A DNA stretch of 39,868 bases, taken from contig JAISUX010000002.1 in the NCBI GenBank assembly GCA_031271805.1, forward strand, positions 1-39,868. The letters run 5' to 3'. The notes beneath the pieces are model-generated. The model did not search any database, had not been told where the DNA came from, and saw nothing but the letters and a program-made list of their open reading frames with translations. Below are positions 1-39,868 of the stretch, in pieces (the first letter of the stretch is position 1; each line of letters starts with the position of its first letter). This stretch comes from Tannerella sp. (GTDB lineage: Bacteria > Bacteroidota > Bacteroidia > Bacteroidales > Tannerellaceae). Made by a program: the position numbers and the translations under genes.

Positions 1-302
1 CGACACCAGACGCCTACATAAATATATTTTTCGTCATAAAGCAGTTTAGCGCGGGTAGGGGAGGAGGAAGTGCGTCTTTCAAACGGTGTAACCTGCACGA
101 AATCCAAAGTAATATTACCTTGTTTAAGCCAGAAATCTTCATCAAGACGTCCGTCAATAACGGGCTTACTGCCATCAGTCCTGCTGATATTGTAAACCCT
201 CTTGTATGCCTTGTCGAAGGGGATGAGGGTGTCTTGCTGCGTCTGTTGCGCATAAGCCGAGATGAAGGCAAGGCAAAAAATTAACGAGCAAATATGTTTC
301 AT
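1..302 (-). CDS. Exported DUF5916/CBM9-like domain protein (N-terminal part only)
   Basis: The gene starts at 302 and runs off the left edge, so only about 100 residues are visible. It opens with a signal peptide (MKHICSLIFCLAFISAYAQ) and continues with a motif DGRLDEDFW near residue 51, then LLYDEKYIYVGVWC. This pattern, a mature N-terminus beginning a carbohydrate-binding-family-9-like beta-sandwich, is typical of the DUF5916 proteins of Bacteroidetes, large exported proteins whose C-terminal part is usually an outer-membrane-type barrel. Family assignment is from motif memory and the C-terminal part cannot be checked. The start lies 26 bases beyond the sufD stop, so it looks like the last gene of the rimP-suf operon visible here. 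Actual substrate is unknown. Confidence 0.75.
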   Translation of the reverse strand, partial: MKHICSLIFCLAFISAYAQQTQQDTLIPFDKAYKRVYNISRTDGSKPVIDGRLDEDFWLKQGNITLDFVQVTPFERRTSSSPTRAKLLYDEKYIYVGVWC

Positions 303-328
303 AGTAAAGTATGTATTATTTCGGAAAT

Positions 329-1672
329 TCATCGACCTACGCGGCAGTCGGCACATTGGGCAAGTTCGCCGCGAAAACGTTTCTCCACCAGATAGTGAAG
401 CCGGTCTTTAAGCGCATCGAGGCGGACATTTTCTATAACATCGGATGTAAATGCCACACTCAGTAGGATACGGGCTTCTTCGCGTGAGAGGCCGCGACTT
501 TGCATGTAAAATAGCGCCTGCTCGTCTAATTGGCCGGTAGTCATACCGTGAGTGCATTTGACATCGTCGGCATAGATCTCAAGCTGAGGTCTGCTGTAAG
601 CGCAAGCGTCGTTAGTCAAACAAAGGTTGCGGTTTGTTTGGCAAGCCTCGGTTTTCTCGGCGCCTTTTTCGACTAAAATACGTCCCGTGAAGATACCGAC
701 AGCCTTGTCGCGCAGCACGTTTTTGAAGAGTTCACGGCTGTGGCAACGGGGGACGGCATGGTCGATATGGGTGTAGGCGTCGATGTGTTGGTCGCGGTCG
801 AGTATCGACATGCCGCAGAGCGTAGTATCGGCGCCCTCTCCGGCAAGCGTGATGCGATAGTTATTGCGCGTGAGGCCGTTATTGAGGGTTATGCCGTCGA
901 TAAGGGTGTTCGACGCCGCCTCTTGACGGACATAGAGCGACGAGAAACGAGCTGTCGAGACGGAACTTTCTTCGAGGTCGTAATAATCGAAGGCGGCGCC
1001 CTCGCCTACAAAAATCTCAACTACCTGTGTTGCGAGGCAACGAATTTCGTCCATGGTATGGTCACAGACAAGAAGTTGCGCCTGAGAGCCGGGTTCCATT
1101 ATCACGAGGATACGGCGATTAGCCATAATATCCGCCGCACTCCGAAAGACATTCACCAACTGAATAGGCTTTTCAATGCGCACATTTTCAGGTACATACA
1201 GCACAAAGCCATCCTGTGCATACATAGTATTGAGGGCGGTAATAGAATCTTCGGATGTCTTGGCTATTTGGCCGTAGTATTTTGCCGCGATTTCGGGACA
1301 ATTTTCGGCGAAAGTTTTCAAACCGCCCACATAAACGCCTTTCGGAAACCTTGATGCGGGCAGGTTGTCATCGTTAAACGAGTCATTAATAATAAAAAAC
1401 AGCTGGGTACTCATATTAGGGACATCGCAACGAAAAACCTCCGCAGGGTTGAGCTGCGTCTTGTAGCGGTTGAAATTCACTCCGAAATCGGGTGCAAAAG
1501 CAGCGGCGACATCAGTCCTGCGATAATCCTCGTCTTTCAAAGTCGGGAAACCCTGTTTTTTGAAATCCATAAACGCCTGTTTACGCCGTCTATTCATACA
1601 TTCCGGGGCGTTCATGCAAATGACGTCTTCCAACTTCGCATAAAAATCTATGTATTGCCGCTCTACTTGCAT
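329..1672 (-). CDS. sufD: Fe-S cluster assembly protein SufD
   Basis: SufD is the scaffold partner of SufB in the SufBC2D complex, which assembles Fe-S clusters in the cytoplasm. The 447-residue product has the SufB/SufD beta-helix core and the C-terminal signature CTHGMTTGQLDEQALFYMQSRG, whose His near residue 375 corresponds to the functional His360 of E. coli SufD. The chosen ATG lies four bases after the sufC stop; an ATG further upstream (1696) would overlap sufC. The gene follows sufB and sufC directly. The usual next gene in Bacteroidetes, the cysteine desulfurase sufS, is absent; a DUF5916-type gene follows instead. Confidence 0.95.
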   Translation of the reverse strand: MQVERQYIDFYAKLEDVICMNAPECMNRRRKQAFMDFKKQGFPTLKDEDYRRTDVAAAFAPDFGVNFNRYKTQLNPAEVFRCDVPNMSTQLFFIINDSFNDDNLPASRFPKGVYVGGLKTFAENCPEIAAKYYGQIAKTSEDSITALNTMYAQDGFVLYVPENVRIEKPIQLVNVFRSAADIMANRRILVIMEPGSQAQLLVCDHTMDEIRCLATQVVEIFVGEGAAFDYYDLEESSVSTARFSSLYVRQEAASNTLIDGITLNNGLTRNNYRITLAGEGADTTLCGMSILDRDQHIDAYTHIDHAVPRCHSRELFKNVLRDKAVGIFTGRILVEKGAEKTEACQTNRNLCLTNDACAYSRPQLEIYADDVKCTHGMTTGQLDEQALFYMQSRGLSREEARILLSVAFTSDVIENVRLDALKDRLHYLVEKRFRGELAQCADCRVGR

Positions 1673-1676
1673 GTCT

Positions 1677-2417
1677 CTACTCACTAATCCATTCATATCC
1701 TTTTTTCTCGAGTTCGAGGGCAAGTTCCGGTCCGGCTGTTTTAATTATGCGACCTTTGTAAAGGACGTGCACAATGTCCGGCTTGATATAGTCGAGCAGA
1801 CGTTGATAGTGGGTTATGACTATCGTGGCATTGTCGGGGGTCTTGAGTTTGTTCACTCCATTGGCGACTACACGCAGGGCGTCGATATCAAGACCGCTGT
1901 CCGTCTCGTCGAGTATCGACAGCAGAGGTTCGAGCATGGCCATTTGGAATATTTCGTTTCGCTTCTTCTCGCCGCCCGAAAAGCCTTCGTTGACGCTGCG
2001 GCTCGTCAGTTTACTGTCCATTTCGACTATAGTCCGCTTTTCACGCATCATCTTGAGGAAGTCGGTCGCCGAAACAGGTTCATCTCCACGGTATTCGCGG
2101 TGGGCGTTGACGGCTGTGCGCATAAAATTGACCATACTAACTCCGGGAATCTCTACCGGATACTGAAAACTCAGGAAAAGCCCTTCGCGACTGCGATCTT
2201 CGGGCGAAAGAGCGAGCAAGTCACGCCCCTTGAACGTAACTGTCCCCTCCGTGACCTTGAAAACAGGATTTCCTATAAGCACACTGCTAAGGGTGCTTTT
2301 TCCCGAACCGTTAGGTCCCATGATAGCATGAACTTCACCCTTTTTGACAGTGAGATTTATCCCTTTCAATATTTCCTTATCCCCTATCGAAGCATGCAAA
2401 TTCTTAATTTCCAACAT
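1677..2417 (-). CDS. sufC: Fe-S cluster assembly ATPase SufC
   Basis: SufC is the ABC-type ATPase that drives conformational change in the SufBCD scaffold. The 246-residue product shows Walker A GPNGSGKS (residues 34-41), the signature FSGGEKKRNEI (146-156), and Walker B ending LDETDSG (169-175); the SGGEKKR form and ETDSG are typical of SufC rather than of transport ATPases. The start is placed at the ATG encoding MLEIKNL, preceded by GGATG seven bases upstream; an in-frame ATG 15 bases earlier (2432) is possible. It sits between sufB and sufD. Confidence 0.95.
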   Translation of the reverse strand: MLEIKNLHASIGDKEILKGINLTVKKGEVHAIMGPNGSGKSTLSSVLIGNPVFKVTEGTVTFKGRDLLALSPEDRSREGLFLSFQYPVEIPGVSMVNFMRTAVNAHREYRGDEPVSATDFLKMMREKRTIVEMDSKLTSRSVNEGFSGGEKKRNEIFQMAMLEPLLSILDETDSGLDIDALRVVANGVNKLKTPDNATIVITHYQRLLDYIKPDIVHVLYKGRIIKTAGPELALELEKKGYEWISE

Positions 2418-2443
2418 AATACATCCATTCAAATTTAAATATC

Positions 2444-3901
2444 CTATCCCACACTCCCTTCCAAAGAAATAGCCAACAGTTTTTGCGCCTCAACGGCAAA
2501 TTCCATCGGCAGCTTGTTCATCACCTCGCGGGCATAGCCGCCGACAATCAGGCTGACAGCCTTTTCGGTATCAATACCGCGCTGATTACAGTAAAGAAGC
2601 TGGTCTTCATTGATTTTCGAGGTCGTAGCCTCGTGTTCTATTATTGCGGTATCGTTTTGTATGTCGGCGTAAGGGAAGGTATGTGCGCCGCAGGTAGAGC
2701 TTAATAGCAGACTGTCGCACTGGCTGTGATTGCGGGCATTTTCGGCGTGAGGGCCGACCTTGACCAAGCCGCGGTAACTATTCTGGCTGTGGCCTGCCGA
2801 AATACCTTTCGAGACTATCGTGCTGCGCGTATTTCGGCCAAGATGCAGCATCTTCGTACCCGTATCGGCCTGCTGATAGTTGTTAGTCACAGCGACGGAA
2901 TAAAACTCTCCTACCGAATTATCGCCTGCGAGTATGCACGACGGGTATTTCCATGTTATCGCCGAGCCGGTCTCAACCTGCGTCCATGAGATTTTGCTGC
3001 CTTCGCCCTTGCAGAGGCCGCGTTTCGTGACGAAATTGTAAATGCCGCCCGCACCGTTCTTGTCACCGGGATACCAGTTCTGTACCGTCGAATATTTGAC
3101 TTCGGCATGATCCAAAGCGATGATTTCGACTATCGCCGCATGGAGCTGATTTTCATCACGTTGCGGAGCGGTACAGCCTTCGAGGTAACTGACATAGGCC
3201 TCGTCGTCCGCGATAAGAAGCGTCCGCTCGAACTGCCCCGTATTGGCGGCATTAATACGGAAATAAGTGCTCAATTCCATCGGACAACGCACGCCCTTAG
3301 GAATATAAGCGAAAGAGCCGTCGGAAAAGACCGCCGAATTGAGCGCCGCGAAATAATTGTCGCGATAACCGACGACATGCCCAAGATATTTCTGCACCAA
3401 GTCGGGATGATGCTTGACGGCTTCACTGAACGAACAGAAAATTATGCCCTTGTCGGCGAGCGTATCCTTGTATGTCGTCTTGACCGAAACGCTGTCCATC
3501 ACGGCATCAACAGCCATTCCACTCATTATTTTACGTTCATGAAGCGGGATACCCAGACGGTCGAAGGTCTTTAACAGTTCGGGATCAACCTCGTCCAAAC
3601 TTTTCGGCCTATCCTTCTTTTTAGGAGCAGCATAGTATATAATATCCTGATAATCAATAGGTGGAATATTGAGATGCGCCCATCGGGGCATTTCCATTGT
3701 TTGCCAATAGCGAAAAGCCTTAAGGCGGAAGTCGAGCAACCAGGCAGGCTCTTCCTTCTTCAATGAAATAGTGCGTATGATATCTTCGTCGAGGCCGCGC
3801 CTCAACATATCCGTCTCAACGTCGGAAGTAAAACCGTATTTGTATTCTCCCGACGTGACATCATTCAGTATATTTTCTTTCTCTTTATCCCTTTCATCCA
3901 T
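2444..3901 (-). CDS. sufB: Fe-S cluster assembly scaffold SufB
   Basis: SufB is the scaffold on which nascent Fe-S clusters form, within the cytoplasmic SufBC2D complex. The product is 485 residues, the normal length. Residues matching the E. coli functional set are visible: Cys243 ([14 protein letters not shown]), Cys395 (NHSQCDS, equivalent to Cys405) and Glu424 in EHEATTSK (equivalent to Glu434). The gene starts three bases from the cvpA stop and ends 26 bases before sufC, so it is read as part of the same operon as infB and nusA. No SufA, SufE or SufS gene is present in the window. Confidence 0.96.
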
Positions 3902-3904
3902 AAA

Positions 3905-4420
3905 CTACTCAATTTTCTTCTTCACCGCTTCCTGTATGGTTTGGAAGATATCTCCGGGGAAAACGGCGGGAATCATTTTTCGGACTTTATCGTAGTAACG
4001 CGATTCAACTTTCGTCTCCTGCGGGAGCACTTTCGACTTCTTGTCGAATATCTCTATCATATTGAAAACCAAGCTGATAAACAAAATAGTGATAAGCAAT
4101 CCTATCGCGCCGCCAATCAAGTGATTAATGAAACTCAAGGGTGTCACGCTGACGAGGCGATTCACAATCATGCCCGCCAACATTACTAAGCAAACGATGA
4201 GTAAAAACCCCAGCACATAACTGACGATAACATTTGCTTCCGGCGGTATCCATGTTAATTTAGCCAGATAAACGCTCAACTTTTCCGCCGCCCAGGTAGA
4301 AAAATAAATCCCGATAATAAAAGCGCCGAGAGATACAACCTGTTTTATCATGCCATCGACAATCCCTTTGATGAGGCCGATGCCGGCAAGAATCAAAATT
4401 GCAATATCCAACCAATTCAT
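3905..4420 (-). CDS. CvpA family membrane protein
   Basis: A 171-residue inner-membrane protein with about four hydrophobic segments (roughly 4-22, 26-48, 63-86 and 102-122) and a charged C-terminal tail. The opening NWLDIAIL, the glycine pattern GLIKGIVDGMIKQ and the following helix layout are characteristic of the CvpA (colicin V production) family. The molecular role of the family is not settled; it has been linked to envelope stress and growth. The gene lies 10 bases after infB and three bases before sufB, an order common in Bacteroidetes, so co-transcription is likely. Confidence 0.85.
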   Translation of the reverse strand: MNWLDIAILILAGIGLIKGIVDGMIKQVVSLGAFIIGIYFSTWAAEKLSVYLAKLTWIPPEANVIVSYVLGFLLIVCLVMLAGMIVNRLVSVTPLSFINHLIGGAIGLLITILFISLVFNMIEIFDKKSKVLPQETKVESRYYDKVRKMIPAVFPGDIFQTIQEAVKKKIE

Positions 4421-4430
4421 ATTAAATAGT

Positions 4431-7400
4431 TTATAGAGTTTTCTTTATCTCAATTTGGTCGAAAGGTTCAATAATATCGCCAATCTGGATATCATTGAAA
4501 TTGTTGATATAGATACCGCAGTCTTGCCCCATGACGGCTTCCTTGACTTCGTCCTTAAAACGTTTGAGCGAGCCAAGTTCGCCGGAATGAATGACGATAC
4601 CGTCGCGTATGAGGCGCACTTTGTTAGTGCGCTTTATCTTTCCTTCCTTGACGATACAGCCTGCGATTGTGCCGACTTTCGAAATCTTGAATACCTGCTG
4701 CACCTCAACTTCGCCGACAATATCTTCCCTGATTTCGGGCGACAACATGCCCTCCATAGCGTCTTTAACGTCGTTGATGGCATCATAAATAATTGAGTAT
4801 AAGCGTATTTCGACGCCATCATTATCTGCTAAGCGGCGAGCCGGTGTTGAAGGACGTACCTGGAAGCCGATAATAACCGCATGAGCGGCGGCGGCAAGCG
4901 AGATGTCGGATTCCGAAATCTGCCCCACGGCTTTATGTATCACATTGACCTGAATTTCAGGCGTTGACAGTTTGATGAGCGAATCGGAGATAGCCTCGAC
5001 GGAGCCGTCCACGTCGCCCTTTACAATGAGGTTGAGTTCGTGGAAATCGCCAAGCGCACGGCGGCGTCCGAGTTCTTCCAGACCGTAGCGCTTCTGTGTG
5101 CGGAGGTCTAACTCGCGCTGCAACTGTTCGCGACGCGATGCGATCTCACGCGCTTCCTGCTCCGTTTCGAGCACATTGAACGAATCGCCGGCCTGCGGAG
5201 CGCCGTCAAGTCCCAGAATAATAGCCGGTTCCGAAGGAGCAGCTTCCTTAATACGCTGATTACGTTCGTTAAACATAGCCTTGATACGTCCGTAATGCGT
5301 TCCGGCAAGCACGACGTCGCCCTGTTTAAGGGTGCCGTTGCTGACGAGGATAGTCGAAATAAATCCGCGCCCCTTGTCGAGCGACGATTCGATGATTGAC
5401 CCTACCGCACGACGGTTAGGATTAGCTTTGAGGTCAAGCATATCGGCTTCGAGCAGCACCTTTTCGAGCAATTCGGGCACGCCAATGCCCTGTTTGGCGG
5501 ATATTTCCTGACTTTGATACTTGCCGCCCCAATCTTCCACTATATAGTTCATGTTGGCAAGTTCGCGCTTGATCTTTTCCGGATCGGCATGAGGCTTATC
5601 TATCTTATTGATTGCGAATACAATAGGCACTCCGGCTGCCGAGGCGTGGTTAATAGCCTCGACGGTCTGCGGCATGACGCTATCGTCTGCGGCAACTATA
5701 ATTATCGCTATATCAGTTACTTGCGCTCCACGTGCACGCATAGCGGTAAACGCTTCGTGACCCGGCGTGTCGAGGAAAGTGATATGGCGACCACCCGGCA
5801 ACTTCACATTGTAAGCGCCGATATGCTGTGTGATGCCGCCTGCCTCGCCAGCAATGACGTTGGTATTGCGTATATTGTCGAGCAATGAAGTCTTACCATG
5901 GTCAACATGCCCCATAACGGTAATAATCGGCGGACGCGAAACCAAATCTTCGGTTTTATCCTCGACCTCGGCTATTGATTCGGACACATCCGCACTGACA
6001 TACTCAGTCGTGAAACCGAACTCTTCGGCCACAATATTGATCGTTTCCGCATCAAGACGCTGATTTATCGACACCATTATGCCGATACTCATACATGTTG
6101 AGATGACTTTCGTAACAGGAATATCCATCATGCTTGCAAGGTCATTGGCGGTCACGAACTCGGTAAGTTTCAGCACTTTGCTTTCGCGAGCCTCTGCTTC
6201 CATGTGTTCCTGTTCGCGGTGAGCGGCTAAGTCGCGCTTTTCCTTGCGATACTTCGCGCCTTTACCCTTCGTGGATTTATTCGTCAGCCGCGCCAACGTC
6301 TCCTTGACCTGCTTCTGCACATCGTCGTCGCTAATCTCCACGCGCAACGGACGCTTGACGCGATGCTGCTTCGGACTACGTTCCTCTCGACGGAAATTCG
6401 TACCCGGCGTATTACTTATATCTACTTTATCTTTGCGTATCCGTTTACGCGGCTTCTTACGCCCGCCTTCACTCGTATCGTTATCCCTGTCGTCAACCTG
6501 CACTTTGTGAGTTTTATTCAACTTACGCTGTTCTATTATTTTCTCACGCTTCTCATTCTCACGCTTCTCACGTTCGCGTCTCTTTTCTTCTTTTGACTTT
6601 TTACGTGGGCTTGTGGCTGGGTTTATCGAAGCGAGGTCTATCTCTCCTACGACCTTAAGTTTCAATTTAGGAGGGAGTTTATGGATTCTGAATACTTCAC
6701 CTTCCTGAGCTGTTCCATCGCTTTTAACAGGCTCTTTTTGAGATTTTTGCTTATCTTGCTTGTGCTCGGATTTTTGTTGCTTATTCTTTTTCAGGTCTTT
6801 GCGCTTCTGATCTTGACGTTCCGGACGATCCTGACGTTCTTGACGTTCAGGATGTTCCTGACGCTCAGTACGTTCAACAGCGGGTTGCTCATCAGGTTTT
6901 GTCTCTGTTGCCGCCTTTTGTTGAGGCTGTTCTTCAGCCGGCTCCTCTTTCTTTTGCGGCAACGGCTGTTCAACCGTCTGCTCCGGCTCGGTTTCCGCTT
7001 TTATCTCCGGTTGAGGCTCTTTACGAATCTCGGGTGCAACAACAGGAGCGTCTTCTTTTTCAACAACAACCGTTTCAACAACGGGAGTTGGTTCGGGAAC
7101 TACAACTTCCGGTTGTGTCGGCGTCGGCGCCACAACTTCAACCGGCTGCTGTTCAACTTCTTTCGGAACGACCTGTTCCTTGGCGACTGGTTTTTCCTTA
7201 TTATGGGATTTCGAATCCGAATGTTTCTTATCATGCTTAAACGACGAATGTTTCGACTTCGGCGACAATTCGTCAAGGTCAATCTTACCCTTTGTCACAA
7301 ACTTCGGCTTATCGACTTCGGACACCTCCACTCTGATAACCTCTTGTTCCTTGGGTTTGGGTTTCTTTGCCGAAGCATTAGCGGTATCCGGAGTTTTAAA

Positions 7401-7586
7401 AAGAAATTTATCTTTCGGAGCAGCAACCGACTTGCCGAATTCCTTCATCAGCAAGTCGTACTGTTCCTCTGAAATCTTAACATTAGGGTTGCTCTCAACT
7501 TCATGACCTTTCTTCTTGAGGTATTCCGTTGCCGTTTGAATCCCTATGCCGAGATCTTTTATTACTTTAAATAACTTTATTGGCAT
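4431..7586 (-). CDS. infB: Translation initiation factor IF-2
   Basis: IF-2 is the GTPase that brings initiator tRNA to the ribosome. The 1051-residue product begins with an IF2_N-like helix domain (residues 1-50), continues with a long low-complexity region (about 55-460, rich in Glu, Lys, Gln, Pro and Val, with RQ-rich repeats near 240-260), a second IF2_N-like segment (about 470-530), then the G domain: G1 GHVDHGKT (559-566), G2 GITQHIG, G3 DTPGHEAF (606-613), G4 NKID (660-663) and G5 SAKQGIG. The domain II, III and IV region completes the protein. It lies between nusA (15 bases) and cvpA. The long N-terminal extension is common in Bacteroidetes IF-2. Confidence 0.98.
6807..6875 (-). repeat. 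infB: Degenerate short repeat inside infB (RQ-rich stretch)
   Basis: On the minus strand this part of infB repeats GAACGTCAGGA-like units of about 12 bases with small changes, encoding ERQ/DRQ-rich residues about 238-260. The repetition is directly visible in the DNA. It lies in the disordered linker of IF-2, where repeat number can vary without harming function. Confidence 0.7.
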
Positions 7587-7601
7587 ATATTGTTTTAATT
7601 A

Positions 7602-9002
7602 TTAATCAATTTCTGTCTCGGTTTTTTCAACGGCAGCAGGCTCTGCCGGCTGTTCTGCCGACTCGGCTTCAGGCTGCGGATTGACGGATGCCTCCTCCGG
7701 CTGAGGCGCTTCCTCCGTCTGAGTTTCTTCCTCCGTCTGAGATGCTTCTTCCTCAAATTCGGCCGATAAAATCCGATACACATCCTTGACGGTCTGTTCC
7801 TCGAGGTCGGCGCGCTCCATTATCTCTTCCTGAGGAACACCAAGCACCGCTTTTGCCGTATCAAAACCTAACGACTTCAGAGCCTCTATTACCCAGCTGT
7901 CAATTTCGTCGGCAAACTCGTCGAGATAGATATCCTCTTCGTCGGCGCCTTCAATATCGCGGAAGACATCGATCTTGTATCCTGTCAAAAGACAGGCAAG
8001 TTTGATATTCAATCCGCTTTTCCCGATCGCAAGCGACACCTCTTCGGGACGCAAAAACACTTCGGCGCTCTTCTCTTCCTCATTAATCCGTATCGACAAT
8101 ACCGTAGCCGGGCTTAACGCACGCTTGATAAATAGTTGAGTATTAGATGTATAGTTAATAACATCTATATTCTCATTGCGCAACTCATGCACGATACCAC
8201 GTATTCGCGAACCCTTCATACCCACGCAGGCGCCTACGGGATCAATGCGGTCGTCATACGATTCAACGGCTATCTTCGCCCTCTCGCCCGGTATCCTTGC
8301 AATGGCTTTGATAGTTATCAGGCCGTCGTTGATTTCAGGCACTTCGAGTTCGAACAACCGGCGCAGGAACATATTGTCGGTGCGCGAAAGAGTTATCTTC
8401 GGATTATTATTCTCGTTAGTCACTTCCTTTATTATCGCACGGGCGACCTCGCCTTTGCGGAAGAAATCCGACGGAATCTGCTCTGTCTTAGGCAAAAACA
8501 AATCATTGCCTTTCTCATCAAGCAACAGAACTTCCTTCTTCCATATCTGATAAACCTCGGCTGCAATAATCGTCCCCACAAGTTCTTTATAACGAGTGTA
8601 AAGATTATCTTTCTGAAGTTCCAGAATCTTCGACGAAAGCGTCTGACGCAGATTCAAAATAGCGCGACGGCCAAAATCTTCAAAATGCACCTCATCGGTA
8701 ACTTCCTCGCCGACAATACATTCCCGGTCGATCTGCAAGGCATCGCTCAACGAGACTTGCAGATTCGCATCAACAATCTCGCCGTCGGGAACAACAATAC
8801 GGTTACGCCATATCTCAAAGTCGCCCTTCTCGGGATTGATAATGATATCGTAATTCTCATCAGTGCCGAACATCTTGGCTATAACGCTGCGAAACGATTC
8901 CTCCAACACATTGATCATCGTCTCCTTATCTATATTCTTCAACTCCTTAAATTCCGCCAAAGTATCGATCATGCTGACCGTATCTTCTCTTCTCTTTGCC
9001 AT
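7602..9002 (-). CDS. nusA: Transcription termination/antitermination factor NusA
   Basis: NusA binds RNA polymerase and nascent RNA and modulates pausing, termination and antitermination. The 466-residue product has the N-terminal polymerase-binding domain, an S1 domain (about 145-215) and two KH domains (about 235-385) with DPVGACVGMKGSRIRGIV and EVSLAIGKSGLNIKLA. After a short helical part, the C-terminus from about residue 414 is an acidic, Pro/Glu-rich tail instead of the folded acidic repeats of gammaproteobacterial NusA. The start ATG follows an A/T-rich stretch six bases after rimP. It is the second gene of the operon, between rimP and infB, an order conserved across bacteria. Confidence 0.97.
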   Translation of the reverse strand: MAKRREDTVSMIDTLAEFKELKNIDKETMINVLEESFRSVIAKMFGTDENYDIIINPEKGDFEIWRNRIVVPDGEIVDANLQVSLSDALQIDRECIVGEEVTDEVHFEDFGRRAILNLRQTLSSKILELQKDNLYTRYKELVGTIIAAEVYQIWKKEVLLLDEKGNDLFLPKTEQIPSDFFRKGEVARAIIKEVTNENNNPKITLSRTDNMFLRRLFELEVPEINDGLITIKAIARIPGERAKIAVESYDDRIDPVGACVGMKGSRIRGIVHELRNENIDVINYTSNTQLFIKRALSPATVLSIRINEEEKSAEVFLRPEEVSLAIGKSGLNIKLACLLTGYKIDVFRDIEGADEEDIYLDEFADEIDSWVIEALKSLGFDTAKAVLGVPQEEIMERADLEEQTVKDVYRILSAEFEEEASQTEEETQTEEAPQPEEASVNPQPEAESAEQPAEPAAVEKTETEID

Positions 9003-9008
9003 AATATT

Positions 9009-9473
9009 TTAAAATCTAATTAAATATTTCGTATAATTTATCTCATCAAACGTGTGCTTAAGGTCTTCAACGACAACTGTCTTGCGTCGTTGCCCTTCAG
9101 CCTTGATTTTTTTCTCGACGCTTATTGTTGCGCCGCTCTCATCTGCCGCTTTAAGTCTGCCGACATATTTCACGCCTGACTTCAACTGCATTTCTACCTC
9201 ATTGCCAATATTCTTGACATACTGCCTAAGTATTTTGAACGGCGAAGTAACTCCCGACGAACCTACTTCGAGTTCAAAATCTTCTTTGTCGCGGTCGAGA
9301 TTGGCCTCTATATGGCGACTTATCTCCATACAATCGTCGATACAGACGCCTTTATCGTTGTCAATTTCGACCGAAATTACATTGTCAGGGCTTATCGAAA
9401 CGTCCACGAGATAGTTCCCCGTGCCTTCTATTTTTTCGCCTACCAATCTGACAATCAATACTTTATCTATCAT
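9009..9473 (-). CDS. rimP: Ribosome maturation factor RimP
   Basis: RimP assists maturation of the 30S ribosomal subunit. The 154-residue product has the two-domain RimP layout: an N-terminal alpha/beta domain with SVEIDNDKGVCIDDCMEISRHIE and YELEVGSSG-like FELEVGSSGVTSPF, and a C-terminal SH3-like domain from about residue 85 (MQLKSGVKYVGRLKAADE). It is the first gene of the rimP-nusA-infB-cvpA-suf operon and lies just below a consensus promoter at 9539-9569. The leader between promoter and ATG is about 60 bases and contains a stable hairpin (see 9487-9511). Confidence 0.94.
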   Translation of the reverse strand: MIDKVLIVRLVGEKIEGTGNYLVDVSISPDNVISVEIDNDKGVCIDDCMEISRHIEANLDRDKEDFELEVGSSGVTSPFKILRQYVKNIGNEVEMQLKSGVKYVGRLKAADESGATISVEKKIKAEGQRRKTVVVEDLKHTFDEINYTKYLIRF

Positions 9474-9486
9474 AACTTCTAAAGAA

Positions 9487-9511
9487 GAAGGGGAACTTCC
9501 CGTCCCCCTTC
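9487..9511 (-). promoter_or_regulatory. Hairpin in the rimP leader
   Basis: GAAGGGG (9487-9493) and CCCCTTC (9505-9511) form a perfect 7-bp GC-rich stem with an 11-base loop. On the minus strand the stem is followed by TTCTTCTTT, so it resembles an intrinsic terminator. It lies downstream of the predicted start of transcription of the rimP operon and 14 bases before the rimP ATG. It could be an attenuator or translational control element, or simply the terminator of the upstream DUF1080 gene. Confidence 0.5.
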
Positions 9512-9538
9512 ATAATTGTTTTAGTTCAAAATCGGCTA

Positions 9539-9569
9539 CAAAGATAATACTAATTTATTTAACCACAAA
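9539..9569 (-). promoter_or_regulatory. Promoter of the rimP-nusA-infB-cvpA-suf operon
   Basis: On the minus strand a -33 TTTG (9566-9569) is separated by exactly 19 bases from a -7 TATCTTTG (9539-9546). Both boxes match the Bacteroidetes consensus TTTG/TAnnTTTG perfectly. The expected transcription start is about 9532, giving a leader of about 60 bases to rimP. Confidence 0.8.
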
Positions 9570-9599
9570 TATTTTTGCGGTTTTTTTTCTTTGTGAGCG

Positions 9600-10979
9600 T
9601 TATTTCAGAACTTTTATCTTGATATTTCGGTATGAAACTTCATCGCCGTGGTCTTGCAACAATATGTGACCTTTGGGCGCTTCACCGAAACGACCGTCTT
9701 TGTTATATGACGGAGCGGCATATTTACTACCCTTGACCAATTCGCGGAACGCATCAGAACCGCGCTCGTATTCAACCGTCTTGAAGCCGTTCAACCAATG
9801 CTCTACATGGTTGTTCGGGAAGACCTTGATGACAGCCTGGTTCCACTGCCCTACCCCATTGAACCGTATGTTCTCCGGTTTAATGAGGTCATAAAGTCCG
9901 GCGCAACGACGACTGCCCGGCACCGTCGTATATAATTTGGCGTCTGGATGAACCGCATCATCAAGAATTTGATACTCAAGCCCATAAGCCGAGCCTTTCT
10001 GCTTTTCACTCTCGGTCACGAAATATTTCACCCCACTGTTGGCTCCCTTGGTAATCTTGAACTCAAGACTTAGTTCAAAAGCCGAATATTCGTCATTAGT
10101 GACAATGTCGCCACCATTGGTCGATTCTCCGCCGTCGGATTTATTGACGGTGATTTCACCATTGCCGACTACCCAGCCCTTGTCGGGAAATGCGTCTTTG
10201 TGAGCGCCTCGCCAGCCGGCCGAAGTCTTGCCGTCGAACAGCAATTTCCAACCCTGAGCAGCCTCTACCGACGAAATAGTGTTGGGTATCATATTGATTT
10301 CAGGCGCCAAAGTCCCCTGCGTCATATTCGCACCAACGTTTTCCGTCAGGATACGAATATTTTTCCATCGTATCTCTTTTCCTTCATCCGCAAAATCTCC
10401 CCCAATCGAATGAACCTGGAAAGCAATAAACCCCTGGAGCGCCTCATTATCAAGCAGATTAGACGTATTAACTCCATTCAGCCAGATACGGATAGTGTCT
10501 CCCAAGGCTTCGATACGGTAATGATTCCAGTCGTCGCGTTTATAGGCTTTGCGCCCCGGCTCATTATCTACAAGCGTCACAAGCCAGCCACGGCGAGCTT
10601 CGTCATAAATCCCACCGCTCCATGCGCGGTCGGAAGGGTCTATTTCGCACTGATATCCGTGTACGCGCCCATTGTTATAATCCGGCGTACTCAAACTGCG
10701 AAACTGAACACCCGAATTAAGCGACGGATCACACAAAACATCAAACTCAAGAATAAAATCGCCGTAGGCCTTCTCGGTAGCTAAGAAGCTGTTAGGCTGG
10801 TCTCTAATCGTCTTACCGACAAGCTCGCCATTTTCAACCCTGAACGGCGCTTTACCGTTCAGCTGCTTGAACCCATTAAAATCCTTTCCGTTAAACAACT
10901 TCGTCCATCCGTCACCGGACGTACAGGCCGACAATACAAAAAGCAAGCAAACACATGTTGATCTCAATATAACTTTCAT
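9600..10979 (-). CDS. Lipoprotein with two DUF1080 (3-keto-disaccharide hydrolase-like) domains
   Basis: The 459-residue product starts with a lipoprotein signal whose lipobox is LSAC, so it is probably anchored in the envelope. Two concanavalin-like DUF1080 domains follow: the first (about 23-215) opens with GWTKLFNGKDFNGF and has GYQCEIDPS and GGIYDEARRGW; the second (about 238-459) opens with GWKLLFDGKTSAGW and has HVEHWLNGFKTVEYE and ILLQDHGDEVSYRNIKIK. Some DUF1080 proteins hydrolyse 3-keto-disaccharides; others may only bind sugars. The same two domain types occur in reverse order in the lipoprotein at 21957. The ATG at 10979 is chosen because the signal peptide starts there and a promoter lies 35-66 bases upstream. 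Confidence 0.88.
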   Translation of the reverse strand: MKVILRSTCVCLLFVLSACTSGDGWTKLFNGKDFNGFKQLNGKAPFRVENGELVGKTIRDQPNSFLATEKAYGDFILEFDVLCDPSLNSGVQFRSLSTPDYNNGRVHGYQCEIDPSDRAWSGGIYDEARRGWLVTLVDNEPGRKAYKRDDWNHYRIEALGDTIRIWLNGVNTSNLLDNEALQGFIAFQVHSIGGDFADEGKEIRWKNIRILTENVGANMTQGTLAPEINMIPNTISSVEAAQGWKLLFDGKTSAGWRGAHKDAFPDKGWVVGNGEITVNKSDGGESTNGGDIVTNDEYSAFELSLEFKITKGANSGVKYFVTESEKQKGSAYGLEYQILDDAVHPDAKLYTTVPGSRRCAGLYDLIKPENIRFNGVGQWNQAVIKVFPNNHVEHWLNGFKTVEYERGSDAFRELVKGSKYAAPSYNKDGRFGEAPKGHILLQDHGDEVSYRNIKIKVLK

Positions 10980-11013
10980 ACTATAAAATTTAATTAAACG
11001 TTTATTTTGCCCG

Positions 11014-11045
11014 CAAATATAATATTTTTTGTAAAATAAATCAAA
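11014..11045 (-). promoter_or_regulatory. Promoter of the DUF1080 lipoprotein gene
   Basis: On the minus strand, TTTG (11042-11045), a 20-base spacer and TATATTTG (11014-11021) match the Bacteroidetes promoter consensus. The -7 box lies about 35 bases before the ATG at 10979. Confidence 0.75.
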
Positions 11046-11060
11046 TAAAATCATCCTTTT

Positions 11061-11092
11061 TTTCTTATTTAAAAAAATTTCCATTATCTTTA
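11061..11092 (+). promoter_or_regulatory. Possible promoter of the kinase/FHA cluster
   Basis: TATCTTTA (11085-11092) matches the -7 consensus at all but the last base, and TTTC (11061-11064) lies 20 bases upstream as an imperfect -33. The implied start of transcription is near 11099, about 40 bases before the first kinase gene. It is weaker than the other promoters in the window and is back-to-back with the DUF1080 promoter. Confidence 0.4.
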
Positions 11093-11137
11093 CGCTCGAT
11101 TAATCAACGAAATGGAAAATAAAACGGTTAATAATAA

Positions 11138-12430
11138 ATGGATTACATGGGTTTAAGATGTGATTTTAACAACGGTGATTTGATCGACGACAGATATGTA
11201 GTCGAAGAAAAACTCGGTGAAGGCTCGTTCGGCCTCGTCTTTAAGGTCAAAGATGGGGATAATGGCGTCTTTGCATTAAAATTACTCAAACTATGGGAGG
11301 TATTTCCCAACGAACGGCAGTACCTTATCGAACGTTTCAAGATTGAGTACGAAGCAGGGCAGATTAAAAGCGACTATCTCGTACCGTCGTTCGCCTATGG
11401 CACGGTAAAAGACATTCCATATATCGTTATGGAATTTTGCCCTAACGGCGACGTAAAGAAACAATGTGAAAGACCTGATTTTGACCTGATAAAGACCTGC
11501 ACCGAGGTCTTGTACGGACTCTACGACCTGCACAGCAAAGGGATGGTACATCGCGACCTGAAACCGGAAAATATCCTCATAAAAAGCAATGGCGTCAACG
11601 CTCTCACCGATTTCGGTTTCACAGGCGACAAGAATCATCGCATCACCAAAAAGAATTTATTCGGCAAGCCGTTACAAATATTCGGCACATACGCATACAT
11701 GCCTCCGGAACAAAGCGATCCTGCCGGAAGCAACTCTACTATCTTACCTGCAACCGATATTTTTGCTTTCGGCGTCGTCCTTTATCGCCTGATAACCGGG
11801 GCTTTACCATTCGGACCGCTCAGGAAAGAGTCCGATATACCCGATTACGTCAACCGTGTCAAGAAAGGTGATTGGGACAAGAAAAAATTCAAGGAAAAGA
11901 ACAAATATCCTTATCTCGAAAACCTTATCGAAGGATGCTTTATACCAAAATACAAAGATCGGATACAGAGCGCCGCAGAAGCCCTGTCGTTTTTCCCGTT
12001 GAATCACAATTACATACTGTCCAGAAGCGACCGCCGATATCAAAAAGATGTGGTCAACGGCTTCCTCCTTCGCGTCATACAGGGAGAAGACGACGGAGCG
12101 GTTTACAAATTGAATGACATGCTTAAAGGAAAGGAAAATATCCTCACTGTCGGACGCCTCGAGCCGTATAATTCCAATTCGATTTCGATTACGGAAAATT
12201 TTAGCAATTTCATCTCAAGGAAGCACTGCACCTTGGAATGGGAATGGTTGTCAAATCGTTGGCGCATTAAGGACGGACAAAGCAGTAAACAAGCCACCGT
12301 CGAAACATGGAATAATTCCACTAACGGCACATACGTAAATACACAACATATTTCGTCCGCAGGAACGGCATTGCGCCCGGGCGACATCATATCAATCGGC
12401 AATGCAAGATTAAGAGTTGAGGGTTATTGA
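11138..12430 (+). CDS. Soluble Ser/Thr protein kinase with C-terminal FHA domain
   Basis: The 430-residue protein is a eukaryotic-like (Hanks-type) kinase followed by an FHA phosphothreonine-binding domain. Visible motifs: glycine loop GEGSFGLVF (27-35), catalytic Lys48 in FALKLL, HRDLKPEN (138-145), DFG (158-160), PPE (189-191). The FHA domain (about 330-430) has GR (339-340), SRKH (360-363) and NSTNGTYVN (393-401), all the conserved positions for phosphothreonine binding. No membrane segment is seen, so it should be cytoplasmic. It is the first gene of a six-gene cluster and precedes the FHA-like gene by 18 bases. A second ATG three codons in is possible. Substrates are unknown; the membrane kinase of the same cluster is a candidate partner. 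Confidence 0.92.
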   Translation: MDYMGLRCDFNNGDLIDDRYVVEEKLGEGSFGLVFKVKDGDNGVFALKLLKLWEVFPNERQYLIERFKIEYEAGQIKSDYLVPSFAYGTVKDIPYIVMEFCPNGDVKKQCERPDFDLIKTCTEVLYGLYDLHSKGMVHRDLKPENILIKSNGVNALTDFGFTGDKNHRITKKNLFGKPLQIFGTYAYMPPEQSDPAGSNSTILPATDIFAFGVVLYRLITGALPFGPLRKESDIPDYVNRVKKGDWDKKKFKEKNKYPYLENLIEGCFIPKYKDRIQSAAEALSFFPLNHNYILSRSDRRYQKDVVNGFLLRVIQGEDDGAVYKLNDMLKGKENILTVGRLEPYNSNSISITENFSNFISRKHCTLEWEWLSNRWRIKDGQSSKQATVETWNNSTNGTYVNTQHISSAGTALRPGDIISIGNARLRVEGY

Positions 12431-12448
12431 TTTAATAATTAAGCAGTT

Positions 12449-13012
12449 ATGGAACAGGAAGAAGATAAATTCATATACTCTATCAAAGGGTCAATAGGAT
12501 CCGGCCTGAAGGCGCTACTCAACAGTTCTAATAAACCGTACTATATCTTAGAACAGAGGTCGAGTACCAAATACTACAGGGCAGGCAAGATGCACGCTAT
12601 TCTGGTTGACGAATTGCTCATAGGAAGTGACTCTAAATGCTCAATGCGTTATATTAATAATAAAAAGTTCACTATGATCGACGCCATACAGTCGGCCATT
12701 GTCAGAAGCGACGACGGATGGAAATATATCCGGATGTCGAAACAATACTCGACTTTCGTAAACGGCCAAAGAGTCGAAACGGAACACAAATTGGAGAACG
12801 GAGATCAGATTGCGGTGGCCCAGGATGGGCCTTACATCGGTTTCCACATACCCACCGGCAGGAAAGCGGAGCTGAAAAGCATCAGCCTGTCGAACCGCTT
12901 AGCCTTGTTCGGCTGGCAAGCGCTACGCCCATACAGAACGGCCTTAATAATATCGTCGATTCTGCTTATTTTGATTATTGCAGTAATTTTATGGTTAATA
13001 ATTAGTAATTAA
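12449..13012 (+). CDS. Tail-anchored FHA-like protein
   Basis: The 187-residue product has an FHA-like core (about 50-140) with LLIGSDSKCSMRY, AIQSAIVRSDDGWKYIR and STFVNGQRVETEHKLENGDQI. These resemble the GR, SxxH and NG strands of FHA domains, but the usual SRxH and N-NG residues are mostly missing (QSAIVR and STFVNG instead), so phosphothreonine binding is doubtful. One hydrophobic segment at the extreme C-terminus (about 164-185, followed by SN) suggests a tail anchor with the FHA part in the cytoplasm. It lies four bases before the second kinase gene. A structural adaptor at the membrane is a reasonable inference. Confidence 0.75.
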   Translation: MEQEEDKFIYSIKGSIGSGLKALLNSSNKPYYILEQRSSTKYYRAGKMHAILVDELLIGSDSKCSMRYINNKKFTMIDAIQSAIVRSDDGWKYIRMSKQYSTFVNGQRVETEHKLENGDQIAVAQDGPYIGFHIPTGRKAELKSISLSNRLALFGWQALRPYRTALIISSILLILIIAVILWLIISN

Positions 13013-13016
13013 TGTT

Positions 13017-14375
13017 ATGAGGCTCGAAGAAAACGCAATATTTGCCGAACGATACAAACTTATGGAATGTAAAGGCAAGGGAGGCTCGTCGGAAGTATGG
13101 CTCGCCCGCGATGAGAGCGTCATGATGTTTGTCGCCCTGAAAATATATTCCGAAGATGCAAGAATAGAACAAGATATGATTGATTTTTTCCGAAATGAAT
13201 TTAAACTCGTTTACGGCCTCAATCACGAAAATGTTCTGCCGCCCACTTCTTTCGACATCTATGAAAGTATGCCTTATCTCGTCATGAAATTTTGCAAGAA
13301 CGGCTCGAGCCTCAGCCTGAAAAATAAAATGACCGAAGCCGACGCATGGAAATTCCTTCACGATGTCGCTTCGGGCTTGGATTACCTTTGGGACCATTCG
13401 ATAATCCATAAAGACATCAAACCCGATAACGTACTTATCGACGACAACGGATCGTTTCTAATCAGCGATTTCGGAATTAGCAGCAGCATAAGATCAACAA
13501 TTAAAAAGAGTGAATCCGAGCTTAACAACGATTTCTTAACCGCCCCTTACGCTTCTCCGGAACGTTACCAGAGAGTTAGTCTTCCCGCAGGTGATATATG
13601 GAGTATGGGAGCTTCTGTTTATGAGCTGCTTACCGGTTATTTTCCATTCGGAGGCAACGGCGGACAAATTCAGGATAAAAACACAAAAATCCCGAAATTA
13701 GACGGCCAATGGTCGTCCAAGTTAAAAAGGATGATACGCAAATGCCTTGCATATAAACCGTCGGACAGGCCTAACGCTGCCGCTATCAAAATAATTGCGG
13801 AAAAATACATGAAGAAATGCCCGAAGCCATTCAATTTCAGCGCTTTCGCCTTAAGATTTATTGTAATTGCATTAGTCTTGGCTCCGTGCCTGCTTTTCTT
13901 TATCAGAAATAAGGAGCCTCAGAATCCGCCCGAACCACTACCTGCGGATACAATCAAAATCCAACAGGACGAACAGGTTGAGAACAACGACACCGTAAGC
14001 CGGGCGTCAACAGACACCCCCATTAATGAATCTGTAGAAAAACCGGCAGAAAAGCCTGTGGTCAAACCTCAAAAGAGCGCCGATGAATACTTGGCCGAAG
14101 GCAATTCCTTCTTCAACAGGGGACAATACAAAGAGGCTATCGACTGCTACAAGCGCTATCTCGAACTTTCCGGCAATAACAATCCTTCTATCCGGCAAAG
14201 GATTAAGACTGCCGAAACGAGTATTCCCATCCGGGAAAAAGCCGATTTGCTTTACAACGAAGGGAAATACGCCGAGGCCAAAGCCGAATACATGAAAATA
14301 TTTAACAGTGCGGATACATTTCTCAAAGAGAGATTAAGAGCATGCGACGAACAAATAAAACGGCAAAACGAATGA
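13017..14375 (+). CDS. Transmembrane Ser/Thr protein kinase with extracytoplasmic TPR-like region
   Basis: The 452-residue protein has an N-terminal kinase domain (about 10-265): glycine-rich loop GKGGSSEVWLA (20-30), Lys42 in VALKIY, HKDIKPDN (131-138; HKD replaces the usual HRD), DFG (151-153) and SPE (180-182). One membrane segment (about 277-296) follows, then a Pro-rich linker (300-350) and TPR-like helices (about 354-445) with AEGNSFFNRGQYKEAIDCYK and LLYNEGKYAEAKAEYMKIF. By the positive-inside rule the kinase faces the cytoplasm and the TPR part the periplasm, an arrangement reminiscent of sensor kinases of the PknB type. Its TGA stop overlaps the next ATG (ATGA). Confidence 0.9.
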   Translation: MRLEENAIFAERYKLMECKGKGGSSEVWLARDESVMMFVALKIYSEDARIEQDMIDFFRNEFKLVYGLNHENVLPPTSFDIYESMPYLVMKFCKNGSSLSLKNKMTEADAWKFLHDVASGLDYLWDHSIIHKDIKPDNVLIDDNGSFLISDFGISSSIRSTIKKSESELNNDFLTAPYASPERYQRVSLPAGDIWSMGASVYELLTGYFPFGGNGGQIQDKNTKIPKLDGQWSSKLKRMIRKCLAYKPSDRPNAAAIKIIAEKYMKKCPKPFNFSAFALRFIVIALVLAPCLLFFIRNKEPQNPPEPLPADTIKIQQDEQVENNDTVSRASTDTPINESVEKPAEKPVVKPQKSADEYLAEGNSFFNRGQYKEAIDCYKRYLELSGNNNPSIRQRIKTAETSIPIREKADLLYNEGKYAEAKAEYMKIFNSADTFLKERLRACDEQIKRQNE

Positions 14376-14890
14376 ACGGAGAACATACATACAGGTTTTT
14401 GTTATTTGCGACGCTTATAGCCTTGCTAAGCGCTTTCGCATCGTCGCAAGAAGTCGTTATCTCGCCTTCCGACAGCCGCTTCAACAAAAAGATTGCCGAC
14501 GAAAATCTTACCGATTCGTTAAGCAATTTCAAATGCTCAAACAGCGCCTTTGCGGATAGCACATACAACGCCCTGTTCGACAAATATACTTCATCCGACA
14601 ACATCGTCCTCGACATTAAACACCTCAGATACGGCCTCGAGCCGCCAATTATAAGCATCCCGATGAAAGACTTCTTTTGCATGTTTAAGGATGACTTCAA
14701 CCTGTTCTGTAACATACGCGACGAAGATGACGACAACATCAAAATCACGATAATCCTTCAGCATAAGATTCACCCCTTCATACACATGCTTCTCGTAGAA
14801 ACGACTAAGGAGGCGTTTGAAAAAGGGGAAGATAATATCAAGTCCGATTTCTATTCTTACATTCCGCAACATACATTCATTAATAATTAA
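14372..14890 (+). CDS. Exported protein of unknown family in the kinase cluster
   Basis: I do not recognise this family. The 172-residue product has a hydrophobic N-terminal segment (about 7-24) ending ASSQ, consistent with a cleaved signal peptide. The mature part is rich in Asp, Ile and Phe, without cysteine pairs or repeats that suggest a function. The ATG at 14372 overlaps the kinase stop as ATGA, which sets the start, and translational coupling to the kinase is likely. It lies four bases before the next exported-protein gene. Periplasmic location is inferred from the signal peptide only. Confidence 0.7.
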   Translation: MNGEHTYRFLLFATLIALLSAFASSQEVVISPSDSRFNKKIADENLTDSLSNFKCSNSAFADSTYNALFDKYTSSDNIVLDIKHLRYGLEPPIISIPMKDFFCMFKDDFNLFCNIRDEDDDNIKITIILQHKIHPFIHMLLVETTKEAFEKGEDNIKSDFYSYIPQHTFINN

Positions 14891-14894
14891 AGAT

Positions 14895-15878
14895 ATGAGA
14901 GATACGAAATTTTACTTTTTGACGCTTGTCTGTTTGACACTCGCTTTCAGCGCCGTCGGGGCGCAACGCGACAGTGTTGACGTCAGGATTGCTTTCGGCA
15001 GCAGCGACGACTATCTTAAAGCTAAGATGGAATCTAATGCCTCAACACTTCTGACTATCCTAAAAAACGCCGCGCACGACAAAAAAGAACCTAAATTCCC
15101 CGACAACATCATGACTGAAGATACGGAGATGAAAATCAAGGAGATGTGGAAGTCAAGCCGTATAGAATGTATATACAACGAAATACGGACTAACTGTCTT
15201 AATACTTCTTACGGCGACTTGCAAATCCGCAATATTCCGGTGATCTTCACTGCCGCTTCGGAGGAGACTAAAAACGAAGAGATTTCCCTGAATTTCAACA
15301 AACAGGGACTTATTAACGATATAAACATCACGATAAAACTTCACCAGTACGAAAGCATTTTCGGCAACAGCGAGGTGGTCGAGGATATCGTGAACCGCAA
15401 TAAGATACTTGACTTTATCGAGAAGTTCCGCACTGCTTATAATTGCAAGGATATCGAATATCTCGAAAACGTTTATAGCAATAACGCGCTGATTATAAAT
15501 GCAGTAGAAAGGAAAATCCGGCAGATTCCCAATTCCGACCAGCCACTGAAAAGTCTCGGAGAGAAACAATACGATTTCCAGGTCAAGTCGAAGGCCGAAT
15601 ACATAGCAGCTCTTAAAAAGGTCTTCAAGAAAAATTCTTTCATTAATATCATCTTCGACTCTATTGAAGTGCTCGAACATCCGGGCTTCGAGAACATCTA
15701 CGGCGTCACCCTCAAACAGCATTGGAACTCCGAATCCTACAATGATGTGGGATATTTGTACCTTTTAATTGATTGCACTAAGGAATACGAAATGCAGGTT
15801 TTCGTCCGCGCCTGGTCGCCCGATCAACTCTTCGATTTCAACTCTTTTGGCGATATTAAATTTCATGACTCAAAATAA
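14895..15878 (+). CDS. Exported protein with C-terminal NTF2/SnoaL-like domain
   Basis: The 327-residue product has a signal peptide (about 1-23, ending SAVGAQ). An N-terminal region (about 25-155) of unknown fold is followed by a stretch (about 165-310) with ILDFIEKFRTAYNCKDIEYLENVYSNNALI, YIAALKKVFKKN and YGVTLKQHWNSESYNDVGYLYLLIDC. The helix-then-cone-sheet pattern resembles NTF2/SnoaL-like domains found in many exported Bacteroidetes proteins. Such domains bind ligands or partners and are rarely enzymes when the pocket residues are unclear. The ATG at 14895 is chosen because it starts the signal peptide and lies four bases after the preceding stop. Confidence 0.7.
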   Translation: MRDTKFYFLTLVCLTLAFSAVGAQRDSVDVRIAFGSSDDYLKAKMESNASTLLTILKNAAHDKKEPKFPDNIMTEDTEMKIKEMWKSSRIECIYNEIRTNCLNTSYGDLQIRNIPVIFTAASEETKNEEISLNFNKQGLINDINITIKLHQYESIFGNSEVVEDIVNRNKILDFIEKFRTAYNCKDIEYLENVYSNNALIINAVERKIRQIPNSDQPLKSLGEKQYDFQVKSKAEYIAALKKVFKKNSFINIIFDSIEVLEHPGFENIYGVTLKQHWNSESYNDVGYLYLLIDCTKEYEMQVFVRAWSPDQLFDFNSFGDIKFHDSK

Positions 15879-15879
15879 T

Positions 15880-16953
15880 ATGAAAAAAATTATTCTTTTA
15901 TTCGCGATTTTAATTGCAAGCCATGCGGCGGCATACGCACAGCATCTGGAAGCAAAAAAAATGCCCGATCTTATTGCCTACAACGGCCAGGGCAAGTATG
16001 GTATCATAGTGATTATCGCCCATAATTCGTTTGTTTTAACTTTTTCCACAAGTTTAGACGGGCCAAGGGGTTCGCAAATTATCAAGCAGGAAACAAGGCA
16101 AATCGGGATTCAAACCGAGTACACGCTCACATTCGACGCAGCTAAGACAAAAGGCGCTACGTTGAGAATCGAAGAACCGAACCATGTACTGCTGACTATT
16201 CCTATCGGGTTGTCACCTAACGAGGCTGTCAAATACCTTGTTGACGACCCCGAATACGAGGATTCCAAACCTTGCCACCGCAAGCACATAATCCTCGGAG
16301 ACAGGTTTTTCGCGAAGTCCGAATACGAAATGGCGAAGTTTGAGTACGAGAACTCCCTCAAATGCTGGCCTGAAGACGAAAGTGATGTAGAGATAAATAA
16401 TAAAATCAGCGATACGGATAAAAAAATCCGGGAATTAACGATGTTTGATGACGAAAATAATGTCAATAATTTTGCCATTCCGGAAAAACGTTCTGCTTTG
16501 TTAACACGGTTTCGTGTGATTTCCTACGAATTTGAAATCGACGCTTCCATAGGACTTGCCTTCGGAATATACAAGGACAAATTTGGAGAATACGGTTCGA
16601 TAAGAATAAGTCCCGATGTTTTCTCGTTTCTCGCGACCAAAGGCAAGAGCCGACGGTCGGAATACAACCTGACAGGAGGCATAACTTATCCTTTAATCAA
16701 GATTGACGGCAAAGATCGTATTTGGGCTTACGGAGGCTTAGGCCTCACCGCTCTCGACGTAACCGTCGAAGGGGCGTTAAAAACGCAATTTGCCGTTTCG
16801 CCGGAAATCGGCGCAATGCTCAAAATACCTGTAGGAGGCAAGGATATGATCGCCTTGAAATATACGTTGCAGTACCGCAATAGCGTCAAGGATTCCTATT
16901 CGGTTTACTTCGGCGTAATAAGAAGTATCGTAGGAATAGGATTTTGCTTTTAA
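15880..16953 (+). CDS. Exported TPR-like / probable outer-membrane beta-barrel protein
   Basis: The 357-residue product starts with a signal peptide (cleavage near AYA-Q, residue 20). A beta-rich N-terminal part (about 25-125, possibly PEGA-like) is followed by a TPR-like helical part (about 133-190, GDRFFAKSEYEMAKFEYENSLKCWPEDE) that resembles the TPR-like segment of the membrane kinase two genes upstream. From about 200 to the end, alternating beta strands end in the terminal Phe (GIGFCF) typical of outer-membrane barrels. The ATG lies one base after the preceding stop; another at 15865 is possible. It is the last gene of the cluster and ends 10 bases from the uvrA stop. Confidence 0.65.
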   Translation: MKKIILLFAILIASHAAAYAQHLEAKKMPDLIAYNGQGKYGIIVIIAHNSFVLTFSTSLDGPRGSQIIKQETRQIGIQTEYTLTFDAAKTKGATLRIEEPNHVLLTIPIGLSPNEAVKYLVDDPEYEDSKPCHRKHIILGDRFFAKSEYEMAKFEYENSLKCWPEDESDVEINNKISDTDKKIRELTMFDDENNVNNFAIPEKRSALLTRFRVISYEFEIDASIGLAFGIYKDKFGEYGSIRISPDVFSFLATKGKSRRSEYNLTGGITYPLIKIDGKDRIWAYGGLGLTALDVTVEGALKTQFAVSPEIGAMLKIPVGGKDMIALKYTLQYRNSVKDSYSVYFGVIRSIVGIGFCF

Positions 16954-16963
16954 AATCAAATCC

Positions 16964-19774
16964 TTACGTTAATTTGTTTTTTAGAAATTTGCCGGTATAA
17001 GAATCCTCGCAGGCGGCAATGTCGGCCGGTTTGCCGGCGCAGACAAGGTACCCGCCATCCTTGCCGCTTTCGGGGCCAAGGTCAATGACGTAATCGGCGC
17101 ATTTGATGACATCCGGATGATGCTCGATAATGACTACCGTATGACCATTGTCGATAAGTGCGTTGAAGGCCTTCAGCAAGGTTTTTATGTCATGAAAATG
17201 CAAGCCTGTCGTCGGCTCGTCGAAAACGAATATGGTGTTTTCCTGCTTTTCCTGACCGAGGTAATAAGCCAGCTTAACACGTTGATTTTCACCACCTGAA
17301 AGCGTAGAAGACGTCTGTCCGAGTTTGATATATCCAAGCCCGACATCCTGCAAAGGCATCAGGCGACTGACTATCTTCTTGGCTTGCGCATCCTTAGGCT
17401 TGTTGAAAAATTCAATTGCCTGATTAACAGTCATTTCGAGCACATCGTAGATATTAGCGTCATTATATTCGACTTCGAGGACGTCGGCATTGAAACGCTT
17501 GCCGTGGCAAACCTCACATTCGAGTGTGATGTCGGCCATGAACTGCATCTCGACGGTAATCTTTCCCTCGCCTTTGCACTCCTCACAACGGCCTCCCTCC
17601 TTGTTGAACGAGAAATAGGCCGGGTTGTAGCCCATTTGCTTCGCTAAAGGCAATTCGGCAAACAGTTTGCGTATCTCGTCGTAGGCGCCGATATATGTCA
17701 CCGGATTTGATCGCGAACTCTTACCTATCGAGTTCTGATCGACGAACTCAATGGCATGAACCATGTGGGTATCACCGGTTATCGAATTACAATCGACCGA
17801 CAGCGGAGCATTGTCGAGGATTCTTTTCATCCCCTCGTAGAAGATGTCCCTGACCAACGAACTCTTTCCCGAACCGCTGACACCCGTCACAACCGTCATT
17901 ACGTGCAACGGAAACTTAACATCAATGCGCTTGAGATTGTTCTTCCGTGCGCCTTTTACCTCGATGTACTGATTCCATTTACGTGTATAAGCCGGTACTT
18001 CGATTTGCTCTTTGCCGGTAAGGTAGCGGACGGTATAACTCTTGCCATTAGCCTGCATATCAGCCACTTCTCCCTGATAGACGATTTCCCCTCCGAGACG
18101 TCCTGCGTCTGGGCCAACGTCTATGATATAGTCTGCTGCACGAATTATTTCCTCGTCATGTTCAACAACTACAACGGTATTGCCCATGGCTTGCAGCTGT
18201 TTCAACACCGATATCAGCTTGTCGGTGTCGCGCGGGTGCAACCCTATGCTTGGCTCATCGAGGATATATAGCGAACCTACGAGGCTGCTTCCCAACGATG
18301 TGGCAAGGCTAATGCGCTGACTTTCACCACCTGACAGGGTCGATGACAGACGATCTAACGACAGGTAACCCAAGCCGACATCGAACAGAAATTTAAGTCT
18401 GTTACGTATCTCTACAAGCAGTCGCTTGGAAATCGCCGCATCCATTTCGCTCAATTCAAGCGTCTCGAAGAAATGTATCAATTCGCTGATAGGCATGGAT
18501 ACCAACTCGGAGATGTTATGCCCGCCTATCTTCACATACATAGCCGTTGTTTTCAGTCGCCCGCCCTTGCATACGGGACATGTCGTTTTGCCGCGATAGC
18601 GCGCGTACATGACCCGAAATTGTATCTTGTAAAGGTTTCTCTCGACATACCCGAAGAAGTCGTCAATCCCGCTCACATCTTCGGTGCCGTGCCACAACAA
18701 GTCTTTTTCCTGTTCGTTCAGATCGAAATAAGGCCTGTGAATAGGAAAATCGTATTTTGCCGCCGAAATGATAAAATCCTTGAGCCATTCGCTCATCATC
18801 TCGCCTTTCCAGCACACGACGGCGCCATCATAGACCGAGAGGCCTTTGTTGGGAATAACAAGGTTCTCGTCAATGCCGTGCACTTTCCCGAAACCTTCGC
18901 ATTTCGGGCAGGCGCCTATGGGGTTGTTGAAATTGAACATCATGTCGGACGGCTCTTCAAATGTTATCCCGTCAGCCTCGAAACGCTTGGAAAAATTGAA
19001 TATCAGAGGAGATTTTTCGCTTTCGGAAAGGAATATTTTCAGGCGGCAGACATCGTGTCCCTCGAAAAAAGCTGTCTCGACAGAGTCGGCTAAGCGATTC
19101 TTCAACAACTTATCGTCAGAGACGGCCATCCTGTCGATAAGTATCTCTATATCAGCCGAATCAAGTAGTTTTTTATTAGTGAGGACATCTTGTATGCGAT
19201 AGATTTCACCGTCGATTTCCAAGCGTGTGTATCCTTCCTTCAGGAGTATTTCAAGTTGTTTCCCGACCGTCCTGTCTTCGGGCACAACGAGAGGCGCATA
19301 TACGGCAAAGCGTGTACCGACGGGATATGACAGGGCTTGTTCAACCACGTCGGCAGTGTGATGTTTTTTGACTTCCAATCCCGAAACGGGCGAGATCGTC
19401 TTACCCACACGAGAGAAAAGGAGGCGCATGTATTCGTAAATCTCCGTCGAGGTGCCTACCGTCGAGCGCGGATTACGGACGCTGACTTTCTGTTCTATCG
19501 CTATTGCGGGAGGTATTCCTTTTATGTAGTCGCACTCCGGTTTGCTCATGCGTCCGAGGAACTGGCGAGCGTACGACGAGAGGCTCTCGACATAACGGCG
19601 TTGTCCTTCGGCATAGAGGGTGTCGAAGGCTAACGACGATTTCCCGCTTCCCGACAAGCCCGTGATGACGACAAACTTGTCTCGCGGTATCCGTACATCA
19701 ACATTTTTCAAGTTGTTCACACGGGCACCTTTCACAAGAATGTACCCATCTTCGTTATCTTTGGGGAAACTCAT
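16964..19774 (-). CDS. uvrA: Excinuclease ABC subunit A (UvrA)
   Basis: UvrA recognises bulky DNA damage and loads UvrB in nucleotide excision repair. The 936-residue product has the duplicated ABC architecture: first Walker [10 protein letters not shown] (about 39-47), the zinc module [21 protein letters not shown] signature [12 protein letters not shown], second Walker [10 protein letters not shown], zinc module [10 protein letters not shown]...CEVCHGKRF, and second signature [12 protein letters not shown]. The length is normal for UvrA. The ATG at 19774 is preferred; a TTG four codons upstream is also open. It has its own promoter and is divergent from the ferritin gene. No uvrB is nearby. 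Confidence 0.97.
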
Positions 19775-19805
19775 TTTTAATCTCAATAAACAATCAAATA
19801 CGGGG

Positions 19806-19836
19806 CAAAATTAGCAAAATTCGGAAGAATCGCAAA
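19806..19836 (-). promoter_or_regulatory. Promoter of uvrA
   Basis: On the minus strand, TTTG (19833-19836), a 19-base spacer and TAATTTTG (19806-19813) match the Bacteroidetes consensus exactly. The -7 box lies about 32 bases before the uvrA ATG. Confidence 0.75.
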
Positions 19837-19841
19837 ACGCC

Positions 19842-19884
19842 GATGATGTTTTTTCATTTTTTTCTATGAAAAAAGTTTGTCATC
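19842..19884. promoter_or_regulatory. Interrupted palindrome between uvrA and ferritin promoters
   Basis: TTTTTTCAT (19849-19857) and ATGAAAAAA (19866-19874) form a perfect 9-base inverted repeat with an 8-base spacer. An outer pair, GATGA (19842-19846) and TCATC (19880-19884), flanks it. The right arm overlaps the ferritin -33 box. The dyad is the kind of site a dimeric regulator could bind, but A/T-rich inverted repeats also arise by chance. Confidence 0.35.
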
Positions 19885-19906
19885 AAAAATATTTACCGTA
19901 TTTTTG
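19876..19906 (+). promoter_or_regulatory. Promoter of the ferritin gene
   Basis: TTTG (19876-19879), a 19-base spacer and TATTTTTG (19899-19906) match the Bacteroidetes consensus exactly. The leader to the ferritin ATG is about 36 bases. Confidence 0.8.
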
Positions 19907-19948
19907 TTCCTCTATAAACGACATTTTTTAATTTAAAATTTGATTAAT

Positions 19949-20434
19949 ATGGAACTTACGCAGAAATTAACAGACGCTTTCAACGCACAAATCAAGGCTG
20001 AGATGTGGTCGGCAAACCTTTACCTGTCGATGCAAGTATATTTTCAAGATATCGGATTAAGCGGCTGCGCCAACTGGATGAAGAAGCAAACGGCAGAGGA
20101 ATTAACCCACGCTTACAAACTGATTGACTACGGCATACAGCGAGGCGGCAAAATTTTTATCGACAAAATTGATGCCGTACCGACCTCATGGGAAAGTCCG
20201 CAAGCTGTCTTTGAGCATGTTTACAAGCACGAAAAGCACGTATCACAGCTGATTGACAACCTCGCCGACCTCGCCATTGAGGAAAAAGACAAAGCAACGC
20301 AAGAGTTTTTGCGCTGGTTTATCAGCGAACAGATAGAAGAGGAAGATAATGTCAAGTCCATCCTCGACAAGTTCCGCATCTATGGCGTCCACGGGCTTTA
20401 TTGCATAGATAAAGCCTTAGGTAAGAGGGATTAA
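19949..20434 (+). CDS. ftnA: Ferritin (non-heme iron storage)
   Basis: Ferritin oxidises Fe(II) and stores it as a mineral inside a 24-subunit shell. The 161-residue product keeps the ferroxidase-centre ligands in the FtnA register: Glu18 (KAEMW), Glu51 and His54 (AEELTH), Glu95 (KHEKH), with Gln128 and Glu131 in SEQIEEE. The ATG at 19949 begins MELTQKL, the usual start; an in-frame TTG three codons earlier is unlikely. It is expressed alone from its own promoter; the next gene, citrate synthase, converges with it, leaving one base between the two stops. Iron storage may be linked to redox control, but only the promoter and palindrome are seen. Confidence 0.95.
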   Translation: MELTQKLTDAFNAQIKAEMWSANLYLSMQVYFQDIGLSGCANWMKKQTAEELTHAYKLIDYGIQRGGKIFIDKIDAVPTSWESPQAVFEHVYKHEKHVSQLIDNLADLAIEEKDKATQEFLRWFISEQIEEEDNVKSILDKFRIYGVHGLYCIDKALGKRD

Positions 20435-20435
20435 G

Positions 20436-21779
20436 CTATCTTTCTTTCATGGGCACATAAGCGTTAGGCTCGAGTATGTTACGATACGCGGGACGGATAA
20501 TCCGTTTGCCCTTGAAGTTAAGCTCCTCGATGCGGTGCGCCGACCATCCGACTATACGCGCCATAGCAAAAAGAGGTGTATAAATCTCTTGCGGCAAGCC
20601 TATCATTTCATATACAAAGCCCGAATAAAAGTCGATGTTCGACGAGACACGTTTGTTCGCGCCCTTAAAATTGTAGAACGATTCGATCGCTCGTTCTTCG
20701 AGCAGTTCGAGGAAAGCAAATTCTTCTTCGCGACTTTTTTCCTTAGCCAAATCACGGGCGAGTTCTTTAAGCAACAGCGCGCGCGGGTCGGAAATTGTGT
20801 AAACCGCGTGCCCGATGCCGTAAATCAGCCCTGTGCGGTTGTAAACCTCTTTATTCAATATGCGCTTGAAATAAGCGTCGATCTCGTCGGTTGATTTCCA
20901 GTTCTTTATATTCGCTTTAAGGTGGTTGAACATATCGACGACCTGAATATTTGCCCCACCGTGCAGCGGCCCTTTGAGCGAGCCTATACCCGCAGCAATC
21001 GACGAATAGGTATCTGTCCCGGTTGAACTTGTGACGCGGACGGTAAACGTCGAGTTATTACCACCGCCGTGCTCCGCCTGCAAGACGAGCAGCAGGTCGA
21101 GCGTACGCGCTTCAAGCTGCGTGTAGTCGCGTTTGAGCATGTGCAGGAAGTTCTCGGCAAGAGAAAGTTCTTCGTGAGGATGCCTGATATGCAGCGACCG
21201 ACCGTGCGAGCTGTGCCTCAGGATATTGTAGGCATAGGCTATTATTGCCGGGAACTTTGAAATGAGTTGTACCGACTGCCGCATCAGGTTTTCGGGCGAA
21301 GTATCGTCGGGATTGTGGTCAAAATTGTACATTTCAAGCACACAACGAGCAAGAGTGTTCATTATGTTCTGTCCCTCAAGGTCGATGATATTCATCTTCG
21401 TCTTCTGTTCGAGCGGCATGTTGTCGTTTATCAACTCACGGAAATTCTTCAATTCCTCGTTATCGGGCAGATCTCCCGAAAGCATCAGATAGGCGACTTC
21501 CTCGAATCCGAAACGTTTCTCGCGGATAAGGTCGTGTACTATATCCTCAATATCGTATCCCCGGTAGAAAAGTTTACCCGGAATAGCCTTCAACGCACCT
21601 TCGGGCGTACGTTCGTAGCCAACAACATTGCCTATTTGCGTAAGTCCGACCAATACACCGGAACCGTCCTCGTTGCGCAATCCGCGCTTTACATTATATT
21701 TGACAAACAAATCATTGTCAATCTTGCAAGTAGTCTTGACGGACTCCGATAATTTGTAAATTAAATACTCCTTTTTCAT
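20436..21779 (-). CDS. gltA: Citrate synthase
   Basis: Citrate synthase condenses acetyl-CoA and oxaloacetate, the first step of the oxidative branch of the citric acid cycle and of glutamate synthesis in anaerobes. The 447-residue product has the catalytic set His273 (PLHGGAN), His324 (GIGHAVYTISDPRA) and Asp383 (NIDFYSG), plus the oxaloacetate-pocket His237 (EHGGGN). The gene is monocistronic as far as visible, with its own promoter about 45 bases upstream, and its 3' end abuts the ferritin gene. Confidence 0.97.
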   Translation of the reverse strand: MKKEYLIYKLSESVKTTCKIDNDLFVKYNVKRGLRNEDGSGVLVGLTQIGNVVGYERTPEGALKAIPGKLFYRGYDIEDIVHDLIREKRFGFEEVAYLMLSGDLPDNEELKNFRELINDNMPLEQKTKMNIIDLEGQNIMNTLARCVLEMYNFDHNPDDTSPENLMRQSVQLISKFPAIIAYAYNILRHSSHGRSLHIRHPHEELSLAENFLHMLKRDYTQLEARTLDLLLVLQAEHGGGNNSTFTVRVTSSTGTDTYSSIAAGIGSLKGPLHGGANIQVVDMFNHLKANIKNWKSTDEIDAYFKRILNKEVYNRTGLIYGIGHAVYTISDPRALLLKELARDLAKEKSREEEFAFLELLEERAIESFYNFKGANKRVSSNIDFYSGFVYEMIGLPQEIYTPLFAMARIVGWSAHRIEELNFKGKRIIRPAYRNILEPNAYVPMKER

Positions 21780-21823
21780 AATCTTTTATTTTTGATATTT
21801 TACAGATAATCGCTATATTTTTG

Positions 21824-21854
21824 CAAATGTACGACAAATCACACAATCAATCAA
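21824..21854 (-). promoter_or_regulatory. Promoter of the citrate synthase gene
   Basis: On the minus strand, TACATTTG (21824-21831) matches the -7 consensus exactly. The -33 position, 19 bases upstream (21851-21854), reads TTGA, only a partial match. The -7 box lies about 45 bases before the ATG. Confidence 0.6.
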
Positions 21855-21905
21855 CTTTTTAGAGTTAAAGTTTTAAAAATAATCGCTAAGTTTATCTTGA
21901 AATCC

Positions 21906-21936
21906 TTCGTTATGTCTTAATATTTTTATACTTTTG
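21906..21936 (+). promoter_or_regulatory. Promoter of the DUF1080-tgt-lptG-glycosyltransferase operon
   Basis: TACTTTTG (21929-21936) matches the -7 consensus exactly; TTCG (21906-21909), 19 bases upstream, differs from TTTG by one base. The ATG at 21957 follows 20 bases after the -7 box. Confidence 0.65.
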
Positions 21937-21956
21937 CGACCTAATTAATTTAATAA

Positions 21957-23255
21957 ATGATTGTTATGGATTCAAAAGTAAAAGATTTCGGGCTTATTTG
22001 TTTCATGGTAGCTGGCTGTATTACAATGCTTTCGCTGCTTGCTTCGTGTGACGGAAAACAAAACGTGCTGACCGATGCCGAAAAAGCGGACGGTTGGAAA
22101 CTTCTCTTCGACGGTACGACAATGAATGGTTGGAAGGATTATAACGGGACTTCACTTACTCAGCCATGGCATGTGGTTGACGGCTGTATCCAGGCCAAAG
22201 GCAGCGGCAGCGACGCGAGCGGATACGTTGTCACGGATAAGGAGTATGACAATTTCGAGTTGTCGTGGGACTGGAAACTGTCGAAAGGCGGAAACAGCGG
22301 GATGTTGTATCATGTGATTGAGAATCCGCTGTATGACGTTCCATACGTTACCGGACCTGAATATCAGCTTATTGACGAGGATAATTTCCCCGAAAAACTC
22401 GAAGAATGGCAACGTTTGGGCGTCGATTACGCAATGTACCTGCCCGACCGTGAGCTGATGAAGGTCAATCCGGCCGGTAAATGGAACAACTCGAAGATAG
22501 TTTTCGATAACGGACATGTCGAGCATTGGCTCAACGGAGTGAAAATTCTCGAATTTGAAGCATGGTCGGACGACTGGTTTAAGCGCAAGAACAGCGGCAA
22601 ATGGTCGCACGCTCCCGAATACGGCCTTGCAAGGAAAGGCGTTATCTGCCTTCAGGATCACGGCTATCCTGCGTCTTTCAGGAATATCAAAATCAAAGAG
22701 TTGCCGCGTAAAACACAGGAAATCAGCCTGTTTAACGGCACAGATTTGAAAGGATGGGAAGCATACGGGACGGAAAAATGGTATGTCGAGAACGGCAACC
22801 TTGTCTGCGAAAGCGGCCCGGACAAGGAATACGGCTACCTTGCGACCGACAATTACTACGACGACTTCGACCTTTCGCTCGAATTTAAACAGGAAGCCGA
22901 CGGCAATTCAGGCGTGTTCATCCGCTCGTTTATAGAAGAAGGAGTGAAAGTGAACGGCTGGCAGGTCGAAGTAGCTCCCAAGAATCACGACACCGGAGGA
23001 ATCTACGAATCCTACGGACGCGGTTGGCTTGTGCAAATTCCCGACGAAAAAGAGACGATACTTAAGGAAGGCGAATGGAATACGATGCGCATAAGAGTGA
23101 AAGGCGATAATGTGACAACCTGGCTCAACGGAACGGAAATGGTCAATATCAACGACGAGAAGATAGGGCGCGGGAAAGGACGCATCGCCCTTCAGATTCA
23201 TTCCGGCGGCGGCATAAAAGTTGTCTGGAAAAACCTTAACCTCAAGACGTTATAG
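21957..23255 (+). CDS. Lipoprotein with two DUF1080 domains (reverse order)
   Basis: The 432-residue product has a lipoprotein signal with lipobox LLASC near residue 31. Two DUF1080 domains follow: the first (about 46-250) begins GWKLLFDGTTMNGW and contains HVEHWLNGVKILEFE and ICLQDHGYPASFRNIKIK; the second (about 258-432) begins ISLFNGTDLKGWEAYG and contains NGWQVEVAPKNHDTGGIYESYGRGW. These are the same two domain types as in the lipoprotein at 9600-10979, in opposite order. Members of the family include 3-keto-disaccharide hydrolases; activity here is inferred. A second ATG at 21966 could also be the start. It lies 19 bases before tgt and is probably co-transcribed with it. Confidence 0.87.
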   Translation: MIVMDSKVKDFGLICFMVAGCITMLSLLASCDGKQNVLTDAEKADGWKLLFDGTTMNGWKDYNGTSLTQPWHVVDGCIQAKGSGSDASGYVVTDKEYDNFELSWDWKLSKGGNSGMLYHVIENPLYDVPYVTGPEYQLIDEDNFPEKLEEWQRLGVDYAMYLPDRELMKVNPAGKWNNSKIVFDNGHVEHWLNGVKILEFEAWSDDWFKRKNSGKWSHAPEYGLARKGVICLQDHGYPASFRNIKIKELPRKTQEISLFNGTDLKGWEAYGTEKWYVENGNLVCESGPDKEYGYLATDNYYDDFDLSLEFKQEADGNSGVFIRSFIEEGVKVNGWQVEVAPKNHDTGGIYESYGRGWLVQIPDEKETILKEGEWNTMRIRVKGDNVTTWLNGTEMVNINDEKIGRGKGRIALQIHSGGGIKVVWKNLNLKTL

Positions 23256-23274
23256 TCGTCATTCGCACTAAAAA

Positions 23275-24405
23275 ATGGAGTATATATTAGAGCATAAGGA
23301 TAAAGATTCGCGCGCACGCGCGGGAGTAATTATGACCGATCACGGGCGCATTGAGACCCCTGTGTTCATGCCCGTGGGGACACAGGCTACGGTCAAGGCG
23401 GTGCATACTACCGAATTGACCGACGAACTTAATGCGTCAATAATCCTCGGCAATACTTACCATCTCTATCTTCGTCCGGGCTTGAAAATACTCAAGGATG
23501 TCGGCGGGTTACACCGATTTATCGGCTGGGACAGGCCTATCTTGACCGATAGCGGCGGGTTTCAAGTCTTTTCGCTTGCCGAAAACAGGAAGCTCAAGCC
23601 CGAAGGCGCCGAATTTCGCTCTCATATCGACGGGAGCAAACATTTCTTTTCTCCGGAGAAAGTCATTGATATTCAGCGAGTAATAGGCGCCGACATCATC
23701 ATGGCCTTCGACGAGTGTTGTCCGGGGGACGCGGATTATGATTACGCCCGCAAATCGCTTGAACTGACCGAATCATGGTTGGCAAGATGTGTAAAACATT
23801 TCGGCGAAACGGAGCCGGAATACGGCCACCGACAGTCGCTTTTCCCTATCGTGCAGGGCTGCGTTTACCCCGACTTACGACGACGTGCGGCGGCAAACGT
23901 GGCGGAAACAGGCGCCGACGGATATGCCATAGGCGGTCTTGCTGTCGGCGAACCTGTTGAAATAATGTACGAGATGATTGAAACGGTCAACGAAATCCTG
24001 CCTACAGACCGGCCGCGATATCTGATGGGCGTCGGTACGCCGACCAACTTGCTCGAATCAATTGAACGCGGTGTAGATATGTTCGACTGCATCATGCCCA
24101 CTCGAAACGGGCGCAACGGACAACTCTTCTCTATCAACGGCACGATTAACATGCGTAACCGCAAGTGGGCCGACGACTTCTCACCGGTCGATGAGAATGG
24201 CTACTCATACGTGGACACGCTCTATTCCAAGGCCTACCTGCACCACTTGTTCAAAGCCGAAGAAATCCTTGCTCTGCAAATCGCATCAATACACAACCTC
24301 GGCTTCTATCTCTGGCTGATGAAAGAAGCGCGACGGCATATTATCGCAGGTGATTTCACGGCATGGAAACGCAGCGTCACACCGGATTTATCAAAAAGAG
24401 TATGA
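23275..24405 (+). CDS. tgt: tRNA-guanine transglycosylase (queuine tRNA-ribosyltransferase)
   Basis: Tgt exchanges guanine for a 7-deazaguanine precursor at position 34 of GUN-anticodon tRNAs (queuosine pathway). The 376-residue product has the catalytic TDSGGFQVFSL with Asp92, the pocket motif AFDECCP, the substrate loop YAIGGLAVGE, and the nucleophile Asp271 in MFDCIMPTRNGRNG. Unusually, the CxCxxC zinc ligands of the well-studied enzymes are missing: the segment 303-319 reads SPVDENGYSYVDTLYSK, while His340 is kept in ASIHNLGF. I recall Bacteroides enzymes with a similar segment. Its stop overlaps the next ATG (ATGA), so it is coupled to the LptF/LptG gene. Confidence 0.95.
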   Translation: MEYILEHKDKDSRARAGVIMTDHGRIETPVFMPVGTQATVKAVHTTELTDELNASIILGNTYHLYLRPGLKILKDVGGLHRFIGWDRPILTDSGGFQVFSLAENRKLKPEGAEFRSHIDGSKHFFSPEKVIDIQRVIGADIIMAFDECCPGDADYDYARKSLELTESWLARCVKHFGETEPEYGHRQSLFPIVQGCVYPDLRRRAAANVAETGADGYAIGGLAVGEPVEIMYEMIETVNEILPTDRPRYLMGVGTPTNLLESIERGVDMFDCIMPTRNGRNGQLFSINGTINMRNRKWADDFSPVDENGYSYVDTLYSKAYLHHLFKAEEILALQIASIHNLGFYLWLMKEARRHIIAGDFTAWKRSVTPDLSKRV

Positions 24406-25499
24406 AGCCCAACTTCCTGAGACTAAAGCGAATAGACTGGTATATTATCCGGCAATTCCTCGGTACGTTCATCTTCGCGATGTTGGGAATAATCCTCATT
24501 GTGGTCGTATTCGACGTAAACGAAAAAATAGATAAATTCATGGCGCCCGAAGTGGAACTCAAGGATATTATCTTTACGTATTATCTCAATTTCGTTCCCT
24601 ACTTCCTGAGCATGTTCGCATCTCTTTTCACGTTCATAGCGGTAATATATTTTACATCCAAATTAGCCGACAGGTCTGAAATAATCGCGATGCTCTCAAC
24701 AGGAATGAGTTTCGACCGTCTGATGGTGCCATACGGGATTTCGGCCACCGTCATAGCAGTCAGCATGTTCGTTTTGGGCGCTTACATCATTCCTCCGGCT
24801 AACGAAAAACGGCTTAATTTCGAATATACTTACATCAAAAAAGGCCGTAAAGTCGAGAGTGCACACAATGTCCAACTCGAAGTCGAGCCGGGAATATTCG
24901 CCTATTTCGATACCTACGTCAATACTTCGCGCATGGGCTATCGTTTTTCGCTCGAAAAGTTCGACGGCAAAACGCTCGTCTCGCGGCTGACAGCAAATTC
25001 TATTAAATACGATACTCTTTATAATTGGACGATTATCGACTACATCATACGCGACTTCGACGGGATGTATGAACATATCTCTAACGGTACGCGCCGCGAC
25101 ACGACCCTGCTCATCGTTCCGGAAGACTTCCTGATTTCCGAAGACGACTGCGAGACTATGACCAGCCCCGAACTTTCGGTGTATATCAACAGGCAGAAAA
25201 AACGCGGCATCGGCAATATTCAATCTTTTGAAATAGAATATCACAAACGTTTTGCTAACGTTTTCTCGTTCTTTATCCTGACCGTCATCGGCGCTTCGCT
25301 ATCGTCGTACAAGAAAAAAGGCGGGATGGGTTTGAACATAGGCGTAGGCCTCGGATTGAGCTTTTCCTACATCCTGTTCATGACCGTGACCTCCTCGTTC
25401 GCCGTCAGCGGATTGGTAAGCCCGATGGTTGCGTCATGGATTCCTAATGTACTCTACTCTCTGATAGCCATTTATTTATATCGTAAGGCTCCAAGATAA
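24402..25499 (+). CDS. LptF/LptG family LPS export permease
   Basis: LptF/LptG (YjgP/YjgQ) permeases form the inner-membrane part of the machine that extracts lipopolysaccharide and passes it to the periplasmic bridge. The 365-residue product has about six membrane segments, three before and three after a large periplasmic beta-jellyroll (about 135-255). The start IDWYIIRQFLGTFIFAMLGIILI and LADRSEIIAMLSTGMSF are family signatures; the C-terminal half has KRFANVFSFFILTVIGASLSS. The ATG at 24402 overlaps the tgt stop, which sets the start. LptF versus LptG cannot be told safely here. Tgt beside an LptF/G gene is a recurrent Bacteroidetes arrangement. Confidence 0.92.
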   Translation: MKPNFLRLKRIDWYIIRQFLGTFIFAMLGIILIVVVFDVNEKIDKFMAPEVELKDIIFTYYLNFVPYFLSMFASLFTFIAVIYFTSKLADRSEIIAMLSTGMSFDRLMVPYGISATVIAVSMFVLGAYIIPPANEKRLNFEYTYIKKGRKVESAHNVQLEVEPGIFAYFDTYVNTSRMGYRFSLEKFDGKTLVSRLTANSIKYDTLYNWTIIDYIIRDFDGMYEHISNGTRRDTTLLIVPEDFLISEDDCETMTSPELSVYINRQKKRGIGNIQSFEIEYHKRFANVFSFFILTVIGASLSSYKKKGGMGLNIGVGLGLSFSYILFMTVTSSFAVSGLVSPMVASWIPNVLYSLIAIYLYRKAPR

Positions 25500-25510
25500 A
25501 TTTTAATAAT

Positions 25511-27286
25511 ATGAGAACTTCAGCTCTTCAATATTTGTATCTTCAAAAGCCGATAAGTTCGGTGGTTATAATCTGCGCGATTGCGTTGTTGCCGTTTATT
25601 TCGGGCGACTTTTATACTAAGGGTGAGCCTCGCGAGGCGTCGGTTGCGGTCTCGATGCTTTCGTCCGGCAATTGGATCCTGCCCAAGGTCTATGCCGACG
25701 AATTTGCCTACAAACCTCCTATGGCTCACTGGCTTATGGCCGCCTGCTCCCTTCCACAGGGAGAAGTTACGGAATTTTCGTCTCGCCTGCCGTCGGCCAT
25801 CGCACTGATTGTGTTGCTCGGCTTCACTCTCGCGTTCTTCGGGAAACGAATACGCTTTCAGGAGGCTTTCATCGCGACTTTGCTGCTCATGACATGTTTT
25901 GAAATACATCGAGCGGGAATGGCTGCTCGGGTCGATATGATACTGACAACCTTTACAGTACTCGGATTGATGCAACTGTACAGGTGGGAAAACAAGCTGA
26001 ATCTCAAGGGATTACCCGTTATTATCCCACTATTGTTCAGCGCGGCGGCGCTGACAAAAGGCCCGGTAGGGATTATCTTGCCGTTGTTCATATTCTTCGT
26101 CTATCTCTGTATCTTGCGGAAATATCGTTTTGGGAAGATACTGAAATGCTGCCTGTATGTCGGCGTTTCGTCGCTTTTCATTCCTTTGATTTGGTATGTG
26201 GAGGCTTATCTTGATGGTGGAAAGGATTTTCTCGACGTGACGCTCGCCGAGAATTTCGGTCGATTTTTTCATTTGAGCGAGGAGGCAATCAATTACAACC
26301 TTGGCCATAAGGAAAGCGTATTTTACAATTTTATAACGCTTATTTCAGGTTTCATCCCATGGACGCTGCTGTTCGTTTTTTCGCTTTTCGGAGCAAAATG
26401 GCGCATGCCGGGCAAATCCTTTAAACAGATTCTGCGAGACGCATGGATATGGTTCGTTTCGATAGAAAAAATGAAACGCTTCAGCATCGTCGCCACAGTA
26501 TGCATCATCTTCTTTTTCTCAATCCCTTCGAGTAAACGAAGCGTTTATCTGATGCCCGCCTATCCTTTTATATCAATACTTCTCGCGCAATATTTCATCT
26601 ACATAACCGAGAATCGCGCAAAAGTAACTCGTATATTCGCTATTTTCATCACTTCCGTTGTTTCGATAGCCTTCCTTGCAGGCCTTGCAATAATGACCGG
26701 TCTTATTGAGCCTGCCGCTCTTGTCGCCCGCTTCACGTCGGATGAATCAATACGAAATTCCGTCCTCGGCATAGCCTCTGCCGACAGCATCTCCGCATGG
26801 ATAATCATGTTCGTCCTTTTAGTCGCAATATGTACGGTTATCTATCAGACAACCAAGCGAATAAATATCAAAATCCTTTATTCGACCATCCTTCTTTCTT
26901 TCGCCCTTAACCTCTTCATAGACGGCATAGTGATGCCGGGCGTCCGCGAAGCCTCCTCTGCCCGTCTTTTTGCCGAGCAGATTGCCGCCAAGTACGACCT
27001 TTCAAATGAAAAGGTCTATGTGATGAATAATCTGCGGGAATATGGCAATCTCTACGCGATGAATTTCTATCTCGGCAACTCCTTTCACAACTTCGAGAGC
27101 GAAAAAAGTACAAGCGGCTACTTTCTGACCACCGAGAAAGACCTCGAAAAAGTCCTGCAAAACTATAGCGGCAGGTACAAGTTCGAGCGTTTGGAAACAT
27201 CTCTTTATCAGGGAGATATCCGCAGTAAAGCAGTGCTATTGAGATTTGCGCTATTATCCCCCGAAAGTGCCGGCTATAAGGATTGA
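25511..27286 (+). CDS. ArnT-like membrane glycosyltransferase (GT83/PMT superfamily)
   Basis: Proteins of this type transfer a sugar from a polyprenyl-phosphate donor to lipid A, protein or glycan on the outer face of the inner membrane. The 591-residue product has about a dozen membrane segments, the acidic motif GEPREA (residues 37-42) in the first periplasmic loop and KPPMAHWL (68-75), both typical of the ArnT branch. A soluble C-terminal part starts near 480. The acceptor is unknown; proximity to the LPS permease favours lipid A or LPS. The gene starts 11 bases after the permease, and its last 33 bases overlap the 3' end of the V-ATPase K gene on the other strand. Confidence 0.85.
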   Translation: MRTSALQYLYLQKPISSVVIICAIALLPFISGDFYTKGEPREASVAVSMLSSGNWILPKVYADEFAYKPPMAHWLMAACSLPQGEVTEFSSRLPSAIALIVLLGFTLAFFGKRIRFQEAFIATLLLMTCFEIHRAGMAARVDMILTTFTVLGLMQLYRWENKLNLKGLPVIIPLLFSAAALTKGPVGIILPLFIFFVYLCILRKYRFGKILKCCLYVGVSSLFIPLIWYVEAYLDGGKDFLDVTLAENFGRFFHLSEEAINYNLGHKESVFYNFITLISGFIPWTLLFVFSLFGAKWRMPGKSFKQILRDAWIWFVSIEKMKRFSIVATVCIIFFFSIPSSKRSVYLMPAYPFISILLAQYFIYITENRAKVTRIFAIFITSVVSIAFLAGLAIMTGLIEPAALVARFTSDESIRNSVLGIASADSISAWIIMFVLLVAICTVIYQTTKRINIKILYSTILLSFALNLFIDGIVMPGVREASSARLFAEQIAAKYDLSNEKVYVMNNLREYGNLYAMNFYLGNSFHNFESEKSTSGYFLTTEKDLEKVLQNYSGRYKFERLETSLYQGDIRSKAVLLRFALLSPESAGYKD

Positions 27287-27706
27287 GACCACTAAAGCGA
27301 GGATGGCATATAGTTCGGGGAAGACGGCCATGACCATTGTTGCGGCGAAGACATTGTGTCCTGCGGCAGTGGCGGCTACTCCGGCAGCGCAAACCTGACC
27401 TTGGCGGATTGCCGAGAAAAGTCCGGCAAAGCCCATCAACAAGCCTGCTCCGAAGATTCCGGCGGCATTAATCCACGAAATATCGGCTATGAGGTACTGT
27501 TGCACCATCATATAGGCGACAAAGCCGTACAAACCTTGCGAACTCGGAAGAGCGCTCAAGCCGATATACGAACCCATTTTTTCGGGCGCCTTTTTCATCG
27601 CTCCTACCACAGCGTTTCCGCATATAGTCAGGCCATACGCGCTACCGATACCACTCAATCCTACCATAAATGCTACTCCTACGTAGGCTAATACAATTGG
27701 TTCCAT
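27254..27706 (-). CDS. ntpK: V-type ATP synthase/ATPase subunit K (proteolipid ring)
   Basis: Subunit K forms the ion-carrying rotor ring. The 150-residue product is a duplicated hairpin with four membrane helices. Helix 2 has LPSSQGLYGF with Gln57, and helix 4 has FPELYAILA with Glu131, the expected ion-binding carboxylate. Helix 3 keeps Gln residues (RQGQVCAAG, 102 and 104). This P-x-x-Q plus Gln and Glu arrangement resembles the Na+ site of Enterococcus hirae NtpK, so Na+ coupling is plausible but inferred. It is the last gene of the operon, 30 bases after subunit I, and its 3' end overlaps the converging glycosyltransferase gene. Confidence 0.93.
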   Translation of the reverse strand: MEPIVLAYVGVAFMVGLSGIGSAYGLTICGNAVVGAMKKAPEKMGSYIGLSALPSSQGLYGFVAYMMVQQYLIADISWINAAGIFGAGLLMGFAGLFSAIRQGQVCAAGVAATAAGHNVFAATMVMAVFPELYAILALVVSILIAGTFGG

Positions 27707-27736
27707 AAATTTTTCCTTTTAATTTGTTATTTTGAT

Positions 27737-29551
27737 TTATAATTTTCTAAATGGTTTATAGTCCAATCCACCGCCCTCGAACTCGGAGTTTTTATAGTAC
27801 TCGACGTAGATGAGACGCAGAGGATGGACAAGCGAACTGATAAGACTTAACCCTATATTCAATGCATGGCCGACGAGCAGGATTAGCAGCATAGGAAGCC
27901 AGCGGATAAAGGGGCTTATCGAAGCCGTCATGTCTATCGCCATCGAATTGAACACGCCGCCCAACAAGGCGCCGGTAAGTCCGATAGCATAGAGACGGAT
28001 GTATGAGAGGACGTCGCCAACAAGACCGGAAACGGTGTTGTAGGTCGCCCACAGGCCGGATCCGAAGTTGAGGAAGACGTTTTTGCCCGGCGTGTTATAG
28101 AGCAATGCAATTGCTGCCGATATACCCGCAACGCCGTAGAGAAAATACTCCAAAGGCTTGGGCAGGACTATTTGAGTCATCATCGGCAACGCAAGTATGC
28201 AGGCGCCGGACAGTATAAGAAATATCCACGCAAAAGCCGAAAGGCTGTACTTGAAACCTCGCTGTATCTTGATTTTCATCGCGGCGACAAACTTGCCGTA
28301 AATAACGTGGACAAAACCTATCACGAGGGATATAATCATCAGGTTCTGACTTGTCAGAAAGTAATTCTTTATCGACGCTAAGGCCTTTATTTCTATTAGC
28401 GACACGCCGAAAAACGAGCCTGTGAGGATGCCAATAACAAGTGTCGCGGCTCCGAAATAGAGCAGCAGCGTGAGGATAGGGCGCATCGAAACGGATACTT
28501 TGTTCTTCATTATTAGCGCAACAGCAATGAGAAGCAGGCCGTAACCGCCGTCGCCGAAGCAGAGACCGAAGAAAAGCATAAAAAACGGCGCAAAAAGCGG
28601 CGTCGGGTCAAACTCGGCGTAGTTGGGCAACGAATAGAGTTGCGTTATAGGCTCGAAAAGACGAGTGAAACGATTGTTTTTCAGCTTAATAGGAATCACA
28701 TCATCGTCCGTAATGTCGAGTGGCTGACAGTAGTAACCTTCTTTCTCAAGCGCAGCCGCCATCTCGGCTGTTTTGTCGTTAGGAATCCAGCCTTCGAGAA
28801 GCATCAGTTTGTCGCCAGCCTCGGAGGATGTCTTAGCAACTGTCTGACTCCATGCTATTTGATTCTCTATTTCGGTTTTATATTTTTTGAGCGGCGCTGT
28901 ATAGGTGCGGGCTATTTCGAGCAGCGTGGCGTCGATCTCGGCTTTTTCACGTCCGGCGGCATCGATCTCGCTGCAAATATGATTATAGTCGCGCGACGGC
29001 AATTTGACCTGGTCGGCGTCAACAGCGACAGGGAATCCTATTGGCGTAAGCGTAAGGAAATAGACGTTCGACTGCACTTCGTTGATAACAAAAGCGTTGT
29101 TTTTTGACAACCATTCGTTGTCGAAATGAGACTTCTGACAGGTATAAAAGCTTGTTATATAGCCGGATTGGCGGATTTTTGCGATCGTGTCGTACGAGAA
29201 ATCACCCCAAACGGTGAAGGCTTCGCGCTCTTTTTCGAGCGATGCGATAGCGGATTGAACTTTGGCTGATTTCTCGCGCAAGGTCTCTATTTGTGAGATA
29301 ATAAGCTCATAGTCTTGCTTAGGCGCCTCAGGTTTTGAAGCGATGTCATCGGGAAGCAACGATTCTAAGAAAGCGATTTGTGTCTTAGCACGCTTTTCCT
29401 TAGTAGTAAGTTCCTGAATAATAGCCGGTTCGGCGATGGAATCTGAGGCATTTTTGACATGCACAACTCCGAGCGAGCGCAGGCGTTCGAGGAAAGAATC
29501 GTATTCCTTGTGATAAACCAAATAAGCGTACTTATTCATTTTTACTATCAT
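27737..29551 (-). CDS. ntpI: V-type ATPase subunit I (membrane stator)
   Basis: Subunit I provides the ion half-channels and the stator link to the peripheral stalk. The 604-residue product has a soluble N-terminal half (about 1-300) with coiled-coil parts and a C-terminal half with about seven membrane helices, including PLFAPFFMLFFGLCFGDGGYG, VLSYIRLYAIGLTGALL and LLILLVGHALNIGLSLISSLVHPLRLIYVEYYKNSEFEGGG (long sequence shortened to motifs: Arg in SYIRLYA is the conserved channel residue). The ATG overlaps the D stop (ATGA), implying coupling. Confidence 0.93.
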   Translation of the reverse strand: MIVKMNKYAYLVYHKEYDSFLERLRSLGVVHVKNASDSIAEPAIIQELTTKEKRAKTQIAFLESLLPDDIASKPEAPKQDYELIISQIETLREKSAKVQSAIASLEKEREAFTVWGDFSYDTIAKIRQSGYITSFYTCQKSHFDNEWLSKNNAFVINEVQSNVYFLTLTPIGFPVAVDADQVKLPSRDYNHICSEIDAAGREKAEIDATLLEIARTYTAPLKKYKTEIENQIAWSQTVAKTSSEAGDKLMLLEGWIPNDKTAEMAAALEKEGYYCQPLDITDDDVIPIKLKNNRFTRLFEPITQLYSLPNYAEFDPTPLFAPFFMLFFGLCFGDGGYGLLLIAVALIMKNKVSVSMRPILTLLLYFGAATLVIGILTGSFFGVSLIEIKALASIKNYFLTSQNLMIISLVIGFVHVIYGKFVAAMKIKIQRGFKYSLSAFAWIFLILSGACILALPMMTQIVLPKPLEYFLYGVAGISAAIALLYNTPGKNVFLNFGSGLWATYNTVSGLVGDVLSYIRLYAIGLTGALLGGVFNSMAIDMTASISPFIRWLPMLLILLVGHALNIGLSLISSLVHPLRLIYVEYYKNSEFEGGGLDYKPFRKL

Positions 29552-30177
29552 ACTTCGTCCTCCTCCTTTCTTTTATTAATAATAGCCGCGCGTTTCTCCT
29601 GGTTGGCGCGCATGATTTTCTGCGACGACTTCGAAAGACTTTCCTCATCTTCCATGAAACGTTTGATTTTACGGATTGCATCTTTATAGCCAGGGATTTG
29701 CACCTTTTCAAAGAGATTGAGTTTTTGCGTCGTCTTGCGGCGAGCGCGTTCGAGCATCTTCAGTTTCAGGCCTGTAAACTCGGTCTCTATACCTGTCGAG
29801 GCAAGTGTTTTGAGAACATTTATGCCATCGAAGAACCATGGCGGGCTGTTGAAAAGGCTGAAAGTCTTGACATCGAACGAAATACCGTCCAATACAGGCA
29901 CGATCACACCGGCGATTTTGCGTGACGAGAGGGCGACATTACGAACGGCAATCAGACGCGGGTCGAACTCCGACCATAGAGCCGACATGTAGTCGTAGCT
30001 GCGGAAGTCGCTTTCCAACTTCGTTTCGAGCGCTGTCATCTGGTCTTTAGTCCGCTTAACTTCGAGGCGCAGTGCGTTCTCCTTGCTCTTTATCGTGGGC
30101 AAAGCGCGCTCGCGTATCTTTAGCTGTTTCTCAAGCCCTTGCAACGAGGTTTTGTTGTATTGAAACGTTATTGCCAT
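29548..30177 (-). CDS. ntpD: V-type ATPase subunit D (central shaft)
   Basis: Subunit D is the coiled-coil rotor shaft inside the A3B3 hexamer. The 209-residue product is mostly helical, with N-terminal (about 8-70) and C-terminal (about 125-195) heptad-rich stretches, as expected for the antiparallel coiled coil, and the family motif LKMLERARRKTTQKLNLFEKV near 140-160. It follows subunit B by three bases and overlaps the start of subunit I by four bases. A charged Lys/Glu-rich C-terminal tail is normal. Confidence 0.92.
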   Translation of the reverse strand: MAITFQYNKTSLQGLEKQLKIRERALPTIKSKENALRLEVKRTKDQMTALETKLESDFRSYDYMSALWSEFDPRLIAVRNVALSSRKIAGVIVPVLDGISFDVKTFSLFNSPPWFFDGINVLKTLASTGIETEFTGLKLKMLERARRKTTQKLNLFEKVQIPGYKDAIRKIKRFMEDEESLSKSSQKIMRANQEKRAAIINKRKEEDEV

Positions 30178-30180
30178 ATC

Positions 30181-31500
30181 TTATTTCTTCCAATAAGTAT
30201 CTACAAGAGCCTGCTTGATATTGACCTCTTCGGGTTTGAAATGCTTGGCGAAAAGTTGCCATGCGACATCGAGCATCTCGGTCGTGTCAAGGTTGACGTC
30301 GATTGCAAGAAGTCGTTCGGAATAGTCTTTTGCAAAGGCGAGAGTACGGTTATCGTAGTCCGTGAGGTCGAAGCCGTTCTCCATCTTGGTTTTAGCGTCG
30401 GCGGCGTCGGCGTATAGACGAACGGCGGCGTTCATTACCTGCGGATGATCTTCACGGGTTTTCTTGCCGACAACCAACTGTTTAAGTCGCGAAAGCGAAC
30501 GGAAGGGATCAACAATGACCTTGCCGACATCACTGTCGCGACGCAGATATAGCTGTCCCTCAGTGATATAGCCGGTATTATCCGGCACGGCATGGGTTAT
30601 GTCGCCACCCGAAAGGGTCGTGACGGCGATAATCGTGATCGAACCGCCGTCGGGAAACTGCACCGCCTTTTCGTAAATCTTAGCCAGGTCGGAATAGAGC
30701 GAACCAGGCATCGAATCCTTAGATGGGATTTGGTCCATACGGTTGGAAACGATTGCGAGCGCATCGGCGTAATTAGTCATATCGGTCAGCAATACAAGCA
30801 CCTTTTCATGCTTCTCAACGGCGAAATATTCGGCTGCCGTGAGCGCCATGTCGGGCACGAGAATACGCTCTACAGACGGGTCTTCGGTCGTATTTATAAA
30901 ACTGACAATGCGATTGAGGGCGCCTGCGTTGCTGAAGGTATTCTTGAAAAAGAGATAATCGTCGTTGGTCATACCCATGCCGCCGAGGATGATTTTATCG
31001 GAGACGGCGCGTAAGGCTACGATAGCCATAACTTGGTTGAACGGCTGGTCGGGGTCGGCAAAGAACGGGATTTTCTGCCCCGTCACAAGCGTATTGTTGA
31101 GGTCAATGCCCGCAATACCCGTTGCTATGAGTTCCGACGGCTGGCGGCGACGCACCGGATTTACCGACGGACCGCCGATTTCCACCTCGCGTCCTTCGGG
31201 GATCGGGCCGCCATCGACAGGCTCGCCGTAAGCGTTGAAGAACCGTCCGGCGAGTTGCTCGCCGACTTTGAGCGTAGGCGCTTTGCCCATGAACACTACC
31301 TCGGCATTAGTGCGAATACCTTCGGTGCCTGAAAAAACCTGCAACGTAACCTCGTCGCCGACAATCTTGACCACCTGAGCCAACTTGCCGTCCACCGAAG
31401 CCAACTCATCGTACCCGATGCCGGTAGCCTTGAGCGAACATGTCGCCTTTGTTATCTGTGTTATCTGCGTGAATATTTTTTGAAATGCCTTTGTTGCCAT
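30181..31500 (-). CDS. ntpB: V-type ATPase subunit B (non-catalytic)
   Basis: Subunit B forms the A3B3 head with subunit A and contributes to the nucleotide sites, but lacks its own Walker A motif. The 439-residue product has the RecA-like core with VTGQKIPFFADPDQPFNQVMA in place of the P-loop and the conserved region PSKDSMPGSLYSDLAKIYEKA and SRLKQLVVGKKTREDH near the C-terminal domain. It begins four bases after the subunit A stop and ends three bases before subunit D. Confidence 0.95.
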   Translation of the reverse strand: MATKAFQKIFTQITQITKATCSLKATGIGYDELASVDGKLAQVVKIVGDEVTLQVFSGTEGIRTNAEVVFMGKAPTLKVGEQLAGRFFNAYGEPVDGGPIPEGREVEIGGPSVNPVRRRQPSELIATGIAGIDLNNTLVTGQKIPFFADPDQPFNQVMAIVALRAVSDKIILGGMGMTNDDYLFFKNTFSNAGALNRIVSFINTTEDPSVERILVPDMALTAAEYFAVEKHEKVLVLLTDMTNYADALAIVSNRMDQIPSKDSMPGSLYSDLAKIYEKAVQFPDGGSITIIAVTTLSGGDITHAVPDNTGYITEGQLYLRRDSDVGKVIVDPFRSLSRLKQLVVGKKTREDHPQVMNAAVRLYADAADAKTKMENGFDLTDYDNRTLAFAKDYSERLLAIDVNLDTTEMLDVAWQLFAKHFKPEEVNIKQALVDTYWKK

Positions 31501-31504
31501 GTCT

Positions 31505-33256
31505 TTATTTCCTTTCCGCGATTAATTTTTCGATTTGTTGTGCGTATCCGTTGAATTGCTCACTCTTGAACTCCGAGTAGTTCATCTGCTTGAAGACGTT
31601 TATCAGACGCTTGAAATAGTCGGATACTTCTTCGAACTTTTCAAACTTGAAGTCGGTGCGGCAGATATCCATTATCTTCTTGAGCATAAAATCCTGCCTC
31701 TCAAGGGGACAAACGGCGTCGATTGCGTCGAAAGCATCCTGCTGAAGGACGATGAAGTCTATCAGTTCGGACTTCCAAAAAGTCACATGATAGTCCACAG
31801 GCACACCGTCGTCGCCTAAGATATTTATCTGTTCCGAAATCTCTTTGCCGCGCAACATGCGGGTCTTGACTTCGTTGACCATATCAATCCAGTCCGGTGA
31901 TATGTGCTTTGATATATATTCGATAAATTCCGGATATTCGAGGTATTTAGAGTAGGAATCTATGGGATTGACGGCCGGGTATCGTTTGCGGTCGGCGCGT
32001 GCCTGTTCGAGTGCGTAGAAGCAACGGGCGACCTTCTTTGTATTCTCCGTCACAGGCTCTTTAAGGTTACCTCCCGCAGGTGATACGGTACCTATGAACG
32101 TCACAGAGCCGGTTTTGCCGTTGTACAATTCGACCATCCCCGCACGAGCATAAAAATTGGCGACAATAGCCGAGAGATCCATTGGGAAAGCGTCCTGTCC
32201 GGGCAGTTCTTCGAGACGGTTGGACATCTCGCGCAAGGCCTGCGCCCAACGTGAGGTAGAATCGGCCATCAAAAGCACTTTCAACCCCATATTGCGGTAA
32301 TATTCGGCGATCGTCATTGCCGTATAAACCGAGGCTTCGCGGGCGGCAACCGGCATGTTCGACGTGTTTGCGATGATAACGGTGCGCTCCATAAGTTTAC
32401 GCCCGGTATGAGGGTCTTCGAGTTCGGGAAATTCGACGAAGATTTCTACTACCTCGTTGGCTCGTTCACCGCAAGCTGCCATAATAACGATGTCTGCCTC
32501 CGCCTGTTTCGATATAGCGTGCTGAAGCACGGTCTTTCCCGTTCCGAACGGTCCGGGAATGAAGCCCGTGCCGCCTTCGACTATCGGATTCACGGTGTCA
32601 ATTATTCTCACTCCCGTTTCGAGCAGTTTGTAGGGACGGGGCTTCTCGCGATAGCATCCGATAGGCTTTTTGACAGGCCACTTCTGCGTCATCTTGATCG
32701 TGTGGTCGGTACCCGCATCGTCGGTCGCAGTGGCTATGACATCGTTTATCGTATAGCGGCCTTCGGGGGCTATGTATTTCAACTTATACGTCCCCTCGAA
32801 AGCAAATGGAACCATGATGCGGTGGGGCTGTGAGTTTTCCTCAACCTCGCCAAGCCATGCGCCGGCCTTAACGGTGTCGCCGACTTGCGCCAAGGGCTTG
32901 AAATCCCATAACCGCTCCTCGTCGAGCGGGAAGGTATATTCACCCCGACGCAGGAAGACGCCCTCCATCTTATCCAAATCGTTCTGCAAACCGTCGTAGT
33001 TACGCGATAACATGCCCGGTCCGAGCGTCACTTCGAGCATGTGCCCCGTGAACTCCGCCTCATCGCCGACTTTCATGCCTCTGGTGCTTTCAAACACCTG
33101 CACGTAGGCATTCCGCCCGATGACCTTGATGACCTCCGACATCAGGCGCACGCCGCCGACAGTGATGTAGCAAATCTCGTTCTGCGAGACCGCACCTTCG
33201 ATTTCGACCGTCACAAGATTTGAAACTATACCTTTAATCTTTCCTTTTGTAGCCAT
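31505..33256 (-). CDS. ntpA: V-type ATPase subunit A (catalytic)
   Basis: Subunit A is the ATP-hydrolysing or -synthesising catalytic subunit. The 583-residue product has the N-terminal beta barrel, the non-homologous insertion typical of V/A-type A subunits (about 110-195), Walker A GPFGTGKT (235-242), the catalytic region MAACGERANEVVE and LLMADSTSRWAQALREMSNRL, and the C-terminal helical domain. It starts five bases after the DUF2764 gene. Length is normal for bacterial V-type A subunits. Confidence 0.97.
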   Translation of the reverse strand: MATKGKIKGIVSNLVTVEIEGAVSQNEICYITVGGVRLMSEVIKVIGRNAYVQVFESTRGMKVGDEAEFTGHMLEVTLGPGMLSRNYDGLQNDLDKMEGVFLRRGEYTFPLDEERLWDFKPLAQVGDTVKAGAWLGEVEENSQPHRIMVPFAFEGTYKLKYIAPEGRYTINDVIATATDDAGTDHTIKMTQKWPVKKPIGCYREKPRPYKLLETGVRIIDTVNPIVEGGTGFIPGPFGTGKTVLQHAISKQAEADIVIMAACGERANEVVEIFVEFPELEDPHTGRKLMERTVIIANTSNMPVAAREASVYTAMTIAEYYRNMGLKVLLMADSTSRWAQALREMSNRLEELPGQDAFPMDLSAIVANFYARAGMVELYNGKTGSVTFIGTVSPAGGNLKEPVTENTKKVARCFYALEQARADRKRYPAVNPIDSYSKYLEYPEFIEYISKHISPDWIDMVNEVKTRMLRGKEISEQINILGDDGVPVDYHVTFWKSELIDFIVLQQDAFDAIDAVCPLERQDFMLKKIMDICRTDFKFEKFEEVSDYFKRLINVFKQMNYSEFKSEQFNGYAQQIEKLIAERK

Positions 33257-33261
33257 AATTA

Positions 33262-34194
33262 TTATTTATGATTTTCCTTAAATTCGTCTAATATTATTGA
33301 GCTTTCGCGCTTCATGTCGCCGACAAGCGAGCGGAATTGCGTCTCGCCCCTCGTACGGTCGAGGGACGTCCATCTTTCGATGATTTCAAGCCGCATAATG
33401 TAGGCAGCAACGCTCTCGATGTCGAAGGCCTTGAAGAATGTATTCCTTTCAAGCCACTCCCACCGCATCGCATCAAGACTGCGTTCGCGCTCAATAACAT
33501 CCTGTTCCTCAGCAATTTGAATTATTTGAGCGAGGACATCCGGCGCTTCGGCGAGGGGATTTGAAAATCCGGAGGCGCCTTGAGTTCGGTCTGCGCCGGC
33601 GGTTACAATCAGTCCGGAAAAATCGCGTGAGCTTGATTGACGCAGATATGCGGCGGTCTCGCTGTCGCCAATGATAAAACGCGATTTGTCGAGGCCGTAT
33701 TTCCGGCAGTTAATAGCGGCGAAGATATTGCCGACATTGAGGTTCAACTCGAACCAGGCCGACATAAAAGCATTGCCGCAATGTGTCGCTTCATTGTAGT
33801 AAAGCGCCGAGAGGCGATCTTCGAGCAGTTGGTTTTCGTCGTTCTCTTCATCATCGAAACGTGCATAGTATTCGCGGACGAATCGCGCTAAATACGCCGG
33901 GACTTCGATGTTTTCGGGCGTGCGGTCTTCATCGTGCAACAAGGTGCATATTTCCTTGATATCATCTTCTGAAAGCGCCGCCCGCGTGTCGAAACGATAG
34001 CCCGCCGTCCGCCTCAAGTATGCAAGCAGGTTGGCATTATCGTACTTCAGGAAGAACCAGTTGAGCAGCCGCCGGTCGGAATCCGTCAGATAATCCCGAA
34101 GCTCAGCCTTGAAGTCCGCAACCGTCCAAACCGCCTTCGCATCATAAAGCGAAACGGTCGGCAAACCCGCGATCAAACAATAATATTTACTCAT
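33262..34194 (-). CDS. DUF2764 family protein, V-ATPase operon subunit X
   Basis: The 310-residue product starts SKYYCLIAGLPTVSL, the signature of DUF2764, a family found almost only between subunits E and A of V-type ATPase operons in Bacteroidetes, Chlamydiae and spirochaetes. It is largely helical and acidic, without membrane segments. The operon lacks a recognisable subunit C, and the helical make-up and position make it a candidate C-like connector, but this is inference. Its start overlaps the subunit E stop by one base (TGATG), so the two are coupled. Confidence 0.88.
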   Translation of the reverse strand: MSKYYCLIAGLPTVSLYDAKAVWTVADFKAELRDYLTDSDRRLLNWFFLKYDNANLLAYLRRTAGYRFDTRAALSEDDIKEICTLLHDEDRTPENIEVPAYLARFVREYYARFDDEENDENQLLEDRLSALYYNEATHCGNAFMSAWFELNLNVGNIFAAINCRKYGLDKSRFIIGDSETAAYLRQSSSRDFSGLIVTAGADRTQGASGFSNPLAEAPDVLAQIIQIAEEQDVIERERSLDAMRWEWLERNTFFKAFDIESVAAYIMRLEIIERWTSLDRTRGETQFRSLVGDMKRESSIILDEFKENHK

Positions 34195-34784
34195 CAGAAC
34201 AGCATTTCAATCAGTTGCGGACGCAAAAATTCCTTGAAATATGCGATGAACTCATCCTCTCTAAAAGTAATCTTATAGGATCCGTCGGCAGGAGATAATG
34301 TGAACGCCGCCGCCTTACCGTTGACTTGCGTGATTTGGACGCCCTTGTCGAGCAAGTATTTGGCGTTGGATGCGAAATAATCGGTCAGCCCCTTAGCGTC
34401 AGTCGTCTGAATATCAATATTTTCGCCTGCAGCCCACGACTTGGATATTTCGAGGATTGTCTGCCTCATAAAGTCCGGGTCGGTTGCCGCCGCGCGAACG
34501 TTATCGCTCGCTATGCGTCCCGTTACGAGGTTTGTCACCTCGCTTTTGAGCGCTTCGACCGCTTGCGAAGCAAACAGCCGCAGTTCCGCCTCGGTATGCT
34601 TCTTAAGTTCATCCGCCTGCTTTGAAGCGTCCTCAACGATTTGCCGCGCCTTAACTTCGGCATCTCGAAGTATCGCGTCCTTTTTTTCATTCGCCGCGGC
34701 TATAATACGCTCGGCTTCCTCATTACCTTTCTCCACGCCTTCCCGGTAAATTTTATCGGTAAGTTCCTGAATTTTAGTATCCAT
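34194..34784 (-). CDS. ntpE: V-type ATPase subunit E (peripheral stalk)
   Basis: Subunit E forms the peripheral stalk that holds the catalytic head static. The 196-residue product has a long N-terminal coiled coil (about 1-75, rich in Glu, Lys and Ala; GNEEAERIIAAANEKKDAIL) and a C-terminal globular domain (about 95-196). A stalk partner G/H is not seen in the operon. It is the first gene, with a -7 promoter box about 30 bases upstream at 34813-34820. Confidence 0.88.
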   Translation of the reverse strand: MDTKIQELTDKIYREGVEKGNEEAERIIAAANEKKDAILRDAEVKARQIVEDASKQADELKKHTEAELRLFASQAVEALKSEVTNLVTGRIASDNVRAAATDPDFMRQTILEISKSWAAGENIDIQTTDAKGLTDYFASNAKYLLDKGVQITQVNGKAAAFTLSPADGSYKITFREDEFIAYFKEFLRPQLIEMLF

Positions 34785-34812
34785 ATCTGCTGTTGTTAAT
34801 TCTTTGAAGCGA

Positions 34813-34820
34813 CAAAGTTA
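34813..34820 (-). promoter_or_regulatory. -7 box of the V-ATPase operon promoter
   Basis: On the minus strand TAACTTTG matches the -7 consensus exactly, about 30 bases before the subunit E ATG. No clear TTTG is found 19-21 bases upstream, so the -33 element is weak or absent. Confidence 0.5.
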
Positions 34821-34944
34821 ATAATTTTCAACTATCATGATGCGATTTTGCCTATAAAAAATTCAAAAAAAATGCAATTTGCATGATTATTATATGAATT
34901 TGAGGCAAAAAAAGCTATTGTTGAAAAAATTTTCGGCAAAAACC

Positions 34945-34975
34945 TTGCAGGTTTAAAAGAAAGGCTCTATCTTTG
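34945..34975 (+). promoter_or_regulatory. Promoter of the histone-H1-like gene
   Basis: TATCTTTG (34968-34975) matches the -7 consensus exactly and TTGC (34945-34948) sits 19 bases upstream as a partial -33 match. The leader to the ATG at 35038 is about 57 bases. Confidence 0.7.
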
Positions 34976-35037
34976 CCGCGCAAAACTAATAATTAGCAAC
35001 AAATAACTGATTTATTTTTTAACTAAAACAGAGTAAA

Positions 35038-35214
35038 ATGGAAAATTTGGTAAAGAAAATCGAGGCTACGTATGCAGAATTTATCGCAGACGCAAATGCT
35101 CAATTAACTAAGGGCAATAAAGCCGCAGGTACTCGCGCCCGTAAGGTGTCGTTGGAACTTGAGAAGCAACTCAAAGAGTTCCGTAAACAATCTATCGAAG
35201 CGGCGAAAAAGTAA
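35038..35214 (+). CDS. Histone H1-like DNA-binding protein (Hc1 family)
   Basis: The 58-residue product is small and Lys/Arg-rich, with the motif NKAAGTRARKVSLELEKQLKEFRK (residues 27-50) characteristic of the Hc1-like mini-histones of Bacteroidetes. The family resembles chlamydial Hc1 in composition and is thought to bind and organise DNA in a sequence-independent way. It is a short, single-gene unit with a consensus promoter (34945-34975) and a strong terminator (35232-35273), both read directly from the sequence. It stands in the gap between the V-ATPase operon and the GtrA-like gene. Confidence 0.92.
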   Translation: MENLVKKIEATYAEFIADANAQLTKGNKAAGTRARKVSLELEKQLKEFRKQSIEAAKK

Positions 35215-35231
35215 CTCGATTTATTAAACAT

Positions 35232-35273
35232 AAGCGGGACAATGGCTTGCGCCGTCGTCCCGCTTTGGTTTTA
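35232..35273 (+). terminator. Rho-independent terminator after the histone-H1-like gene
   Basis: AAGCGGGAC (35232-35240) and GTCCCGCTT (35257-35265) form a perfect 9-bp stem with a 16-base loop, followed by TGGTTTTA. It starts 17 bases after the stop. Confidence 0.85.
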
Positions 35274-35415
35274 TAATAATCCATCGTTTTCGTCCTGGTG
35301 GAGTTTTTTTGGTATTTGAGCATTGCCGTCTAAAACGCCTGCAAATGTCCAAATAATGACTGAAAAAATAATTCCCTATCTCATAATCAATTAATTATTA
35401 AGTTTGTATGTTGTC

Positions 35416-35901
35416 TTATTGGAAGGTATATTTTTTTTGGCCGATATAGCTGCAAATCATTGTGATGACGGTGATAATCATCTTCGAAGGGGTTGGGTAG
35501 AAATTCAGTCCATCGACGAATAACTTCAATCCGGCATAGTTAATCAACAGATTAGCAGCCACTATCATCAGATAGCGGATGAGTTGTGTTCTGCCACGCA
35601 AATCGGAGGCTGTAAAAGTGACGTATTTTTGCAACAGGAAGCCCGAAAAAGTCGAAACGGGGAAAATTATTACAAGCGTTGCGATATGCGGACTTAAAGT
35701 CAAAAATCCTATATCAACAAGCCTGTCTTTCATAAAAAAGTTATATACAAAGAAATATAAAGCCCAGTCGAACAGGACGTTAGCGCCGCCGCAAATGCCA
35801 TATCGGTATATTTGCAGAGGCACGAATTTTCGGAAGGGCGGATAAGTGAAGTCGATGACCGCCATTATCAGAAGTCCGATTTTTGTCAGGAGGTTACGCA
35901 T
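35416..35901 (-). CDS. GtrA-like membrane protein
   Basis: The 161-residue product has four membrane segments (about 35-55, 68-92, 105-126 and 134-156) and the GtrA pattern FRKFVPLQIYRYGICGGANVLFD at the N-terminus plus a C-terminal KKYTF. GtrA proteins flip or carry polyprenyl-phosphate-linked sugars, or act with polysaccharide synthesis genes; the substrate here is unknown. It is the third gene of a minus-strand operon, one base after the ThrH-like gene. After it, up to 35274, no gene is seen. Confidence 0.88.
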   Translation of the reverse strand: MRNLLTKIGLLIMAVIDFTYPPFRKFVPLQIYRYGICGGANVLFDWALYFFVYNFFMKDRLVDIGFLTLSPHIATLVIIFPVSTFSGFLLQKYVTFTASDLRGRTQLIRYLMIVAANLLINYAGLKLFVDGLNFYPTPSKMIITVITMICSYIGQKKYTFQ

Positions 35902-35902
35902 A

Positions 35903-36514
35903 TCAGTCTATATAATCCAAATGGCTTGAAATAAGGGTTTTCAATTCGTCGATGCTGTGCGTGACAGCGAATTGGGGATAGTCGGCAATCACGTTTTCCG
36001 GTGGACGGAAGAGTATTCCGATGTCGGCGGCTTCGAGCATGGGGACATCGTTGTAGGAATCACCGAAAGCGAGGACTTTGTATTCGAGGCTTCGGAAGGC
36101 TTCTACGGTACGGCGTTTCGGGTCGGGCTGGCGCAGGCGGTAGTCGGTGATACGCCCGGAGGCGTCGATCTTAAGCGAGTGACATAGCAACATAGGGTTT
36201 TCGAGTTGGTCCATTAATGGTTGGGCAAACTCAATGAAGGTATCCGAAACGATGGCGAACGGACAGTGCGAACGCAACCAGCGCACGAAATCCAAAGCTC
36301 CGTCAAGAGGTTCAAGCGTCGCTATGACATCCTGTATGTCTTTGATTTTGAGATTGTTCTCGTCGAGCACTTTCAGTCGATAGCGCATCAACTCGTCATA
36401 GTCCTTGATGTCGCGCGTCGTGAGTTTCAACTTTTCAATACCCGTTTTTTTAGCCACATTTATCCATATCTCCGGCGTGAAAACGCCTTCGAGGTCGGCA
36501 CATATTATCCACAT
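35903..36514 (-). CDS. thrH: ThrH-type HAD phosphatase (phosphoserine phosphatase/homoserine phosphotransferase)
   Basis: ThrH of Pseudomonas has phosphoserine phosphatase activity and can move the phosphate to homoserine, which links serine and threonine synthesis. The 203-residue product has the HAD nucleophile motif CADLEG (Asp7), followed by FTPEIWINVAKKTGIEKLKLTTRDIKDYDELM, typical of ThrH. The second motif is SDTF (Ser near 90), then QPDPKR with Lys, and GDSYNDVPMLEAAD for the final acid pair. It starts 17 bases after the metalloprotease stop and lies one base before the GtrA-like gene. Confidence 0.92.
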   Translation of the reverse strand: MWIICADLEGVFTPEIWINVAKKTGIEKLKLTTRDIKDYDELMRYRLKVLDENNLKIKDIQDVIATLEPLDGALDFVRWLRSHCPFAIVSDTFIEFAQPLMDQLENPMLLCHSLKIDASGRITDYRLRQPDPKRRTVEAFRSLEYKVLAFGDSYNDVPMLEAADIGILFRPPENVIADYPQFAVTHSIDELKTLISSHLDYID

Positions 36515-36531
36515 ATATTATATTTTTACCT

Positions 36532-39087
36532 TTATTTTCGTGTTTCGAGCGCTGTTTCAATCTTCGCTTGTAGGTCGAGCAGGTGACTGCGCTTGATACC
36601 TGAGGCCGAGGCGAGGGCGTTCCTGATGCCGACATTCAAGTCGATTAATTGGGCGCGGGCTATACCTGATGCATCCGACGGAAAGCTGCTTTGCGCCGAA
36701 GCTGCGCTGCCACCCTGTGGAGTAGGCTGCGGTGTAGGATTAGCCACTTTGATAAGAGCTGCCACATAATTTTTCTGGAGGTTGCGCCTATAAATGTCAA
36801 TGGCTTCGCCGGAAGAAAGTTCCGACCATACAAACTTCTTCAGGTCGGCAAACATTTTCAGGGCAGTATATGCCGAGGCGCCGTTGTAGGCCTCATCTCG
36901 AAGCATCTTGTCAATAGTGTTCTTACTGATCAAGCGGTCTATAATTGTCTTTTGAACGCCGCCGATAGAATTTACCGGATCAACCGAGGCTTTATCTATC
37001 AGCTTTTTATCAATCAGCCATGCGGGTGTTTTAAAGAGTTGTTTTCCGAGAAAGTCCATAGCTTTTTTCTGAATGTCCGCCGTGACAAATTCGGTGGCGT
37101 TGCCCGGTTCCTCAACCATAATCGGCGTTGAGTAGATGCCGCCTATGTTGGTCGTCACGTGCCCCATGTAGCGCCCGTACTGAGTAACCAACTCCCTGTA
37201 TATTGCGGCGGCGTTATCGTAGCCCTTGTCAGGCTCACGCGTCCAGTCAAGGATATTCGGCATGATGCGTTTGAGGTTAAGTATGCCGTAGTGTGAAGCC
37301 AGCATTGCGTCGTCGCCTATGGCTTCGCTCTGGTTGCGCGGGTCGTTGCGGTCGGTCTCGGTACCGAAAGTGAAACGCTTGTCGCTCTGCAACTTAGCTA
37401 TGATAATTTTATTCCAATATGGTATTTCGTCTTCGGGTGTCTCGAACTGCGGCAGGTACTTGTATCCCCATTCTATCGACCATTCGTCGTAAATGCCGAT
37501 ACGCGGGAAAAGCCCGGCCTCGCCGATGCTGTCTTCGGGCTGGGCGACGTAGTTGAACCGTGCGTAGTCCATTATCGACGGCGTGTGGCCATTTGCCTCG
37601 ACCCATGCCTTGTCACGCAGTTTCTCGACCGGCACCGTCGCCGACGATCCGAAATTATGCCTCAGCCCAAGCGTGTGCCCTACTTCGTGCGACGAAACGA
37701 AGCGTATCAGCTGCCCCATAAGTTCATCGTCGAAATGCAGTGTCCTTGCCCGCGCGTCCGAAGGGCTTGCCTGAATGAGGTACCAGTTGCGAAGAAGTAG
37801 CATCACATTGTGGTACCAGTTGATATGAGTTTCTATGATTTCGCCGCTGCGGGGGTCGTGAACGTGCGGGCCGCTGGCATTGGGGATGTCCGAGGGTTTA
37901 TATACTATCGCCGAGTGACGGGCGTCTTCGAGGCTCCACGACGAGTCTGCCGGCGCTTCGTATGCCACTATCGCGTTCTTGAAGCCGGCCTTCTCGAATG
38001 CCTTCTGCCAATCGTTAACGCCCTGAATCAGATAGGGCACCCATTTCTTAGGCGTTGCCGGGTCGATATAGAATACTATCGGCTTCTTAGGCTCAACCAA
38101 TTCACCGGCAGCATATTTCTGCAGGTCTTCATCCCTCGGCTCAAGCCTCCAGCGCGTAATCTTCGACTTGTAGTCAATACCTTGCGGATTAGAGTCGAAA
38201 TCGACATATCGTACGGCGAAATAAGCTACACGAGGGTCGAAAAGCCTTGGTTTCATCGGTTCTTTCGGAAGTAATACCAAAGAACTGTTCAACTCGTAAG
38301 TCAATGTCGCCGTCGGGAATTGTTGCGCCATTTGCGGCGAAACTCCCTGTGGAGCTACTTGCTGGTATGTCTTAACCGTCTGTATCTCAATATTTATAGG
38401 AAAAGCCTTGATTGTGTCGATATATCCGCGGTCGCCGAATATATTGCCGATACCACGCTGACGTTTCAGGTTTGTATCGAAAAAGAAGACGTTGTTGTCG
38501 GAGTTGAGGAACTCGGTCATGTTGATTACCAAGTTATTAGCTCCGCTTATCGTGTCTTTGTTGACGGCCTGCACCGGAAAGGACGCTGCTATAGGTTGGA
38601 GGTTAGAGTTTTTGACCGCCTGATACATTCCAAGTGTGTCGTTGGCCTGCTCAATATAGGTTATAGTCTTGATAAACACCTTGTTATTAGGCCCTTTTAC
38701 GAAGCGAATGACGTTGTCGCCAATCTGGTCTCCGGGGTAGCCGACAACGGACTTGTTGCGGTTGACAGGCGCTTTTGAAATCCTGTTTACGACAAGAATA
38801 TCCCGGTCTAAAATCGAGTCCGGCAGCTCAAAATAATACTTGTCCTTGACTTTGTGCACTTTGAAGAAGCCGGTGCTTGTTTGCGCATCCTTAGTGATGA
38901 TGTCTTTAAATGGTTTCAGTCCGTCTCCGGCATCTGGTTTAGCAAGCGAATCCGGCTTAGATACACCGGACGCCTTGATTTCTTTTTTCGTTTCCTGTTT
39001 CCTTTTGACGGGAAATTTAACCTGCGCTCCCACGGCAAAAACCATTGTGAGCAATAATGACACGACGATAAAATTTCTTCTTAGCAT
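36532..39087 (-). CDS. Exported zinc-dependent metalloprotease (DUF5117/DUF4953 type)
   Basis: The 851-residue product has a signal peptide (MLRRNFIVVSLLLTMVFAVGAQ) and a zinc-protease centre HEVGHTLGLRH near residues 467-477 (HExxHxxxxxH). The N-terminal two thirds match the DUF5118 and DUF5117 layout and the part after the active site the DUF4953 layout. The C-terminus from about 790 has a Pro/Gln/Ser-rich linker and two copies of a helix-like unit, ASGIARAQLIDLNVGIRNAL and ASGIKRSHLLDLQAKIETAL. The family is common in Bacteroidetes and probably cleaves proteins or peptides outside the cell or in the periplasm. The ATG at 39087 starts the signal peptide; a -7 box TATCTTTG lies about 35 bases upstream. 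Confidence 0.92.
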   Translation of the reverse strand: MLRRNFIVVSLLLTMVFAVGAQVKFPVKRKQETKKEIKASGVSKPDSLAKPDAGDGLKPFKDIITKDAQTSTGFFKVHKVKDKYYFELPDSILDRDILVVNRISKAPVNRNKSVVGYPGDQIGDNVIRFVKGPNNKVFIKTITYIEQANDTLGMYQAVKNSNLQPIAASFPVQAVNKDTISGANNLVINMTEFLNSDNNVFFFDTNLKRQRGIGNIFGDRGYIDTIKAFPINIEIQTVKTYQQVAPQGVSPQMAQQFPTATLTYELNSSLVLLPKEPMKPRLFDPRVAYFAVRYVDFDSNPQGIDYKSKITRWRLEPRDEDLQKYAAGELVEPKKPIVFYIDPATPKKWVPYLIQGVNDWQKAFEKAGFKNAIVAYEAPADSSWSLEDARHSAIVYKPSDIPNASGPHVHDPRSGEIIETHINWYHNVMLLLRNWYLIQASPSDARARTLHFDDELMGQLIRFVSSHEVGHTLGLRHNFGSSATVPVEKLRDKAWVEANGHTPSIMDYARFNYVAQPEDSIGEAGLFPRIGIYDEWSIEWGYKYLPQFETPEDEIPYWNKIIIAKLQSDKRFTFGTETDRNDPRNQSEAIGDDAMLASHYGILNLKRIMPNILDWTREPDKGYDNAAAIYRELVTQYGRYMGHVTTNIGGIYSTPIMVEEPGNATEFVTADIQKKAMDFLGKQLFKTPAWLIDKKLIDKASVDPVNSIGGVQKTIIDRLISKNTIDKMLRDEAYNGASAYTALKMFADLKKFVWSELSSGEAIDIYRRNLQKNYVAALIKVANPTPQPTPQGGSAASAQSSFPSDASGIARAQLIDLNVGIRNALASASGIKRSHLLDLQAKIETALETRK

Positions 39088-39120
39088 GAATTTATTATAA
39101 ATGTTAATTGTAATCGACAG

Positions 39121-39128
39121 CAAAGATA
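39121..39128 (-). promoter_or_regulatory. -7 box of the metalloprotease operon promoter
   Basis: On the minus strand TATCTTTG matches the -7 consensus exactly, about 35 bases before the ATG at 39087. No TTTG is found 19-21 bases upstream, so only the -7 element is supported. Confidence 0.5.
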
Positions 39129-39176
39129 CATAAAAGTTTTTAATTTATATATAGTTATTGGATTTTTGGTGAAGAT

Positions 39177-39207
39177 TTTGTGAAATAACGGAATTGTTGT
39201 AACTTTG
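39177..39207 (+). promoter_or_regulatory. Promoter of the His-rich membrane protein gene
   Basis: TTTG (39177-39180), a 19-base spacer and TAACTTTG (39200-39207) match the Bacteroidetes consensus exactly. The expected transcription start is about 39213, only a few bases before the first ATG at 39216. Confidence 0.75.
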
Positions 39208-39215
39208 CAGCGACA

Positions 39216-39560
39216 ATGAAAGGTTTAAGGAATAGAACAGGAGCAGGGTTGTTGATGTGGCTTTTTATAAGTTACTATGTGTCAACGACTACGTTTGTCC
39301 ACACGCATTACTTCGCGTGGGGGATGGTTACTCATTCACATCCTTATAATCCTTTTGGGGACAGCCCGCTTAAGCATAATCATACGCAGGCGGAATGTCT
39401 GCATATCGCGTCGCTGTCGCATTTTGCTTTGACTGCCGTCGCTATGGTGGCGGTTTGTTTCGTGGCTGCGGTTATTAGGGTTGTACTGACTCCTGCTTTG
39501 GCGGCGGTGCGGAAACGGTGTAGTTTGTTCTTGGCGCTACGGGCGCCGCCTATTGTGTAG
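39216..39560 (+). CDS. Small His-rich membrane protein of unknown function
   Basis: The 114-residue product has two membrane segments (about 10-28 and 66-92). Between them is a His-rich loop with HTHYFAWGMVTHSHPYNP and LKHNHTQAECLHIASLSH, which could bind a metal ion. I do not recognise the family with confidence. Small His-rich membrane proteins precede heavy-metal efflux genes in some Bacteroidetes, and the next gene begins as a lipoprotein that might be an efflux adaptor. If transcription starts at about 39213, the mRNA is almost leaderless. An ATG at 39255 is a possible alternative start. Confidence 0.65.
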   Translation: MKGLRNRTGAGLLMWLFISYYVSTTTFVHTHYFAWGMVTHSHPYNPFGDSPLKHNHTQAECLHIASLSHFALTAVAMVAVCFVAAVIRVVLTPALAAVRKRCSLFLALRAPPIV

Positions 39561-39562
39561 TT

Positions 39563-39649
39563 CGCAATGACAGAGATGCGTACGAGCGTGGAGACGGAAA
39601 CCTAACAGATCTTGGAGACTTGTTAGGTTTAGGGTGAGGCGTCATTGCT
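39563..39649. repeat. Nested palindromic repeat (interspersed-repeat-like)
   Basis: Two inverted repeats are nested: outer GCAATGAC (39564-39571) with GTCATTGC (39641-39648), inner AAACCTAACA (39598-39607) with TGTTAGGTTT (39621-39630). All arms are perfect. GCAATGAC/GTCATTGC ends and CCTAACA/TGTTAGG cores are, as I recall, parts of dispersed repeats in many bacterial genomes, but this cannot be checked here. It may be an interspersed element or, as RNA, a structured leader or terminator between the two genes. Confidence 0.65.
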
Positions 39650-39665
39650 TCTTTCTAACAATATA

Positions 39666-39683
39666 ATGTGCCTAACGGCACAT
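39666..39683 (+). repeat. Short perfect hairpin before the lipoprotein gene
   Basis: ATGTGCC (39666-39672), loop TAAC and GGCACAT (39677-39683) make a 7-bp perfect hairpin with a 4-base loop. There is no T-run after it, so it does not look like a terminator. It ends 34 bases before the ATG at 39718. Confidence 0.55.
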
Positions 39684-39717
39684 CTATTGCAACATTTATA
39701 TTTTAAACACAAACGAA

Positions 39718-39868
39718 ATGAAAATCAATATATTATATATCATTTTTTTATTGTCGTTGCTTGGCTGCGGGAATAGCGGCGGGGGCGACGGCAGTGCCGG
39801 TTCGGGTATTAAAACCGATGGCGAGATTATAACGGTGGCGGCTGATGCGCCGCTGCTGAAACATATTA
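39718..39868 (+). CDS. Lipoprotein, N-terminal part (possible efflux RND adaptor)
   Basis: Only the first 50 residues are in the window. The product has a lipoprotein signal (MKINILYIIFLLSLLGCG, lipobox LLGC), then a Gly/Ser-rich linker (about 18-30) and GEIITVAADAPLLKHI. The last piece resembles the start of CzcB/CusB-type efflux adaptors of Bacteroidetes, but so short a stretch does not allow a firm call. The His-rich membrane protein upstream fits a metal-efflux setting. No consensus -7 box is seen directly upstream, so it may be read from the promoter at 39177-39207. Confidence 0.55.
   Translation, partial: MKINILYIIFLLSLLGCGNSGGGDGSAGSGIKTDGEIITVAADAPLLKHI

Follow-up and report, generated by a model that had tools for sequence, protein, structure and literature searches.

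The six genes at positions 11138 to 16953 of the analysed stretch of Tannerella sp. DNA (39,868 nucleotides, in the following called the window, from genome G000) are best explained, with a probability of roughly 0.55, as a reduced and fast-changing copy of a patchily distributed Bacteroidales Ser/Thr-phosphorylation operon, which is joined to an independent exported module. The cluster thus comprises two modules, one for phosphorylation (A-B-C) and one exported (D-E-F). The sequences show directly which domains are present, which parts were lost, and that D-E-F occurs again in other loci. The names "D-E-F exported module" and "Bacteroidales kinase-FHA / PP2C / FHA-protease operon" were coined here; for the operon, no published name was found. 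The features are given below, the gene coordinates including the stop codon.

10976..11137, plus strand: intergenic stretch 5' of A, subjected to the promoter scan (weak)
A, 11138-12430, plus strand: cytoplasmic Ser/Thr kinase fused at its C-terminal end to an FHA domain
B, 12449-13012, plus strand: what remains of an FHA-TM-protease, with an FHA domain and a C-terminal TM helix
C, 13017-14375, plus strand: membrane Ser/Thr kinase with one TM helix and extracytoplasmic TPR
D, 14372-14890, plus strand: exported protein, short form
E, 14895-15878, plus strand: exported protein, N-terminal domain without assignment and C-terminal NTF2-like domain
F, 15880-16953, plus strand: exported protein composed of strands and TPR-like helices, ending in a predicted barrel of outer-membrane type

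All six genes start with ATG and are separated by 18, 4, -4, 4 and 1 bases, and both flanking genes (9600-11084 and 16964-19786) lie on the minus strand. For each of the six, the coding score of its own frame was the highest among the six frames. Judged from the spacing, the cluster most likely forms one transcript. The recomputed coordinates reproduce the genes, order and spacings of the initial annotation, and also its observation that the gene order runs from the cytoplasm to the outer membrane. That annotation had made its idea of a system dependent on co-occurrence in other genomes. The order A-B-C-D-E-F recurs in three other loci (L037, L033 and L074), each of which carries a PP2C gene between B and C, accompanied there by the exported x5 in L037 and L074. 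Since this order is shared, the cluster is not a product of chance but a real, co-inherited unit.

The protein encoded by A comprises a Pkinase domain (20-281) and an FHA domain (337-421) according to Pfam, as expected from its earlier description as a cytoplasmic kinase fused to a canonical FHA domain. It is of full length and shares 44-55% identity with full-length relatives. The residues K48, D140, D158, R340, S360, H363 and N396 are those of at least 83 of the 86 other rows; by residue identity, the catalytic and phosphothreonine-pocket positions of A are intact.

The situation is different for B. While its FHA domain (58-122, 25.9 bits against a Pfam cut-off of 20.7) and one C-terminal TM helix (167-185, hydropathy) agree with the tail-anchored FHA-like protein initially described, the window protein of 187 aa is a truncated FHA-TM-protease without the protease part, for which Trypsin or Trypsin_2 matches were obtained in the full-length relatives L037, L036, L034, L073, L074 and L059. 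In addition, the pThr-pocket residues R, S and H are replaced by S, D and Q, whereas all 85 other B rows keep them. B is therefore probably a dead second FHA reader. A phospho-relay to an FHA reader, as proposed before, becomes unlikely for B, since the pocket residues are gone, but A retains its own intact FHA domain. Among the full-length B relatives, the trypsin serine pattern was present in 48 of 84 rows; of three inspected rows lacking it, two showed a near variant and one contained no Ser. Owing to this incomplete pattern, protease competence is predicted for part of the family only.

C shows a Pkinase domain (17-257) and TPR_2 (355-388) in Pfam and one TM helix (278-296, hydropathy), and keeps the catalytic K42, D133 and D151. 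Its annotation as a membrane kinase with an extracytoplasmic TPR-like part is confirmed.

In the relatives, the operon follows the order zinc-ribbon-FHA, A (kinase-FHA), B (FHA-TM-trypsin-like), exported x5, PP2C and C (kinase-TM). The carriers are mostly Bacteroidales; the names of their records include Bacteroides, Prevotella, Odoribacter and Parabacteroides, and one of them is the culturable gut commensal Bacteroides faecis (L117). The distribution is patchy (8 of 295 genomes of the order at E<=1e-80), and several copies can occur in one genome. A match to the zinc-ribbon-FHA gene directly 5' of A was obtained for 79 of 80 loci, the window being the only one without it. Downstream of A, B was found in 64, PP2C in 62 and C in 66 of 67 loci (window included), x5 in 38/67 and MotA in 5/67 (all-frame count). 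The window copy contains neither the zinc-ribbon gene nor x5 nor PP2C, and its B ends after the TM helix. The absence of PP2C, which is shared by L035, L078, L085 and L103 (5/67 loci with the window), had been reported as a trait of the cluster; this is true as an observation, but the presence of PP2C in 62 of 67 related loci marks it as a derived loss and not as a defining property. Since L073 and L074, which adjoin the window in the tree of A, retain the FHA-protease B, x5 and PP2C, the losses fall mainly on the window's own branch. The zinc-ribbon gene is kept in L073, and L074 shows only a matching frame of 68 aa. By descent, the window copy is, as far as the sequence tells, a derived and reduced member of the operon and not a complete one. 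Six pattern stretches on viral contigs were all unrelated to the cluster.

In the tree of A (88 rows), the window is placed beside L073 and L074 with a support of 91/93, just under the star level of the tool, and forms the longest end branch (1.47 compared to a median of 0.27). The identities of the window to other loci were 50-52% for A and 40-42% for B, compared to 56-68% and 62-72% among the other loci, which makes both outliers; the kinase part of C is a slight outlier (44-48% compared to 50-54%). For D, E and F the window is no outlier, as can be seen for E with 56.7% between window and L037 and 45.9% between L037 and L074.

A second locus of the same genome, on contig C82, encodes Sel1, a 517-aa B with FHA and trypsin-like parts, x5, PP2C and another x5. 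Its PP2C (Pfam PP2C) belongs to the operon family and shares 54% identity with the PP2C of L037. The contig start cuts into the first gene, so that kinases belonging to this locus may be encoded further 5', in an order as in L077 or L098. In G000, whose assembly is 86% complete, neither a second A nor a zinc-ribbon gene was found, the latter in a search without positive control.

In Actinobacteria and Firmicutes, much work has been done on Ser/Thr kinases, PP2C phosphatases and FHA readers. For the Bacteroidales operon and for the D-E-F arrangement, by contrast, no describing paper was found among the matches listed from open-licence papers, in line with the earlier statement that no described system with this composition is known. 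The complete operon suggests an inside-out control of a periplasmic protease via threonine phosphorylation, and the window copy represents a natural experiment in which reader pocket, protease, phosphatase and zinc-ribbon partner can go together. A phospho-switch in the zinc-ribbon-FHA protein, which we take to be comparable to GarA/OdhI, was considered and not adopted: its loose motif, found in 41 of 85 rows, is at best suggestive, and the window lacks the gene.

In the window, D, E and F follow each other in this order, all with signal-like N-termini (hydropathy), and F carries an outer-membrane-type barrel, which bears out two exported proteins and a probable outer-membrane barrel protein as annotated. 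D comprises 172 aa, compared to 350-411 aa in most relatives (alignment with 11 relatives), and is likewise short in L074. Neither D nor F has a Pfam match, and D shows no recognised domain. For E, a weak NTF2-like match was obtained (Cds6_C, 28.5 bits, cut-off 27), and its model (pLDDT 86.1, pTM 0.81) matches NTF2-like folds in the PDB, best of all Bd1075 (7o21, E 7e-6). The model of F (pLDDT 79.8, pTM 0.40) predicts an 8-strand outer-membrane barrel at the C-terminal end; this part matches the OprF N-domain (E 1.1e-4), NspA, Ail and OmpA, and the last residue is Phe.

E recurs across Bacteroidota. A partner 5' of the module (TIR, another kinase or Tubulin_2) was recognised in 6 of 31 loci from the E scan, 6/13 in the order and 0/18 outside, and in these six loci D or E is preceded by a TM-MORN protein. 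The place that C takes upstream of D is occupied there by other TM proteins, namely TIR in L193 (in L195 before E), another kinase in L192, and in L189, L190 and L194 a Cys-rich TM-MORN protein that follows Tubulin_2. The 4-base overlap of D with C in the window has a parallel in L193, where D overlaps the TIR gene to the same extent. The outer part of C is TPR and not MORN in the window, L037 and L074, so that C corresponds to the proteins of the swapped loci by its place. For the C kinases of L033 (7.8e-5) and L145 (1.9e-5), MORN-like tails are indicated by weak matches to our own 5-row profile, without a Pfam match. The remaining 25 of 31 loci showed no recognised partner of kinase, TIR or tubulin type; five of them hold less than 3 kb upstream, and the Pfam scan covered a minority of their neighbours. 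Such loci indicate that D-E-F can exist without these partners. Judged by its occurrence, D-E-F is a separate Bacteroidota module that is also present apart from the operon kinases.

The varied partners hint at a device in the envelope whose inner parts can be exchanged. A further step, which we consider rather unlikely, would be that D-E-F serves the Bacteroidota as a conserved receptor in the envelope, from which events at the outer membrane or cell wall are reported to an exchangeable responder in the cytoplasm via the single-TM protein encoded just before D. This responder would be formed by the Ser/Thr kinases of the operon (in the window group and, independently of it, in L145), by another kinase, or by TIR or tubulin-like proteins. 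If so, immune-type and signalling effectors would be plugged into a common outer-membrane 'ear', and the window would be one combination whose phospho-reader side is under rebuilding. The pairing with TIR, kinase and tubulin-like partners offers a handle on how outer-membrane events could reach cytoplasmic effectors.

For the cluster as a reduced operon joined to D-E-F, we infer the following direction of signalling and function. D, E and F would assemble in the periplasm and outer membrane, with the barrel of F as their anchor, C would act as the inner-membrane transducer with periplasmic TPR part and cytoplasmic kinase, and A would amplify or distribute the signal in the cytoplasm, docking via its own FHA domain on phosphothreonines that A or C have produced. 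B would be kept as an anchor in the membrane or as a binding partner that does not read phosphorylation. As the operon has lost its PP2C, the C82 PP2C or dilution would be needed for resetting. A split network, in which C82 supplies PP2C and full B in trans, is conceivable and would fit the full FHA-trypsin-like B, the x5 and the operon-family PP2C (54%) found there, as well as kinases possibly encoded beyond the contig start; as neither a second A nor a zinc-ribbon gene was found in the 86% complete assembly and the cross-talk is hypothetical, we consider it less likely than not. A decaying relic, with a functionless phosphorylation part, A-B-C on the way out and only D-E-F of importance, is unlikely. 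Six open, tightly spaced frames, each with the best coding score in its own frame, and the intact catalytic residues of A and C and FHA pocket of A argue against decay, despite the loss of three genes and the protease part, a B pocket altered at all three key residues, the fastest evolution in A and B, and a second set with intact B, x5 and PP2C in the same genome.

It is improbable that two unrelated units came onto one transcript by accident. None of the 31 other E-scan loci adjoins the operon's kinases and D-E-F mostly occurs without them, but E was joined to the operon's C kinase twice separately, once in the grouping of the window with L037, L074 and L033 (93/80) and once in L145, which groups with L192 (100/97), and the E module was also joined to TIR, another kinase and tubulin-like genes. 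Least of all do we expect a toxic kinase pair used in defence, like the KKP of Pf prophages, described in the available part of the source as kinase-FHA (PfkB), second kinase (PfkA) and PP2C (PfpC) (PMC11341870). A kinase with C-terminal FHA beside a second kinase, PP2C in most relatives, patchy distribution and several copies per genome resemble it. Compared to this partial description, however, C carries a TM helix and a periplasmic TPR instead of the PfkA cold-shock domain, the exported and outer-membrane genes D-E-F have no counterpart, and without PP2C in the cluster the toxin would be unguarded by KKP logic. KKP membership was rejected, with no cold-shock domain in C (Pfam E<=1) and no adjacent PP2C.

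Other known systems show partial likeness. Like PknB/Stk1-type receptor kinases (NF033483), C combines a kinase domain, a single TM helix and extracytoplasmic repeats, but its score is 145.9 (cut-off 450) and the repeats are TPR instead of PASTA, for which no Pfam match was obtained; a PASTA kinase was therefore rejected. The threonine-phosphorylation pathway of the T6SS includes PpkA/PppA/Fha and TagK. Kinase, FHA and, in relatives, PP2C are shared with it, but B scores 15.8 for TagK (cut-off 200), and that pathway offers no role for the protease or for D-E-F. GTPase/tubulin conflict systems include tubulin-like proteins, zinc ribbons and TM proteins with extracytoplasmic PEGA or NTF2 domains (PMC7159879). 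D-E-F stands beside Tubulin_2 in three loci, but the window holds no GTPase, GAP1 or tubulin, and the text of that paper mentions neither MORN nor outer membrane. Membership was rejected; none of the six proteins gave a Pfam match (E<=1) to a core GTPase or to an NTPase of the MoxR or STAND type. A sub-threshold TCAD9 match lies inside the C kinase domain (E 0.11, 12.1 bits, cut-off 40). Bd1075, a cell-envelope protein with an NTF2-like domain (PMC8938487), resembles E in this domain only, and a carboxypeptidase domain was not recognised in E. Antiphage families were also rejected: the PADLOC matches of A and C (mad6, PD-T4-6) fall on the kinase domains, and B, D, E and F have no match at E<=0.1.

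The signal scans gave fewer sites than shuffled sequences, with 8 compared to 11.7 for sigma-70 and 3 compared to 7.1 for terminators, and no plus-strand sigma-70-type site was listed in 10976..11137. The -7 box of Bacteroidota has the consensus TAnnTTTG; TATCTTTA at 11085 differs from it by one base and is a weak candidate.

The six genes lie on the plus strand, flanked by a minus-strand gene on either side:

11138..16953, plus strand: A (kinase-FHA), B (FHA-TM protein), C (kinase-TM-TPR) and the exported D, E and F, the last with a predicted C-terminal barrel

The initial annotation had described these genes and their spacings, both of which were borne out by the gene calls, and for all six the own frame showed the highest coding score among the six frames. 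Based on Pfam, A comprises kinase and FHA domains and C kinase and TPR, the FHA match of B and the NTF2-like match of E being weak, and for D and F no Pfam match was obtained. Hydropathy placed a single transmembrane (TM) helix at residues 167-185 of B and 278-296 of C and showed signal-like N-termini for D, E and F. Altogether, the cluster is a real, co-inherited unit, and its earlier description was good. It is a reduced variant of a Bacteroidales phosphorylation operon, apparently undescribed, which in the window is joined to D-E-F, an envelope module that has other partners elsewhere. In the open-licence literature no paper was found on the kinase-FHA operon or on D-E-F, which is no proof of absence.

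Clustering and maps of the relatives revealed a recurrent order of a zinc-ribbon-FHA gene, A, B, an exported-protein gene (x5), PP2C, sometimes a further FHA protein, and C, followed by variable exported genes. The counts refer to 89 A loci including the window, after removal of three duplicates. Of the 80 loci that extend 1 kb or more upstream of A, 79 have the zinc ribbon there. Of the 67 that extend 7 kb or more downstream, 64 contain B, 62 PP2C, 66 C, 38 x5, and 4 D, E and F together. Pfam on a few relatives confirmed PP2C, showed kinase and TPR for C, and assigned FHA and trypsin-like domains to B, with a TM between them in the B of L037; 48 of the 84 rows of full-length B show a strict serine-protease pattern. 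For the complete operons, this domain order suggests a periplasmic protease that would be gated by cytoplasmic threonine phosphorylation. A MotA/ExbB-type gene lies within the kinase operon in 5/67 loci (L036, L089, L098, L111, L133; Pfam on L036 only), in four of them paired with a coiled-coil single-TM protein, and these operons are perhaps an ion-driven version.

The window cluster comprises neither x5 nor PP2C, the latter also missing in four others of the 67 loci (L035, L078, L085, L103), and it is the sole case among the 80 loci without a zinc-ribbon match. Its B terminates two residues past the TM, and in the FHA pocket R, S and H are changed to S, D and Q, with N retained; R, S and H are kept in all 85 other B rows, and one other short B (L032, 185 aa) retains the pocket. 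The relay to this FHA-like reader, as initially proposed, is therefore probably absent in the window copy. The key residues of kinase and FHA in A are intact, as are the Lys and both catalytic Asp in C. At strongly conserved columns, A deviates at 18/149 and C at 9/53. Sequence identities characterize A and B as fast parts and C as slightly fast, which does not hold for D, E and F. The A tree (88 rows) groups the window with L073 and L074 (91/93), a placement that is tentative due to the window's very long branch. Since both of these loci keep the FHA-protease B, x5 and PP2C, and the zinc ribbon as a gene (L073) or a 68-aa matching frame (L074), the losses probably occurred on the window's own branch. 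L074 additionally has D-E-F. A second locus of the same system was observed in the window's genome at the edge of another contig (C82, 1-5065), with a Sel1 frame extending beyond the contig start, a full FHA-protease B, x5, PP2C and a second x5.

In a search of 61 genomes including the own, full-length A relatives occurred only within the window's genus, namely in 6 of 37 members (own, G001, G015, G017, G019, G036). G036 carries three copies, G017 three and two contig-edge fragments, possibly of one gene, and G006 a fragment at a contig edge; in G052, from another family, A lies in two frames (L036, 16346-17631). Including the own, A was found in 8/295 order genomes (E<=1e-80) and 2/247 phylum genomes (1e-60). 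Genomes of named species yielded 148 A relatives among 160 pattern stretches, of which the best 80 were used; their titles include Prevotella, Bacteroides faecis, Odoribacter laneus, Barnesiella, Parabacteroides and Muribaculaceae. L079, L093 and L075, titled Tannerella sp., are presumably termite-gut MAGs. L092 and L148 are titled Clostridia, yet the A tree places them with Bacteroidales sequences, which reflects either mislabelled bins or transfer.

Matches to E amounted to 34 in the order (1e-5, 295 genomes) and 22 in the phylum (1e-20, 395 genomes), own included in both, and 3 among the 9 members of one family. We inspected 36 E loci, all with E under 420 aa: the window, 4 kinase-set loci and 31 from the E scans (13 inside the order and 18 beyond it), several genomes contributing two or three. 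D was recognised in 22 of the 36. It directly precedes E in the window, L033, L037 and L074, and in many scan loci an extra exported gene lies between them. The operon's C kinase is located upstream in these four loci and L145, another kinase in L192, TIR in L193 and L195, and Tubulin_2 in L189, L190 and L194. The latter three partner types thus account for 6/31 scan loci (6/13 within the order, 0/18 outside); at most remaining loci, the neighbours were assessed visually and with our own profiles instead of Pfam. All six carry a MORN-like TM protein immediately before D, or before E in L195, where E is very divergent and no D was seen. A MORN-like part also occurs in L249, where the protein starts like a lipoprotein, and weakly in the C kinase tails of L033 and L145, where it was found only with our own small profile and not by Pfam. 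At L185, L186, L188 and L252, the upstream gene product is exported; Pfam marks it as TPR/Sel1-like in L185, and the assignment of the others is based on the similarity of their starts. The E tree unites the window with L037, L074 and L033 (93/80) and L145 with L192 (100/97), and accordingly at least two origins or exchanges must be assumed for the kinase link.

In the model of E (23 rows; pLDDT 86.1, pTM 0.81), the C-terminal part is NTF2-like, with Bd1075 as the best fold match. The NTF2 domain of Bd1075 is required for its location at the convex cell face (PMC8938487), which for E is an analogy only. For F (10 rows; pLDDT 79.8), the terminal strands match the barrels of OprF, NspA, Ail and OmpA, and the domain arrangement is not reliable at a pTM of 0.40.

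In the favoured mechanism, D-E-F would assemble in the envelope, C would pass a signal across the inner membrane, and A would work in the cytoplasm using its own FHA, while the window B would have ceased reading phosphothreonine. TIR proteins usually act as responders, and from this we infer the direction of signalling.

Proteins of 438-624 aa in L197-L200 combine a different exported N-terminal part with the C-terminal domain of E, and neither D nor F was identified in their neighbourhood. TIR-TM-MORN proteins directly precede D or E in L193 (11978-12952) and L195 (11629-12435); in the open-licence literature no paper was found on a TIR domain with MORN repeats in Bacteroidetes. The Tubulin_2 proteins comprise 1024-1058 aa (L189, 5419-8493; L190, 6230-9406; L194, 5521-8610), and their genes are followed by those for a small TM-MORN protein rich in Cys and for D-E.
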